From NCBI RefSeq assembly GCF_024730785.1, contig NZ_CP102830.1, forward strand, positions 806,001 through 870,000: a stretch of DNA of 64,000 nucleotides. The letters are read 5' to 3'. Each line of letters starts with the position of its first letter. Within the stretch, counting starts at the first letter, position 1. Of this stretch, positions 1 to 64,000 are shown piece after piece. The notes beneath the pieces were generated by a model that searched no databases, was not told the origin of the DNA, and saw nothing but the letters and a program-made list of their open reading frames with translations. Source of the DNA: Pseudomonas sp. LS44 (GTDB lineage: Bacteria > Pseudomonadota > Gammaproteobacteria > Pseudomonadales > Pseudomonadaceae). The position numbers and the translations under genes are program-made.

Positions 1-1
1 G

Positions 2-1903
2 TCGCCGGTATATCTGGCCGACTATGTGGAATTGGGCGCCGGCACTGGCCTGGTCCACTCTTCGCCGGCCTATGGCGAGGACGACTTCGTCACCTGCAAG
101 CGTTATGGCATGCACAACGATGACATCCTCAATCCGGTGCAGAGCAACGGTGTATACGTTGAGGCGCTACCGTTCTTTGGCGGCCAGTTCATCTGGAAGG
201 CCAACCCGGCGGTGGTCGACAAGCTCAAAGAAGTCGGCGCCTTGCTGCACAGCGCCAATATCAGCCACAGCTACATGCATTGCTGGCGCCACAAAACCCC
301 GCTGATCTACCGCGCCACTGCGCAATGGTTCGTCGGCATGGACAAGCAGCCGACCACCGGCGGCACCCTGCGCGAACGAGCCCTGGCCGGCATCGAGCAA
401 ACCAAATTTGTGCCCACCTGGGGCCAGGCTCGATTGCACGGCATGATCGCCGGGCGTCCGGATTGGTGCATCTCCCGGCAGCGCAACTGGGGCGTACCGA
501 TCCCATTCTTCCTGCACAAGGCCAGCGGCGAATTGCACCCGCGCACCATCGAACTGATGGAAGAAGTGGCCAAGCGCGTCGAGCAGCAAGGCATCGAGGC
601 CTGGTTCAAGCTGGATGCCGCCGAGCTGCTGGGCGAAGAAGCGGCGCAGTACGACAAGATCAGCGACACCCTCGACGTCTGGTTCGACTCCGGCACTACT
701 CACTGGCACGTACTGCGCGGCTCGCACAATCTGGGGCACAGCAGTGGCCCGCGCGCCGATCTGTACCTGGAAGGCTCCGACCAGCATCGCGGTTGGTTCC
801 ACTCCTCGTTGTTGACCGGCTGCGCCATTGACGACCACGCGCCGTACCGTGAGCTGCTGACCCACGGCTTCACCGTCGATGAGAACGGTCGCAAGATGTC
901 CAAGTCGCTGGGCAACGTCATTGCGCCGCAGCAGGTGACCGATAGCTTGGGCGCCGACATCCTGCGCCTGTGGGTCTCCGCTACCGACTATTCGGGCGAG
1001 ATGGCCGTGTCGCAGCAGATCCTCCAGCGCAGTGCCGACGCCTACCGGCGTATTCGTAACACCGCGCGCTTCCTGCTCGCCAACCTGAGCGGTTTCGATC
1101 CGGCCAAGGATTTGCTGGCCGCCGAGGACATGCTGGCGTTGGATCGCTGGGCAGTCGATCGCACTCTGTTGCTGCAGCGCGAGATCGAAGAGGCTTACCG
1201 CGAGTACCGCTTCTGGAATGTCTATTCCAAAGTGCATAACTTCTGCGTGCAGGAGCTGGGTGGCTTCTACCTCGACATCATCAAGGATCGCCAATACACC
1301 ACTGCAGCCGACAGCGTCGCGCGGCGTTCCTGCCAAACCGCGCTGTTCCACATCGCCGAGGCGCTGGTGCGCTGGGTGGCGCCGATCCTGGCTTTCACCG
1401 CCGACGAGCTGTGGCAGTACCTGCCGGGCGAGCGCAACGAATCGGTGATGTTGAACACTTGGTACGAAGGGCTTAGCGCGTTGCCCCAGGGCTTCGAGCT
1501 GGATCGCGCGTTCTGGGAGCAGGTCATGGCGGTCAAGACTGCCGTCAACAAGGAGCTGGAAAACCAGCGCGCCGCCAAGCTGATCGGCGGCAATCTACAG
1601 GCGGAAGTCACCTTGTTCGTCGAAGAGGCGCTGGCTACCCAGCTGGCCAAGCTAGGCGATGAGCTGCGCTTCGTACTAATTACCTCCACGGCCACCCTCG
1701 CGCCGCTGAGCGCGGCGCCGGACGATGCGGTCGCGACCGAACTGCCTACGCTCAAGCTCAAGGTGGTCAAGTCGGGGCACGTCAAGTGCGGGCGTTGCTG
1801 GCATCACCGTGCAGATGTCGGGGTGAATTCGGAGCATCCGGAAATCTGCGGACGTTGCGTCGACAATATCAGCGGTTCCGGCGAGGTCCGCCACTATGCT
1901 TGA
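2..1903 (+). CDS. ileS: Isoleucine--tRNA ligase, C-terminal two thirds (cut by window start)
   Basis: Charges tRNA-Ile with isoleucine in the cytoplasm. The reading frame is open from base 2, so the gene starts upstream; 633 residues are visible against about 940 in the family, and the N-terminal HIGH motif is outside the window. Visible are the end of the CP1 editing domain ([10 protein letters not shown]), the class I signature KMSKS at 893-907, the anticodon-binding helical region, and a C-terminal zinc ribbon (CGRCWHH near base 1790 and CGRC near 1850). The stop codon overlaps the lspA start by 8 bp, the usual translationally coupled ileS-lspA arrangement. A GTG at 26 is only an internal codon. 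Confidence 0.97.
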
Positions 1904-2405
1904 GGCGAGCCGCTTCGGCCGACTGGCCTGGCTGTGGCTGAGCGTCCTGGTGTTCGTGCTTGACCAGGCCAGCAAGCTGTATTTCGAAGGCGCGCTGAGC
2001 CTGTACCAGCAAATCGTGGTCATCCCTGACTACTTCAGCTGGACCCTGGCGTATAACACCGGCGCTGCATTCAGCTTCTTGGCCGACAGTTCGGGCTGGC
2101 AGCGCTGGCTGTTCGCCCTGATCGCCATTGTGGTCAGTGGGGTGCTGGTGGTCTGGCTCAAGCGCCTGAAAGCCGACGAGACCTGGCTAGCCATTGCCCT
2201 AGCGTTGGTGCTCGGTGGCGCGTTGGGTAATCTGTTCGACCGCATCGCCTATGGGCATGTCATCGACTTCATCCTGGTGCACTGGCGCCATCAGTATTAC
2301 TTCCCGGCATTCAATTTGGCCGATAGCGCCATCACTGTTGGTGCGGTGATGCTGGCGCTGGATATGTTCAAGACCAAGAAATCCGGAGAACCCGTTCATG
2401 ACTGA
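1896..2405 (+). CDS. lspA: Lipoprotein signal peptidase (signal peptidase II)
   Basis: Inner-membrane aspartic protease that removes signal peptides from diacylglyceryl-modified prolipoproteins. It has 169 residues and four predicted membrane helices. The conserved blocks are present: NTGAAFSF, then VIDF and FNLADSA, which carry the two catalytic aspartates. It overlaps ileS by 8 bp upstream and fkpB by 8 bp downstream (ATGACTGA), so the three genes look like one translationally coupled operon. BamD and other lipoproteins encoded in this window would be its substrates. Confidence 0.96.
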
Positions 2406-2835
2406 GCTGCGTATCGGTCCGGACAAGGAAGTCACCTTGCATTTCGCCCTTAGCCTGGAGTCGGGTGATGTGGTGGATAGCACCTTTGAAAAACAGCCAG
2501 CCACTTTCAAAGTCGGTGATGGCAATCTCTTACCCGGCTTTGAGCACGCCTTGTTCGGGCTCAAGGCCGGCGACAAGCGCACGTTGCAGGTCGAGCCGGA
2601 GAATGCGTTCGGCCAACCCAATCCGCAGAACATCCAGGTGATGCCGCGCAGCCAGTTCCAAGATATGGAGCTGTCGGAAGGCTTGCTGGTGATTTTCAAT
2701 GATGCGGCAAATGCCGAGCTGCCCGGCATGGTCAAGTCGTTCGACGACGCCCAGGTGACCGTCGACTTTAATCATCCGCTGGCCGGCAAGACGTTGAGCT
2801 TTGAAGTGCAGATCATCGACGTCAAAGCGGCCTGA
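2398..2835 (+). CDS. fkpB: FKBP-type peptidyl-prolyl isomerase (SlpA/FkpB)
   Basis: Cytoplasmic FKBP-fold prolyl isomerase and probable chaperone of 145 residues, matching the small SlpA-type FKBPs. The chain opens with the substrate-binding strand (VTLHFALSLESGDVVDST), has the flap region with PGFEHALFGLKAGDKRTL, and an IF (insert-in-flap) domain between about residues 75 and 125. The conserved NHPLAGKTL motif lies near the C-terminus. Its start codon lies inside the last codons of lspA, so expression is coupled to that gene. Confidence 0.94.
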   Translation: MTELRIGPDKEVTLHFALSLESGDVVDSTFEKQPATFKVGDGNLLPGFEHALFGLKAGDKRTLQVEPENAFGQPNPQNIQVMPRSQFQDMELSEGLLVIFNDAANAELPGMVKSFDDAQVTVDFNHPLAGKTLSFEVQIIDVKAA

Positions 2836-2847
2836 TCCTGATTAGAA

Positions 2848-2957
2848 GTAGGATGGGTTGAGCGAAGCGATACCCATCGCCCTGATCAAGCGCTGTCGCT
2901 GTCTGTAGCCCGGATGCAATCCGGGTCGCCCGCAACCCCGGATTGCATCCGGACTAC
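2848..2957. repeat. Two REP-type palindromic repeats between fkpB and ispH
   Basis: Two repeat families sit side by side. The first (2848-2880) is of the type GGGTTGAGCGAAGCGATACCC, also seen near 43941-44000 and 47317-47403. The second (2905-2957) is a large palindrome with CCCGGATGCAATCCGGG on one arm and CCCCGGATTGCATCCGG on the other; it recurs at 61648-61708. These look like bacterial interspersed mosaic elements and code for nothing visible. Confidence 0.8.
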
Positions 2958-2987
2958 CGGCCTAGAGCTGGACGAGGTAATCCGCCC

Positions 2988-3932
2988 ATGCAAATCAAAC
3001 TCGCCAACCCCCGCGGCTTCTGCGCCGGCGTCGATCGCGCGATCGAAATCGTCAACCGCGCGCTGGAAGTCTTCGGTCCGCCGATCTATGTGCGCCATGA
3101 AGTGGTACACAACAAATTTGTGGTCGAGGATCTACGTGCCCGCGGGGCGGTTTTCGTTGAAGAGCTGGATCAGGTGCCGGACAACGTCATCGTCATCTTT
3201 AGCGCCCACGGTGTTTCCCAGGCCGTGCGCAAAGAGGCGGAAACCCGTGGTTTGAAGGTGTTCGACGCGACCTGTCCGCTGGTGACCAAGGTACACATGG
3301 AAGTCGCGCGCTACAGCCGCGACGGTCGTGAGTGCATCCTTATCGGCCATGAAGGCCATCCCGAGGTCGAGGGCACCATGGGCCAGTACGATACCCGCAA
3401 TGGCGGGGCGATCTATCTGGTGGAAGACGAGGAGGACGTTGAGCGCTTGCAAGTGCGCAATCCCGAATCACTGGCCTTCGTCACTCAGACGACGCTATCG
3501 ATGGACGACACCAGTCGGGTGATCGATGCCTTGCGCAGCAAGTTCCCCAGCATCGGTGGTCCGCGCAAGGACGACATTTGCTACGCCACCCAGAACCGCC
3601 AGGATGCGGTCAAGCAGCTGGCCAGTGAGTGCGACTTGGTGCTCGTGGTCGGCAGTCCCAACAGCTCCAACTCCAACCGTCTGCGAGAACTCGCCGAACG
3701 CATCGGCACTCCGGCCTACTTGATCGACGGTGCCGATGACCTGCAGCGTGTGTGGTTCGACGCCGCCGCTCGCATTGGTATCACTGCAGGCGCTTCCGCG
3801 CCGGAAGTGCTGGTGCGTGGTGTGGTCGAGCGGCTGCGTGAATGGGGGGCTGTTGGCGCGGAAGAGCTAGATGGGCGGCCGGAGAATGTGACGTTCTCGA
3901 TGCCGAAGGAGTTGCGGGTGAAGGCGATTTAA
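2988..3932 (+). CDS. ispH: 4-hydroxy-3-methylbut-2-enyl diphosphate reductase
   Basis: Last enzyme of the MEP isoprenoid pathway, reducing HMBPP to IPP and DMAPP with a [4Fe-4S] cluster. It has 314 residues, the expected length. The three cluster cysteines are visible: Cys12 in PRGFCAGV, the Cys of DATCPLVTK (about residue 96), and the Cys of [11 protein letters not shown] (about residue 198). Substrate-binding segments QTTLS and GSPNSSNS are also present. The start at 2988 gives [11 protein letters not shown]. An upstream in-frame start at 2943 would lie within the REP repeat and is rejected. It is separated from fkpB by repeats, so it may have its own promoter. Confidence 0.97.
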
Positions 3933-3970
3933 CTAGGGGTAGTAGTCGGTTGAAATCGCTTTATCGGATT

Positions 3971-4009
3971 AAAAGGCTCACTTCCTGAGTTTGGGAGGTG
4001 AGCCTTTTT
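3971..4009. terminator. Bidirectional rho-independent terminator, ispH / pilE
   Basis: Inverted repeat AAAAGGCTCACTTCC / GGGAGGTGAGCCTTTT around a short loop, with an A run on one side and a T run on the other. It can stop both converging transcription units. Confidence 0.85.
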
Positions 4010-4017
4010 GCTGTGGA

Positions 4018-4425
4018 CTACTTCCAGCAGTCAGTGGCTGATCCGCTGCCCGTTTCGCCTTTTGTACCCGCCTGATTCAAACTGAGATTGCCGCATTTAC
4101 TATCTGTTCTCTGGGCGGTTGCCGTTAATGTGTATGCGGTGGCGGATGCATTGCTGATGCTCAGTACATAGAGGGTGTTGGCAGAGTTAGCGCTGCTATA
4201 GCCGAGCTTTGCAGTGGTATCCGCATAGGTATTGTTTTGTGCGTAATAGCGCTCTTGTCTGGCGGCTGCATCGTTAAGCAATGCTTGGCCTTCGGTGCGG
4301 TTACCACGCAATACGTACTCCTGATAACTGGGGTAGGCAATGGCGGCCAAGATGCCGATTATCGCGACCGTGATCATCATTTCGATCAAGGTAAAACCGC
4401 GTGTGGAATTTGGCTTTATAGTCAT
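4018..4425 (-). CDS. pilE: Type IV pilus minor pilin PilE
   Basis: Minor pilin of 135 residues incorporated in the type IV pilus. The type III prepilin leader is clear: a basic leader ending in Gly, then [20 protein letters not shown], with Glu at mature position 5. PilD would cleave after the Gly and N-methylate the Phe. The C-terminal part has a cysteine pair (SKCGNLS and ATDCWK) that probably forms the D-region disulfide. It is the last gene of the fimT-to-pilE operon, 13 bp after pilY1. In P. aeruginosa a small gene, pilY2, lies between pilY1 and pilE; here there is no room for it. Confidence 0.93.
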
Positions 4426-4438
4426 ATTGATGCCTCTG

Positions 4439-7400
4439 TTATTCGATCACACGCCAGCTTTGTCGGCCTGAAGAGTTTGGGCCGCCACTGTATTTCATGC
4501 CCACTCCATCTGGAGAGGTAAATATCTCTCCATTGTTGGTAGTAAAGCCGCCCGACCCTTTCTTCTTGTAGCTGCTAACTACGGTGTCTACACCACTACT
4601 CAATACGCTATCTCCAGACCCGATTGTTTTACTGTTATCAAGGTCAAATACGTTGAATTTTGTGCGTCCGCCTGTGTAGGGGTCTATGCCGTACTGCCAA
4701 GAACCCACGCCTTCCGAGCAAGGGTCGGGGTTGGGTGTAATAGTGTTTAGTAGCAGGGTTTGGCCGCGGGTTGCCATCGGGTTAATCAGCATTTCTCCAG
4801 CGTTACTCCCTGTTGTTACCTTGAAGTCGAGCAACCAGCCCCACTTGTTCACATCATTGTCGGTAGTGGTCGTCCTGCCTGCCGTGTACCACTCGAATGG
4901 GTCCTGACTGATCAGGCGAATGCCGTCTACGGCATTATTGCTGGCAAAGGCGTTGGCTGGTTGCTCGGTAATCCTCTGTGCTTGGAGATTGGATCTATTT
5001 AGTGGAGTGCTCCGAGCTGCGGTGATTTGGCCTTTGGTTTGTCGATCCCATATGCCATAGAGAGTAAAGGCCCTGGCCGTGTCTGCGGTGCCGTCGGCGG
5101 TTTCAAAGTACTTGCCGGTGCCGAAAATCACTAAATAACCTATCCCGCTAGGGTGGCGAACCAGGGACGGCGGGGCACTGATGGCTTGTGTGGTGGCAGT
5201 ACCGGAGGCACGACCATCGTAGGCGGTGTACAGCGGGCTGCCACCGTAGGAGATAGCAAAGGTGTTGGCATTGATAGTGCCGATCGCGCTTTTCAGGAAA
5301 GGGTCTGGGGCTGCGGGGGTGGCGCTAGTCGTTACCAAGTCAAAACGCCACATATTGCCTTGCAGGTCGCCGGCATAAGCATAATCAGCGATGCCGTCAC
5401 TGTTGTTATCAGCCAGTTTGACGCTGGATAGCCCGTTCGGCAGAGCGGTGTTGCCGGGCACGACCAGCTCTCTCTGAAGGGCGCCAGTTTGAATGTCAAA
5501 AATCATTAGGGATGCTTTATCTACAGTAGAGCCGGCTTGGTTGCCGTAACCGTTTCCCGTTACCACGGCCCATTTGCCAGTATGCAGTCTGGCTATAACC
5601 GGTTGTGGAAAGGTGTAGCCAAGATTGGTCAGATCGGCCGCGGGGGTAGTGTCATCAAAGCTGCGCTCCCAGAGCAGTGTGATTGCCGTGGGGTTGGTGA
5701 TGTCTAGGGCAAACAGCGAGCGGCCTCCCGCGCGCAGTGTGCCGATCAGCACGGTGTGCCAGGCGCCACCAAAGAAAACATCATTCACGACCGGGGTGCC
5801 GTCCACAAAAAAACGGTGATTGGCAGCGTAATTTTGCGCGGGCAGTCGGTAGAGATTTTTTAACACCGCAGTAGGCACGAACGCGAACACTTCGTCGCCG
5901 GTATTGGCGTTAAAACCATGCAGCATGCCGTCATTGGCACCGACATAGACCATTGGTGTGCGGGGTGGGTTGGCTCCATCAGCGCGTTGAGCGGTTTTGA
6001 ATGCGCTGTAATTGTTGGCATCGGTAGCGGAGAGGCCTTCGATACTGTCCGCCAGATAGCTCACGTATTTAGGCGTGGCAACGATGACTGGTGCGGAGTT
6101 GATGATGTCACCGAGCACGCTGCTGCGTTCGCGGAACTGACCGGCTGCAGTGCCTTCGTTACTTTGATCGCCGCGGATATAAAGCAACCGCGCTGCACCA
6201 TTGCTGTCGGTGTTCGGCGTAGCCGTACTGTCATTATTGATATTGAGCAGGGCCTGTTGGGTGGGGCTGAGGTTGTCCCAGGTGAAGTTCGTGAGCTTGC
6301 TGCTGGCCGTACTGCTGAACATCTTTATCGTGCGGTTCGACGCAGTTTGATTGGCGATTCGGGCTCTGACGTTCCAGGCTGCAGTGCGGGTTCCGCTCGC
6401 GCTAATGGTGTACTTGGAGAGGTTACCGCTCCAGTCATCGCTGTCGAGTTGGGTCTCATAGACATCACGGGTCAGTACGTCGTTGACTACCGAGGCGGTG
6501 ACCCCGGGGGCGCCGGCGGAGGCGACCCCGCCGTTGATGCGGGCAAGAATTTCGGCAAAGGCGGTGATGATGCTGGAGGGGTTGTCGGCACTGAAAAACT
6601 TGCCGCGCGAGTTAATCGCCGCATGCCAGAGATCGTAAACGTTGTTAGCGCTGTCGTCTGATGCTGGCGGCCAGGCGGTGCCGTTTACTAGCGCGTTGTA
6701 ACCTGCGCCGCCGAAGGTGTCTCCGCTCCAGGCCAGGCCGGGTTGTTGCAGTGATTCGGTCAGGCCGAGGCCGATGGTGAAGGTGCTCAGGTGTTGCCAG
6801 GTGGCCGGGTCGTTTTTCGGGTTCCAAAATTGAGTAGTCGCATTTGTATCTGTCACGGGTATATAGGCTTTTACCGTGTTAGCCAGTGCTCTGGCATCGC
6901 TTGCCCAGTAGTGGAAGGCGAGGTCGGCAAGGGTCTGGGTAGTGGCGTCAGCGAACGGACGTTGTTGGCCGTAATCGATGCTGCCGGGAAGGTCTGCGTT
7001 GGCGCCATCGTGCATGAAGGTGCCGCTGGGGGATGGGAACGACACGGGGTTTTCGTTCCATCTACCGTCCGTCATCAATATGTGGTAGTTAGCGCGGCAG
7101 GCATATTGGGTGCCTGTCACTGTGGCGCCGGTGGCGCCGGTGGTGGTATTTAGCGGATGCGGGTTTTCTGCCCAGGCATTGTCTGTGCGAGTAAACTCAC
7201 CGGCGCGCTGCACGGCGGCGCGCAAGGGCGTGTATTGATCAAATTTAAAACTAGTTAACCAGCTAAAAAAGTTGCCGCGATGCTGAGCGGTAAATTTACG
7301 CAAATAGTTGGCAATGTTACTGCAGCTAGAACTAGAACCAGATGAGTCAAGAATGATGCAAGAACTAGAGCCTGATGTACCGCCAAGGTTTTGCCAGGTT

Positions 7401-8413
7401 AAGCGTACATTGGGGTCCAGCGTGTCGAAGGCCAGGTTGGCGGCGCTGAGCGTGGCCAGTGCGCGGGTGCGATAAAAGGAGTACCAGCGGGAAAAGTTTA
7501 GCCGCTCATCAGTGCCGGCTAGGAGGTCGTCGGCGCGTACTTGGCCGGAGGTGGCACTGACGTTAACCAATTTGTAACAGTTGTCGTCGTTTATTCTGTT
7601 GGAAATAACGGATGTGCAGTTAGTTTGGCTAGTGTCATAAACATAATAATAAGCCGGAACCCCCGCCGCCGGTTTGCGCCTGTCGTTAGTGGTGATGGTG
7701 TAGACGTTGTTGTTGGTGTTTCTTGAGCAAGTCACTGTTTGGTTGTTGAGCGGGGTGGTTATTACCGCCGTGCATGCGGTGCCAGTGCTACTGTCGCGTC
7801 TAACAGTAAAGACAACATTGTTAACTGTGTAGGGTGTGGAAGTGCTGCCGTTGCTTTGGGTGTTGGTTACCGTTGTAGTGAAGTAAAAGTCTGGTTCCGG
7901 ATTCGCAGCTAGCCTTGTATTTGAAAGGCTGGGGCCGTAATCAGTAGTGTTGACGTAGGTGCTCGGAAGAGCGGTTTCCCAAGCGGAATCCCAGCTCACC
8001 TTGTAGCTGGTTTCCAAGTTGAGAGTGCCGGTAGTAGTGTTGGCAAGGAAGCCATTGTTTTGGGCAGCGGTAAAGCTTGTACTGTAAGGCGTGGCTGCCT
8101 CACTGCCGTTGGCGGCGATCTTGAGCGGTAACTTGTAGGTTACTGCCGGGTCGTAGTACATGGGGTTGAATGTATTGGATTTTGCTCTGCGACTGGCAAA
8201 GGTATTGCCGATTGTGTCGGGCGCGTATGCAAGCCGCATGCTACCGGAGTTATCAAGGGTCAATATGAGGTTGGGGGCCACACTGGGGGTTAGGATCAGT
8301 GGCGCATTGGCTGGGTTTAATTGGGTCGCATCAGCAGGCGCCATCGCGCTCATGAGCAGGGCGGAGACCAGCAAACTTTGCGTAGTTTTCCCGTAAAAAC
8401 CTAGAGTTCTCAT
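4439..8413 (-). CDS. pilY1: Type IV pilus tip adhesin/biogenesis factor PilY1
   Basis: Large secreted pilus-tip protein needed for pilus extension, adhesion and surface sensing. It has 1324 residues, somewhat longer than the roughly 1160 of P. aeruginosa PilY1. An N-terminal Sec signal peptide probably ends near ADA at about residue 30. A von Willebrand A-like MIDAS motif DNSGS follows at about residues 53-57. An RGD tripeptide occurs at about residue 745. The C-terminal half has the PilC/PilY1 beta-propeller ([14 protein letters not shown]) and a calcium-binding loop [10 protein letters not shown] at about residue 1005. A second EF-hand-like loop ([13 protein letters not shown]) lies near the C-terminus. 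Codon composition is poorer in GC than in neighbouring housekeeping genes. It sits between pilX (2-bp gap) and pilE. Confidence 0.95.
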
Positions 8414-8415
8414 GG

Positions 8416-9009
8416 TTAGTTTCCGTTATCGAAAAGTTTTGCGGTGGTCGAGCGCAGATTGTGAACATTGCTGGTCGAGTTGTTGACTGCCTGGCTGTTG
8501 ACTTCATAGCGAAAGGTGCCAGTTGCTCCGAGCATGGAGCCGTACTCTGGGTTTTCTGCCTCGCCATCCCCCCCTCCGGAGGGCGCCGGCATGGCATACC
8601 AGTTGATGGTGGTATTGCTGTTCGCTTGGGTGCCGTTCTTGGGGTGGTAAGGGCGGTATTTGCCGGCAGTGGCGAACTGTAGGGTATAGGTGTAAGCGTT
8701 ATTTATTAAGTTGAGCAGGCAGGGCGGCTGTGCGTTGGCATCGACCGCAGCGCAACTGCTTGTTGGTTCCAGCGGTGTAATTGAGGCGACCACACTGGCT
8801 TCGCCGTCGCGAAGGCCTGATTCGGCGCTGTTGGCAAGTCGCTGTTGCTCGATATAGTTCCCGGTAATGCGCGACTCCAGGGTGACTTCACGGGCGCTGG
8901 AGAGTGCAAGCAGGGTGACTACCAATAAAATTATCAGAGCGATAAATAGCGAGGCGCCTTGTTGTTTTTTATAGGGGCTTAAGTGCTTGTTAAGAGGCTT
9001 TGTACTCAT
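8416..9009 (-). CDS. pilX: Type IV pilus minor pilin PilX
   Basis: Minor pilin of 197 residues (P. aeruginosa PilX is about 195). The leader MSTKPLNKHLSPYKKQQG is followed by the hydrophobic helix ASLFIALIILLVVTLLALSS and the PilX-type segment TLESRITGNYIEQQRLA. The position-5 residue, Glu in most pilins, is Ile here. The start at 9009 was chosen because it gives the prepilin leader and overlaps the pilW stop by 4 bp (ATGA). An extension to 9123 lies entirely inside pilW in another frame. PilX is thought to help form the priming complex with PilV, PilW, FimU and PilY1. Confidence 0.92.
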   Translation of the reverse strand: MSTKPLNKHLSPYKKQQGASLFIALIILLVVTLLALSSAREVTLESRITGNYIEQQRLANSAESGLRDGEASVVASITPLEPTSSCAAVDANAQPPCLLNLINNAYTYTLQFATAGKYRPYHPKNGTQANSNTTINWYAMPAPSGGGDGEAENPEYGSMLGATGTFRYEVNSQAVNNSTSNVHNLRSTTAKLFDNGN

Positions 9010-9806
9010 GGCATACGATTCCTTAACATTACCGTGTTTTGCGATACTTGATAAATTTGGCCGCTGTCGAGAGCTTTCATAGCGGTAACCTCTGCAGCGG
9101 TTGCGCCGGTAAGGTCTTTCCAATTCAGTAGTGCGGTATCAATGCTTACGGCCTCGCGTAAATTAATACTGCTGCTGCGCAGCAGGATTGTGTAGCGAAT
9201 AGCTAGGACAGGTTGATTTGTGCCTGGGGAGGTTTTGATATAGCTATTTATTGCCTGGGGGGTCGTGGCGCTGCCTACGCCGTACTCAAAGCGCAAGTCA
9301 AGTACGCCACTAATTAGTGCTGCGGTAGTGCTGCCACGAGTACAGGTCAGCTCGTTAGCGCTATTAATGGATAGTTTTTCAGAAAATATTTCAGTGGCCT
9401 TGGTGTAGGGGGTTGTGAAGTTTGCGGCGGTCGTTACGGTGTTGCCCAGACAGTCCCGGTCTGTAGCGTCTTTAGGCTGGTAGCGAATGCATATTGAGTT
9501 TGCACTATCGCGCTTTACTGTTTCCCCTGCCGAGAATGTGCATCCTGAAACAGTCGCGGCCGGGAATGCACCCTCTATGGATTCGTCTGGCCGCCGGCGA
9601 TAACCGGCTCTGCCCAATTCTTGCTGTAGAAATAACGATGCAAAACGGCTGCCTTCTTGGTTCTCGGCTAGATTTTGCTGAAATGAGTAGCTTTTCTTGT
9701 TGTCGATGTAAATTTGGGTGACGCCAATAATCAAGAAGCTGCTGATGGCCATCGCGACCATGAGCTCTATCAGGGATAGTCCGAATTGGCTTTTGTAGTT
9801 GTTCAT
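9006..9806 (-). CDS. pilW: Type IV pilus minor pilin PilW
   Basis: Minor pilin of 266 residues, the length expected for PilW. The leader ends in Gly before LSLIELMVAMAISSFLIIGV, followed by the family segment QNLAENQEGSRFASLFLQQE. Four or more cysteines are present in the globular domain (SGCTF, NSICIRYQ, DRDCLG, LTCTRG), compatible with disulfides formed in the periplasm. The gene overlaps pilX by 4 bp and follows pilV by 9 bp, so it is tightly placed in the minor pilin operon. Confidence 0.93.
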   Translation of the reverse strand: MNNYKSQFGLSLIELMVAMAISSFLIIGVTQIYIDNKKSYSFQQNLAENQEGSRFASLFLQQELGRAGYRRRPDESIEGAFPAATVSGCTFSAGETVKRDSANSICIRYQPKDATDRDCLGNTVTTAANFTTPYTKATEIFSEKLSINSANELTCTRGSTTAALISGVLDLRFEYGVGSATTPQAINSYIKTSPGTNQPVLAIRYTILLRSSSINLREAVSIDTALLNWKDLTGATAAEVTAMKALDSGQIYQVSQNTVMLRNRMP

Positions 9807-9815
9807 ATGGGCACC

Positions 9816-10340
9816 CTAAATATCTGAACGCAAACGGTAGTGGCAAGTGGTGCTAGTACTGTCGTTCGAGTTGCTGCTGTCCATGCAGTCGCCCGCCTTT
9901 ACCTTCCAGGCCAGCTGAATCTCTACTGCTGAGCCCGCGTTTGCTGAGCAGGTGCCAGGGCTTGTTGTGCGGCAAACATAAAAGTCGCTGGTTAGCAGGC
10001 TGGTTGTGACGCCGGGTAGGAGCTTGCCAGCCTTTTGCGCCCAACAGGCGAGTTGCTCTTGGGGGGATTGTGGAGTGCCGCCGCAGCCGGCAGTTGGCAC
10101 CGCGGGGAAGGCTACGGCTGCCGCCTTGTAGAACCCGGATGAGGCTGGAAGCCCTGCGGGTTGGGCGCGGATTAATTCAAGTAGGTCATTTGCCAATGCG
10201 GCGGCGGCGTTGCGCTGGATGGAATCCTGGGTGTACTGAATAGTTCGGCTCTGCATGGCCACCATGCCGAGAACGCCAATGCTGACCAGAAGTAAGGTGA
10301 TTAAAACCTCGACCATGCTAAAGCCTTGAGTGCTTTTCAT
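9816..10340 (-). CDS. pilV: Type IV pilus minor pilin PilV
   Basis: Minor pilin of 174 residues. The leader MKSTQG precedes FSMVEVLITLLLVSIGVLGM, typical of PilV, with Glu at position 5. A C-terminal cysteine pair is seen (GDCMDS, TTCHYRL). Start choice is uncertain: ATG at 10340 has a weak GTGAG upstream, while an in-frame GTG at 10352 would overlap the fimU stop by 4 bp and lengthen the leader to about ten residues. Either start leaves the mature protein unchanged. Confidence 0.91.
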   Translation of the reverse strand: MKSTQGFSMVEVLITLLLVSIGVLGMVAMQSRTIQYTQDSIQRNAAAALANDLLELIRAQPAGLPASSGFYKAAAVAFPAVPTAGCGGTPQSPQEQLACWAQKAGKLLPGVTTSLLTSDFYVCRTTSPGTCSANAGSAVEIQLAWKVKAGDCMDSSNSNDSTSTTCHYRLRSDI

Positions 10341-10348
10341 CGTTGTAC

Positions 10349-10846
10349 TCACGGTGTGCAAGAAGTTAGTGATGCGCCGGTTTCGTCCATGCCTTTATTC
10401 GAAACACGAATGTGACCGCTGTTATTAACCTTTATCTTGTAACCAGCTGCGGCGTCTGTACCGTTGCAGATGATGATACTTGGGCTGTTGCTGGTCGTAC
10501 CGTTGGAGTTGAACGTCATCGGCATGGCGCTACTGCTCGCGGCAATATTGATGCCGGTTGGTGTTTCTAAGCTACGCAGTTCGATGGTGGAGGTGCAGGC
10601 GTTGCCTTTTTTAACTATCCAGGTCCCGCTGTTTAAGCAAAGGATATAAGTCGTGTTGTTTTGCACTGCTGTGCTGCGAGCGAATTGCAGCAAGCTGGAC
10701 AGTTCGTTACTGGCGCTTTGCACTCTGTTGTTATTGATAAAGCTGGTGAAGCTGGGTACGGCAATGGCCGCAAAAATTGCCAACAGAACGATGGTTATCA
10801 TCAGTTCTATCAGGGTGAAACCATCCATCCCGTTTGTACGCACCAT
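10349..10846 (-). CDS. fimU: Type IV pilus minor pilin FimU
   Basis: GspH/FimT-type minor pilin of 165 residues. Short leader MVRTNGMDG, then [20 protein letters not shown]. The GspH domain begins with VPSFTSFINNNRVQSASNEL. The ATG at 10846 is preceded by GAGG at 8-bp spacing, while the upstream extension to 10978 has no pilin character. FimU is thought to couple the minor pilin complex to the major pilin. It lies directly after fimT in the operon. Confidence 0.92.
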   Translation of the reverse strand: MVRTNGMDGFTLIELMITIVLLAIFAAIAVPSFTSFINNNRVQSASNELSSLLQFARSTAVQNNTTYILCLNSGTWIVKKGNACTSTIELRSLETPTGINIAASSSAMPMTFNSNGTTSNSPSIIICNGTDAAAGYKIKVNNSGHIRVSNKGMDETGASLTSCTP

Positions 10847-10978
10847 CAAAAAACCCTCGAAGTGTGGCAGTGTTGATAATGCTTTGGGGCCTCGGTGTTG
10901 TCCCGAACAGGGGGATGGCCGGAGTCGAATACGCGATAGCTGGTAAGATGGCGTGAATTTGCTCGCCGGTGCGGTCAC

Positions 10979-11488
10979 TCACAAGCATGTCGTCCCTATA
11001 TCTTGTGTGGTCTCCAAGCCATTCACCCGTCTCAGTCGGCCCTGACGATTGAGCACGACCTGCAAAATGACCTGGTCATTTCGATCACATAGATAGAATC
11101 GGCCATTACCCAAGGGCGCTGTGCCGTTTTCGTGGAAGCGGATGCGAGGGGTGAACCCTGCCCAGCGCAGATGATCTTGCGCGGAAAGCCTGTGTTGGGT
11201 AATGAGCTGGCCGGTGTCGCAATAACGCAATAGCCAGCCGGATTGCCAGCTATCGTCACAGTCCTGGCCGTTGCTGGAGCCGCAAACTTCGACATCGCGG
11301 TTGTGCAGCACGCTGCTGGTCCGGGCTTGATAAAGCTGGGTGTAAAGCAGGTTATGTAGGCTTTGGGTGCGGTTGAGTTCGATCCACCGGCTGAAGTTTG
11401 GCAGGGTTATGGATATGAACAGTGAAAGTAGCGTTAGAGCGCAGAGTAGTTCGATAAGGCTGAATGCCTTATGGGGCTTGGGTAGCAT
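10979..11488 (-). CDS. fimT: FimT, type IV pilus minor pilin with putative DNA-binding tail
   Basis: GspH-family minor pilin of 169 residues. Leader MLPKPHKA is followed by FSLIELLCALTLLSLFISIT; the residue before the cleavage site is Ala rather than the usual Gly. The C-terminal tail has NRQGRLRRVNG, which fits the GRxR motif linked in FimT proteins of naturally competent bacteria to DNA binding during uptake. It is the first gene of the minor pilin operon and diverges from thiO. Confidence 0.88.
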   Translation of the reverse strand: MLPKPHKAFSLIELLCALTLLSLFISITLPNFSRWIELNRTQSLHNLLYTQLYQARTSSVLHNRDVEVCGSSNGQDCDDSWQSGWLLRYCDTGQLITQHRLSAQDHLRWAGFTPRIRFHENGTAPLGNGRFYLCDRNDQVILQVVLNRQGRLRRVNGLETTQDIGTTCL

Positions 11489-11535
11489 GAGCTAAGCATC
11501 CTTTGCTTGTGGGTAGCCTTCCTGGCTGGCCCTCT

Positions 11536-11563
11536 GTATTAGTTGAGGCGAGTTTTTTGTCAA
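11536..11563 (-). promoter_or_regulatory. Candidate promoter for the fimT-pilE operon
   Basis: On the minus strand TTGACA (11558-11563) is followed after 16 bp by TAATAC (11536-11541). The -35 is perfect and the -10 is weak, which suggests activator dependence. Inferred from position only. Confidence 0.35.
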
Positions 11564-11622
11564 ACCCGCGCTGTGTTTAGGCGTTGGTTGTGTGATCGAT
11601 ACAACTTTTTGGAGCGGTTTTA

Positions 11623-12744
11623 GTGGTTTCTCTGGCGAGTAAGGGTGAGCAAGCTGGTTTTTTGGTCGTGGGCGGCGGTGCTATTGGCCTGTTGAGTGCT
11701 TTTCTGCTGGCGTCGCAGGGACAGTCGGTAGTTTTGTTGGAGCGCCAGTTAGCCGGCCAAGAGGCCTCCTGGGCCGGTGGCGGAATCGTCTCGCCGTTGT
11801 ATCCGTGGCGCTATAGCCAGGCGGTGACAGCGTTGGCGCATTGGTCGCAGGATTTCTATCCGCAGTTAGGCGCGCAATTGATGGCGGAGACCGGGGTCGA
11901 TCCGGAGGTGTATGTCACCGGGTTGTATTGGCTGGATCTGGATGACGAGGCCGAGGCGCTGGCTTGGGCGCGGCGTGAGGGGCGGCCGTTGGTGGCGGTG
12001 GGGATCGAGGAGGCGTATCGCGCGGTGCCGGTGCTGGGGACGGGCTTTACACGGGCGGTGCATATGGCCGGGGTGGCCAACGTGCGCAATCCGCGCTTGA
12101 CCCGGGCGCTGCGTGAGGCGCTGTTGCGCATGCCCAACGTGACGCTGCATGAGCATTGCGCGGTGAGTGGTTTTATTCGCGACGGGCAGCGCGTCGTTGG
12201 CGTGCATACCGAGGCTGGTGAGATTCGTGCGGAGCGGGTAGTGGTCGCGGCGGGGGCCTGGAGTGGCGAGTTGCTGGCGGGGCTGGGGGTCGAGTTGCCG
12301 GTCGAGCCGGTGAAAGGGCAGATGATCCTCTTTAAATGCGCCGAAGATTTCCTGCCGAGCATGGTGCTGGCCAAGGGGCGTTATGCGATCCCGCGCAGGG
12401 ATGGCCATGTTCTGGTCGGTAGCACCTTGGAGCATGCTGGGTTCGACAAGACCCCGACCGAGGTGGCGCTGGCCAGCTTGAAGGCTTCGGCTGTCGAGCT
12501 GTTGCCGGCGCTGGCCGGGGCCGAGGTGGTAAAGCATTGGGCGGGGCTGCGTCCGGGCTCGCCGGAGGGCATTCCCTTTATCGGGCCGGTGCCCGGGTAT
12601 GACGGGCTGTGGCTGAACTGCGGGCATTACCGTAACGGGTTGGTCTTGGCGCCGGCGTCCTGCCGCTTGCTGGCGGACTTGATGCTGGGGCGCGAGACGA
12701 TCATCGAGCCGGCGCCCTATGCACCAGCGGGGCGGCTGGGCTAG
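11623..12744 (+). CDS. thiO: Glycine oxidase ThiO (thiazole branch of thiamine synthesis)
   Basis: FAD-dependent D-amino acid oxidase-family enzyme of 373 residues that oxidises glycine to iminoglycine for the thiamine thiazole ring. The N-terminal Rossmann dinucleotide motif is VVGGGAIGLLSAFLLA at about residues 11-26. The family segment SWAGGGIVSPLYPWRYS follows, and WAGLRPGSPEGIPFIGPVPG lies near the C-terminus. The GTG start at 11623 has GGAG eight bases upstream. It diverges from fimT. Downstream there is no gene until the IS110 transposase on the other strand. Confidence 0.93.
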   Translation: MVSLASKGEQAGFLVVGGGAIGLLSAFLLASQGQSVVLLERQLAGQEASWAGGGIVSPLYPWRYSQAVTALAHWSQDFYPQLGAQLMAETGVDPEVYVTGLYWLDLDDEAEALAWARREGRPLVAVGIEEAYRAVPVLGTGFTRAVHMAGVANVRNPRLTRALREALLRMPNVTLHEHCAVSGFIRDGQRVVGVHTEAGEIRAERVVVAAGAWSGELLAGLGVELPVEPVKGQMILFKCAEDFLPSMVLAKGRYAIPRRDGHVLVGSTLEHAGFDKTPTEVALASLKASAVELLPALAGAEVVKHWAGLRPGSPEGIPFIGPVPGYDGLWLNCGHYRNGLVLAPASCRLLADLMLGRETIIEPAPYAPAGRLG

Positions 12745-12854
12745 GGCGATAGGTGTTGCTGCGCCCGACCCTACAGGGCTTTTGTGGGAGCGAATTTATT
12801 GGCTATGTACCCGTTAAGTGTTGCGCCCCGCTTTTGTAGATACCGTCTTGTCAC

Positions 12855-13826
12855 TCAGTGGGCAAGGGCCAGGCGAGCATCAAAGGGTTGGCCCGATTTC
12901 AGTACCCCATAGACGATGTGCAGCAGTTTGCGCATCGCCGCGCAGACGATCTGCTTGCCGGCTTTGCCGCGGGCTCGCAGGCGCTGTGCCAGGGCTTTGA
13001 TGGCCGGATTGTGGGTCAGCGAGACGACCGCCGGCATGTACAGGCCGGTGCGCAGACGAGCCGAGCCCATGCGGGAGATGCGCACGTGGCCCTTGTGCTG
13101 ACCCGACTCCTGCAGCTTCGGGTTCAATCCGGCGAACGCGGTGATCGCTCGGGCGCTCTTGAACTGCAGCGGATCGCCCAGCTCCGCCAGGAGCAGGGCG
13201 GCCGTCTGCTCGCCGATGCCATCGATGCTGACCAGCAGATCGCGCTTACCGCGCAGGTACGGATCGTCATCGATCTGTGCCCGGATGGCCTGCAGGGTCT
13301 CGGCAATCTGCTGCTCGACATGCTCCAGCACCGAGCGGATCGAGTCCTGTACGCCGGCATCCGCGACATCCAGGCGATTGCGCTCCATCTGCTCGATCTC
13401 CTTGAGATCCTGCAGGCGCCGCACCAACGCGCGCAGGCGGCGTATCGCCGGTGGCTCGGGCTGCCAGGCGCGTAACTCATCCACGTGCCGCTGGCCGTAG
13501 CTGGCCATCAGCTTGGCGTCGACCTGGTCCGTCTTGACCCGCTGCAGCTGGCTCCGGGCGTAGCTGGCAATCTGCGCGGGATTCATCACACAGACCCGGT
13601 AGCCCAGGCCATGCAGGTGCTCGGCCAGCGCCTCGTGATAGGTGCCGGTGGCCTCCATCACGATCCAGGCCCCGGGCTCGGCGTACTGCTGCAGCCACTC
13701 CTGGAGTACCCGGAAACCGGCGGCGCTGTTGGCCAGCTTGGCCTTGGTGCGGTACTTGCCATTTGCCTGCAGGGTGGCGATGTCGAAACTGTGCTTGGCG
13801 ATGTTGATGCCGACGATGCTGGACAT
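12855..13826 (-). CDS. IS110-family transposase (DEDD / serine recombinase), first Asp replaced by Asn
   Basis: Recombinase of 323 residues. The N-terminal RuvC-like DEDD domain shows GINIAKHSFDIAT, MEATGTY with the catalytic Glu, and RVKTDQVDAK with the third and fourth acidic residues. The C-terminal Tnp domain shows AFAGLNPKLQESGQHKG, whose Ser in QESG corresponds to the catalytic serine. In the family the first motif reads GIDxAK; here codon 8 is AAC (Asn) instead of an Asp codon. The reading frame is otherwise intact. A change of a metal-binding Asp to Asn would be expected to impair catalysis, so the copy may be inactive or a tolerated variant. Confidence 0.92.
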   Translation of the reverse strand: MSSIVGINIAKHSFDIATLQANGKYRTKAKLANSAAGFRVLQEWLQQYAEPGAWIVMEATGTYHEALAEHLHGLGYRVCVMNPAQIASYARSQLQRVKTDQVDAKLMASYGQRHVDELRAWQPEPPAIRRLRALVRRLQDLKEIEQMERNRLDVADAGVQDSIRSVLEHVEQQIAETLQAIRAQIDDDPYLRGKRDLLVSIDGIGEQTAALLLAELGDPLQFKSARAITAFAGLNPKLQESGQHKGHVRISRMGSARLRTGLYMPAVVSLTHNPAIKALAQRLRARGKAGKQIVCAAMRKLLHIVYGVLKSGQPFDARLALAH

Positions 13827-13834
13827 AAAGACTC

Positions 13835-14045
13835 CTCAGCTAATCCATTCAGGATGATCATCACTGCACCCGGCCCTACCTTGTGAATGCGAGCTCTCAC
13901 CTGTGGTGGGCCCTAGATACCGTTCGGACTGTTCGAGTGAGTGTGGAGGGCTGGAGCACTATCTACAAAGCTGGCTCGAGGCCTTAGGGTGGGTACGACT
14001 TCCAGGCCCTCCCCCGATGATCAGTCGGGGACTATCCCCCTCACG
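13835..14045 (-). ncRNA. Putative IS110 bridge RNA with target and donor guide loops
   Basis: The noncoding end upstream of the transposase has, in 5' to 3' order on the minus strand: a hairpin CCCCGA/TCGGGG (14012-14030); a stem GGAGGGCCTGG (14002-14012) pairing with CCAGCCCTCC (13945-13954); and a second loop region. The first loop has ACCCACCCT (13986-13994), identical to one side of the target, and AGCTTTGTAG (13963-13972), of which TTTGTAG matches the other side. The second loop has ACGGTATCT (13915-13923), identical to the element's transposase-downstream end at 12838-12846, and ACAAG (13880-13884), complementary to its other end. Target loop before donor loop is the order known for IS621. 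The RNA ends are estimates. Confidence 0.72.
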
Positions 14046-14064
14046 GGACGATAGTCGAGATACA

Positions 14065-14168
14065 AGGGTGGGTTAGCCGCATAGCGGCGTAACCCACCAG
14101 CGGCATCGCCCGTAACCCTGGCGTCCAGCCTGGTCGGTGGGTTACGCCTACGGCTAACCTACCCTACG
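14065..14168. repeat. REP pair (GGGTGGGTTAGCCG type), IS110 target
   Basis: Two inverted arms, GGGTGGGTTAGCCGCATAGC and GGTGGGTTACGCCTACGGCT, separated by about 40 bp. The same family is present at 44034-44150 and 59341-59447. The IS110 element interrupts its left margin. Confidence 0.8.
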
Positions 14169-14231
14169 AGTCATCGCCGCAGGCATCACCTGGCGGACCT
14201 GCACGTCTCAACACGTAGCTGGGACATAGCC

Positions 14232-14325
14232 AATTTATTCGCGATTGGGACTGCGCGAAGTTGCCGGTTTTCGCGGATAAATCCGCTCCTACAGGCCGCT
14301 TCCCGGATTTCATCCGGGCTACAGC
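14232..14325. repeat. REP fragments between the mobile element and pilR
   Basis: Contains the right half of the split REP (AATTTATTCGCGATTGGG), another unit of the GCGGATAAATCCGCTCCTAC type (14274-14294), and an arm of the CCCGGATTTCATCCGGGCTA type (14302-14321). No coding sequence is seen. Confidence 0.65.
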
Positions 14326-14334
14326 GGGTAGGGC

Positions 14335-15675
14335 TCAATCGATCCCCAGTTTCTTCAGTCGATAACGCATTGAGCGGAAGGTCAGGCCCAAGCGTTGTGC
14401 TGCAGCAGTACGATTCCAGCGAGTTTCCTCGAGCGCTTGGGTGATCAATTTTCGCTCCAGGTCTTCGAGGTAATCCTCCAAGTTATCGATTTGCGCCAGG
14501 CTTGCTTCCCCGCCTTCCAAGGCACCGACGGATTCGGCCAGACGCAGATCGTGAACCTGGATCTGGTCGTCGTCGCACAGCGTATGGGCGCGTTCGAGCA
14601 TGTTTTCCAGCTCGCGTACGTTGCCTGGGAAACGGTAGCTCTTGAGTTTTTCCTGGGCATCGGCAGTGAGTGTGGCGGGAGCTTGGCCGATGCCTTCGGC
14701 CAGCCGCTTGAGCATCACTTCGGCCAGGAGTGGAATGTCTTCGCGGCGTTCGCGCAGCGGTGGAACGCGCAGTTCGATGACATTGAGACGGTAGTAGAGG
14801 TCTTGGCGGAAACGGCCGGCGGCTACCTCGGCGGCGAGGTCTTTGTGCGTGGCGCAGAGGATGCGCACATCGACGATTTGTTCCTGTTGCCCGCCGACCG
14901 AGCGGATGGCTTTTTCCTGAATGGCGCGCAGCAGCTTCACCTGCATTGGCAAGGGCAGGTCGGCGACTTCATCGAGAAACAGGGTGCCGCCGTTGGCGGC
15001 CTGAAAGAGCCCTTGCTTGTCTTCGATGGCGCCGGTGAAGCTACCTTTCTTGTGGCCGAAGAATTCGCTTTCCATCAGTTCGGAAGGGATCGCGCCGCAG
15101 TTGACCGGCACGAAGGGCAATTCGGTGCGTGGGCCCTGTTCATGAATAAGCCGTGCCACTAACTCCTTGCCGCTACCCGACTCGCCGCTGATGTAAACGG
15201 GGGCCTGACTGCGCGCGAGTTTGAGGATCTGCTTGCGCAGGGCGCGCATCGGTGGCGAGTCGCCGAGCAGCCGGCTGTCGACGGGCAATTCCTCTTCGCC
15301 GGGCGCGCGTATACGTAGCGCGGTGGCGACCAGCTCGCGCAAACGACCGAGGTCGACCGGTTTGGTCAAGAAGTCGAACGCTCCGGCCTTGAGGGCATTG
15401 ATCGCCGTATCCAGGCTGCCATAGGCGGTAATCATCGCCACTGGTACTTGCGGGTGCCGCTGCTGGATATGCTGGACCAGTTCGAGGCCGGTGCCGTCGG
15501 GCAGACGCATGTCGGTCAGGCACAGGTCGAAGGGTTCGCGCGCCAGCCACTCGCGGGCCTCCTTGACGTTGCGCGCACTGCGCGTATCCAGGCGCATGCG
15601 CCCGAGGGTGATTTCCAGCAGTTCGCGAATGTCGGGCTCGTCATCGACGATCAGGGCGCGTTGTCGGTTGGCCAT
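14335..15675 (-). CDS. pilR: Sigma-54-dependent response regulator PilR
   Basis: NtrC-family activator of pilA transcription, 446 residues. The receiver domain (residues 1-120) has the acidic pair DDE and the phosphoacceptor region CLTDMRLPDGTGLE. The AAA+ domain has Walker A GESGSGKE, the sigma-54 contact loop in its GSFTGA form (usually GAFTGA), and Walker B GGTLFLDEVADLP. A Fis-type helix-turn-helix closes the protein (WNRTAAAQRLGLTFRSMRYR). It lies 3 bp after pilS on the same strand. Its probable target is the sigma-54 promoter at 36410-36424. Confidence 0.95.
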   Translation of the reverse strand: MANRQRALIVDDEPDIRELLEITLGRMRLDTRSARNVKEAREWLAREPFDLCLTDMRLPDGTGLELVQHIQQRHPQVPVAMITAYGSLDTAINALKAGAFDFLTKPVDLGRLRELVATALRIRAPGEEELPVDSRLLGDSPPMRALRKQILKLARSQAPVYISGESGSGKELVARLIHEQGPRTELPFVPVNCGAIPSELMESEFFGHKKGSFTGAIEDKQGLFQAANGGTLFLDEVADLPLPMQVKLLRAIQEKAIRSVGGQQEQIVDVRILCATHKDLAAEVAAGRFRQDLYYRLNVIELRVPPLRERREDIPLLAEVMLKRLAEGIGQAPATLTADAQEKLKSYRFPGNVRELENMLERAHTLCDDDQIQVHDLRLAESVGALEGGEASLAQIDNLEDYLEDLERKLITQALEETRWNRTAAAQRLGLTFRSMRYRLKKLGID

Positions 15676-15678
15676 GGT

Positions 15679-17271
15679 TCAGCTCAGCTTGCGTGGATGG
15701 GCGAAGGTAATGCGGAAACAGCTGCCGCCCACTTCGCGCGGTTTGTAATCGAGACGGGCCTGGTTGCTTTCGCACAGCTCGCGAGAAATATACAGGCCGA
15801 GACCGGTCCCTTTGTTTTCGGTGGTGTAGAACGGCTCGAAGATATGCTGCACCTGCTCGGGTGGTACACCGGGACCGTCATCCAGGACTTCGAGCACCGG
15901 CAGATCGCTTTCCGCGTCGCGAAACAGCTGCAGCCAGACTTGTCCATATGGATTGCGCTGGGCGCTGTAGCGCAAACCATTCTGCACCAGGTTGGTCAGT
16001 ACCTGGGTTAGCTGGTGCGGGTCCATGCGGGTCTGCAGGGTGCCGGTGTCGGTTACTACATGCAGCTGCTGATTGTTCGGCAGCGCGCTACGAAACTCGC
16101 CGGCGAAACGGTGCAGCCAATATTTCAGATCCATTAGCTGCGGCTCGGCCTGGCGGCGGCGGGACAGCTGCAGGACGTTTTCGATCACCAGATTCATCCG
16201 TCGCGAATGGTCCTGAATGATCTGCGCCAGGCGTTGGTCCGGCCCCTGCAAGTCTTCCGACTCCTGCAGCAACTGTGCAGCATGGCTGATGGCGCCCAAC
16301 GGATTGCGGATTTCATGGGCAATTCCAGCGGTCAAGCGACCGAGCGCGGCGAGTTTGAGTTGCTGCGCTTGCTGGGCGATTTGCGAGATGTCATCGAGAA
16401 ACACCAGGGTATGTTGCTGCTCACCACGCTGCAGGGAGACGAAGCTGGGCTGCAGGGCTGGGCCATCGGCCTGCGTTTGTAGGCTGGCGGGACGCAAGGT
16501 TGGATTGTCGCACCACTGCTGCAGGCGTTTGACCAGCTCCGGGCAGTGCGGGTCGAGAGCCTGGCCAGTCAGTGCATCTTGGCCAAGCAGGCTGCGCGCG
16601 CCCTGGTTGGCAAGCAGCACGCGATGGTGGGTGTCAAGCACCAGAATGCCGGTGCGCATACGCTGCAAAATCTGCTCGTTGAGCGCTTCCAGGTTAGCGA
16701 CGTCGGCGGCACGTTGGGCGGCAAGGCCTTCGCTGTATTGCAGGCGCTTAGTCAAACCTTGGACGAACAGTGCGGCGGCGAAACACAGCGCTCCCAGCGC
16801 ACCCGCTTGCACGTATTGCGCGGAGGCAGCCGGACGGCTGAGGCTGAGATAAAAGGTGAGATAAATCAGGCCGATGGCTGCCATCGCCGCGATCAGCAGA
16901 CCGATGCGCCCGCGCAGGAGAATGTTGGCGATCGCCACGGCGACAATCAACAGGTTGCCAATCCCGCTGGGCGTGCCGCCGGCCGCGTAGAACAGGCCGG
17001 ACAGCGCGATCACATCGAGCAAGGCCAGAGTGAACACCGGCAACAGGTGTTTCGGCCGCTGCACCAGTGCCGCCACCAGCATGTTGAGGATCAGGTACAG
17101 CCAGCTGCCGTAGCTAAACAGTTGCGGGCTGGCCAACTCGAGTAGTTGATCGTCCAGCTCACTGGAGATCAGCAGCACCAACGCCAGGCCGATGGTCAGT
17201 CGGTAAAGGTTGTAGAGACGAAAAATCCGCTGGCCTTGATCGTTGCTCAGCTGCAGGGTCTCAGCGATCAC
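15679..17271 (-). CDS. pilS: Sensor histidine kinase PilS
   Basis: Inner-membrane sensor of the PilS/PilR pair, 530 residues. The first 180 residues are hydrophobic with about six membrane helices. A PAS region follows (RTGILVLDTHHRVLLANQGA). The HisKA domain has the phosphorylated His in GIAHEIRNPLGAIS, and the ATPase domain has the N box (QVLTNLVQNGLRYS), G1 (EVLDDGPGVP) and G2 (GTGLGLYIS) motifs. In P. aeruginosa PilS senses PilA levels in the membrane. Its start overlaps the upstream PP0621-type gene by 11 bp. Confidence 0.95.
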   Translation of the reverse strand: MIAETLQLSNDQGQRIFRLYNLYRLTIGLALVLLISSELDDQLLELASPQLFSYGSWLYLILNMLVAALVQRPKHLLPVFTLALLDVIALSGLFYAAGGTPSGIGNLLIVAVAIANILLRGRIGLLIAAMAAIGLIYLTFYLSLSRPAASAQYVQAGALGALCFAAALFVQGLTKRLQYSEGLAAQRAADVANLEALNEQILQRMRTGILVLDTHHRVLLANQGARSLLGQDALTGQALDPHCPELVKRLQQWCDNPTLRPASLQTQADGPALQPSFVSLQRGEQQHTLVFLDDISQIAQQAQQLKLAALGRLTAGIAHEIRNPLGAISHAAQLLQESEDLQGPDQRLAQIIQDHSRRMNLVIENVLQLSRRRQAEPQLMDLKYWLHRFAGEFRSALPNNQQLHVVTDTGTLQTRMDPHQLTQVLTNLVQNGLRYSAQRNPYGQVWLQLFRDAESDLPVLEVLDDGPGVPPEQVQHIFEPFYTTENKGTGLGLYISRELCESNQARLDYKPREVGGSCFRITFAHPRKLS

Positions 17272-17491
17272 CGGACGAAGAACCTTGAGTCAGGTGGGCT
17301 TGGGAGCAATACCAGCGAGACTCATGCTGCAAGGCCCGGTTTTGCGGGACATGCACGCCGCACTGGGCGCAGCGCACCATCGGCGTGGTGCCCGCTTCGG
17401 TATCGGCGCGGGGTGGCGTCGGGCGCTTGAAGTGGCGCCAGAGCCAGACGGCGACCGCGATCAGCACAATCCAGAACAACAAACGGCCCAT
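17261..17491 (-). CDS. PP0621-family small membrane protein with zinc-ribbon-like motif
   Basis: A protein of 76 residues with one N-terminal membrane helix (LLFWIVLIAVAVWLW) and a cytoplasmic cysteine-rich segment: MVRCAQCGVHVPQNRAL, then WYCSQAH. The CxxC...C...H spacing suggests a small zinc site. It is found next to pilS in pseudomonads. The overlap with pilS suggests coupled translation. Function unknown; a role connected with PilS would be inference from context only. Confidence 0.8.
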   Translation of the reverse strand: MGRLLFWIVLIAVAVWLWRHFKRPTPPRADTEAGTTPMVRCAQCGVHVPQNRALQHESRWYCSQAHLTQGSSSGDR

Positions 17492-17657
17492 AATGCGTTC
17501 TCTTTTATTGAGGTCGCAGTTTAGCCAAGGACACTCTGCGCGGACAGACGCGAATCCTTGGCCTGTGCGTTGTTTCTGCGTCAGACGATGCGGGACAATG
17601 GCGGTCTATGGCGCCCGGTGGCAAGCCGGGCGCGCAATCCTATTGATGGAGGCGGCG

Positions 17658-19289
17658 ATGAGCCAAACCCTACGGGTCGTGATGGCCCAGTTGAATCTGC
17701 GTGTTGGCGATGTACATGGCAATGTCCAGCGCATCATCGAGGCGGCACAAAGCGCCCGCGATCAGTGGCAAGCGGATGTCATCGTGTTTCCTGAGCTGGC
17801 GCTGTGCGGCTATCCGCCCGAGGATCTGCTGCTTCGCTCGAGCATGCAGCGGCGCATCGAACAGGGCCTGCAGCGCCTGAAAAACGAAGTCAGCGGCATT
17901 TATATGGTGGTCGGCTACCCCTGGCTGGAGGGCGAGTTGCGCTACAACGCCTGCGCAGCCATAGCCGATGGCGAGGTACTGGTTACCTATTACAAACAGA
18001 AGTTGCCCAACTACCGGGTGTTCGATGAAAAGCGCTATTTCGCCTCGGGTAGCGACGCCTGTGTGGTGGATATCAAGGGCATTCCGGTTGCGCTGACCAT
18101 CTGCGAAGACATCTGGTTCGCCGAGCCGATGCGCCAGGCTCAAGAGGCTGGCGCGCAGCTGATGCTGAGCTTGAACGCCTCGCCTTTCCATCTCGAAAAG
18201 CAGCGCGAACGCGAGGAAATGCTCGCCGAGCGCGCGGTCGAAGGCAGTATGCCGATTGTGTATGTGAACCAGGTCGGTGGTCAGGACGAGCTGGTGTTCG
18301 ATGGCGGCAGCTGCGTGATGACGGTCGACGGACAGGTCAGCCAGCGCGCACCGGCCTTTACCGAAGGGCTGTATCCGGTCGATTTCCAGTGTGCCGAGGG
18401 ACGTGTGCAGCCCCGCCCAGCGAACTGTGCGGCGCTGCCGGAATTGGAGGCTAGCGTCTATCAGGCACTGGTGGTTGGCGTGCGCGACTATGTGCAGAAG
18501 AACGGTTTCAAAGGGGTGGTGCTGGGGCTGTCGGGCGGCATCGACTCGGCGTTGACCCTGGCGGTCGCGGTCGATGCGCTTGGGGCAGAGCGGGTCGAGG
18601 CGGTGATGATGCCGTTCCGCTACACCGCCCAGATCAGCCTGGAGGACGCCGAAGCCGAGGCTCGGGCGCTGAACGTCACTTACCGCGTGCTGCCGATTGC
18701 GCCGATGGTCGAGGCCTTTCTCGAGACGCTGGCGCCGGTCTTTTCCGGGCTGGGGCGCGATACCACCGAAGAGAACCTGCAAGCTCGCTGCCGCGGCACC
18801 ACCTTGATGGCCATCTCCAATAAGAAGGGCTATCTGGTGCTGACCACCGGCAACAAGAGTGAAATGGCCGTGGGTTACGCCACGCTTTATGGCGACATGG
18901 CAGGCGGCTTCGATGTCCTCAAGGATGTACCGAAGACCTTGGTGTTCCGTCTCTGCGAGTATCGCAACAGCTTAGGCATGGTGATTCCGCAGCGGGTCAT
19001 CGACCGGCCACCGTCGGCCGAACTGGCTCCGGATCAGAAAGACGAAGACTCGCTGCCGCCGTATCCGGTGCTCGATGAGATCCTCAAGCTGTATGTCGAA
19101 TATGACCTGTCGGCCAACGCCATCATCGCCGAGGGCTTCGATGAAGATACGGTGCGGCGCGTGCTGCGGCTGGTCGATCTCAACGAGTACAAGCGTCGTC
19201 AGGCAGCGGTCGGCGTGCGCGTGACGCAGCGCGGTTTCGGTCGTGATCGGCGCTATCCGATCACTTCCGGCTGGCGTATCGGCGATTGA
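17658..19289 (+). CDS. nadE: Glutamine-dependent NAD+ synthetase
   Basis: Amidates nicotinic acid adenine dinucleotide to NAD+, using glutamine. It has 543 residues. The N-terminal nitrilase-type glutaminase domain (1-260) shows the triad Glu in VFPELALCGYPPEDL, Lys in KQKLPNYRVF and Cys in LTICEDIWF. The C-terminal synthetase domain (about 280-543) has the pyrophosphatase loop GLSGGIDSALT and TTGNKSEMAVGY. The ATG at 17658 follows GGAGG at 5 bp; more upstream in-frame starts lack this. It stands alone, followed by a strong terminator, and is functionally unrelated to its pilus neighbours. Confidence 0.94.
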   Translation: MSQTLRVVMAQLNLRVGDVHGNVQRIIEAAQSARDQWQADVIVFPELALCGYPPEDLLLRSSMQRRIEQGLQRLKNEVSGIYMVVGYPWLEGELRYNACAAIADGEVLVTYYKQKLPNYRVFDEKRYFASGSDACVVDIKGIPVALTICEDIWFAEPMRQAQEAGAQLMLSLNASPFHLEKQREREEMLAERAVEGSMPIVYVNQVGGQDELVFDGGSCVMTVDGQVSQRAPAFTEGLYPVDFQCAEGRVQPRPANCAALPELEASVYQALVVGVRDYVQKNGFKGVVLGLSGGIDSALTLAVAVDALGAERVEAVMMPFRYTAQISLEDAEAEARALNVTYRVLPIAPMVEAFLETLAPVFSGLGRDTTEENLQARCRGTTLMAISNKKGYLVLTTGNKSEMAVGYATLYGDMAGGFDVLKDVPKTLVFRLCEYRNSLGMVIPQRVIDRPPSAELAPDQKDEDSLPPYPVLDEILKLYVEYDLSANAIIAEGFDEDTVRRVLRLVDLNEYKRRQAAVGVRVTQRGFGRDRRYPITSGWRIGD

Positions 19290-19320
19290 GCGGCATGTTC
19301 AAGCAATAAGTCCGGCAATA

Positions 19321-19350
19321 AAAAAGGGAGGCCCGCAGGCCTCCCTTTTT
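19321..19350. terminator. Bidirectional terminator, nadE / bamD
   Basis: Near-perfect hairpin AAAAAGGGAGGCC/GGCCTCCCTTTTT, with an A run before and a T run after. It separates two converging genes. Confidence 0.92.
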
Positions 19351-19364
19351 CGTAACGGCAATCT

Positions 19365-20384
19365 TCAGTCAAAGATCCCGAAGGTCATGTAGCTGAACCA
19401 GGAGCGGTCGTTGTTGTTGCCTTCGGCTTCATGCTGCTCTTCCTGGGCGGCGTCCTGGTTCTCAGGCAGCAGGTCTTCCGGAATGGCTTCTTCGGCGTCT
19501 TCGTACTGTTTGATCACGTCCTGGCTGGCGCGGGTTTCGCCCGGCGGCAGTGGCGTGTCGGTTTCGATCAGGCCCAGTGTGGCCTTACTCAGCCAGGAAC
19601 GGTTATCGCTGTCATCCTTCTCACGGGCGACGAACTGGCCGTCGACCAGGCTCGGATGGTCGGGATAGTTGAGCTTGAGGGTTTCCAGGCTGGTGGTGGC
19701 CAGATCATCGAGGTGCAGGTGTTGGTACGCCTCGGTCATGATCGCCAGGCCATCGCCGACGGCTGGGGTTTCCTGGAAGTTTTCCACCACGTAGCGGCCA
19801 CGGTTGGCGGCGGCGACATAGGCCTGACGCTTCAGATAATAGTGGCCGACATGCACTTCGTAGGCGGCCAGCAGGTTGCGCAGGTAGACCATGCGCTGCT
19901 TGGCGTCCGGCGCGTAGCGGCTGTTCGGGTAGCGCGTGGTGAGCTGGGCGAATTCGTTGAACGAATCACGCGCTGCGCCTGGATCGCGCTTGGTCATGTC
20001 CAGTGGCAGGAAGCGAGCCAGCAGGCCGCGGTCCTGGTCGAACGAGGCCAGACCCTTGAGGTAATAGGCGTAATCGACGTTCGGATGTTGCGGATGCAGG
20101 CGGATAAAACGCTCGGCAGCGGACTTGGCCGCTTCTGGCTCGATGTTCTTGTAGTAGGCGTAGATCAATTCGAGCTGCGCCTGTTCGGCGTAGCGGCCGA
20201 AGGGATAGCGCGACTCCAGGGCTTTCAGCTTGTTGACAGCGCTGGTGTAGCTCTTATTGTCCAGATCGGCCTGTGCCTGCTGGTACAACTCGGCCTCGCT
20301 GAGGTTTTCGTCGACCGTATTGTTGGAAGAGCACGCGACGTTGAGGGCGAGGATGGCGATCAGCAGCAGGTGTTTCACTTGCAT
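19365..20384 (-). CDS. bamD: Outer membrane assembly lipoprotein BamD (ComL)
   Basis: Essential lipoprotein of the BAM complex that inserts beta-barrel proteins. The start at 20384 gives a lipoprotein signal peptide, [18 protein letters not shown], with a lipobox ending at Cys18. The family segment [20 protein letters not shown] begins the TPR array, followed by [20 protein letters not shown]. It has 339 residues, with a C-terminal extension rich in Asp, Glu and Gln after about residue 270. The upstream in-frame extension to 20543 lacks a signal peptide and covers the rluD promoter region. It diverges from rluD. Confidence 0.95.
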
Positions 20385-20533
20385 AGCGGCTTGCGTCCCT
20401 GTGACGGTTGGCTGTCTTGGCCAGGGCCGTCCTGTTATGATGGGGCCCCGGTAATGCCGGGACAAAAAGACGCCGTATTTAACCACAAGCGCGCAGCTGA
20501 AACCAAAGGCTACGCCCCCCGCCGTTGCCGAGC

Positions 20534-21508
20534 ATGTCCTCAATTAATAAGTCACTGATTCAACTTCGTGCCGAAGTGCCCTCCGACCTGGGCGGACAAC
20601 GCCTCGACCAGATCGCCGCGCAGCTCTTCGGCGAATATTCCCGCTCCCGCCTGTCCACCTGGATCAAGGACGGTCGCTTGCTGGTGGACGGCGCCGTGGC
20701 GCGTCCGCGTGACACCGTCTATGGCGGCAGCGTGCTGACCCTCGAGGCCGAGCAGGAAGCGCAGGGCGAATGGCTGGCGCAGGATATCGACCTTGACATC
20801 GTTTACGAGGACGAGCACATCCTGGTGCTCAACAAGCCTGCGGGTCTGGTGGTGCATCCTGCCGCCGGCCACCAGGACGGCACCTTGCTGAATGCCCTGT
20901 TGCACCATGTGCCGGATCTGGTCAACGTGCCGCGGGCCGGCATCGTGCACCGCCTGGACAAGGACACCACCGGCCTAATGGTGGTGGCCAAGAACCTGCA
21001 AGCGCAGACCAAGCTGGTCGATCAGCTGCAAAAGCGCACGGTCAGCCGCATCTATGAAGCTATCGTGATTGGCGTGATCACCGCGGGCGGCAAGATCAAT
21101 GCACCGATCGGCCGGCATGGCACCCAGCGTCAGCGTATGGCGGTGACCGACGGCGGCAAGCCGGCGATCAGTCATTATCGGGTGCTGGAGCGCTTCCGTT
21201 TGCACACCCATACGCGGGTCAAGCTGGAAACCGGGCGCACCCACCAGATTCGCGTGCATATGACCCATGTGGGTTTTCCGCTGGTAGGCGATCCGCTCTA
21301 CGCCGGGCGTTTCCGTATTCCTCCGGCGGCCAGCCCGACGCTCGTGCAAGAGCTCAAGAGCTTTCCGCGCCAGGCCCTGCATGCGCGCTTCCTCGAGCTC
21401 GATCATCCGGCTACCGGTGAGCGGATGAAGTGGGAGTCGCCGCTGCCCGATGATTTCGTCTGGCTACTGACCCTGCTGCGTCAGGATCGCGACGCGTTTG
21501 TCGGCTGA
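20534..21508 (+). CDS. rluD: 23S rRNA pseudouridine synthase RluD
   Basis: Makes pseudouridines at positions 1911, 1915 and 1917 of 23S rRNA. It has 324 residues. An N-terminal S4 RNA-binding domain ([20 protein letters not shown]) precedes the catalytic domain with [18 protein letters not shown], which holds the catalytic Asp, and [17 protein letters not shown] at 20534 is taken as the start; a TTG nine bases upstream is less likely. The end overlaps the start of pgeF. bamD-rluD divergence and rluD-pgeF-clpB order are as in other pseudomonads. Confidence 0.95.
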
Positions 21509-22241
21509 CCCGGGCGTGCCGAACGACTGGTTGGTCCCTGACTGGCCGGCGCCGGCCCGGGTCAAAGCGTGTACCACCACCCGCACCGGCGGCGTCAGCC
21601 TGGCGCCGTTCGATACCTTCAATCTCGGTACGCATGTCGATGATGTGCCTGCCGCTGTCGATGAAAACCGCCGCCGGCTGATTGCTCGTCTGGGCTGTCA
21701 ACCAGCTTGGCTGAATCAAGTGCATGGCGTGCAGGTAGTGCGGGCCGATCCCGAACGCGTGGTAGAGGCCGATGCCAGCTGGACGGCGACCCCCGGCATC
21801 GCCTGCACGGTGATGACCGCCGATTGCCTGCCGGCGCTGTTCTGCGACCGCGCGGGCAGCAGGGTCGCGGCGGCGCATGCCGGCTGGCGGGGGCTGGTCG
21901 GCGGTGTGCTGGAAGCCACCGTTGCAGCGCTGGAGCTGCCGAGCGATGAAATCCTGGTGTGGCTCGGTCCGGCCATTGGCCCCGCGGCCTTTGAAGTTGG
22001 TGGCGAAGTGCGCGAAGCATTCGTTGACGCCAATGCCGACACCGCGCGCGCGTTCCGCTCTGCAGCGAGCGCCGGCAAGTTTCTGGCTGACATCTACCAG
22101 CTGGCGCGTATCCATCTGGCGGCATGCGGCGTCGAGGCCGTGTATGGCGGCGACTTCTGCACCGTCAGCGATCCCCGCTTTTACTCCTATCGGCGCGCCG
22201 CCCGCACCGGTCGCTTCGCCAGTCTGATCTGGCTGGACTGA
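21498..22241 (+). CDS. pgeF: Multicopper-type polyphenol oxidase / purine nucleoside phosphorylase (YfiH/PgeF)
   Basis: Member of the DUF152/YfiH family, reported as a purine nucleoside phosphorylase and as a peptidoglycan editing factor that prevents mis-incorporation of serine. About 247 residues if the TTG at 21498 is used; an in-frame GTG at 21516 would shorten it by six residues. Metal-binding motifs are present: the His in VNQVHG (written LNQVHGVQV), TADCLPALF with the Cys, and AAHAGWRGLVGGV with the His. It overlaps rluD by about 11 bp. Confidence 0.9.
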   Translation: MSADPGVPNDWLVPDWPAPARVKACTTTRTGGVSLAPFDTFNLGTHVDDVPAAVDENRRRLIARLGCQPAWLNQVHGVQVVRADPERVVEADASWTATPGIACTVMTADCLPALFCDRAGSRVAAAHAGWRGLVGGVLEATVAALELPSDEILVWLGPAIGPAAFEVGGEVREAFVDANADTARAFRSAASAGKFLADIYQLARIHLAACGVEAVYGGDFCTVSDPRFYSYRRAARTGRFASLIWLD

Positions 22242-22283
22242 CACGCGCAGCCCCACTGTTTGCGCTCCGTCAACGACTGGCGG

Positions 22284-22312
22284 CTTGAACTCCCGCAGTA
22301 GCATCCCTATCT
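22284..22312 (+). promoter_or_regulatory. Sigma-32 heat-shock promoter of clpB
   Basis: CTTGAA (22284-22289) followed after 15 bp by CCCTATCT (22305-22312). This matches the RpoH consensus (CTTGAA, then CCCCATNT) with one mismatch in the first four bases of the -10. It lies 76 bp before the clpB start. Confidence 0.72.
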
Positions 22313-22387
22313 AGACTGGTAACTCAGCAGGTTTCAGCACAGGCGGATTTAACTCGCCGGCCTGCTTTTCAACTGGAAGGGTGACTT

Positions 22388-24952
22388 ATGCGAATAGACC
22401 GTTTGACCAGCAAGCTGCAACTGGCGCTCTCCGATGCTCAATCCTTGGCCGTTGGCCTCGATCATCCGGCCATTGAACCGGCACATTTGTTCCAGGCTCT
22501 GCTCGATCAGCAGGGCGGCTCGATCAGGCCCTTGCTCATGCAGGTTGGCTTCGATGTCTCGGCGTTGCGCCAGGCACTGAACAAAGAGCTCGATCATCTG
22601 CCGAAAATCCAAAATCCCACCGGCGACGTGAACCTGTCGCAGGACTTGGCGCGCCTGCTCAATCAGGCCGATCGCCTGTCCCAGCAGAAGGGCGACCAAT
22701 TCATCTCCAGCGAACTGGTACTGCTGGCCGCACTGGATGAGAACACCAAGCTGGGCAAGCTGCTGCTCGCTCAGGGTGTGAGCAAAAAAGCTCTGGAAAA
22801 CGCCGTTACCAACCTGCGCGGTGGCGACGCGGTGAACGACCCGAACGCCGAGGAATCGCGCCAGGCGCTGGATAAATACACCGTCGACATGACCAAGCGC
22901 GCCGAGGACGGCAAGCTCGACCCGGTGATCGGTCGTGACGATGAAATCCGCCGCACCATTCAGGTACTGCAGCGGCGCACCAAGAACAATCCGGTACTGA
23001 TCGGCGAGCCTGGCGTCGGCAAGACCGCCATCGTTGAGGGCCTGGCTCAGCGCATCATCAACGGCGAGGTGCCCGACGGCCTCAAGGACAAGCGCGTGCT
23101 GTCCCTGGATATGGGCGCGCTGATCGCCGGTGCTAAGTTCCGCGGCGAGTTCGAGGAGCGCCTGAAAGCTGTGCTCAATGAATTGGGCAAGCAGGAAGGT
23201 CGGGTCATTTTGTTCATCGACGAACTGCACACCATGGTCGGCGCGGGCAAGGCCGAGGGTTCGATGGACGCCGGCAACATGCTCAAGCCCGCCTTGGCAC
23301 GTGGCGAGCTGCACTGCGTCGGTGCCACCACGCTGGACGAATACCGCCAGTACATCGAGAAGGACGCGGCGCTGGAGCGGCGCTTCCAGAAGGTCCTGGT
23401 CGATGAGCCGAGCGAGGAAGACACCATCGCCATCCTGCGCGGCCTCAAGGAGCGCTACGAAGTGCACCACGGCGTGACCATCACCGATGGCGCGATCATC
23501 GCTGCGGCGAAGCTCTCGCATCGCTATATCACCGATCGGCAGTTGCCGGACAAGGCCATCGACCTGATCGACGAGGCCGGCAGTCGCATTCGCATGGAAA
23601 TCGACTCCAAGCCCGAAGCGCTGGATCGTCTGGATCGCCGTTTGATCCAGCTGAAGATCGAGCGCGAGGCGCTGAAGAAGGAAGATGACGAAGCGACCAA
23701 AAAGCGCCTCGCCAAGCTGGAAGAGGACATCGGCAAGCTCGAGCGCGAGTACGCCGATCTCGAGGAAATCTGGAAGTCGGAGAAGGCCGAAGTGCAGGGC
23801 TCCGCGCAAGTCCAGCAGAAGATCGAGCAGGCCAAAGGCGACCTCGAGGCGGCGCGCCGCAAGTCCGACCTGCAGCGCATGGCTGAACTGCAGTACGGGG
23901 TAATCCCCGATCTGGAGCGCAGCCTGCAAATGGTCGACCAGCACGGAAAACCGGAAAATCAGTTGCTGCGCAGCAAGGTCACCGAAGAAGAGATCGCCGA
24001 AGTGGTGTCCAAGTGGACCGGCATTCCGGTGTCGAAGATGCTCGAAGGCGAGCGCGAGAAACTCCTGAAGATGGAAGGCCTGCTGCACAAGCGGGTCATC
24101 GGCCAGAACGAAGCCGTGGTCGCGGTGGCCAATGCCGTGCGGCGCTCGCGGGCCGGCTTGTCCGATCCTAACCGGCCCAGTGGCTCGTTCCTGTTTCTCG
24201 GTCCGACCGGCGTCGGCAAGACCGAGTTGTGCAAAGCGCTCGCCGAGTTCCTCTTCGATACCGAGGAAGCGCTGGTGCGCATCGACATGTCCGAGTTCAT
24301 GGAGAAGCACTCCGTGGCCCGTCTGATCGGTGCGCCGCCTGGCTATGTCGGTTACGAGGAGGGCGGTTATTTGACCGAGGCGGTGCGCCGGAAACCCTAC
24401 TCGGTGGTGCTGATGGATGAGGTGGAAAAAGCCCATCCAGATGTGTTCAACATCCTCCTGCAGGTGCTGGAAGATGGCCGCTTGACCGATAGCCATGGGC
24501 GCACCGTGGATTTCCGCAACACCGTGGTGGTGATGACGTCCAACCTCGGCTCGGCGCAAATCCAGGAGCTGGTAGGCGATCGTGAGGCTCAGCGTGCGGC
24601 GGTGATGGATGCGGTGAGCAGCCATTTCCGTCCGGAGTTCGTTAACCGCATCGACGAGGTGGTGGTGTTCGAGCCGCTGGCCCGCGAGCAGATCGCCGGC
24701 ATTGCCAAGATCCAGTTGCAGCGTCTGCGCAAGCGTCTGGCCGAGCGCGAGCTGAATCTGGAGCTCAGCGATGAGGCGCTGGATAAGCTGGTCGCCATTG
24801 GCTACGACCCGGTTTATGGAGCTCGGCCGCTGAAGCGGGCGATCCAGCGCTGGGTAGAAAACCCGCTGGCGCAGCAGATCCTCGCGGGCGAATTCGCCCC
24901 GGGTGCCAGTGTCACCGGCAAAGTGGAGGGTGACGAAATCATCTTCAGCTGA
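22388..24952 (+). CDS. clpB: ATP-dependent disaggregase ClpB
   Basis: Hexameric AAA+ chaperone that dissolves protein aggregates with DnaK. It has 854 residues, full length. The N domain (1-145) carries the Clp repeats. NBD1 has Walker [14 protein letters not shown] and Walker [14 protein letters not shown]. The M domain coiled coil spans about residues 400-525 (rich in Lys, Glu and Arg). NBD2 has [17 protein letters not shown] and [16 protein letters not shown]. The start is preceded by GGAAGGGTG. A sigma-32 promoter lies upstream and a terminator directly downstream, so it is a monocistronic heat-shock unit. Confidence 0.97.
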
Positions 24953-24966
24953 TCCTGCCCGCCAAT

Positions 24967-24993
24967 AAAAAGCCCCGCATTGCGGGGCTTTTT
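24967..24993. terminator. Bidirectional terminator, clpB / PilZ gene
   Basis: Perfect hairpin AAAAAGCCCCGCA/TGCGGGGCTTTTT between converging genes. Confidence 0.93.
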
Positions 24994-25002
24994 ATTATGC
25001 AT

Positions 25003-25335
25003 TTACAGATGCTTGAGCAAAATATTGAGCGCTTCAGTCTGTTCGTCGCTGAGGTCGATGATATGAAAGCCGGCCCAGCAGTGTTGGCCGTCGGCGCCCG
25101 GGCGGCTCCATAGACAATCGGCGCCGAGCTGCACTTCTTTCGCGCCCGCGGGGCCATTGCTCGCCATGAGGCGACACTCAATAACGCTGTCGACCTCCAT
25201 CGCGTGATCGCTGAATAGCATGAAGCCCTCGGTGGACAAGTCCACCACGCGGCCCAGGCGTTTTCCGCTATGCAGGTCGAAGACTTCCAGCTGCAGCTCG
25301 GTACTCTGGCGGCTGTGCTGACGACGATCATTCAT
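25003..25335 (-). CDS. PilZ-domain protein (putative c-di-GMP receptor)
   Basis: A protein of 110 residues made of a single PilZ domain. Both ligand motifs are present: RxxxR (RRQHSR, residues 4-9) and DxSxxG (DLSTEG, about residues 32-37). These are the residues that bind cyclic di-GMP in active PilZ domains, so binding is likely. It lies 9 bp after the DUF1631 gene on the same strand and is probably co-transcribed with it. It is not the degenerate pilus-assembly PilZ, which lacks these motifs. Confidence 0.88.
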   Translation of the reverse strand: MNDRRQHSRQSTELQLEVFDLHSGKRLGRVVDLSTEGFMLFSDHAMEVDSVIECRLMASNGPAGAKEVQLGADCLWSRPGADGQHCWAGFHIIDLSDEQTEALNILLKHL

Positions 25336-25344
25336 TGGGGTTCC

Positions 25345-27744
25345 TTAGTTGGGCTCGGTTGTGCGGCCGGTGAAACGCTGTAGCACGCGGTAGATGGCGG
25401 TGAGGGCGCGGTCCATTAACGGAGCCGTGGACTGGGCTGGAACGATTCGCGCCAATCCCTGCTCCATTTCACTGGCGAGCAGAGTCAGCGGCTTGATCGC
25501 CACTCGCTGCCCGCTGTGGTCGACGAACATGTAGTTGTGGGTGGTAGGGCTGAACCAGGACAGCTTGAGGAGGCGTGGCTGTCCGCCATTGGCAAATTCG
25601 AACCAGGTGCCGAACTCGATACGCGACAGTTCTTTGGCCAGTACTTGAGCGTGCGCTGAGAGGCCCGAGCGTGGCGCGCTATTGAGCAGCGCAGCATCCT
25701 CGCCGAGCATCGCGCCCAGTGGGCTTTCCGGCAGTTTGGTCGCGAGCTTGGCGGCCAGCTCAGGGTGCTTGGCCTGAACGGCATGCTGACACGCGACGAT
25801 ATCCTGCAGCAGGCGGCGGATGCCGTCGCCATGGTAGCCGCCGAGAAGCTCAAGTCCCTTGCGCAGGGTGTCGAGCAGCGGTACCCGCAGGTCCTGCAGG
25901 CGCTGATGGTCCTGCTCACTCAGCGGCGTACCGCTCCAGGCCAACTGCTCGGCAGCCTCGCAGGCGCGTTGCCATTCTTCACTGTGCTGGCTGTGACGCA
26001 GATGGATAAATACCAGCACGTCGGCCCAGGTCAGTTCGAGGAAGTTGCGCATGATGGCTGGTAACTCACGGCCTTGCAGCGTCTTGACGATTACATCGAC
26101 GGCTTGCTGGCGCGCATCGAGCAATTTGTCGCGGCCCTTGGCTGCCTCTACGGCGCGCCGCTCGCGCAGCTCGACCTTGTGCCGCAGCGTCGCGATGTAT
26201 TCGTTGAATTCCTCGAGCAGGCTATCGAACAGAGACAGATCGCCGCTGTAGCCCTGAATCACCCGTTCGACCACCCAGTGCATCTTCGCCAACAAGCCGC
26301 GCTCATCGCCTTCGCTGCCATACAGCACGCCGGCTTGAGCCATGGCATTGAGGAGTCGGCGAGCGGGGTGGTGATGCTGGGTGAACAGCGCTTTATCCTG
26401 CAGCGCGACTTTCAAATAGGGCGTATGCAGGTGCGATAGCGCGGTCTTGCAGATATCCGGCAGGTTTTCGTCGTCAAGAATGAAGTCGAAAAGCATACCG
26501 ACCAAGTCGATGACGTCGGCTTCCTGGTCGGACAGCTTCTGTTGGCCGGGCAGATGGCTATGGGTTTCCAGTTGTGCCTGCAGATCGGCCTTGAGTTCTT
26601 CGACCGGTTGCGGCTGATGCAGGCGCTGCGACAAGTCGTGGGCCGACTTTTCCTGCAGGCGGTTGAGTGCTTCAAGCAGTTCGCCGGCGCTGTAGGTGCG
26701 CGTGGCTCCACGTGGGGCGAAGCTGGAAATACTCCGCGTGCCACCCAGTAACGGAGTTTCCCCTTCGCGCTGGCGATACTCACTGAGCAGCGCGGCTAGG
26801 CCGCTGAACAAAGCGCCAGGATCGGTAGATGGCGGATCGTTGAGGTTAACTGTGATCGGGGTGGGAGGCGCCGATGGAGAGGGCCCCGCGGGCGGCGCGG
26901 CTGCTTCGGGGTCCGGCTGCGAATTGCCGCCCAAGACTCTGGCGCCACTGCTGGGCTCAACCGCAGCGGCTGCTGGTGCTGCGCTCGGTTGGGTGGGTGT
27001 CGGTGTCGATGCGGGGCGCGCAGTGTTGGGCGAGCGCAGTGCGCTGTATTTCAGATTGGGCAGCACGCCGGCTTCGATCAGGCGCTTGTTCATCGCTTCG
27101 TAGAGGCTGTCCAGGCTTTGCATGACATGCCGGTCGAACAGCATATAAAGGATGGTCTTGATCCGCAGCGGGAACGGGCAGGGTGCTAATGCATCGCGGA
27201 AGGCCTGAGCAATGGCTTGAGGGCCGAACGGGTTGCTGTCTTCGCCGAGCTTCTGGCCGTTATTGAGGACTGCCAGGCGTTGTTCGAGCGCAAATAGGTG
27301 TTGGGCGCAGCGCGCCTTGACCCGGCTGACCATGTTGGTGACTTGCAGGCTCTCCTCGTAATCCTCGTTTTGTACGAGGGTGAACTGGGTAGCATCCAGC
27401 TCTTCCGGCTCTTCGCGCTCCTTGAGCTTTCCGTCAATGAAGTCGGCAAAGTTCTGGGCGATTTTTTGATGGTAGCTGCGTTCGATTTGCGGTCGCTGGC
27501 GGCGAATTTCACGCATGTTATCGAAGAACAGCGTCTGAACCTGATTGTTTTCGGCTTTTTCCGCGCACTCGAATAGCGTGTCGTCGACTTGGCCAAACAC
27601 TCCCGTCAGGTGCTCAGCCAGCCGATTCATTGCCAGCTTCCTGCAACTTTGGACCAACTCGCCAAAGCGCGGCTGAATGGCCCTGTTAGCCAGCGTCGGC
27701 GCTGCTTTGGGGCGATTCGGAGGGTTGCCCTGATTGTTATTCAT
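25345..27744 (-). CDS. DUF1631 family protein (paralogue 1, with PilZ gene)
   Basis: A large cytoplasmic-looking protein of 799 residues with no signal peptide or membrane helix. The N-terminal block VDDTLFECAEKAENNQVQTL and the following FFDNMREIRRQRPQIERSYH are conserved with the second DUF1631 gene at 40122-42419. Other shared parts are SNPFGPQAIAQAFRDAL, a central ADVIDLVGMLFDFILDD, and HHPARRLLNAMA. A Pro/Ala-rich linker lies at about residues 235-310. The C-terminal 60 residues (FGTWFEFANGG, NYMFVDHSGQ) resemble a small beta domain. The ATG at 27744 follows AGGA. Some database entries call this family thymidine phosphorylase, without basis. Function unknown; the adjacent PilZ gene suggests a c-di-GMP link. 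Confidence 0.88.
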   Translation of the reverse strand: MNNNQGNPPNRPKAAPTLANRAIQPRFGELVQSCRKLAMNRLAEHLTGVFGQVDDTLFECAEKAENNQVQTLFFDNMREIRRQRPQIERSYHQKIAQNFADFIDGKLKEREEPEELDATQFTLVQNEDYEESLQVTNMVSRVKARCAQHLFALEQRLAVLNNGQKLGEDSNPFGPQAIAQAFRDALAPCPFPLRIKTILYMLFDRHVMQSLDSLYEAMNKRLIEAGVLPNLKYSALRSPNTARPASTPTPTQPSAAPAAAAVEPSSGARVLGGNSQPDPEAAAPPAGPSPSAPPTPITVNLNDPPSTDPGALFSGLAALLSEYRQREGETPLLGGTRSISSFAPRGATRTYSAGELLEALNRLQEKSAHDLSQRLHQPQPVEELKADLQAQLETHSHLPGQQKLSDQEADVIDLVGMLFDFILDDENLPDICKTALSHLHTPYLKVALQDKALFTQHHHPARRLLNAMAQAGVLYGSEGDERGLLAKMHWVVERVIQGYSGDLSLFDSLLEEFNEYIATLRHKVELRERRAVEAAKGRDKLLDARQQAVDVIVKTLQGRELPAIMRNFLELTWADVLVFIHLRHSQHSEEWQRACEAAEQLAWSGTPLSEQDHQRLQDLRVPLLDTLRKGLELLGGYHGDGIRRLLQDIVACQHAVQAKHPELAAKLATKLPESPLGAMLGEDAALLNSAPRSGLSAHAQVLAKELSRIEFGTWFEFANGGQPRLLKLSWFSPTTHNYMFVDHSGQRVAIKPLTLLASEMEQGLARIVPAQSTAPLMDRALTAIYRVLQRFTGRTTEPN

Positions 27745-27857
27745 CAACTGTCCTGAGCGAAAGCCTGGCGGCCGGCACATCCAATGTGGTTGGGCCTTAC
27801 AAAATATAGTAGTCGATCGGATCGCGGCAAATCATTGCTTTGAAAGCGATTTAAGGG

Positions 27858-27885
27858 TTGACAGGCGTGCCGCGAAACGTAAAAT
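27858..27885 (+). promoter_or_regulatory. Promoter of the tRNA cluster
   Basis: TTGACA (27858-27863), 16-bp spacer, TAAAAT (27880-27885), followed by a GC-rich discriminator (GGCGCGCC). The latter is a mark of stringently controlled stable RNA promoters. It lies about 50 bp before tRNA-Asn. Confidence 0.75.
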
Positions 27886-27935
27886 GGCGCGCCTCTGAGA
27901 CGCGAATCGCGTAGCAGAGCTGGAGTGCAAATAGT

Positions 27936-28011
27936 TCCGCGATAGCTCAGTCGGTAGAGCAAATGACTGTTAATCATTGGGTCCCTGGTTCGAGTCCAGG
28001 TCGCGGAGCCA
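27936..28011 (+). tRNA. tRNA-Asn (anticodon GTT)
   Basis: 76 nt with encoded CCA. The acceptor stem TCCGCGA pairs with TCGCGGA; anticodon loop GACTGTTAATC; T-arm GGTTCGAGTCC. First of three tandem tRNA genes. Confidence 0.97.
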
Positions 28012-28020
28012 GTTCCAGAC

Positions 28021-28097
28021 CGGGGTATAGCGCAGTCCGGTAGCGCGCCTGCTTTGGGAGCAGGATGTCGGGAGTTCGAATCCCCCTACCCCGACCA
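28021..28097 (+). tRNA. tRNA-Pro (anticodon TGG)
   Basis: 77 nt with encoded CCA. The acceptor stem CGGGGTA pairs with TACCCCG; the anticodon loop contains TTTGGGA with anticodon TGG; T-arm AGTTCGAAT. Confidence 0.97.
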
Positions 28098-28101
28098 TTT
28101 C

Positions 28102-28177
28102 GGGTCGTTAGCTCAGTTGGTAGAGCAGTTGGCTTTTAACCAATTGGTCGTAGGTTCGAATCCTACACGACCCACCA
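28102..28177 (+). tRNA. tRNA-Lys (anticodon TTT)
   Basis: 76 nt with encoded CCA. The acceptor stem GGGTCGT pairs with ACGACCC; anticodon loop GCTTTTAAC; T-arm GGTTCGAATCC. Last of the tandem cluster, 4 bp after tRNA-Pro. Confidence 0.97.
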
Positions 28178-28201
28178 ACTTCTCAAGTACGCTTGAGAAA
28201 C

Positions 28202-28228
28202 AAAAAACCCGCCTAGTGCGGGTTTTTT
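28202..28228. terminator. Terminator after the tRNA cluster / ndh
   Basis: Perfect hairpin AAAAAACCCGC/GCGGGTTTTTT around CTAGT. It serves the tRNA operon and, from the other side, ndh. Confidence 0.93.
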
Positions 28229-28265
28229 GTTGCCAATTTTTCACGGGGCAGGTCGGGCGCATTGT

Positions 28266-29567
28266 TCAGTGCAGCTTCAGTCGCGGCTCGGTGCTGCGGC
28301 CAATATGATCGCTGAGCATTAGCAGCAGGGTGCGGACAATCCCGTATAGCGCTATCTGATGCATGCGGTAGAGCGAGATGTAGAACATTCGTGCCAGCCA
28401 CCCTTCGAGTTTGACGTTACCCATCAGGTTGCCCATCAGATTGCCGATGGTGCTGAAGTGCGACAGGGAAATTAGTGAGCCGTAGTCGCGATAGAGATAA
28501 GTGGGCAGCGCTTGGCCTGCGAATTTCTGCTTGAAGCTCTTCGCCAGCAACGATGCTTGTTGATGTGCGGCTTGGGCGCGTGGCGGTACGTTGCGTTCAT
28601 CGGTGCCAGGTTGTGGGCATGCCGCGCAATCACCGAAGGCGAAAATGTCGTCGTCGCGGGTGGTCTGTAAGGTCGGTCGCACGTGCAACTGATTGATACG
28701 GTTGCTTTCTAGTCCATCGAGGCTTTCCAGAAAGGCCGGTGCGCGGATGCCAGCGGCCCAAACTTTGAGGCTGGCGGGGATTAGTTGGCCGCTACGGGTT
28801 TGCAAATGCTCGGTGGTGACCTCACTGACTGCGGCATTGGTCAGTACGGTTACTCCAAGCTTTTCCAGCCTGCGATGTACGGCCTGGCTGATCCGTGCGG
28901 GGAGGGCGGGCAGCACCCGTGGTCCGGCTTCTATGAGCGTAATGCGCATGTTTTCCGGCTGGATGCTATCCAGGCCGTAAGCGGCCAATTCGTGGGCCGC
29001 ATGATGAAGCTCGGCGGCGAGCTCTACACCGGTGGCGCCGGCACCGACGATGGCGACATTGATTTGCTCAGTCCCTTGGTTGAGTGTGGCATGGGCGCGC
29101 AGATAGTGGTTGAGCAGTTGGCGATGAAAGCGTTCCGCTTGGGCGCGAGTATCGAGGAACAGGCAGTTTTCAGCCGCCCCGGGCGTGCCGAAATCGTTGG
29201 TTGTACTGCCGACGGCCAGCACTAGGCTGTCATAACTCAATTCGCGCTCGGGCAGCAGGGCGATACCGCCTTCATCGAGCGTAGCGGCCAGGCGTATGCG
29301 TTTGTCCTGGCGGCTCAGTCCGCTCATGCGGCCTAGTTGGAACTCGAAGTGGTTCCACTTTGCCTGAGCGACATAATTGAGTTCGTCTTCCGAAGAGTTC
29401 AGTGAGCCGGCTGCCACCTCATGCAGCAGCGGTTTCCAGATGTGGGTCAGGTTGGCATCGACCAGTACGATCTTGGCTTGGCCGCGCTTACCCAGGGTTC
29501 TACCAAGGCGGGTGGCAAGCTCGAGGCCGCCGGCGCCGCCGCCGACAATCACAATGCGATGAGTCAT
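28266..29567 (-). CDS. ndh: Type II NADH dehydrogenase
   Basis: Peripheral membrane flavoprotein of 433 residues that passes electrons from NADH to quinone without pumping protons. The FAD-binding motif VGGGAGGLELATRLG is at the N-terminus and the NADH-binding motif VGAGATGVELAAEL near residues 178-191. The family segment HIWKPLLHEVAAGSLN follows the first Rossmann unit. The C-terminal hydrophobic/amphipathic tail (LALYGIVRTLLLML) probably anchors it to the membrane. It follows the short DUF3094 gene on the same strand. Confidence 0.94.
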   Translation of the reverse strand: MTHRIVIVGGGAGGLELATRLGRTLGKRGQAKIVLVDANLTHIWKPLLHEVAAGSLNSSEDELNYVAQAKWNHFEFQLGRMSGLSRQDKRIRLAATLDEGGIALLPERELSYDSLVLAVGSTTNDFGTPGAAENCLFLDTRAQAERFHRQLLNHYLRAHATLNQGTEQINVAIVGAGATGVELAAELHHAAHELAAYGLDSIQPENMRITLIEAGPRVLPALPARISQAVHRRLEKLGVTVLTNAAVSEVTTEHLQTRSGQLIPASLKVWAAGIRAPAFLESLDGLESNRINQLHVRPTLQTTRDDDIFAFGDCAACPQPGTDERNVPPRAQAAHQQASLLAKSFKQKFAGQALPTYLYRDYGSLISLSHFSTIGNLMGNLMGNVKLEGWLARMFYISLYRMHQIALYGIVRTLLLMLSDHIGRSTEPRLKLH

Positions 29568-29627
29568 GGCGCAGTCTCACAAGGCTAGAAATTCTGTGAA
29601 CGGCCGAATAGGCGAGCGCGAGGCAGC

Positions 29628-29801
29628 TCATAGCACCAAACGGCTTAGCAAACGGCTCAGGAGGCCGAGAGTAACAACACTGGCGAGGACGATTCCGAGG
29701 AGAAGCCAAGGGCGGAAGGGCTTGCGCTCCACTTGATGTTGAGGTGCGCTCAGGTAGCTATCGACGCGGGCTTGATCATCGGAATTGAGGCGACTAGTCA
29801 T
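29628..29801 (-). CDS. DUF3094 family small membrane protein
   Basis: A 57-residue protein beginning MTSRLNSDDQARVDSYLSAP, followed by a basic stretch (VERKPFRPW) and one C-terminal membrane helix (LLLGIVLASVVTLGLL) ending in SRLLSRLVL. The ATG at 29801 is preceded by GAGG at 6-bp spacing. The pattern matches the short DUF3094 proteins known from pseudomonads next to ndh. It lies between DUF1780 and ndh on the same strand. Function unknown. Confidence 0.78.
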   Translation of the reverse strand: MTSRLNSDDQARVDSYLSAPQHQVERKPFRPWLLLGIVLASVVTLGLLSRLLSRLVL

Positions 29802-29886
29802 GAAAACCTCGCTATGGATTGTCGGTATTCTAGGAGGCTCAGGCGGCGCTGAGCGATTAATTTGCTGTAGAAGTGGCCGCGACTAA

Positions 29887-30513
29887 TCATAAGTCGCTAC
29901 CCGCGTCGAATAGCACGCAACGGCCGAGATTATTGCGCAGAAAGTCTGGTGCGCTGCCGTGGGCGAAGAGGACCCGTGCGAAAGTCGGACCGACCATGGA
30001 AAGCGAGCGCCAGCCATGGTGTAGATACTCTGTGGGCGGTGGGAAGCTGGTATTGAAGTCAGGAACAGCATGTTTCAGGTCGATATAGGCAAGCATATCC
30101 AGTTCGCCCAGTTTGAGATCACGAACGCGGTAGTTGCGTGCTTTCTTGCGCAGGGTCGGCCCTAAGAGCGATTGCAGCTCATCGGCATTGATGCGTTTGG
30201 GGTGGGCTTCATGGCGCCTCAGCTGATTGAGGGAGTATGCGCTGCGGCGGCGTCGCAGCTCATCTCGCCATTCATCGTTTAAGCGACGGCCGACATCGAT
30301 GACCATGAAGACTTCGAAGCAGGCATCACGAAACCGCACATCAGGCGGTTCTTGGCCGGTGCCGAATTCGTCGCTGTGATAGTCGATATTCAGCGCCTGC
30401 AGCAATCGCTGGCAAACCCAACGTTCGCGCTCCCATTTGCGCGAATTGGATAGCAGCAGATTGGTTTGCTCAGCTTGGTAAGTAAGCAGGCGCAGATACT
30501 CTGTCTCGTTCAT
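29887..30513 (-). CDS. DUF1780 family protein (putative endonuclease-like)
   Basis: A soluble protein of 208 residues beginning MNETEYLRLLTYQAEQTNLL. Conserved-looking acidic and basic patches are FRDACFEVFMVIDVGRRLND and KLGELDMLAYIDLKH. The sequence fits the DUF1780 family, which is largely confined to pseudomonads and has been described as resembling nucleases in structure. No enzyme activity can be read here with confidence. It is upstream of the DUF3094 gene and ndh, on the same strand. Confidence 0.75.
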   Translation of the reverse strand: MNETEYLRLLTYQAEQTNLLLSNSRKWERERWVCQRLLQALNIDYHSDEFGTGQEPPDVRFRDACFEVFMVIDVGRRLNDEWRDELRRRRSAYSLNQLRRHEAHPKRINADELQSLLGPTLRKKARNYRVRDLKLGELDMLAYIDLKHAVPDFNTSFPPPTEYLHHGWRSLSMVGPTFARVLFAHGSAPDFLRNNLGRCVLFDAGSDL

Positions 30514-30730
30514 GCCCTCAGCTTAGACGTTGCGTGTGAGGTGTAGACTGGTTCAGCCAGGTCTGGAGTCCAGCTATGTCAGTTTGCATTGACCAATCCG
30601 CGAGCGTTCTCTCCGTGCCGAGTGTGGTGGGGCGGATAGCGAATGCGGAGGCATGCACTATGGCGGAGTTTTGTTTGGCTGCGGTCCCAAACCTGTCCGG
30701 GAATAGGGTTGAACTAGATAGAGGTGCCCG

Positions 30731-31421
30731 ATGATTGCTGCCGGGTTGCTGTCAATCGAGAGCATGGCGCTTGGATGGGCCCTGTATCTGCCGGCGATCT
30801 TATGGGCAGTCTGGCGCGCCCCCTGGCTTGAGTTGTTCAGCGATACTCGTCGTCAGCATCTGCTCTTTGGCACGGTATTTATGCTGTTTTTGCTGTGGCT
30901 GGTGCGCCGTGATTTCGCCGGAGGGCTGTCTTATCACTTCATTGGCATGACGGCGGTCACGTTATTGCTCGACTGGCCGTTAGCGCTAATCGGGGGGGCT
31001 GGTCGCGCAATTTGGCTTGCTGGCAGTCGGCAAGCAGGATTTTCTAGCGCTTGGCCTGAATGGCTTGCTGCTGGTCGGGATGCCGGTATTAATTGCCGAA
31101 GCTTGCGCTTTGCTGGTCGAACGTAAGCAGCCACGAAACTTGTTTGTCTACATATTCTGCTGCGGTTTCTTTCCGGCGGCTTTGACGGCACTGACATGTT
31201 TGTTGATGGGGTTGGCCGTGCTGGCGATAGATGGGCGCTTCCCGCTACCGCCCTGGCTGGGAGATTTTGCCGGTTACTTGTGGCTGGTGATGTTTCCGGA
31301 AGCATTCATCAACGGCATGGTGATTAGCGCGCTGGTGGTTTTCCAGCCGGAGTGGCTGGAAACCTTTAATCGGACACGCTATCTGCAGGCGCCCTGGAAG
31401 GACGACGAGCCGCGACAATGA
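30731..31421 (+). pseudogene. Energy-coupling factor-type membrane permease, frameshifted at a G7 run
   Basis: Two consecutive reading frames together encode one polytopic membrane protein of about 229 residues. The first (from ATG 30731, after AGAGGTG) reads MIAAGLLSIESMALGWALYL and continues to LLLDWPLALIGG near 30990. The second picks up LVAQFGLLAVGKQDFLALGL and runs to 31421. The switch occurs at a run of seven G at 30992-30998; six G would restore a single frame. The combined protein looks like the CbiM-like ECF transporter permease family found beside DUF1780 in pseudomonads. The break may be a real mutation, a slippage-prone phase-variable tract or a sequencing error. Confidence 0.72.
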
Positions 31422-31429
31422 GTGGGCTA

Positions 31430-31630
31430 TTAATGTTCGCGGGGCGGTAGTTGGCCTGAGAACAACTCGTCTTCCAGGGAATCACCGGGGATCGCATGCT
31501 CTTCGGCCGCCCAGGCGCCAAGATCGATCAGTTTGCAACGTTCCGAGCAAAACGGCCGGTGCAGGCTTTGCGCACTCCATTCGACGGGAGCGCCACAGGT
31601 TGGGCATTTGATGATGGTGGGCTGGCTCAT
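31430..31630 (-). CDS. yacG: DNA gyrase inhibitor YacG
   Basis: A zinc-binding protein of 66 residues known to inhibit GyrB. The four zinc cysteines are seen in [10 protein letters not shown] and [11 protein letters not shown], followed by the conserved [12 protein letters not shown]. It is the last gene of the pilB-pilC-pilD-coaE-yacG run; its start overlaps the coaE stop by 4 bp (ATGA), so it is translationally coupled. Confidence 0.93.
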
Positions 31631-32238
31631 GGCTGGCCTCCTCGCAAAGTCAGATAAAACTGGTGCAAACGCTCGACTTCGGCCTGCAGCCAGGCGAGAT
31701 CGCGATCGTTGACCAAGACGTCATCAGCATGACGCAGGCGCTCCTCACGATTGGCCTGGACCTGCAGAATCGCGTTGACCTGTTCCGCTGAAGTCTGATC
31801 GCGCAGCATGGTGCGTTGCACCTGCAGCTCCTCGGGAGTATCCACCACCAAAATGCGCTGGGTCAGCCGTCGTTGTCCGGATTCGATTAGCAGCGGCGAG
31901 ACCAGAATGGCGTAGGGCGATTCGGCCCGCGCGAGATAGTCATGGATTTCCTGGCCGATTAGCGGGTGTAGCAGAGCCTCCAACCAGCGACGCTCTTCGG
32001 CGTTCTGGAAAACACGGGTACGCAACGCGGCTCGATCCAGTTGGCCATCGGCCTGCAGAACCTCTTCGCCGAAATGCTCGGCGATTCGCGCGAGTGCTGG
32101 GCGCCCTGGCTCGACGACCCAGCGTGCGGCATGGTCGGCATCCACGGTATGCACGCCAAGATCAATAAAGTGCTTGGCGGCCGCGCTCTTGCCACTGCCG
32201 ATGCCACCGGTTAGGCCGAGAATCCAGGGTTTGCTCAT
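31627..32238 (-). CDS. coaE: Dephospho-CoA kinase
   Basis: Last step of coenzyme A synthesis: phosphorylates the 3'-hydroxyl of dephospho-CoA. It has 203 residues. The P-loop is [17 protein letters not shown] at residues 8-24. [13 protein letters not shown] and the HPLIGQEI segment of the CoA-binding lid follow. It overlaps pilD by 4 bp upstream and yacG by 4 bp downstream, as commonly seen in gammaproteobacteria. Confidence 0.95.
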
Positions 32239-33107
32239 TTAAAACCGGCAAATTGCAGATAGGTTGCGGTTATTTGATCACCCCAGAGCAGTGCGATCCA
32301 GCCCGCAATTGCCAGGTAGGGGCCGAAGGGGATAGGCGTGCTGGTTTCGGCATTGCGCAGGCGCAGCATGATTACGCCCAATACTGCGCCGACCAGCGAG
32401 GAGAGCAGGATAGTCAGCGGCAATATCTGCCAGCCGCCCCACGCGCCAAGCATGGCGAGCAGCTTGAAGTCGCCATGGCCCATGCCTTCCTTGCCGGTGA
32501 TGAGCTTGAACAGCCAATACACCGACCAGAGGCTGAGATAACCGGCAATCGCGCCCCACAAGGCATCTTCGAGGCTGGCGAACAGGCCGAACTGATTAAT
32601 GATTAGGCCTAGCCATAGCAATGGCAGTACCAATACGTCAGGCAGCAATTGGTGGTCGGCATCAATCAAGCTCATCGCCAGCAGCCCCCAAGTAAGCAGC
32701 AGCATGGCGCCGCCCTGCCAATTGAAGCCGAAGTGCCAGGCGACATAGGCCGAAAGCAAGCCGCAAGCCAGCTCCACCAGCGGGTAGCGCAGGCTGATCG
32801 GCGCTTTGCAGGCCGAACACTTGCCGCGTAGGGCCAGATAACTGAGCAGCGGGATGTTTTCCCACGCCTTGATCTCGTGGCCACAGGCTGGGCAGTGGGA
32901 GTTGGGTAGGATCAAGTTGAAAGTATGGCCGCTGGCTTCTGCCGGCAGCTCCAGCACTTCCCGTGCCTGAGCCTTCCAGTCGCTGAGCATCATCTTCGGC
33001 AGGCGATGGATTACCACATTGAGAAAACTGCCGACCAGCAGGCCAAGCAGCAGTGCGCACAAAACAAAGGCCAGCACATGACTGGCCAGAAAGTCGATAA
33101 CAGGCAT
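32235..33107 (-). CDS. pilD: Prepilin peptidase/N-methyltransferase PilD
   Basis: Inner-membrane aspartic protease that cleaves and N-methylates type IV prepilins and type II secretion pseudopilins. It has 290 residues and about eight membrane helices. The cytoplasmic zinc loop has two CxxC pairs, [15 protein letters not shown] and GKCSACKAP. The catalytic aspartates are in [12 protein letters not shown] and GHGDFKLLA. All the pilins encoded in this window (PilA, PilE, PilV, PilW, PilX, FimT, FimU) are expected substrates. It starts 2 bp after pilC. Confidence 0.96.
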
Positions 33108-33109
33108 TT

Positions 33110-34327
33110 TTAGACGACGGCACCCAGCTGGAAGATTGGCAGGTACATGGCGATGATCAGGCCGCCGACCAACACGCCGAGTACGGCCATAATCATCGGC
33201 TCCATCAGGCTGGTGAGCCCATCGACCATGTTGTCGACTTCTTCCTCATAGAAACTAGCAACCTTGTCCAGCATTTCGTCCAAAGAGCCGGATTCTTCGC
33301 CGATGGCGGTCATCTGAATGGCCATGGTCGGGAAGGTGTTAGTGGTGCGCATGGAGAAGTTGAGCTGCATGCCGGTGGAAACGTCTGACTTGACCTTATT
33401 GGTGGCGTTGCGGAACACCACGTTGCCGGTGGCGCCGGCTACTGAGTCGAGCGCGTCGACCAGCGGCACGCCGGCGGCGAAGGTGGTCGACAGCGTGCGG
33501 GCGAAACGCGCGACCGCGGACTTGTAGAGGATATCGCCGACGATGGGCAGTTTGAGTACGGTTCGATCTATCCAATCGCGGAATTTTTCCGAGCGCTTCT
33601 GTGCTTCCTTAAAGGCAACTGCCGCAGCAAATATGCCAATCAAAAAAACAAACCACCACTTTTGCAATGCCTCGGAAATACCGATTACGAATAGAGTGAA
33701 AGCCGGTAGTTCGGCGCCGAAGTTGGCAAATACTGTCTGGAACTGTGGGACTACTTTGATCAGCAAAATCGCCGAAACGATGACCGCCACGACTACCACT
33801 GCGATCGGGTAGTTCATCGCCTTCTTAATCTTGGCCTTCAGAGCTTCGGTCTTTTCCTTGTAGGTAGCGACGCGATCCAGCAGGGTTTCCAGTGCTCCGG
33901 ATTGCTCGCCGGAGTCCACTAAATTGCAATACAGATCATCGAAATACTGCGGTTTCTTGCGCAGGGAGGCGGCGAAACTGTTACCGGCAGCCACTTCCTG
34001 TTTGACCTCGTCCACCAGCTTGCGCATGTTCGGGTTATCGAAGCCTTCGCCGATGATGTCGAAGCTCTGCAGCAGCGGTACCCCGGCTTTCATCATGGTT
34101 GCCATCTGCCGGGTGAACAGGGCTATGTCCATGGGTTTGATCTTCTTGCCGGCGCTGAATAGCGAGATGCCTTTCTTGCGCACCTTGATCGGGTTGATGC
34201 CCTGTTTGCGCAATTGTGCCTTGACCAGCGCGGGGTTCTGCCCGCTGAGCTCACCCTTCATGCGGGTGCCTTTCTTGTCCGTCCCTTCCCAGGCAAAAAT
34301 ACTGGTTTTCAACGCCTTTTCAGCCAT
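33110..34327 (-). CDS. pilC: Type IV pilus platform protein PilC
   Basis: Inner-membrane protein of 405 residues that links the ATPases to the growing pilus. It has two GspF/T2SF domains (about 70-195 and 275-400) with the typical FTRQMATMMKAGVPLLQSFD and FARTLSTTFAAGVPLVDALD segments. Membrane helices are seen near 170-190, 220-240 and at the C-terminus (MIMAVLGVLVGGLIIAMYLP). It lies between pilB and pilD. The 218-bp gap to pilB is filled largely by REP repeats. Confidence 0.96.
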   Translation of the reverse strand: MAEKALKTSIFAWEGTDKKGTRMKGELSGQNPALVKAQLRKQGINPIKVRKKGISLFSAGKKIKPMDIALFTRQMATMMKAGVPLLQSFDIIGEGFDNPNMRKLVDEVKQEVAAGNSFAASLRKKPQYFDDLYCNLVDSGEQSGALETLLDRVATYKEKTEALKAKIKKAMNYPIAVVVVAVIVSAILLIKVVPQFQTVFANFGAELPAFTLFVIGISEALQKWWFVFLIGIFAAAVAFKEAQKRSEKFRDWIDRTVLKLPIVGDILYKSAVARFARTLSTTFAAGVPLVDALDSVAGATGNVVFRNATNKVKSDVSTGMQLNFSMRTTNTFPTMAIQMTAIGEESGSLDEMLDKVASFYEEEVDNMVDGLTSLMEPMIMAVLGVLVGGLIIAMYLPIFQLGAVV

Positions 34328-34458
34328 TTTCTCGCCCTAGCGGTAATGCCTGCTTCGTTCCGGACAGGCTGGTTATTCTTGGTATTTGTCGTTATGGGTA
34401 GATACGTTTCGCGCCTGTAGGAGCCTTCTCGTCAAACAGGTCGGATGTCCTGGGAGCT

Positions 34459-34533
34459 CTTTTGTAGGAGCGAATTCACTCGCGATGTTTTTCCCGTAGC
34501 CGAAGCTCGCGAATGAATTCGCTCCTACAAAAG
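34459..34533. repeat. REP pair (TGTAGGAGCGAATTC type) inside the pilB-pilC gap
   Basis: Inverted arms CTTTTGTAGGAGCGAATTCA and TGAATTCGCTCCTACAAAAG separated by about 30 bp. The same family occurs at 62631-62703, 62747-62820 and, split, at 12782-12800 with 14232-14246. Lying between two operon genes, it may form a strong RNA hairpin in the pilBC transcript. Confidence 0.82.
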
Positions 34534-34545
34534 CCTGGTGCCCTG

Positions 34546-36249
34546 TCAATCCTTGGTCACCCGGTTAACCTCTGCAAGGCTGGTGATGCCCTGCATGGCT
34601 TTCTCCAGGCCGGATGTACGCAAGTCGTTGAAACCATCTTTACGCATCTGTACGCCAATATCGATGGAGTTGCCGTCCTCCATGATAATCCGCTGCAGGG
34701 CCGGCGTGTTTTTAACCACTTCATAAATACCCAAGCGGCCTTTATAGCCGCCCTTGCAGTTCTCGCAGCCGACTGGGGCGTAAATCTTGAAGGTGCCGAT
34801 CTTGTCTTCGGGGAAGCCTTCGTGCAGCAGGGTTTCGTGGGGGATCTGCACTTCCTTCTTGCAGTGCGGGCACAGCTTGCGCGCCAGGCGCTGAGCGATG
34901 ATCAGGTTGACCGAGGTGGCGATGTTGAAAGCCGGCACGCCCATATTGCGCAAGCGCGTCAGCGTTTCGGCGGCGCTGTTGGTGTGCAGGGTGGACATGA
35001 CCATATGCCCAGTCTGCGCGGCCTTGATGGCGATTTCCGCGGTTTCCAGGTCACGAATCTCACCGACCATGATGATGTCCGGGTCCTGGCGCAGGAAGGC
35101 GCGCAAGGCCTGGGAGAAGTCCATGCCCTGTTTCGGGTTGACGTTGACCTGGTTGATGCCCTCAAGGTTGATCTCCACCGGGTCTTCGGCAGTGGAAATG
35201 TTCACGTCGGCGGTGTTGAGAATATTCAGGCCGGTGTACAGCGATACGGTCTTGCCCGAACCGGTGGGGCCGGTGACCAGGATCATGCCCTGGGGTTGCT
35301 TGAGGGCGGTCATGTACAGCTCTTTCTGACCTTCCTCATAGCCCAGGGCATCGATACCCATCTGCGCGCTGGTAGGGTCGAGAATCCGCATGACGATCTT
35401 TTCGCCCCACAGGGTCGGCAGGGTGTTGACCCGGAAGTCGATGGACTTGGACTTGGAGATCTTCATCTTTATCCGGCCGTCCTGCGGCTTGCGCCGCTCG
35501 GAAATGTCCAAGTTGGCCATCACCTTCAGGCGCGCGGAGATACGCGGAGCCAGCTGGATCGGCGGGCGGGCGACCTCGTGGAGGATGCCGTCGGTGCGCA
35601 GGCGCACGCGGTAGACCTTTTCATAGGGCTCGAAGTGCAGGTCGGACGAGCCGCCTTTGATCGCATCCAGGAGCATCTTGTTGACGAAGCGCACCACTGG
35701 CGCGTCGTCGGCGTCCTGGCCGGTGGCGGCGTCCTGCTTGTCTTCATCGACGGCCTGGATATCCAGCCCATCGAGATCGACGTCGGCAAGGTCTTCCAAG
35801 CCGCTGTTGGCGGCGTCGAAGAACTTGTCGATGGCCTCGCCGAGCTTGTCGTCCTCGACCAGGATGGCCTCGGTGGTCAGCCCGGTGCTGAACTGGATGT
35901 CGGTGACCGCCTGGTGATTGCTGGGGTCGGAGAGCGCGACGAATAGCTTGTTGCCGCGCCGCCACAGCGGCAGGGCGCGGTGCTGGCGGATCAGTTTCTC
36001 GCTGACCAGCTCCTTGGGCTGGCCTTCCTTGTCGATGCTGGCGAGGTCGACGAAGGCCACGCCAAACTGCTCGGCCGCCAGTTCGGCCAGGGCGCGGCTT
36101 TTCACCAGCTTGTTCTGCACCAGGTAGGTGACCAGCGGCAGCTTGTTGCGCTGGGCCTGCTGCTGGGCCTGCTGGGCGGTTTTTTCGTCTAGCAGTTCGG
36201 CCAGCACCATCTGCCTGGCCAGGCCGGAAAGGGCGACGCTGTCGTTCAT
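34546..36249 (-). CDS. pilB: Type IV pilus assembly ATPase PilB
   Basis: Hexameric ATPase that drives pilus extension, 567 residues. The N-terminal MshEN-type domain (about 1-150) contains the region that binds c-di-GMP in some homologues. The ATPase core has Walker A GPTGSGKTVSLYTGL, Walker B DIIMVGEIRDLETAEIA and the His box HTNSAAETLTRL. A zinc site is formed by CPHCKK and CENCKGGYKG. The ATG at 36249 follows GGAG; the upstream extension to 36303 has no ribosome binding site. It diverges from pilA. Confidence 0.96.
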   Translation of the reverse strand: MNDSVALSGLARQMVLAELLDEKTAQQAQQQAQRNKLPLVTYLVQNKLVKSRALAELAAEQFGVAFVDLASIDKEGQPKELVSEKLIRQHRALPLWRRGNKLFVALSDPSNHQAVTDIQFSTGLTTEAILVEDDKLGEAIDKFFDAANSGLEDLADVDLDGLDIQAVDEDKQDAATGQDADDAPVVRFVNKMLLDAIKGGSSDLHFEPYEKVYRVRLRTDGILHEVARPPIQLAPRISARLKVMANLDISERRKPQDGRIKMKISKSKSIDFRVNTLPTLWGEKIVMRILDPTSAQMGIDALGYEEGQKELYMTALKQPQGMILVTGPTGSGKTVSLYTGLNILNTADVNISTAEDPVEINLEGINQVNVNPKQGMDFSQALRAFLRQDPDIIMVGEIRDLETAEIAIKAAQTGHMVMSTLHTNSAAETLTRLRNMGVPAFNIATSVNLIIAQRLARKLCPHCKKEVQIPHETLLHEGFPEDKIGTFKIYAPVGCENCKGGYKGRLGIYEVVKNTPALQRIIMEDGNSIDIGVQMRKDGFNDLRTSGLEKAMQGITSLAEVNRVTKD

Positions 36250-36409
36250 AAGGGGCTCCACGGGGAATGCAAGCCTTATAACCCACTGGAGAAAGGCTGC
36301 CAAATCGGCGGAGCCGGGGTGACGATAATTGTCAGCATCTACTGAAGTTGGGGGTTTGTCGTGCCGGGTTTGGCGGTGGAAACTCAGGGAAAACGTCTTT
36401 CCGAGTGTT

Positions 36410-36424
36410 TGGCACGCAATATGC
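36410..36424 (+). promoter_or_regulatory. Sigma-54 promoter of pilA
   Basis: TGGCACG-CAAT-ATGC matches the -24/-12 consensus (TGGCACG, four bases, TTGC) with one mismatch. It lies about 46 bp before the ATG. TGTC motifs at 36330-36333 and 36357-36360 are possible parts of PilR sites, which in P. aeruginosa are clustered upstream of pilA. Confidence 0.82.
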
Positions 36425-36469
36425 TTTTTCGGAATTAGGCGTTAGGCCTATTAACCCAAGGAGAATTAC

Positions 36470-36889
36470 ATGAAAGCTCAAATGCAAAAGGGTTTTACCC
36501 TGATTGAATTGATGATCGTGGTGGCGATCATCGGTATTTTGGCTGCCATCGCGCTGCCGGCTTATCAGGACTATACCAACCGGGCTCGCGCCTCTGAAGT
36601 GGTGCTGGCGGCGAGTGGGGCGCGCACCTGCGTATCAGAAATCAACCAAAGTGCCTCAACTTTCACGAATACCAGTTTCGATGGTTGTGATTCAACTGCT
36701 GTAACGCAGTTTGTCACCGGCGTGGCGGTCGATGGTACTACTGGCGCAGTCGTGGCTTCGGGCGACATTAACGGTACAGCTGTTACCGTTAATTTGACCC
36801 CAACTACCGCTGCCAACTCGAATACTCCTATCGAAGGCTGGACCTGCTCTGGTACTCCTCCGAACTGGATGCCGGGTAGCTGCAAATAA
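36470..36889 (+). CDS. pilA: Major type IV pilin PilA
   Basis: Structural subunit of the pilus, 139 residues. Leader MKAQMQKG, then [20 protein letters not shown], with Glu5. The chain is short, as in group II/III-like Pseudomonas pilins. One cysteine pair in the middle (RTCVSE, DGCDST) and a C-terminal pair [13 protein letters not shown], which closes the receptor-binding D-loop. It ends in Lys, with no terminal Ser of the kind glycosylated in P. aeruginosa strain 1244. The ribosome binding site AAGGAG is clear. A sigma-54 promoter precedes it and a terminator follows. Confidence 0.95.
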
Positions 36890-36973
36890 TCGAGCTTTTG
36901 GATTATACGGCCATTTGGTGGGCTTGAAGTATTTGGCTCGTATTGAATGGCGAGTATGATCTGACTGTAAATT

Positions 36974-37003
36974 AACGCCCCGCCTAGTGCGGGGCGTTTT
37001 TTT
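36974..37003 (+). terminator. Terminator after pilA
   Basis: Perfect hairpin AACGCCCCGC/GCGGGGCGTT around CTAGT with a run of seven T. It probably separates high-level pilA transcription from the following glycosyltransferase gene. Confidence 0.92.
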
Positions 37004-37031
37004 ATAATGTACGAGTGGTTAGGTCTTATAG

Positions 37032-38714
37032 ATGAATATATATAAGGGGCAGCAGTGGTTGCTTGTGCTGGCCGCTAGCGCGCTATTTGTGGCTTGGCTT
37101 TTACCTAATCATTATTCGCCATGGGCGACGGCCTATCAGGAGTTTGCGGCGTTTTTTTCCGGCTTACTGCTAATCACGGCCATGTTGCTGGCAGGGCCGG
37201 TAAAAGTTTCGCCGGCATTGCTCGTTTTCTTCCTGTTGCCTGTTATTCCGCTGCTCCAGCTAGGTTTTGGGTTGATCTACTTTGCTGGCGACGCTTGGAT
37301 TACATCCTTATACCTCCTCGGCTTTGCCTTGATGTTACAGGTTGGCTACCACCTGGCGGCGCGGCCGGTTAGCCGTGATTTTTTTGTGCGGCTATTGGCC
37401 GGATTATTTATTCTTGCTGCGGTTTTGTCGGTATGGATAGCGTTGCGTCAGTGGCTGCTCTTGCCTGGCAGTATTTGGACGGCCGATTTGCCGCCAGGCG
37501 CTCGACCCTTTGCCAATATGGGCCAGCCCAATAATCTGGCAACACTGCTGTGCATGGGGCTTGCCGGGGTGTTGTATGTCTACGAAAAGCACCTGCTCGG
37601 CTCTGTCGCGGCTGGGCTGCTTGCCTGTTTTCTGTTGGTGGGTGTCGCCCTGACCCAGTCTCGCGCGCCTTGGCCTACCGCAATCGCAGTGGTTGCCTTC
37701 TGGGCCGTGAAGGCGAATGTCTATACACAGCGCCTGACCCTACGCGGCTTGCTTGGTTGGCTCGGTGTTTATGCGTGTTGTTTCTTGGTTTTGACGCAGC
37801 TCGCCGAGTGGCTCCTGCTTTCCGATGTGGATGTCGGCCGGTCGGGTTCGGTTTCTGAGCGCTGGAGCATCTGGTCGCAGCTTTGGCAGGATGTATGGCG
37901 TGGCCCCTGGTGGGGCTATGGTTGGAACCAAGTCGCGGTCGCGCAAATGCAGGGGGCGTTGCATTTTCCGGCGCCTTCTATTTCCCTGGATGGGCATAAT
38001 CTATTACTTGATCTGATGGTCTGGAATGGGCCTTTGCTCGGTGGGTTGATCTTCTTCGGCGTCGTGGTTTGGCTAGCGGGAGTTGGGGCCCGTGTCCGCA
38101 GCGCAGAGAGCTTGTTCGCCTTGCTTGCGGCTGGCTTCATCCTCGGGCACTCCATGGTTGAGTTTCCATTTGAATCGGCTTTTTTCCTGTTCCCCTTGGG
38201 TTTGTTGTTGGGGGTAGCGGCAGCGGAGGGTCCTCAGTTCGCGGTTGTTATGCCGCGCTGGCTGATGGGCGTTGTTCTAGTCATGTGTGTCGGTTTGTTT
38301 GGTTGGTTTTGGCGGGAGTATCGAATCGTCGAAGAGGATCATCGTTTGCTGCGTTTGGAGTTGGCGCGCGTTGGTACGATCAAGGCGGCGCAGCCGGCGC
38401 CGGACGTCATTCTCCTGAGTCAGTTACGGGAATTCATCCGTTTTGCTCGAACCCCGCCAACATCTGGGATAAGTGCGTTTGACTTGGATAGGATGGGCAA
38501 GGTGGTATACCGCTATCCCAGTATTTCTGGCTTGCTTCGTTATGTAGTTGCTCTGGGCCTTAATGGTCAGCCCGCTGCGGCGCGCGAACAGTTGATGTTG
38601 TTTCGTCACCTTTACGGCTACGGTCAGAGGAGGCATGGATATGCGATGTTCGAACTACAGGAAATGCAGAAGCAATATCCGAAGTTGTTTGAGCAGGTTG
38701 GCGATGAAACATGA
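37032..38714 (+). CDS. PglL/TfpO-type O-oligosaccharyltransferase (Wzy-like), probable pilin glycosylation
   Basis: A polytopic membrane protein of 560 residues with about ten to twelve helices and a soluble C-terminal tail. It has the PglL-type motif RPFANMGQPNNLATLL in the fourth quarter of the N-terminal half. It also has the Wzy_C signature SERWSIWSQLW with PWWGYGWNQVAV, and the His motif SLDGHNLLLDLMVWNGPL. These features mark enzymes that move lipid-linked glycans to protein or lipid A. Its position directly after pilA, as for tfpO in P. aeruginosa, points to the pilin as acceptor. The ribosome binding site is weak (TTAGG at a long distance). An O-antigen ligase role cannot be excluded. 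Confidence 0.85.
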   Translation: MNIYKGQQWLLVLAASALFVAWLLPNHYSPWATAYQEFAAFFSGLLLITAMLLAGPVKVSPALLVFFLLPVIPLLQLGFGLIYFAGDAWITSLYLLGFALMLQVGYHLAARPVSRDFFVRLLAGLFILAAVLSVWIALRQWLLLPGSIWTADLPPGARPFANMGQPNNLATLLCMGLAGVLYVYEKHLLGSVAAGLLACFLLVGVALTQSRAPWPTAIAVVAFWAVKANVYTQRLTLRGLLGWLGVYACCFLVLTQLAEWLLLSDVDVGRSGSVSERWSIWSQLWQDVWRGPWWGYGWNQVAVAQMQGALHFPAPSISLDGHNLLLDLMVWNGPLLGGLIFFGVVVWLAGVGARVRSAESLFALLAAGFILGHSMVEFPFESAFFLFPLGLLLGVAAAEGPQFAVVMPRWLMGVVLVMCVGLFGWFWREYRIVEEDHRLLRLELARVGTIKAAQPAPDVILLSQLREFIRFARTPPTSGISAFDLDRMGKVVYRYPSISGLLRYVVALGLNGQPAAAREQLMLFRHLYGYGQRRHGYAMFELQEMQKQYPKLFEQVGDET

Positions 38715-38817
38715 TTGGAACTATCGCGGTATGGCGGACTAACTCGTAGGGTGGAATCGCCCCAGGCGCTTCCACCGTTTACCGCGAATCGTTCGGCCAT
38801 TGAGTTCTGCCGATAAA

Positions 38818-38852
38818 CAAACGCCCTGCCTTGTGTGGGGCGTTTGCTTTTG
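38818..38852. terminator. Terminator between the oligosaccharyltransferase gene and nadC
   Basis: Hairpin CAAACGCCC/GGGCGTTTG around a 10-nt loop, followed by CTTTT. It lies between converging genes. Confidence 0.8.
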
Positions 38853-38898
38853 TGGGCTGGGCCGATGACGGATGACGCCGCTGCGCGGCTAATCCATC

Positions 38899-39954
<1,056 letters not shown>

Positions 39955-39978
39955 TCATGTATGGCAGAGAAACTCTGC

Positions 39979-40006
39979 TTGGAGCTTGCGATTTGCTCTC
40001 TATAAT
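39979..40006 (+). promoter_or_regulatory. Candidate sigma-70 promoter for DUF1631 paralogue 2
   Basis: TTGGAG (39979-39984), 16-bp spacer, perfect TATAAT (40001-40006), 115 bp before the ATG. It lies in the 374-bp divergent gap between nadC and this gene, which otherwise shows no reading frame of note. Confidence 0.6.
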
Positions 40007-40121
40007 GGCTGCGACTTTAATTATTGACGCCTGTTCTTTGACGTGGCGGGCGACGCTCAGACGATTGCTGTGCAGGCTGCCGACCTCTCATGAAACGAGT
40101 GCGGCTTGCGGGAGATTCGCA

Positions 40122-42419
40122 ATGACAGACGCGAAAGTGGTGCACCTCAACAAGGCTGCCCCTGAGCATTCGCCGAGCTCGCCGGTCGGAAGACTGCCGG
40201 TGGCGCTGATTCATGTGCGCGACAAGGCGGCCCAGCAGCTGAAGCTGGCATTGCAGGCGCTGTTTGATAACGCCGACGATACCTTGTTCGAAATGGCCGA
40301 CCGGGCGACCAATAACGCCGAACAGAGCAATTTTTTCGAGGCCATGCGCGATCTGCGTTTGAAGCGCAAAACCATCGAACGCGGCTTCCTGCAGAAGATC
40401 TTCGAATCCTTCTCCAGCCTCAATCAGTATGAAATCGGCAAGCCAGCGCAATTGGGCTCGATGTCGTTCGATAGCCTGTCGTTGATTCACGAAGATGAGC
40501 TGGAAGAAACCGTCGCCCTCGATTCCATGGTCGCCAAGGTGGTGAGCCGTGACGGTATCGCCCTTGGCCATCTGACCACCCGGTTGAACGTGCTGGTCAG
40601 CAAGAAAATCGACGACAAAAGCAATCCGCTTGGGCCTACATTGCTGTGCGGCTTGTTCCTCGAGGCCTGTGCCGGCCTTGGGGCTGAGATCAAGATCAAG
40701 CTGATCATCTTCAAGCTGTTCGAGAAGTATGTGCTCAGCGACCTCGATCAGTTGTATGGCGAGGCCAATCAGGCGTTGGTCCTGGCGGGCGTCCTTCCCG
40801 AACTCAAAAGCACGCTACCGGCGCAGCGCCGGCCTGCCTCCCGCCAGGCGGGTGCGCGAAACGCGCAGGCCGATGGGCCGGCGCTTTCCAGTTCGACGGC
40901 CTATGCCAGCGAAGGCGTGCAGGAAATGTTCAGCGCCCTGCAGGAGCTCCTGGCGGAGGTTCGGGGTGGCTCTGCTCAGCCGCGGCGGAGTCTGCCGGCG
41001 GATGCCCTGCCCATTTCCAGCAACGACTTGCTGCGCCTGCTATCGCACATGCAGCAGCGCATGCCGCCGCAGGTCGCTGACGATTTCGACTTGCGTAATC
41101 AGTTGGAGCAATTGCTCGGCCGTGCCAGCGCTAAAAGCGGCAAGGCGCGGGTGGTTGGCGAGGTGGACGAGGACGTCATCAATCTGGTGTCCATGCTGTT
41201 CGAGTTCATTCTCGACGACCGCACCCTGCCGGATTCGCTCAAGGCGCTGATCGGCCGTCTGCAGATTCCGATGCTCAAGGTCGCGGTGATCGACAAGACC
41301 TTCTTCAGTCGCGGCAGTCATCCGGCACGGCGCCTGCTCAACGAAATCGCTTCGGCGGCGCTGGGTTGGGTGGATCAGGACGACAGTCGTCGCGACAGCC
41401 TGTACCAGAAGATCGAGCAGGTCGTGCAGCGCTTGCTGAACGATTTCGTCGACGATCCGGCGATTTTCTCCGAGTTGCTTACCGATTTCCTGGCCTTCAC
41501 CGGTGATGAGCGGCGGCGCAGCGAGTTGCTCGAGCAGCGCACCCGCGATGCCGAAGAGGGTAGTGCCAAAGCCGAACTGGCTCGGCGTCAGGTTGAGCAG
41601 GCGCTGAACGAGCGCTTGCTGGGCAAGACCCTGCCGGAAGTGGTGGTGCGCCTGTTGCAAGAAGGCTGGAGTAAGGTGTTGATGCTCAGCTTCCTCAAAC
41701 ATGGCGCCGAGTCTGTGGAATGGCAGGCTGCTCTGGCGACCATGGATGAGCTGGTCTGGAGTGTCGAACCGCACGAAGATCCCGAGGCGCGCCTGCAGTT
41801 GCTGGAACTGGTGCCGGGCTTGCTCAAGGCGCTGCGCGAGGGCATGGCCAGCGCGGCGTTTGATCCGTTCTCGACCAGTGCGTTCTTCAGTCAGCTGGAG
41901 GCCTTGCATGTGCAGGCATTCCAGCGCTTCAAACGCTCAATGCCCGAGGCTGAGGCTCCGGCGGAGCTCGCTGACGACGCCCCGGAGGCAACCGTCGCCG
42001 AACCGCTGCCGGCCTTGCTGGAGTTGCCGGCTGCCGAGGTCGATACGCCGGCGATGATCGAAGTGGTCGAAGAAATTATCCTTCTGGCACCGGGCGGAAA
42101 CGCAGTGGCGGAGCCGGAAGCCAGTCTGCCGGACGATGATGCGGCGCTGCTCGAGGTGGATAACCTGCGGGTCGGCAGCTGGGTCGAGTTTCAAGAGGAT
42201 GAAGAACACAAACTGCGCTGCAAGCTGGCTGCGTTGATCAAGCCGACCGGCAAGTATGTGTTCGTCAACCGTACCGGCATGAAGGTGCTGGAGAAGACCC
42301 GCATGGGCCTGGCGGTGGAGTTCCGCCGCGGCGCTATTCGCCTGCTCGACGATGCGCTGCTGTTCGATCGGGCGCTTGAGTCGGTGATTGGAAACTTGCG
42401 GCGGCTCAAGGGCAACTAA
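40122..42419 (+). CDS. DUF1631 family protein (paralogue 2, beside nadC)
   Basis: A soluble protein of 765 residues. The N-terminus ADDTLFEMADRATNNAEQSN, with FFEAMRDLRLKRKTIERGFL, is clearly homologous to paralogue 1 at 25345-27744. The central DEDVINLVSMLFEFILDD and SHPARRLLNEIA blocks also match. The C-terminal region carries an acidic Glu/Pro-rich linker (about 600-665) and then VGSWVEFQEDEEH and KYVFVNRTGMKVLEK, the same small terminal module as paralogue 1. The ATG at 40122 has GGAGA upstream. P. aeruginosa has a DUF1631 gene at this location next to nadC. Function unknown. Confidence 0.9.
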   Translation: MTDAKVVHLNKAAPEHSPSSPVGRLPVALIHVRDKAAQQLKLALQALFDNADDTLFEMADRATNNAEQSNFFEAMRDLRLKRKTIERGFLQKIFESFSSLNQYEIGKPAQLGSMSFDSLSLIHEDELEETVALDSMVAKVVSRDGIALGHLTTRLNVLVSKKIDDKSNPLGPTLLCGLFLEACAGLGAEIKIKLIIFKLFEKYVLSDLDQLYGEANQALVLAGVLPELKSTLPAQRRPASRQAGARNAQADGPALSSSTAYASEGVQEMFSALQELLAEVRGGSAQPRRSLPADALPISSNDLLRLLSHMQQRMPPQVADDFDLRNQLEQLLGRASAKSGKARVVGEVDEDVINLVSMLFEFILDDRTLPDSLKALIGRLQIPMLKVAVIDKTFFSRGSHPARRLLNEIASAALGWVDQDDSRRDSLYQKIEQVVQRLLNDFVDDPAIFSELLTDFLAFTGDERRRSELLEQRTRDAEEGSAKAELARRQVEQALNERLLGKTLPEVVVRLLQEGWSKVLMLSFLKHGAESVEWQAALATMDELVWSVEPHEDPEARLQLLELVPGLLKALREGMASAAFDPFSTSAFFSQLEALHVQAFQRFKRSMPEAEAPAELADDAPEATVAEPLPALLELPAAEVDTPAMIEVVEEIILLAPGGNAVAEPEASLPDDDAALLEVDNLRVGSWVEFQEDEEHKLRCKLAALIKPTGKYVFVNRTGMKVLEKTRMGLAVEFRRGAIRLLDDALLFDRALESVIGNLRRLKGN

Positions 42420-42435
42420 GCCTCGGCCATTTAAG

Positions 42436-42468
42436 CGACAACGCCCGGCTAACTGCCGGGCGTTGTCG
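42436..42468 (+). terminator. Terminator after DUF1631 paralogue 2
   Basis: Hairpin CGACAACGCCCGGC/GCCGGGCGTTGTCG around TAACT, followed by TTTT. Confidence 0.88.
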
Positions 42469-42530
42469 TTTTGGCGCTTGGCCCTGCGGGACGCCTGCTC
42501 TAGAGTGGCGCCATCGCAAGGAGTGGCTTC

Positions 42531-43079
42531 ATGCATCTGGAACCTCACACCGGCTGGTGCCATGGCGTTCGCCACTGTGCCTCGGCCAATTGCAATGCGC
42601 GCCCGCACGGTGAAGTGTCCCTGCTGGTAATTCACAACATCAGCCTGCCGCCTGGGCAGTTCGGGACCGGCAAGGTGCAGGAGTTTTTCCAGAACCGTCT
42701 GGACAGCGCCGAACATCCGTACTTCGCGAGCATCGCCGCGCTGACCGTCTCGGCGCATTTCCTCATCGAGCGTGACGGCGCGATCACGCAGTTTGTCTCC
42801 TGCCTGGAGCGCGCCTGGCACGCCGGCGTTTCCAGCTTCGAAGGACGCGAGAACTGCAATGATTTCTCGCTGGGGATCGAGCTGGAGGGCACCGATGATC
42901 AGCCGTTCAGTGATGCGCAATACGCGGCCCTGATTGACCTGGCCGATGAGCTGCGCCGCCATTACCCGGCGATCACCGCGGCACGAATCTGTGGCCATAG
43001 CGATATCGCCCCGGTCCGTAAGACTGATCCGGGACCATGTTTCGACTGGGCGCGGTTGCGCGCCGCGCTGCAAGAATAA
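42531..43079 (+). CDS. ampD: 1,6-anhydro-N-acetylmuramyl-L-alanine amidase AmpD
   Basis: Cytoplasmic zinc amidase of 182 residues that recycles anhydromuropeptides and thereby keeps AmpR-dependent beta-lactamase expression low. Zinc ligands are visible: His in LLVIHNISLP, and His and Asp in CGHSDIAPVRKTDPGP, which also contains the catalytic Lys. ARPHGEVSLLVIHNIS and SVSAHFLIERDG-like (TVSAHFLIERDG) blocks are typical. AAGGAG precedes the start, and a possible promoter is TTGGCC (42479-42484) with TAGAGT (42501-42506). It is followed by ampE after 11 bp, forming the ampDE operon. Confidence 0.95.
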   Translation: MHLEPHTGWCHGVRHCASANCNARPHGEVSLLVIHNISLPPGQFGTGKVQEFFQNRLDSAEHPYFASIAALTVSAHFLIERDGAITQFVSCLERAWHAGVSSFEGRENCNDFSLGIELEGTDDQPFSDAQYAALIDLADELRRHYPAITAARICGHSDIAPVRKTDPGPCFDWARLRAALQE

Positions 43080-43090
43080 GGGGATAACAC

Positions 43091-43927
43091 ATGAGTTTTC
43101 TGGTGCTTCTGCTGGTGGTGTGGGTGGAGAAGTTTTCCGCCTGGCGCCGGCGCATTCAGCACGATGGGCCGTGGTTGCGTGAGCTGGCGCGGGTCGAAGC
43201 CAGTCCACGTTTGGCTGCTGCACCGTATCTGGGCTTGGCCGTGCTGGTGCTGTTGCCGGTGTTCGTCCTCGCCTCGCTGCTGGCTCTGCTGCACCCGCTG
43301 GCCTATGGCTGGCTGGCCTTCCCGGTGCATCTGCTGGTGCTGGTGTACAGCCTGGGGCGCGGCGATGTGTTGGCGGCGCTGGGGCCATTCCGCGATGCCT
43401 GGCGGCGCGGCGATAACCAGGCGGCTTATCACGTTGCCGAGCGCGACCTCGAGCTGGATGCCGAGGAAAGTGGCGAGCTGCTATTGCGGGTGCAGGGTTA
43501 TCTGGCCTGGGAGGCCTATCAGAGCTTTTTTGCGGTGGTTTTCTGGTACGCCATGCTCGGGCCGGTTGCGGCATTGGCATATCGGCTGCTGGCGCTGACG
43601 GTCGAACATGCCCAACTACCGGCGCTACGTGAGCGCGCGGTACAGCTACGCCATGCTATGGACTGGCTGCCGGTACGGGTGCTGGCGGCGAGTTTTGCCC
43701 TGGTCGGCAACTTTGTCGCGGTCAGTCGGGTGTTGCTGCATGAGCTGCTGAGCTGGGAAATCACCGCGGCGCAGCTGATCATCAAGGTCGGGCGAGCGGC
43801 CGGCGACCTGCCGGAGTCGGTGTTGGGCGAGGCGGGTGTAGCGAGCCTGGACGAGCTTTGGCAGCTGCTGCTACGCGCGGCGGTACTCTGGTATACCGCG
43901 TTCGCCCTGTGGACGCTGTTTTTCTGA
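43091..43927 (+). CDS. ampE: Regulatory signalling modulator protein AmpE
   Basis: Inner-membrane protein of 278 residues with four or five membrane helices. The N-terminus MSFLVLLLVVWVEKFSAWRR and the helix LAVLVLLPVFVLASLLALL match AmpE. The cytoplasmic segment VLAALGPFRDAWRRGDNQAA and the block SFFAVVFWYAMLGPVAALAYRL are characteristic. It belongs to the CobD/CbiB-like AmpE family and is proposed to act with AmpD in sensing cell-wall status. It lies 11 bp after ampD. Two REP clusters follow. Confidence 0.93.
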   Translation: MSFLVLLLVVWVEKFSAWRRRIQHDGPWLRELARVEASPRLAAAPYLGLAVLVLLPVFVLASLLALLHPLAYGWLAFPVHLLVLVYSLGRGDVLAALGPFRDAWRRGDNQAAYHVAERDLELDAEESGELLLRVQGYLAWEAYQSFFAVVFWYAMLGPVAALAYRLLALTVEHAQLPALRERAVQLRHAMDWLPVRVLAASFALVGNFVAVSRVLLHELLSWEITAAQLIIKVGRAAGDLPESVLGEAGVASLDELWQLLLRAAVLWYTAFALWTLFF

Positions 43928-43940
43928 TTTAGCTTTATCA

Positions 43941-44150
43941 GATGGATTGAGCGCAGCGATACCCCCTGGCGACACTATGTGTATCGCTGCGCTCAACCCA
44001 CGCGGCCCGGCCCATCCACCGACTGCTTCAGTTTTTGTAGGGTGGGTTAGCCGCGTAGCGGCGTAACCCACCATCGATGCCACAAGGCATTGCCATTGCC
44101 GGCCTGGCGGCCGGTCAGTGGGTTACGCCTACGGCTAACCCACCCTACGG
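43941..44150. repeat. Two adjacent REP pairs between ampE and the ROK kinase gene
   Basis: 43941-44000: arms GATTGAGCGCAGCGATACC and GTATCGCTGCGCTCAACCC. 44034-44150: GTAGGGTGGGTTAGCCGCGT and the inverse CTAACCCACCCTACGG. The second pair is an uninterrupted copy of the IS110 target; 44034-44047 (TTTGTAGGGTGGGT) matches both target guides of the putative bridge RNA. Confidence 0.82.
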
Positions 44151-44165
44151 ATCTGCCTCAGGCGT

Positions 44166-45056
44166 TCAATCCCACAGCCAGGCGGCGCCGCGCACGCCGC
44201 TGGAATCGCCGTGGTGGGCCGGCACCAGGCGCGTGTTGACCTGGTCGGAGAAGACCTTGGCGCCCAGCAACGGCGGCACGCGGCGATACAGTTCGGCGAC
44301 GTTCGACAAGCCGCCACCTAACACGATCACATGCGGATCGAGCAGGTTGATGACCGCCGCCAGCCCGCGCGCCAACTGTTCGCAATACTGGTTGAGCGCC
44401 GCTTCGGCGCTCGCCTGGCCATTCACCGCGGCTTGCACGATAGCTTGCGCGTCCAGGCCGAGAGCGCTGCGCGCCGCCCATCCAGGGCCGGACAGGAAGG
44501 TCTCCAGGCAATCGTCCAGCCCGCAATAGCAGCGGCGCGGCGGGCCATCCTCGGTGCATCGCCAGGGCAAAGGGTTATGTCCCCATTCGCCGGCTATGCC
44601 GTTCGGCCCACTGAGCAGGCGGCCATTGATGACCACCCCGGCGCCCACGCCGGTACCGAGGATGGCGGCGAATACCGTTCCCGCGCCGGCCCCGGCGCCG
44701 TCAGTGGCCTCCGAGAGGGCAAAACAGTCGGCATCGTTGGCCAGGCGCACGTCTCGTTGCAGCAGGCGTTCGAGATCGCCGCGCAAATCCTCGTCGATCA
44801 AACACACCGAGTTAGCATTTTTGACCCGCCCATGGTCAGGCGAGAGCGTGCCGGGAATGCCCACGCCGAGACTGCCTTGCTGGCCCAGTTCGGCTTCGGC
44901 TTCATGCACCAGACGGGCGATGCAGGCGAGGGTCGCGGTGTAGTCGCCTTGCGGGGTGGGCAGGCGTCGGCGCAAGCGTTCCTGGCCATTTTCGAGGGCG
45001 ATAATCTCGATCTTGGTCCCGCCAAGGTCGATTCCGAGTCGTACAGGTGAGGTCAT
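44166..45056 (-). CDS. ROK-family sugar kinase (fructokinase/N-acetylglucosamine kinase-like)
   Basis: A cytoplasmic kinase of 296 residues. The ATP-binding motif LGIDLGGTKIEII is at the N-terminus. The catalytic Asp is in RLANDADCFALSE. The ROK zinc motif is GHNPLPW, then CYCGLDDCLETFLSGPG. The wording of GEWGHNPLPW and the last motif is closer to E. coli Mak (manno/fructokinase) than to NagK, so the sugar is not certain. It stands alone, converging with ampE and diverging from the chemoreceptor gene. Confidence 0.85.
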   Translation of the reverse strand: MTSPVRLGIDLGGTKIEIIALENGQERLRRRLPTPQGDYTATLACIARLVHEAEAELGQQGSLGVGIPGTLSPDHGRVKNANSVCLIDEDLRGDLERLLQRDVRLANDADCFALSEATDGAGAGAGTVFAAILGTGVGAGVVINGRLLSGPNGIAGEWGHNPLPWRCTEDGPPRRCYCGLDDCLETFLSGPGWAARSALGLDAQAIVQAAVNGQASAEAALNQYCEQLARGLAAVINLLDPHVIVLGGGLSNVAELYRRVPPLLGAKVFSDQVNTRLVPAHHGDSSGVRGAAWLWD

Positions 45057-45230
45057 CTTTAACCTTAAGTTACACAGCGGCTGGCCGATATTAGGTATAC
45101 AGAACTTCGAACTGACCGGCCGTTTAGGGTCGGCGGTGACCTAGCCAGGTTCTACCGGCGGAATGGGTACTGCCAATGAATTCAGCCATCCGCCGTAGCC
45201 AATAACAATAATGCGAACAGGGGACGTCTT

Positions 45231-47261
45231 GTGAAGACCGTGTTGTATCCGGCCATCGCGCTAATGAACCGTCTTAGTTTCGGCATGAAATTCAGCCTTA
45301 TCAGTGTGCTGTTCTTCCTCCCGATGCTGGTCACTAACTTCTACCTGGTACGCGACTCCTACCATCAGTTCGTGTCGACTCGCGCCGAGCTGGAGAGCAT
45401 CGATTTGCTCGGTTCCAGCCTCAAGCTGCGCCATGACCTGGAAAGCCTCAACGATCAGGTCAAGATCAATGCGCTGATCGGTCAATCCGGCAAGGCCGGC
45501 GATCTTGAAGGGCGCATTAGTCAGCTGGAAGAGCAGTTGCTCGGTCACCTGCAAGGTCTTGCGCCAGTGCTCAGCGATGCCGAACAGATCGAGGCATTTA
45601 ACAGCCAGCGCGATGAGTTGATCGCCCAGCTAAAGGCCACCCAAGCGGAAACTTCGCTGCAAAGCAAGACTGCGCAGGTCGAGAAGCTGCTCAGTGGCGC
45701 GCAGGTATTCATCCAGTTGGTCGCCACGCAGGCCGGCTTTACCCAGGACACTCAGTCCGAGGTGCGTCAGCTCAGCGAGCTGGTCACCATCGTCACCCCC
45801 CAGGTCACTGGAATGCTCAGCGAGGGTCGCTCGGTGGGTGCCTCGTCGCTTGGTCAGGGTTTCCTCAATTCGTCCTCCAGCGGCAAGCTCGATGAGCTAC
45901 TTCAGACGCTAGAGAAAAAGCACGCCGAATATGGCGTGGATCTGCAGGGTGCGATCGGCTCCAGCCCGGTGGCGCACAATTCCCTGCAGGCCCTGGCGGA
46001 CGCCAGCCGGGCCGCATTGAAAGAAAGCGCCACGCTGATCGAAGACAAAGTGGTGGTTGCCGATACGCTGGACATGCCTTGGCAGAGCTTCTATGACCAA
46101 GTCAGCGCGCAGATGGACAAGACCTATCAGCTCAACGATGCGGTACTGGTGTTCCTCGACCAGCAACTGCAGCAGCGCCTGGGCGAGAAGCGTATCCAGA
46201 TGGGCCTGCTGGTCAGCGCCTTGCTCGGAGTGTTCGTGTTGATCGGCTACCTGTATGCGGCGTTTTATGTGTCCACTCGCACCACGCTGAAAACCCTCGG
46301 CCAGGTGATGGACAAGGTGGCCGCCGGTGATATGACCGTCAGCTTCCGGGCGGAAAGTCGCGACGAGTTGGGCGAGCTGGGTGAGGTCTTCAATGGCACC
46401 GTGGCGAAGATCCGCAATCTGATCGAGCGGGTCGGCCGCACCGTCGTTGAGGTCGAGCGTCAGGCCGGTCGCGTCGAAGTGGTGTCCGGCGAGAGTAACC
46501 AGGCAGTCTCCGGGCAGCGCAGCCAGATCGAGCAAGTGGCCACGGCCATGAACGAGATGTCCGCCACCGCCCAGGAAGTCGCCCGTAGCGCTGCCGCCGC
46601 GGTCGACAGTGCGCACAGCGTTAACCAGGAAACCGTGAATGGTCGAGCCCTTGTCGAGTCGCAGGTCGGCAGCATCCAGCGGCTGGCCAATGAAATCGAC
46701 CAGTCGGTGGTGGTGATCAACCAACTGGCCAGCGATAGCGCCTCGATCAGCCAGGTGCTCGATGTGATCAAGGGCATCGCCGAACAAACCAACTTGCTGG
46801 CCCTTAATGCCGCCATCGAGGCCGCCCGTGCCGGTGAGCAGGGTCGTGGTTTCGCGGTGGTCGCCGACGAGGTGCGCAATCTGGCCAAGCGCACCCAGCA
46901 GTCGACCGAAGAGATCGAGAAGATGATCGCCAAGCTGCAGGGCGGCGTCGGCGCGGCGGTGAAGACTATGAGCGTCAGTCACCAGATGGCCGACGGCACG
47001 GTCAACGAGTCGGGCAAGGTGCAGCTGGCGCTGGAGAACATCCTTGGCGCGGTGGGCATGATCGTCGACCAGAACCAGCAGATCGCCGCCGCCGCCGAGC
47101 AGCAGACCGCGGTGGCACATGACATCGACCAGAACATCGTCGAAATCAACCGGGCCGGCGAGCGCACTGCCGAGGGTGCCAGTCAGACCGAGCAGTCCAG
47201 TCGCGAGCTGAGTGGCCAGGTGGCGCAACTCAAGCAGCTGATTGGTGCGTTCCGCGTCTGA
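45231..47261 (+). CDS. Methyl-accepting chemotaxis protein
   Basis: A chemoreceptor of 676 residues. The first membrane helix is at about residues 20-40 ([20 protein letters not shown]), followed by a helical periplasmic domain of nearly 290 residues and a second helix near 325-347 ([20 protein letters not shown]). Then comes a HAMP domain and the signalling domain, with the conserved tip [20 protein letters not shown] and [20 protein letters not shown]. The GTG at 45231 is preceded by GGGGAC; an ATG twelve codons later is possible. The ligand is unknown. P. aeruginosa has a chemoreceptor gene at the same place, before speC. Confidence 0.93.
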
Positions 47262-47275
47262 GCCGCGAGTGGTCA

Positions 47276-47305
47276 GACAAAGCCCGCCAATTGGCGGGCT
47301 TTGTC
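47276..47305. terminator. Terminator between the chemoreceptor gene and tatD
   Basis: Perfect palindrome GACAAAGCCCGCCAA/TTGGCGGGCTTTGTC between converging genes. Confidence 0.85.
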
Positions 47306-47313
47306 GTTATTGG

Positions 47314-47403
47314 GCTTTGTAGGGTGGGTTGAGCGAAGCGATACCCGCGCGGTGCGGCTTCGATGGGTGTCGCTGCGCTCAGGCTAGGCGCCCCGCCCAT
47401 CCG
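47314..47403. repeat. REP pair (GGGTTGAGCGAAGCGATACCC type) downstream of the chemoreceptor gene
   Basis: Arms GGGTTGAGCGAAGCGATACC and GGTGTCGCTGCGCTCAGGCT. Its left margin, GCTTTGTAGGGTGGGT (47314-47329), matches the IS110 target guides even better than the occupied site and is empty. Confidence 0.78.
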
Positions 47404-47417
47404 ACAACGTTTGGCTA

Positions 47418-48200
47418 TTAGTTGGTCCAGCCGAACAGCGTGCAGGCGTTACGGCTGCTGGCGCTGGCCAGCTCGTCCGGGCTGATGTGCATCAGCTCGG
47501 CTAGCGCTGCACAGATATCCGGCAGGAATTCCGGGCTGTTGCGCTGCTGGGGGTACATGGCCGGTGCCATGTCCGGGGCGTCGGTTTCCAGTACTACGGC
47601 CTCCAGCGGCAACTCGGCGACCACCTTGTGCAAGCGGTGGGCCTGCGGCCAGGTCGCGGCGCCGCCCAAGCCGAGCTTGAAACCCAGCTTGAGGTATTCC
47701 CGCGCTTCCTCGCGGCTACCGGCGAAGGCGTGGATCACTCCCGCGCGCTTGAGGCGAAAACGCTTGAGAGTGGCGATGGTCGGCGCATGGGCGTGCCGCA
47801 CATGCAGCAGCACCGGTAGTTCGAACTCGGCAGCGAGTTTCAGCTGCGCCTCGAACAGTGTCTGCTGGGCGTCGCGGTCGGGGTTGTCGATGTAGTAGTC
47901 GAGGCCGAATTCGCCGACCGCACAGAGTTTTGGATGGCCGGCCAGGCGTTGCAGCCAGTCGCGCAGCTCATCCATATGTTCGGGGCGGTGCTGGTCGAGA
48001 TAGACCGGATGCAGGCCCAGCGCGGCGTAGACGCTGTCCTGCTGCAGTGCCAGATCCCACAAGCGTTGCCAGTTACTCTGGTACACGCCGAGCACCACTA
48101 GGCGCTCCACGCCCCGCGCGTGGCTGCGCGCCAGCAGCTCGGCGCGGTCGGCGTCGAAGTCAGGGAAATCCAGGTGGGTGTGGGTGTCGATCAGCTGCAT
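47418..48200 (-). CDS. TatD-family metal-dependent hydrolase (deoxyribonuclease)
   Basis: An enzyme of 260 residues with the TIM-barrel metallohydrolase fold. Metal-site motifs are in order: DTHTHLDFPDFD at the N-terminus, GLHPVYLDQH, AVGEFGLDYY, LHVRHAH, HAFAGSREEAREYL and VVLETDAPDMAP. TatD family members have 3'-5' exonuclease activity; the exact substrate of this paralogue (possibly YjjV-like) is not known. It lies 55 bp downstream of prfC on the same strand. Confidence 0.92.
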   Translation of the reverse strand: MQLIDTHTHLDFPDFDADRAELLARSHARGVERLVVLGVYQSNWQRLWDLALQQDSVYAALGLHPVYLDQHRPEHMDELRDWLQRLAGHPKLCAVGEFGLDYYIDNPDRDAQQTLFEAQLKLAAEFELPVLLHVRHAHAPTIATLKRFRLKRAGVIHAFAGSREEAREYLKLGFKLGLGGAATWPQAHRLHKVVAELPLEAVVLETDAPDMAPAMYPQQRNSPEFLPDICAALAELMHISPDELASASSRNACTLFGWTN

Positions 48201-48255
48201 GCGGCCAGTGTCGACCGCCGGGCGGCGGGCTGCAAGCAGCAGCCCGCAGTACGAC

Positions 48256-49839
<1,584 letters not shown>

Positions 49840-50442
49840 GGGTGCGTGCCTGGCTGGAAACGGTTGCGGGCTGAAGCAGCCCTGGCCGGGCGCCCCGAAA
49901 AACGCGGGATTATAGCGGGAAACGTCCAGCCAATCAGGCCGTGTGTCGATGGGCGTGATCAGCTGTTACGCAGCGAGCGCACTGTGGCAATTGGCGCGAG
50001 CCGTTCGACGGGGTGCGAGGAACCCTATGGCGGATAGTCTGTCTGTTAAAAAAGCCCTCGATGATGACCGCGACCATGGGTGTCGCCATTGATCGCCGAT
50101 TCCTGTTTGGAAGGGTCTTCTGTGCAGCATTCCTGACGATTTGTTGAGGATTAAAGACAATCAGCCAGGCAGACGACAATTGGGGGTAAACCGGCGGTAT
50201 TTTTTTATTGAACTCAGGGGCCTCAGGTCCTAAAGTTCGCGCCCGAACGTCCATGCTGGCAACGATCCATCCGGCTCAAGTACTGACGACGAGAGGCGAG
50301 CCACAGGCCCGTTCTCGGCGACATGCCTTGGGAAGTAGGCGAACCAAAGTGGGGAAACTGATCAGGCGTTCAGGCATCGCGATTTCCTTCGCGCGCCACC
50401 CCTAAGCACTTTCGTTTGTTTTGCCATTTGGAGTCCCTGAGC
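49840..50442 (+). other. Long leader/intergenic region before speC
   Basis: A gap of 603 bp between the divergent prfC and speC genes. No gene of normal size is convincing here. A 21-codon reading frame at 50027-50092 starts MADSLSVKKALDDD and has GAGGAA four bases before its ATG, so it could be a small leader peptide. An AT-rich patch occurs at 50190-50210. I see no riboswitch that I can name and no REP element. Confidence 0.4.
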
Positions 50443-51606
50443 ATGTCGATTGAGGTCGAAGACTATTACCCGCGCGAAACCTTCCAGAAAATGAAGGCCT
50501 TCGCCGACAAGCAAGAAACCCCGTTCGTAGTGATCGATACCCAGATCATCAGCCAGGCCTATGACGACCTGCGCGCCGGTTTCGAATTTGCCAAGGTGTA
50601 TTACGCGGTCAAAGCCAACCCGGCTATCGAGATCATCGAGTTGCTGCGCGACAAGGGTTCGAACTTCGACATCGCCTCGATCTACGAGCTGGACAAGGTG
50701 CTGAGCGCCGGTGTCGGCCCGGAGCGTATGAGCTACGGCAACACCATCAAGAAAGCCCGCGATATCCGTTATTTCTACGACAAGGGTGTGCGCCTGTTTG
50801 CCACCGACTCGGAAGCCGACCTGCGTAACATCGCCAAGGCCGCGCCAGGCTCGAAAGTCTATGTGCGCATCCTTACCGAAGGCTCGACCACTGCCGATTG
50901 GCCGCTGTCGCGTAAATTCGGTTGCCAGACCGACATGGCCATGGACCTGCTGATCCTCGCTCGCGACCTGGGCCTGGTGCCTTACGGCATCTCCTTCCAC
51001 GTCGGTTCGCAGCAGCGCGATATCTCCGTGTGGGATGCGGCTATCGCCAAGGTCAAGGTGATCTTTGAGCGCTTGAAAGAAGAAGACGGCATCGAGCTGA
51101 AACTGATCAACATGGGTGGCGGCTTCCCGGCCAACTACATCACCCGTACCAACAGCCTGGAAACCTACGCCGATGAAATCATCCGTTTCCTCAAGGAAGA
51201 CTTCGGCGATGAGCTGCCGGAAATCATCCTCGAGCCGGGTCGTTCGTTGATCGCCAACGCCGGCATCCTGGTCAGCGAAGTGGTGCTGGTGGCGCGGAAG
51301 TCGCGTACCGCCGTGGAGCGCTGGGTATACGTCGATGTGGGCAAATTCTCCGGCCTGATTGAAACCATGGACGAATCGATCAAGTTCCCGATCTGGACCG
51401 AGAAGAAAGGCGAAGTGGAAGAAGTGGTCATCGCCGGCCCGACCTGCGACAGCGCCGACATCATGTATGAGAACTACAAGTACGGTCTGCCGCTCAACCT
51501 GGCCATCGGTGACCGCCTGTATTGGCTGTCCACCGGCGCCTACACCACCAGCTACAGCGCGGTGGAGTTCAACGGCTTCCCGCCGCTGAAGGCCTTCTAC
51601 CTGTAA
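50443..51606 (+). CDS. speC: Ornithine decarboxylase (alanine racemase-fold, PLP-dependent)
   Basis: Makes putrescine from ornithine; related enzymes also accept lysine. It has 387 residues, the length of P. aeruginosa SpeC, and belongs to fold type III. The PLP lysine is in YYAVKANPAIEI. The other typical blocks are FHVGSQQ, NMGGGFPANY, LEPGRSLIANAG and the catalytic cysteine segment GPTCDSADIMYE near the C-terminus. The ATG at 50443 has TTGGAG upstream. It is monocistronic: a long leader precedes and a terminator follows. Confidence 0.93.
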   Translation: MSIEVEDYYPRETFQKMKAFADKQETPFVVIDTQIISQAYDDLRAGFEFAKVYYAVKANPAIEIIELLRDKGSNFDIASIYELDKVLSAGVGPERMSYGNTIKKARDIRYFYDKGVRLFATDSEADLRNIAKAAPGSKVYVRILTEGSTTADWPLSRKFGCQTDMAMDLLILARDLGLVPYGISFHVGSQQRDISVWDAAIAKVKVIFERLKEEDGIELKLINMGGGFPANYITRTNSLETYADEIIRFLKEDFGDELPEIILEPGRSLIANAGILVSEVVLVARKSRTAVERWVYVDVGKFSGLIETMDESIKFPIWTEKKGEVEEVVIAGPTCDSADIMYENYKYGLPLNLAIGDRLYWLSTGAYTTSYSAVEFNGFPPLKAFYL

Positions 51607-51620
51607 GCCGAGCTGCAACG

Positions 51621-51649
51621 AAAAAGCCCTGCATCTGCGGGGCTTTTTT
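51621..51649. terminator. Terminator after speC / Sel1 gene
   Basis: Hairpin AAAAAGCCC/GGGCTTTTT with a T run, between converging genes. Confidence 0.85.
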
Positions 51650-51653
51650 GTGC

Positions 51654-52448
51654 TCAGGCGCTTTCGAGCAGTGCGGCGAGGGCTTCGCGGTCGTGTTCGT
51701 CGCCGAGTTCGGCGGCGCGACGGTGATAGTCCATGGCCAGGGCACGCAGCGGCGGTTGAGCGGCCGCGAGCAGGGCGGCGCGGGTCGCGCGGAAGAAACT
51801 TAGATTCCCGCCGGCGAGGGCCTGGCGTAGCCAGTGTTCGGCTTCGACAACCTGGCCCTGCGCGGCCAGGACCGCCGCCAGGCTGAACTGGCCACGGAAA
51901 TCGCCACCCGCCGCGGAGCGTTGATACCAGTGCAGGGCCAAGGTCGGGTCGGCTGCGACACCGAGGCTTTCCTCATGATAACGGCCGACCAGGTTCATCG
52001 ACTTGGCATGCCCTTGTTCGGCGGCGCGCAGGTACAACTGCAGGGCTTGGGTGTGATCCTGGGCGACACCGCGGCCGGTGGCCAGCAGGTTGGCGAGGTT
52101 GTACAGGCCCCAATCGAGTCCGTCCTCCGCCGCCTGCCGGTAGTGCTGGGCCGCTGCCGCCAGGTCGGTGTGGCCACCCCAGCCATGCTCCAGGCAGCGG
52201 CCGAGCATGTTGTGCGCCATGGCGTCGCCGGCCTGTGCGGCGATGCGAAACCATTGTCGCGCCAGCGGCTCGTCGCGCGTTATGCCACGGCCTTGCAGGA
52301 GGATCTGCCCGAGCAGGGTCTGTGCGTCGAGCATGCCCGCGGCGGCGGCGCTGAGAATCGCCCGCGCGGCACGCTGCGGATTGCTGCCCAACTGCTCGGC
52401 GAGTTGCGCGCCGTCGACCGACTCGCGGCGGCGCAGGACATGGCTCAC
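51654..52448 (-). CDS. Sel1/TPR repeat protein beside piuC
   Basis: A protein of 264 residues built from Sel1-like repeats, for example [40 protein letters not shown] and [20 protein letters not shown]. Such repeats mediate protein-protein contacts. No signal peptide is seen. The GTG at 52448 overlaps the piuC stop by 4 bp (GTGA), so translation is coupled. The long open extension upstream runs through piuC in another frame and is not coding. A Sel1 gene next to piuC is usual in pseudomonads; its role in iron uptake is unknown. Confidence 0.88.
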
Positions 52449-53125
52449 ACGTCCGCCCAGCGGCGCAGCAGGTTGTGATAGTTGCCGGTCAACTGGATCA
52501 ACGCCGGGTGGTCGGGCACGTCCACGGTCAGGCGCTGGATGGCCTGGTCCATCTCGAACAGCAGGGTGCGCTGGCTGTCTTCGCGTACCAGGCTCTGCGT
52601 CCAGAAAAACGAGGCGTAGCGGGCGCCACGGGTGACGGCTTCGACCTTGTGCAGGCTGCTGGCCGGATACAGCAGCAGATCGCCGGCCGGCAGCTTGATC
52701 TGCTGACTGCCGTAGGTGTCCTGGATCACCAACTCGCCACCGGCGTAGTCGTCCGGGTCGCTGAAGAACAGCGTGGAGGACAAGTCGGTGCGCACGCGCT
52801 CCGGACTGTTCTTCACCTGGCGGATGGCGTTGTCGATATGAAAGTCGAACGCGCCGCCACCGGTGTAGCAATTGAACAGCGGGGGAAACACCTTGTGCGG
52901 CAGTGCCGCGGACATGAACAAGGGGTTCTGCCATAGGCGCTGGAGCATCACTTCGCTGATCTCGCGAGCCAGCGGGTCGTCGTCGCTCAACTGCAGGTTG
53001 CGTTTGGCTTTGGCCGACTGGTAACCGGCGGTGGCCTTGCCGTCGGCCCACTGTGCCTGTTCCAGGGCTTGGCGGATACGGTGGACTTCTTCGCGATTGA
53101 AGATGCCGGGGATGTGCAGAAGCAT
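52445..53125 (-). CDS. piuC: Fe(II)/2-oxoglutarate-dependent dioxygenase PiuC
   Basis: PKHD-type hydroxylase of 226 residues. The facial triad is seen as HxD in [12 protein letters not shown] and the distal His in [20 protein letters not shown], where Arg would bind 2-oxoglutarate. Family members lie next to the TonB receptor gene piuA; loss of piuC or piuA affects uptake of catechol-type siderophore-drug conjugates in P. aeruginosa. The substrate is unknown. The start at 53125 gives the typical [17 protein letters not shown]. It diverges from piuA, with which it shares a 223-bp AT-rich control region. Confidence 0.94.
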
Positions 53126-53257
53126 GGCGTTACCGGGCGCGAATGAAATTCGGCTGCCAATGTTAGAGATTCGCATCGGATCTGTAAAACCTGTGTCCGT
53201 CTGGCTCCGCAGTGGTGGCCACCATTCGCGCCATCAAGGAATGTAAAAATTTTGTAA

Positions 53258-53290
53258 ACTTTTTGAATAAGAATTTCTTTCAATTGCAAA
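53258..53290. promoter_or_regulatory. Possible Fur-type operator between piuC and piuA
   Basis: AT-rich imperfect dyad TTGAATAAGAATTTCTTTCA within the divergent control region. The match to the Fur consensus is weak; the call rests mainly on the iron-uptake genes on both sides. Confidence 0.3.
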
Positions 53291-53348
53291 TGTGTCCTTA
53301 TTGAAATAACTTCCGCCGCCTTTGCAATCCCAAGGGGAGGGAAGCGTC

Positions 53349-55664
53349 ATGTCTTGCACGTCCACGGAAACCACAGTTTCCTCGCCGCGTCTGCTTGCTA
53401 CGGCAGTCGGCGTCGCCATTTCCACCCTGTCCGTCGCGCCGCTGGCGCAGGCCGCCGATGCCGTTGCCGCGAAGAAGCCGGGCGTGTCGCTGGATGCCAC
53501 CAGCGTGGTTGGCGAGCAGGCGGAAGAGACCGGCTATCAGGTCGAGAAAGCGCAGTCGTCGAAATACACCGCGCCATTGGTGGATACCCCACGCTCGGTC
53601 ACCGTGGTGCCGCAGCAAGTGCTGAAAGACACCGCTGCCGTTTCCCTGCAAGACGCGCTGCGCACCGTGCCAGGCATCACTATGGGTGCCGGTGAGGGTG
53701 GTAACCCGCAGGGTGATCGTCCGTTCATTCGTGGCTTCGATGCCCAGAGCGATACCTACTTGGATGGCGTGCGTGACACCGGTGCGCAGACCCGCGAGAT
53801 ATTCTCCGTAGAGTCGATCGAGGTCAGCAAAGGCCCGAACTCCTCCATGGGCGGTCGCGGCTCGGCCGGGGGCAGCATCAACCTGGTGAGCAAGAAGGCC
53901 CACCTCGGCGACTCCTTCGATGGCGGTTTCACCTGGGGCTCCGACCAGACCCAGCGCTACACCCTGGATGGCAACTACCAGTTCAACGAAACGTCCGCTG
54001 GCCGTCTCAACCTGATGAGTCACGAGAGCAACGTGGCCGGGCGTGACAAGGTCAACTATGACCGTTGGGGCATCGCCCCGTCGGTGGCGTTCGGACTGGG
54101 CACGGCGACCCGCGTGAACCTCGACTTCTATCACATGGAAAGCAACGACCTGCCTGACTCCGGCATCCCGTATGGCTACTCCGTGGGCAACGCGCACACC
54201 GCGGCCAGCCCGGACAAGCCGACCGACGGCGGCGACAGCAGCAATTTCTATGGTCTGACCAACCGCGACTTCCGCAAGACTCGTGCGGACATCGCCACCT
54301 TCGCCATTGAGCACGACCTCAACGACTCGCTGACCATCAAGAACACCCTGCGCCATGGCAACAGCATGCAGGACTACATCCTGACCCAGCCGGACGATAG
54401 CAAGGGCAACGTGAACAATGGTTCGGTGTGGCGGCGGATCAACAGCCGGGTCGGCAATACCGCGACCACCACCAACCAGACTGACCTGTTCGGCGAATTC
54501 CAGCTGGCCGGCTTCAAGAACAGCTTTTCCACCGGCATCGAGTTCAGCCACGAAGAATCGGACATTTCCAGCTACACGGTGAACACCGATACCACGCCTA
54601 GGTCGCCTGCCACTGCCAGTACCAACTGCACGCCGGCCATGATCGGCGCGTCCAGCGGCTACAACTGCACCTCGCTGAGCAATCCCAACCCGGACGATCC
54701 GTGGAACGGCAGTGTCGCGCGCAACTATCTGGGCACCGACACTACCGCTGATACCCGCTCCATCTATGGCTTCGACACCATTGAGCTCGATCCCCAGTGG
54801 CTGCTCAACCTCGGCCTGCGCTACGACAGTTTCGATACGGACGCCAAGACCACCGCGGCGACCGGCGTGACCAAGCTCTCCAACGACAGCAATTTCTGGA
54901 ACGGCCAGATCGGCCTGGTCTGGAAGCCGGCCGAAAACGGCAGCATCTACACCTCGTACGCCACCTCGTCGACGCCGCCCGGCGCGATGATCGGCGAAGG
55001 CATCGACGGCAACCCACTGACAGCGGCCACGCTGAACAACGAACTGGAGCCGGAAGACACCAAGAACTACGAGTTGGGGACCAAGTGGGACGTGCTTGAT
55101 AACCGCCTGTCGCTGACCGCGGCGATCTTCCGCACCGAGAAGGAAAACACCCGGATCCTGGTCAGCAACAACACCTACGAAAACGCCGGCAAGACCCGCG
55201 TCGACGGCATCGAGCTGAGCGCCACTGGCAAGCTGACCGACAAGTGGCAGGTATTCGCCGGCTACAGCTATCTGGATAGCGAACTGGTCGATCCGGGCTT
55301 GCCTGGTAACCGCCAGAATCAGGTCACCGGCGCTAGCAATCCGGCCAAGGGCAACGAAATGCCCAACACGCCGAAAAACAGCTTCAGTTTGTGGACCACC
55401 TATGAGGTCGTACCGAAGCTCACCGTTGGTGGTGGCGCCTTTTATGTCGATGATGTTTTTGGCGATAACAACAACACGGTTTATGTGCCGTCCTACTGGC
55501 GCTACGACGCGATGGCCAGCTACCAGCTGACCAACAACGTCGACCTGCAGCTGAACGTGCAGAACCTCACCGACGAGGTCTACTACGACAAGGCCTACGC
55601 CAACCACTTCGCCAACCAGGCGGCCGGGCGTACCGCGTTGTTCAGCACCAACCTGCACTTCTAA
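53349..55664 (+). CDS. piuA: TonB-dependent catecholate siderophore receptor PiuA/Fiu
   Basis: An outer-membrane receptor of 771 residues. The signal peptide ends around LAQAADA. The plug domain shows DTPRSVTVVPQQVL, RTVPGITMGAGEGG and RPFIRGFDAQSDTYLDGVRD. The beta barrel continues to a C-terminal Phe (LFSTNLHF), as required for BAM-dependent insertion. A pair of cysteines near residues 425-440 (NCTPAM, YNCTSL) probably closes an external loop. The ATG at 53349 is preceded by GGGAGGG. It is followed by a terminator and piuB, and shares its control region with piuC. P. aeruginosa PiuA takes up catechol-type iron chelates. Confidence 0.94.
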   Translation: MSCTSTETTVSSPRLLATAVGVAISTLSVAPLAQAADAVAAKKPGVSLDATSVVGEQAEETGYQVEKAQSSKYTAPLVDTPRSVTVVPQQVLKDTAAVSLQDALRTVPGITMGAGEGGNPQGDRPFIRGFDAQSDTYLDGVRDTGAQTREIFSVESIEVSKGPNSSMGGRGSAGGSINLVSKKAHLGDSFDGGFTWGSDQTQRYTLDGNYQFNETSAGRLNLMSHESNVAGRDKVNYDRWGIAPSVAFGLGTATRVNLDFYHMESNDLPDSGIPYGYSVGNAHTAASPDKPTDGGDSSNFYGLTNRDFRKTRADIATFAIEHDLNDSLTIKNTLRHGNSMQDYILTQPDDSKGNVNNGSVWRRINSRVGNTATTTNQTDLFGEFQLAGFKNSFSTGIEFSHEESDISSYTVNTDTTPRSPATASTNCTPAMIGASSGYNCTSLSNPNPDDPWNGSVARNYLGTDTTADTRSIYGFDTIELDPQWLLNLGLRYDSFDTDAKTTAATGVTKLSNDSNFWNGQIGLVWKPAENGSIYTSYATSSTPPGAMIGEGIDGNPLTAATLNNELEPEDTKNYELGTKWDVLDNRLSLTAAIFRTEKENTRILVSNNTYENAGKTRVDGIELSATGKLTDKWQVFAGYSYLDSELVDPGLPGNRQNQVTGASNPAKGNEMPNTPKNSFSLWTTYEVVPKLTVGGGAFYVDDVFGDNNNTVYVPSYWRYDAMASYQLTNNVDLQLNVQNLTDEVYYDKAYANHFANQAAGRTALFSTNLHF

Positions 55665-55682
55665 CGCGAGTTGATACACAAG

Positions 55683-55713
55683 CCCGCCAGGCAGTATGTC
55701 TGGCGGGTTTTTT
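55683..55713 (+). terminator. Terminator between piuA and piuB
   Basis: Stem CCCGCCAG/CTGGCGGG with a run of six T. It may attenuate rather than end transcription, since piuB follows 112 bp later. Confidence 0.82.
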
Positions 55714-55824
55714 CATTTAGGGACGTTGAGTAAGCGTTCGGTAAAGGCTCCCAAGTGCAAGAAGCTCTCAAATAGAATTGCACGGTCCTGCCATGTCGGC
55801 CGGACAGATCAAGGTGACGGCGTC

Positions 55825-58395
55825 GTGTTCAAGAAAATTCTCTTCCAACTGCACTGGTTCTTCGGCATCACCGCCGGCCTGGTATTGGCCCTGATGGGGA
55901 TTACCGGTGCGCTCTACGCCTTCGAGGGCGAGATCAGCCGGGCGCTGAATCCGGACGTACTGCGCGTGCAGGTGCGCGATGGCGGGCCGCTGACGCCAGC
56001 CGAGCTGGTCGCGAAGATCGAACCGGTTGCTGGCAAAACCGTATCCGACCTGCGGATCGATACCCGCGACGACAGCGCGGCGCGGGTGTACTTCACCCCG
56101 CCGCCGGGTGAACGACGCGGGCCGATGCGTTTCTTCGATCCGTATACCGGTGAGCTGCTTGATAATCCGACGGGTCAGCAATTTTTCGACCTGATGTTGA
56201 AGCTGCACCGCTTCCTGGCCATCGGCGAAACCGGCAAACAGATCACCGCCGCCAGCACCTTGGCGCTGGTGTTCTTCTGCCTGTCTGGGTTGTACCTGCG
56301 CTGGCCGCGCAAGGCGCTGAACTGGCGCGCCTGGCTGACTCTCGATTGGGCCAAGAAAGGCCGCAGCTTCAACTGGGACTTGCATTCGGTGGCCGGCACC
56401 TGGTGCCTGGTGTTCTATCTCTGCGCTGCGCTGACCGGGCTGTATTGGTCCTACGACTGGTATCGCGAAGGCCTCAACAAGCTGCTCGCCGATGCTCCAG
56501 CCGGCCAGCAACGCGGCAAACCCGGCGAGGCGCGGGGGGAGAGGCGTGGCGAAGGGCGCCAGGGCGGGCGCGGCATGCCGGCACCGTCCGGGCCACGGCC
56601 AGTGATCGATTACACGGCGGTGTGGAACAGCATCCAGAGCGCTGCCGGTCCGCAGCTGGCCGCCTATAACCTGCGTCTGCCGCCGGTGGCCGGCCAGCCG
56701 GCGACGGTGTTCTACCTGCTCGCCGATGCCGAGCACCCGCGTGCGCTCAATCAAATCGAGCTGGACCCGACCAGCGGCAAGATCACCCGACATGAGCGTT
56801 ACGCCGACAAGAGCTTCAAGGCGCAGTTGCTGGCCAGCGTTTACGCCCTGCACGTTGGCGAATATTTCGGTTTGCCCGGGCGCATCCTGATGATGCTCGC
56901 CAGTGCGGCGATGCCGCTGTTCTTCATCACCGGCTGGCTGCTCTACCTCGATCGGCGGCGCAAGAAGCGCGCGGTCAAGGCGGCCCGTGGCGCGCTGGGC
57001 GACAGCGCCGGCGGCGATGGCTGGTTAATTGGCTTCGCCAGCCAGAGCGGCTTCGCCGAGCAATTGGCCTGGCAGACCGCTGGGCAGTTGCAGGCGGCCG
57101 GTCTGCCGGTGCGTGTCGAGGCCCTGGCCAAGCTCGACGAACAGAGCCTGCGCCAGGCGCGCAAGGCGCTGTTCGTGGTCAGCACCTTCGGTGACGGTGA
57201 GGCGCCGGATAGCGCGCGTGGCTTTGAGCGCAAGTTGCTAGGCCAGCGCCTCGCACTCGACCAACTCAGTTATGCGGTGCTGGCCCTCGGCGATCGACAG
57301 TACGAACAGTTCTGCGGGTTCGCCCGGCGCCTGCGCAGCTGGCTCGACGGGCAGGGCGCGCGCAGTCTGTTCGCCCCGATTGAGGTGGACGGCAGCGACG
57401 CGCTGGCCCTCGATCGCTGGCAGCACCAGCTCGGCGAGCTGACCGGCGCGCAACCGCTGGCAGTCCAGGACGCGGTGTTCGGCCGCTGGACCCTGAACCA
57501 GCGTGAGCGGCTCAACCCGGGCAGTCAGGGTGGCCCGACCTTCCTCGTCGGCCTGACCCCGGAGCAGCCTTGCAGCTGGGTCGCTGGCGACATCCTCGAA
57601 GTGCTGCCACGGCACAGCGAGGCGCGGGTGCGCGAGTGGTTGGCGGCGCATGGCCTGGACGGCTCTGAGTGGGTCAACGTCGGCCCGCTGGCGCAGCCGC
57701 TGCACGAGGCACTGGCCAGCCGCCAGTTGCCCGACAGCGCGGCCCATTTGGTCGGGCTGCATGCCCAGGCGCTGCTCGATGCGCTGGTGCCGCTGATGGC
57801 GCGCGACTATTCAATCGCCTCGTTGCCGAGCGACGGTGCGCTGGAGCTGATCGTGCGCGAGGAGCGGCATGTCGATGGACGCCTCGGTCTCGGTTCCGGC
57901 TGGCTCACCGAGCAGGTGCCGGTTGGCGGCTCGCTGGTCGCGCGGCTGCGCCACAACAGCAGCTTCCACGCCCCGGAAGACGACCGCCCGGTGATCCTGA
58001 TCGGCAACGGCACCGGCATCGCCGGTCTGCGCGCGCTGCTCAAGGCGCGCATCGTCGCCGGCCACGCGCGCAACTGGCTGCTGTTCGGCGAGCGCAACCT
58101 CGAGCATGACTTCTACTTCCGCGCTGAACTGGAGCAGGCCCTGGCCAACGGCGAGTTGCAACGTCTGGACGTGGCGTTCTCCCGCGACCAGGTGGAGAAG
58201 GTCTACGTGCAGGACCGTCTGCGCCTGTCCGCCGACGAACTGCGCCGCTGGCTGGCCGACGGCGCGGCGCTCTACGTCTGTGGCAGCCTGGAAGGCATGG
58301 CCGGCGGCGTCGACGCGGTGCTGCGCGAGGTGCTCGGCGACGCTGCCGTGCAACAACTGATCGAAGAGGGCTGCTACCGCCGCGACGTGTATTGA
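55825..58395 (+). CDS. piuB: PepSY-flavodoxin-FNR fusion reductase (PiuB-like)
   Basis: An inner-membrane iron-chelate reductase of 856 residues. The N-terminal PepSY-TM part has four helices and the conserved [34 protein letters not shown] and [15 protein letters not shown] flavodoxin domain follows ([24 protein letters not shown]). The last 300 residues are sulfite-reductase-flavoprotein-like FAD/NADPH domains ([40 protein letters not shown]). It would carry electrons from NADPH to ferric siderophore in the periplasm. The GTG at 55825 follows AAGGTGA; upstream in-frame codons read through the piuA terminator. Confidence 0.9.
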
Positions 58396-58397
58396 GT

Positions 58398-58452
58398 CGT
58401 AGGATGGGTCGGGCCGCGCAGGCTCAACCTGCGCGTCCCGCCCCGTCCTACG
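58398..58452. repeat. Palindromic intergenic repeat after piuB
   Basis: CGTAGGATGGGTCGGG and CCCGCCCCGTCCTACG as outer arms, with an inner hairpin CGCGCAGG/CCTGCGCG. It resembles the other GTAGGRTGG-type repeats of the window. Confidence 0.65.
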
Positions 58453-58572
58453 GGCTGGGTGGCAATCCACAGGGTGGCGGTCCACGGAGTGCCGCCCCGC
58501 CTACAGCGCTGGACCAATTGGCCATCGTCTGGTTTAACCTGAGCGACACATCCAACTGGAAAGAGGTTTTCC

Positions 58573-59328
58573 ATGACTCCGGCCAAGCCGCGCATTCTGC
58601 TCAACTGCGACATGGGCGAAAGCTTCGGTGCCTGGCGCATGGGTGACGATGCCCACGCCATGCCGCTGGTGGATCAGGCCAATCTGGCCTGCGGTTTTCA
58701 CGCCGCCGATCCGCTGACCATGCAACGCACCGTGGCCTTGGCGGTGCAGCATGGGGTGAGTATCGGCGCCCATCCAGCGTATCCGGATCTGGTCGGTTTC
58801 GGCCGTCGTCATCTGGCCTGTTCGGCCGAGGAGGTCGAGGCGCTGGTGCTGTATCAGCTTGGCGCTCTTGACGCCTTCTGCCGCGCGGCTGGAACCCAAC
58901 TCGCCTACGTCAAACCGCATGGTGCGCTGTACAACGACCTGGTCCGCGACGACGAGCTGTTGATGGCCGTGCTGCGTGCCTGCGCACAGTTCCGCCGGGG
59001 GCTGCCGTTGATGGTCCTGGCCTTGGCCGACAACAGTCGCGAGCGGCGTCTGGCTGAGGCGGTCGACGTGCCACTGCTGTTCGAGGCCTTCGCCGACCGT
59101 GCCTATCTGGCCGATGGGCAATTGGCGCCGCGGCGTCTGGCCGGTGCGGTGCATGCGCAAGCGGAGCGGATACTCAGCCAGGCGCTGAGCATCGCGCGCG
59201 GCGAACCGTTCGCCGATCTGGATGGCAAGCCTGTGCAGCTGCAGGCCGACAGCCTCTGCGTGCATGGCGACAATCCCGAATCGCTGGCCGTGTTGCGCCG
59301 CTTGCGGGCCATGCTCGACGCCGCCTGA
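58573..59328 (+). CDS. pxpA: 5-oxoprolinase subunit A (LamB/YcsF family)
   Basis: Subunit of the ATP-dependent 5-oxoprolinase that opens pyroglutamate to glutamate. It has 251 residues. Family signatures are [19 protein letters not shown] at the N-terminus, [47 protein letters not shown] and [10 protein letters not shown] near the C-terminus. PxpB and PxpC partners are not in the window, so the complex must be completed elsewhere or the protein acts alone. The start has GGAAAGAGG upstream. Confidence 0.92.
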
Positions 59329-59340
59329 TCAGATCAGATT

Positions 59341-59447
59341 CGTAGGGTGGGTTAGCCGTAGGCGTAACCCACCGAGCAGGCCGGACGCATGTGTCCAGGG
59401 CGGCGGCGCTGGCGGGTTACGCCGCTTCGCGGCTAACCCGGCCTACA
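59341..59447. repeat. REP pair (GGGTGGGTTAGCCG type) downstream of pxpA
   Basis: Arms CGTAGGGTGGGTTAGCCGTA and GCGGCTAACCCGGCCTAC. Third copy of the family that carries the IS110 at 12.8-14.1 kb, here intact. Confidence 0.8.
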
Positions 59448-59550
59448 AAAGCGCTGCGCAACATGTAATCGGTACATGGCCCAAAAACAGACGAAGAGCT
59501 GCAGTTTACGAGCTGCAGGCCGACGCCGCTTGAGCTGCTTAGGATCGCTC

Positions 59551-60531
59551 TCAGACGTTGATCTGTTCCGCGTAATGACAGGCCACCTGGCGCGCATCGA
59601 GCAGGCGCAGCGCCGGCACCTCGGCTCGGCAGCGCTCGGTCGCATAGGGGCAGCGGGTATGGAAGGCGCAACCGGAGGGCGGCGCGAGTGGATTGGGCAG
59701 TTCGCCGGTGAGCTTCAGCGGCGCCTTGTGCGGCTGCTGTTGAATGCTCGGGGTCGCCGCCAGTAGCGCCTGGGTGTACGGGTGCAGCGGGCGGCTGTAG
59801 ATCAGCGCGCTGGGCCCCATCTCCACGGCGCGGCCGAGATACATCACCAGCACGTCATCGGCGATATGCCGGACCACCGCCAGGTTGTGGGAAATGAACA
59901 CGTAGGCGGTGCCGAACTGTTCCTGCAGATCCATGAACAGGTTGAGCACCTGCGCCTGGATCGACACGTCGAGCGCCGAGGTCGGCTCGTCGGCGACCAG
60001 CACCTTGGGATGCAACATCATCGCCCGGGCCAGGGCGATGCGTTGGCGCTGGCCGCCGGAAAACATGTGCGGATAGCGCTGGTAGTGCTCGGCGCGCAGG
60101 CCGACCTGCTGCATCATCGCCTGCACCTGCTCGCGGCGTTCGCTGCGCGTCAATGGTGTGTTGATCAGCAGCGGCTCGGCCAGTTGGTCGCCGATCTTCT
60201 GACGCGGATTGAGCGAGGCGTAAGGGTTCTGGAAGACCATCTGCACGTCGCGGCGCAGTTGCTTGCGGGTCGCCTTGTCGGCACCGCTGACTTCCTGGCC
60301 GGCGAGCTGCAACGAGCCCGAACTCGGTTCCTCGATCAGCGTCAGGGCACGCGCCAGGGTCGACTTGCCGCAGCCCGACTCGCCGACCACCGCCAGCGTC
60401 TGGCCGGCCTGCAACTCGAACGACACGCCATTTAGCGCGCGCACCTGCGCGGGAGCGCGGAACAGGCCGCGCGACACGCTGTAATAGCGGGTCAACTCGC
60501 GGGCGCTAAGGACTATCTCGCGCTCACTCAT
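59551..60531 (-). CDS. dppF: Dipeptide/oligopeptide ABC transporter ATP-binding protein DppF
   Basis: ATPase of 326 residues. Walker A is [14 protein letters not shown], the Q-loop region is [12 protein letters not shown], the signature is [14 protein letters not shown] and Walker B is [12 protein letters not shown]. The C-terminal oligopeptide-transporter domain with a likely [4Fe-4S] or structural Cys cluster reads [14 protein letters not shown]. The ATG at 60531 overlaps the dppD stop by 8 bp; a long upstream extension lies inside dppD. It is the last gene of the dpp operon. Confidence 0.92.
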
Positions 60532-61501
60532 CGTGCGCCTTACCCAGATTGAGCGGATAGAAGCAGCGCACCGCACCATGCGCATGGGCGTCCAGGCCCG
60601 GTCGCTGCGCATGACAATTGGCCTGCACGTACGGACAGCGCGGCGCCAGCAGGCAACCGTGCGGGCGGTCATAACGGCCCGGGACGATGCCGGGCAGGGT
60701 GGCCAGCCGGTGGGCGCCGAGGTTGTGTTCGGGAATCGCCTTGAGCAGCGCCTCGGTGTACGGATGGCTGGGCGCGGCGAACAGGCGCGGCAGGCTGCCA
60801 ATTTCCACGGCCTGACCGGCATACATCACGCAGACCCGCTGCGCGGTTTCGGCGACCACCGCGAGGTCATGGCTGATGAGCACCAAGGCCATGCCCTGGT
60901 CGCGTTGCAGGCCGAGCAGCAGCTCCATGATCTGCGCCTGGATGGTTACATCCAGCGCGGTGGTCGGCTCGTCGGCGATCAGCAGTTTCGGCTCGCCGGC
61001 AATCGCCATGGCAATCGCCACACGCTGGCTCATGCCGCCGGAGAGCTGATGCGGGTAAGCGTCCAGGCGGCTGGCGGCGGCGGGGATTTCCACCCGTTCG
61101 AGCAGTTCGAGAGCGCGCTGGCGAGCGGCGCGACCGCGCAGGCCGAGGTGCTGGCGCAGGACTTCTTCGATCTGGAAGCCGACCGTGTAGCTGGGATTGA
61201 GCGCGCTCATCGGGTCTTGAAAGATCATCGCCAGGTCTTTGCCGACGATGCGCCGGCGCTGGCGGCCCTTGAGGCTGAGCATGTCGTGTCCGGCGAAGTG
61301 CAGGGCGTCGGCGCTCACCCGGCCAGGCGGATCGATCAGGCCGAGCAGCGCCAGCATGGTCACTGACTTGCCAGAACCGGACTCGCCGACGATCGCCAGC
61401 ACCTCGCCGTTGTCGACGCTCAGGTCGAGGCCGTCGACCACCGGCACCGCCTCGGCGCCGCCAAAGCGCACGCTGAGGTTTTGGATGTCGAGCAGGCTCA
61501 T
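60524..61501 (-). CDS. dppD: Dipeptide/oligopeptide ABC transporter ATP-binding protein DppD
   Basis: ATPase of 325 residues. Walker A is [18 protein letters not shown]-loop [15 protein letters not shown], signature [14 protein letters not shown], Walker [13 protein letters not shown] and the switch His in LISHDLAVV. The C-terminal cysteines [14 protein letters not shown] match the oligopeptide ATPase tail. The start at 61501 gives [16 protein letters not shown] 226-bp repeat-filled gap separates it from dppC. Confidence 0.92.
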
Positions 61502-61527
61502 CAGGGTGTTCTCTTGTGCACGGACTG

Positions 61528-61708
61528 CCCCCTCGCCCATTCATGGGAGAGGGTTGGGGAGAGGGCGGCTGACGACTCAGGCGCCGGTTTGCCCTCTCCC
61601 CCGGCCCCTCTCCCCCTCTCCATAGAAAGAAAGGCGGGAGAGGGGAGGTAGCCCGGATGCAATCCGGGACTTTGGGACCGGGTTCCCCCGGATTGCATCC
61701 GGGCTACT
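61528..61708. repeat. Repeat block inside the dpp operon (dppC-dppD gap)
   Basis: Two elements. 61528-61640 is an inverted pair of the form GGGAGAGGGTTGGGGAGAGG and CCCTCTCCCCCGGCCCCTCT. 61648-61708 is the palindrome GTAGCCCGGATGCAATCCGG with CCGGATTGCATCCGGGCTAC, also present at 2905-2957. Both would form strong hairpins in the dpp messenger. Confidence 0.8.
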
Positions 61709-61727
61709 CGACTGTTCATCTGGCACC

Positions 61728-62621
61728 TCATTGGGCGTTCTTCAGCTTCGGGTCGAGCGCATCGCGCAGGCCGTCGCCGACCAGGTTGATCGCCAATACG
61801 CTGAGCAGAATGGTCAGCCCCGGCAGGGTCACCACCCACCAGGCACGCTCGATGTAGTCGCGGGCCGAGGCCAGCATGGTGCCCCACTCAGGGGTCGGCG
61901 GCTGCACGCCCAAGCCGAGAAAGCCCAGGGCCGCGGCATCCAGAATCGCCGCGGAAAAACTCAGGGTGGCCTGCACGATCAGCGGCGCCAGACAGTTGGG
62001 CAGCACGCTGACGAACATCAGGCGCAACGTGCCGGCACCGGCCAGGCGCGCGGCGGTCACGTAGTCGCGGTTCAGTTCGCCGAGCACCGCGGCGCGGGTC
62101 AGGCGCACGTAGGAGGGCAGCGAGACGATGGCGATGGCGATCACCGTATTGCGCAGGCCGGGGCCGAGGATGGCGACGATGGCCACGGCCAGCAGCAAGG
62201 CCGGCAGGGCCAGCATGATGTCCATCAGGCGCATGATCGCCGGGCCCAGGTGACGCGGGAAAAAGCCCGCGACCAGACCCAGCAACACGCCGGGAAACAG
62301 CGATAGCAACACCGAAGCCAGGCCGATCAGCAGTGACAGGCGCGCACCGTGGATCAGCCGCGAGAGCAGGTCGCGGCCCAGCTCGTCGGTGCCTAGCGGG
62401 AAGCGCCAGCTGCCGCCCTCCAGCCAAGCCGGCGGGCTGAGCATGAAGTCGCGAAACTGCTCGCCGGGATCGTGCGGCGCGAGCCAGGGGGCGAACAGCG
62501 CGCAGGCCACCACCAGCAGCATGAACAGCAACCCAGCGAGCGCGCCCTTGTTATGCGCAAAGCCCTGCCAGAACTCGCGCAGCGGTGAGGGATAGGCCAG
62601 CGGCGGCGCGCTACTAATCAT
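61728..62621 (-). CDS. dppC: Dipeptide ABC transporter permease DppC
   Basis: Inner-membrane permease of 297 residues with an OppC-type N-terminal helix (GALAGLLFMLLVVACALFAP), then PLGTDELGRDLLSRLIHGAR, typical of the family. The binding-protein-dependent transport domain has four to five helices, and the EAA-like loop is around YVTAARLAGAGTLRLMFVSV. It pairs with DppB to form the channel for di- or oligopeptides. Confidence 0.93.
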   Translation of the reverse strand: MISSAPPLAYPSPLREFWQGFAHNKGALAGLLFMLLVVACALFAPWLAPHDPGEQFRDFMLSPPAWLEGGSWRFPLGTDELGRDLLSRLIHGARLSLLIGLASVLLSLFPGVLLGLVAGFFPRHLGPAIMRLMDIMLALPALLLAVAIVAILGPGLRNTVIAIAIVSLPSYVRLTRAAVLGELNRDYVTAARLAGAGTLRLMFVSVLPNCLAPLIVQATLSFSAAILDAAALGFLGLGVQPPTPEWGTMLASARDYIERAWWVVTLPGLTILLSVLAINLVGDGLRDALDPKLKNAQ

Positions 62622-62630
62622 CGCGAGAGC

Positions 62631-62820
62631 CTTGTAGGAGCGAATTCATTCGCGATCAGCGTTGGCAGGCAATGGCGAGGATCGCGAATGAATTCGCTCC
62701 TACGCGGTGGCTGTTCCGAGCGTTGGCAGCAGGCGATTCGATGGGGTGTAGGAGCGGATTCATCCGCGATAAGGACCGACTCGGTGTAAGCAGCATCGCG
62801 AATGAATTCGCCCCTACAAA
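62631..62820. repeat. Four REP units (two pairs) inside the dppB-dppC gap
   Basis: 62631-62703 and 62747-62820 are two inverted pairs of the TGTAGGAGCGAATTCATTCGC family. This is the densest copy number in the window and lies inside an operon. It may influence messenger stability and the ratio of permease subunits. Confidence 0.85.
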
Positions 62821-62841
62821 ATCGGGTGCGTTTTGGGCTGT

Positions 62842-63852
62842 TCATCGGGCGTGCCTGATCCGTGGGTTGGCCAGACCGTAGAGCATGTCGACCACGAAGT
62901 TGACCAGGATCACCAGGCAGGCGATCAGCAGGATGCCGTTCTGCACCACCGGATAATCGCGGGCGCTGATCGCCTCGATCAGCCATTTGCCGATCCCTGG
63001 CCAGGAGAAAATGGTTTCGGTCAGCACCGCGCCGGAGAGCAGCGCGCCGACCTGCAGGCCGAACACTGTGAGCACCGGAATCAGCGCATTGCGCAGGCCA
63101 TGCACGAACACCACTCGTGCCGGCGACAGGCCCTTGGCACGGGCGGTGCGGATGTAGTCCTCGCCGAGCACTTCGAGCATCGCCGAGCGGGTCATCCGCG
63201 CGATCACCGCCAGCGGAATGGTACCGAGCACGATGGCCGGCAGGATCAAGTGGCGCAGGGCATCGAGAAAGGCGCCGGGCTCATCGCTGAGCAGGCTGTC
63301 GATCAGCATGAAGCCGCTGCGCGGTTCGATATCGTAGAGCATGTCGATGCGCCCGGACACCGGCGTCCAGCCGAGCCCGACGGACACAACGATCTGCAGC
63401 ATCAAACCCCACCAGAAAATCGGCATCGAATAGCCGGTCAGCGCCAGGCCCATCACGCCGTGATCGAACCAGGAACCGCGTTTCAGGGCGGCGACCACGC
63501 CCGCGAGCAGACCCAGGCAGCCGGCGAACAGCAGGGCGGCGATGGCCAGTTCGAGGGTCGCGGGAAACAGGGCGAGAAATTCCTGCCAGACGTTTTCGCC
63601 GGAGCGAAACGAGCGGCCCAGGTCACCCTGCGCGAGTTGGCCGATGTAATCCAGGTATTGCATCACCAGCGGCTTATCCAGGCCCAGGCGCTGCATGGCT
63701 TCGGCATGCGCCTGCGGGTCGAGGCGGCGCTCGCCCATCATCACTTCCACCGGATCGCCGGGGATCAGGCGGATCAGCGCGAAGGTCAGCAGGGTCACAC
63801 CGAAAAAGGTCGGGATCAGCAACCCCAGGCGGCGGGCGATAAACGACAGCAT
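62842..63852 (-). CDS. dppB: Dipeptide ABC transporter permease DppB
   Basis: Inner-membrane permease of 336 residues. The N-terminus MLSFIARRLGLLIPTFFGVT, followed by LIRLIPGDPVEVMMGERRLD, is the OppB/DppB signature. About six helices follow, and the EAA loop is near YIRTARAKGLSPARVVFVHG. The C-terminal DYPVVQNGILLIACLVILVN is typical of DppB. It follows the binding-protein gene at the window edge by 72 bp. Confidence 0.94.
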   Translation of the reverse strand: MLSFIARRLGLLIPTFFGVTLLTFALIRLIPGDPVEVMMGERRLDPQAHAEAMQRLGLDKPLVMQYLDYIGQLAQGDLGRSFRSGENVWQEFLALFPATLELAIAALLFAGCLGLLAGVVAALKRGSWFDHGVMGLALTGYSMPIFWWGLMLQIVVSVGLGWTPVSGRIDMLYDIEPRSGFMLIDSLLSDEPGAFLDALRHLILPAIVLGTIPLAVIARMTRSAMLEVLGEDYIRTARAKGLSPARVVFVHGLRNALIPVLTVFGLQVGALLSGAVLTETIFSWPGIGKWLIEAISARDYPVVQNGILLIACLVILVNFVVDMLYGLANPRIRHAR

Positions 63853-63924
63853 CAGGCGGCGGTACTCGGTATCAGGTGGCTTGGCGGCGCGGCGACATGG
63901 GCCGCGTCTGCGTTGTGCAGGTGA

Positions 63925-64000
63925 TTATTCCTGTTTCAGCCGCACTCTGGCGAAATTGTTCGAACCCAGCGGGCTCATCTGGAAGCCTTCGACCCGCGTG
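63925..64000 (-). CDS. Peptide ABC transporter substrate-binding protein, C-terminal tail only
   Basis: Only the last 24 codons are inside the window: TRVEGFQMSPLGSNNFARVR, then LKQE and a stop at 63925. The sequence fits the end of DppA-type periplasmic binding proteins, and it precedes dppB on the same strand. The rest lies beyond the window end. Confidence 0.7.
   Translation of the reverse strand, partial: TRVEGFQMSPLGSNNFARVRLKQE

Follow-up and report, generated by a model that had tools for sequence, protein, structure and literature searches.

Does the noncoding end of an insertion sequence of Pseudomonas sp. LS44 encode a guide RNA that reads both the site of insertion and the ends of the element itself? 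The element lies in a window of 64,000 nucleotides (NZ_CP102830.1, positions 806,001 to 870,000), to which all coordinates below refer, and the original prediction had described it as a candidate RNA-guided recombinase system. The locus almost certainly holds an IS110-group element with a bridge RNA, whose target loop reads the host REP and whose donor loop reads the element's own ends. The guides, the fold and the family put forward in the original prediction are supported, but the window copy lacks the first catalytic Asp.

The insertion sequence and its REP target

Positions 12838-14066 (minus strand) correspond to an IS110-group insertion sequence of ~1.23 kb with a single gene, or of 1227 bp when one core is counted. 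The bounding CT/AG cores were read from the sequence at 12838-12839 and 14065-14066, and identical ends are present in a second copy of the host genome (L002) and in relatives. The gene (12855..13826, minus strand) encodes an IS110 recombinase of 323 aa with a RuvC-like DEDD domain and a Tnp domain. Indeed, (i) PF01548 and PF02371 both match above their cut-offs, (ii) the model NF033542 'IS110 family RNA-guided transposase' matches with 224.5 bits against a cut-off of 140, and (iii) the IS621 chain 8wt6_A, whose numbering runs two ahead of that of the IS621 paper, aligns with residues 5-317 of 323 (E 3.4e-64). Both domains, the conserved Ser (found at the S241 position in 109/110 loci) and a length within 300-460 aa are those of the IS110 group. 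The noncoding stretch measures 240 nt on the upstream side of the gene and 15 nt plus the core on the downstream side, which is also the layout of this group. Membership of the IS1111 group (seekRNA, downstream type) was considered and rejected, the noncoding region being upstream and the left target guide (LTG) preceding the right target guide (RTG).

On the minus strand, the flanks read ACCCACC/CT before the element and CT/ACAAAAG after it, so that the empty site is reconstructed as ACCCACCCTACAAA, in agreement with the target that had been predicted to be restored on removal of the element. A CT stands at both ends of the element and a single CT in uninterrupted repeats, i.e. insertion occurred at the short core with no other target duplication. 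The left target is a REP-type hairpin, GGTGGGTTACGCCGCTATGCGGCTAACCCACC (14067..14098, minus strand), and a hairpin of this type was found at many of 30 inspected sites of the guide-matching 11-mer ACCCACCCTAC. On the right, the interrupted repeat continues as ACAAAAGCGGGGCGCAACACTTAACGGGTACATAGC (12802..12837, minus strand), which resembles the tail present at uninterrupted sites and beside the second genomic copy, which is inserted in the same repeat type. At least six of the 30 sites (L142, L144, L147, L149, L154, L156) consist of an uninterrupted target with the element's tail. The 11-mer occurs 126 times in the host genome, versus 3 times for the reversed word, and its sites often form inverted pairs ~94 bp apart. 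The left-target REP is paired with an inverted partner REP (window 14065-14165; 15-nt arms, 93% complementary, 71 nt apart), and the element thus lies at one of the two halves of a paired REP unit. The REP target and the donor end presumably differ from those of IS621.

A search for an orthologous empty site in 15 genomes, via the flanking regulator gene, yielded none. It returned 13 near full-length matches (78-84%) and two partial ones, and within the 1.5 kb scanned at the far end of each, the 13 loci lack both the end motifs of the element and the REP motif; they therefore do not give an empty target, which is given by the uninterrupted repeats of the same genome. The host genome also contains two loci with Y1-type transposase domains, L192 (G000:C1:2187510-2187833) and L193, of which one exceeds the Pfam cut-off and the other falls short of it; they could represent a maker of the REP family.

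Guides and predicted fold of the noncoding end

The four segments named in the original prediction are all present on the minus strand where it had placed them. In brief, these include: the LTG ACCCACCCT (13986..13994); an RTG region TTTGTAG (13963..13969), conserved in the clade over GTAG (13963-13966); the left donor guide (LDG) ACGGTATCT (13915..13923); and the right donor guide (RDG) ACAAG (13880..13884), which complements the left-end CTTGT. The four guides meet at the CT/AG core, and the target loop lies within a stem GAGGGCCTGGAAG/GCTCCAGCCCTC, both as had been described. The noncoding end thus has the two loops of a bridge RNA, target and donor, with LTG, RTG, LDG and RDG including the core. 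Among 20,000 dinucleotide shuffles of this end, ACCCACCCT was found in 37, ACGGTATCT in 23 and both together in 0. TTTGTAG was found in 91 shuffles and GTAG alone in 15,210, and GTAG alone is therefore uninformative.

A consensus fold of 53 pairs was built on 38 distinct noncoding ends out of 44 listed. It is composed, on the minus strand, of two 5' hairpins, then a target stem-loop in which LTG and RTG lie, then a donor stem-loop with LDG and RDG, an order that matches the description of IS621 (PMC11208160). Hairpin 1 (14030..14056) lies near the element end, and 8/11 pairs of its helix 1 are changed on both sides; in hairpin 2 (14013..14029), 100% of the cells of helix 2 are paired, with UA for CG at one pair in 18/38 sequences. 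The target-binding stem-loop (13946..14011, arms 14011-13998 and 13957-13946) has 9/12 pairs of helix 3 changed on both sides, and the donor-binding stem-loop (13867..13939) comprises helices 7-10 of the consensus. The body of the predicted bridge RNA would measure ~168 nt (13862..14029, minus strand), its ends being placed from the conserved fold.

In the consensus, 95.4% of cells are paired, versus 87.9% in shuffled and 32-42% in slid controls, 30/53 pairs show changes on both sides (16.8 shuffled, 13-15 slid) and cells with changes on both sides number 177 (48.5 shuffled), although the fold, having been built from this very alignment, has an advantage over the slid controls, and the shuffles ignore relatedness. 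The folding energy of the single noncoding end is ordinary (z -0.25); plain energy was consequently discarded as evidence of structure and covariation was used in its place. Of the checks proposed with the original prediction, folding thus gave nothing through energy alone but is borne out by the covarying consensus, and in a search of Rfam no model matched positions 10000-18000 at E up to 1. Taken together, these comparisons support reading the noncoding end as a conserved, covarying RNA structure that carries four guides.

Guides, targets and ends among relatives

Relatives were gathered from 57 genomes, from 398 genomes of the genus (the host's own being included in both) and as the best 80 of 370 from a named genome collection. 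A recombinase match was obtained at 115 loci (L001, a duplicate of the window, being excluded), with a recognisable left end in 87 and none in 28. After removal of identical rows and of rows with too little left flank, 68 rows were kept, the window copy and the second copy forming one row. The aligned LTG equals the left target at 9/9 positions in 59 of these 68 non-redundant rows and at at least 8/9 in 64. Within the clade, defined by 55% identity or more, the corresponding figures are 50/54 and 54/54. With one row per distinct LTG, 18/21 matches are exact, versus a mean of 0.95 and a maximum of 6 for shuffled pairings, 0/20,000 of which reach 18; the LTG of one relative, for example, reads GCAGCTCCT. 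The two bases just outside the LTG match in only 3/54 and 7/54 clade rows, and the similarity is therefore a bounded 9-mer and not copied flank. The comparison of copies that the original prediction had called for thus reveals an LTG that changes with its target across 21 distinct guides, as expected of a bridge RNA. Relatives at non-matching sites and a lack of conserved structure, either of which would speak against that prediction, were looked for; the sites of the relatives match their own LTG, and the fold covaries.

Twelve further copies came from fetched stretches. Four of them (L166, L171, L174, L176) had already been counted, and among the eight new ones, which come from other genomes, the LTG is exact in 7, L175 differing at the last base. 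In the distant rows (34-45% identity), 4/14 miss the LTG match as aligned (L078, L080, L092, L102; 1-5 of 9) and L095 stands at 8; allowing a shift of at most 4 nt, the four reach 7, 8, 6 and 5 of 9, respectively, and L092 and L102 still fail.

Some copies have features of their own. In L122, L123 and L175, which form a subgroup, the LTG ends with CCA or CCG and not CCT, while the target retains CT, which indicates a change in the guide base that pairs with the core. L165 (G287:C1:798500-801000) has a right core CC instead of CT, and its left target still equals the LTG. L170 (G062:C1:3570500-3574300) consists of two complete copies in tandem, ~110 bp apart, each with an identical left target, and downstream of the gene of L112 a second right-end motif, ~150 bp past the first, may be left over from a tandem copy.

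Three target words were counted over 17 genomes. ACCCACCCTAC is found 126 times in the host genome (G000), 79 times in G287, 18 times in G099, where the guide is identical, and 0-14 times in the others (reversed control 0-3). GCAGCTCCTAC is found 790, 323, 305, 57 and 42 times in the five genomes with that guide and 0-5 times elsewhere, while the reversed control ranges from 3 to 42 per genome and stands at 26 and 27 in G034 and G121, the two carriers with the lowest counts. CGCGCTCCTAC is found 21 times in G018, which carries the guide (reversed control 4), and 0-4 times elsewhere (reversed control 7-23). Since the reversed controls are high for GCAGCTCCTAC and CGCGCTCCTAC, the comparison of genomes with one another carries more weight for these two words, and the target words of the three counted guides are each most abundant in the genomes whose elements use them.

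The right side was scored on 47 clade rows found by the right-end motif GTATCTAC, which includes CTAC; the CTAC opposite GTAG is thus constant by choice of rows, GTAG itself is nearly constant, and no covariation of GTAG is visible in them. Beyond GTAG, the first base matches in 27/47 rows versus 19.2 expected (shuffle p 0.003, kinship ignored), the second in 15 versus 10.6 (p 0.05, kinship ignored) and the third at chance level (8 versus 8.2). One clade insertion outside the CTAC filter, L120 (L057 has the same flank), is flanked by CTGCAG, and its RTG matches over 2 bases only. The right guide of seven nucleotides, TTTGTAG, given in the original prediction matches letter for letter in the window, but for the clade this length is overstated and was not retained, the support stopping at GTAG plus perhaps one base (~4-5 nt). 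Furthermore, 40/126 target words of the host genome continue with AAA, and the occurrence of two insertions beside CTACAAA is therefore not remarkable.

In the distant L078, L080, L092 and L102, the right flanks are CTTA.. or CTGA.., and the RTGs follow the flank over 7, 8, 7 and 7 nt from the core; these guides of 7-8 nt differ from GTAG in step with the right flank. The RTG of L093 matches over 4 nt, and the right end was not recognised in L065 and L133. Longer RTGs that change with the flank, as read in these sequences, do exist in the wider family, and some orthologues are described as having a longer right guide (PMC11208160).

On the donor side, the LDG agrees with the right end of its own element at 8 or 9 of 9 positions in all 74 copies with both ends read; as GTATCTAC served to find these ends, variation on the end side was possible at the first three of the 9 bases only. 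In distant lineages, the ends ACAGTATCT and ATGGTATCT accompany the guides ACAGTATC and ATGGTATC. The CAAG of the RDG is present in 74/74 copies opposite CTTG, the left ends having been found by CTTGTAT and hence being constant by choice; its fifth base is A or G. No convincing sigma-70 promoter was found at the joined ends, the best score being 8/12 consensus bases, scored without background, in L002 and L109. The window junction is alike over the scored stretch, and L002 is one base off.

These matches could be thought to result from chance or from the reader's selection, short segments being found because many were tried. The frequency of GTAG alone in the shuffles and the at best weak clade support for the extra TTT of the right guide point in that direction, but the LTG and the LDG never occurred together in the shuffles and the LTG follows the target across 21 guides, which leaves this explanation with hardly any credibility; for the LTG, the covariation in relatives already refutes it. 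It could also be argued that the noncoding end is a captured flanking REP, or that the protein picks the target and the noncoding end mimics its binding site, since guide and target are both REP-like and other IS families also target REPs (PMC1525189). However, the match is limited to 9 nt ending at the core with a sharp outer stop (the 3/54 and 7/54 above), the LTG lies inside a covarying stem-loop, and the target changes among clade recombinases that are 55-100% identical to the second copy, all of which makes such a capture or mimicry highly improbable.

The sequences themselves show the guides and how these match target and ends, the covariation of the LTG, the conserved fold and the target repeat, and they suggest the following course of events for a bridge RNA element. 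By analogy with IS621, the noncoding left end would be transcribed into a bridge RNA. The target loop would pair, via the LTG (ACCCACC plus CT) and the RTG (GUAG), with the foot of the host REP hairpin, and the donor loop would pair, via the LDG (ACGGUAU plus CU) and the RDG (ACAAG), with the joined ends of the element. The recombinase would then insert the circular element at the CT core. It is from IS621 that we infer transcription, RNA binding, the circular intermediate and the recombination chemistry.

The recombinase of the window copy and the place of the element among known systems

Codon 8 of the recombinase gene (13803..13805, minus strand) encodes an Asn, which the alignment with 8wt6_A places opposite the catalytic D11 of IS621. 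An Asp is found there in 100/101 loci covering the position, many of which are near-identical and some of which are one copy present in two collections, and Asn occurs in the window copy only, among the loci scored. The remaining three catalytic positions are invariant (106/106, 107/107 and 107/107 loci). The window copy therefore reads N-E-D-D, in contrast to the sister copy L002, which has Asp at the D11-equivalent and all four DEDD residues. Mutation of D11, E60, D102, D105 or S241 is reported to abolish IS621 recombination, and the single D11 substitution specified in the available text is to alanine, not asparagine (PMC11208158).

Because the D11-equivalent is Asn, the window copy is predicted to be unable to catalyse its own reaction. 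Judged from its sequence, its recombinase is probably dead, the copy reads as a decayed member of the IS110 group, and the bridge RNA system is probably active through other copies only. The copy could nevertheless still be active, or the Asn could be a base-calling error: the guides and the open reading frame are intact, the insertion is correct, and a single changed base in a single assembly may come from sequencing. Against this stand the Asp of the other 100/101 loci, the invariance of the other three positions and the loss of IS621 recombination on D11 mutation, even if the change spelled out in the available part of the source was to alanine (PMC11208158), and we regard continued activity or a base-calling error as unlikely. 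If the window copy does combine an intact guide RNA with a natural bridge recombinase that has lost catalysis, it is very unlikely that it is kept for a self-limiting or regulatory role and is not simply decaying; were it so kept, the dead recombinase could still bind the ~126 matching REP sites or poison the tetramers of the sister copy. A recent hop of the window copy from L002 was considered and is also unlikely, as the two differ at 34/1228 positions and L002 is closer to two copies of the genome G287 (23 and 28 differences). The probably dead copy and the intact copy in one genome form a natural pair for complementation or interference tests.

The element resembles IS621 in its recombinase domains and catalytic positions and in a bridge RNA encoded upstream of the gene (PMC11208160, PMC11208158). 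The agreement in guide order (LTG-RTG-LDG-RDG) and CT core noted in the original prediction holds against both reports, and REP targets are likewise shared (PMC11208160). The guides of IS621 are described as a nine-base LTG and a four-base RTG, in agreement with the window element, and its RDG pairs discontiguously (PMC11208160), whereas 4-5 nt were counted for the RDG here. The window element further differs from IS621, for which a promoter at the joined ends is described, in the lack of a clear junction promoter among the sequences scored and in the Asn at the D11 position.

This is not the only IS110-family element associated with REPs in the genus. ISPpu9 and ISPpu10 of Pseudomonas putida, likened here by their description, are inserted in REPs in 7/7 copies each (PMC1525189), and two small RNAs of ISPpu9 are described as regulators of the transposase (PMC8450116). 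For ISEc21 and ISPa11, a seekRNA from the noncoding region is reported to select the target by pairing with both strands. ISEc21 is of the IS110 type and is likened to the window element by description, without alignment; ISPa11 targets the REPs of P. aeruginosa but, unlike the window element, is of the IS1111 type, its RNA lying downstream of the gene and its guide order being reversed (PMC11187229). Bridge RNAs of IS110 elements and the concordance of guide and target across natural elements (PMC11208160), as well as the insertion of IS110 elements in Pseudomonas REPs (PMC1525189, PMC11187229), are already in print. No publication on this particular element was found in the literature searched.

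In summary, the principle is published and the element is a well-supported further member of the IS110 bridge-RNA elements. Its clade constitutes a natural series, with recombinases 55-100% identical to the sister copy, near-identical donor ends and 21 different target guides; it provides natural bridge RNAs of Pseudomonas-type specificity and makes guide switching on entry to a new host directly testable.
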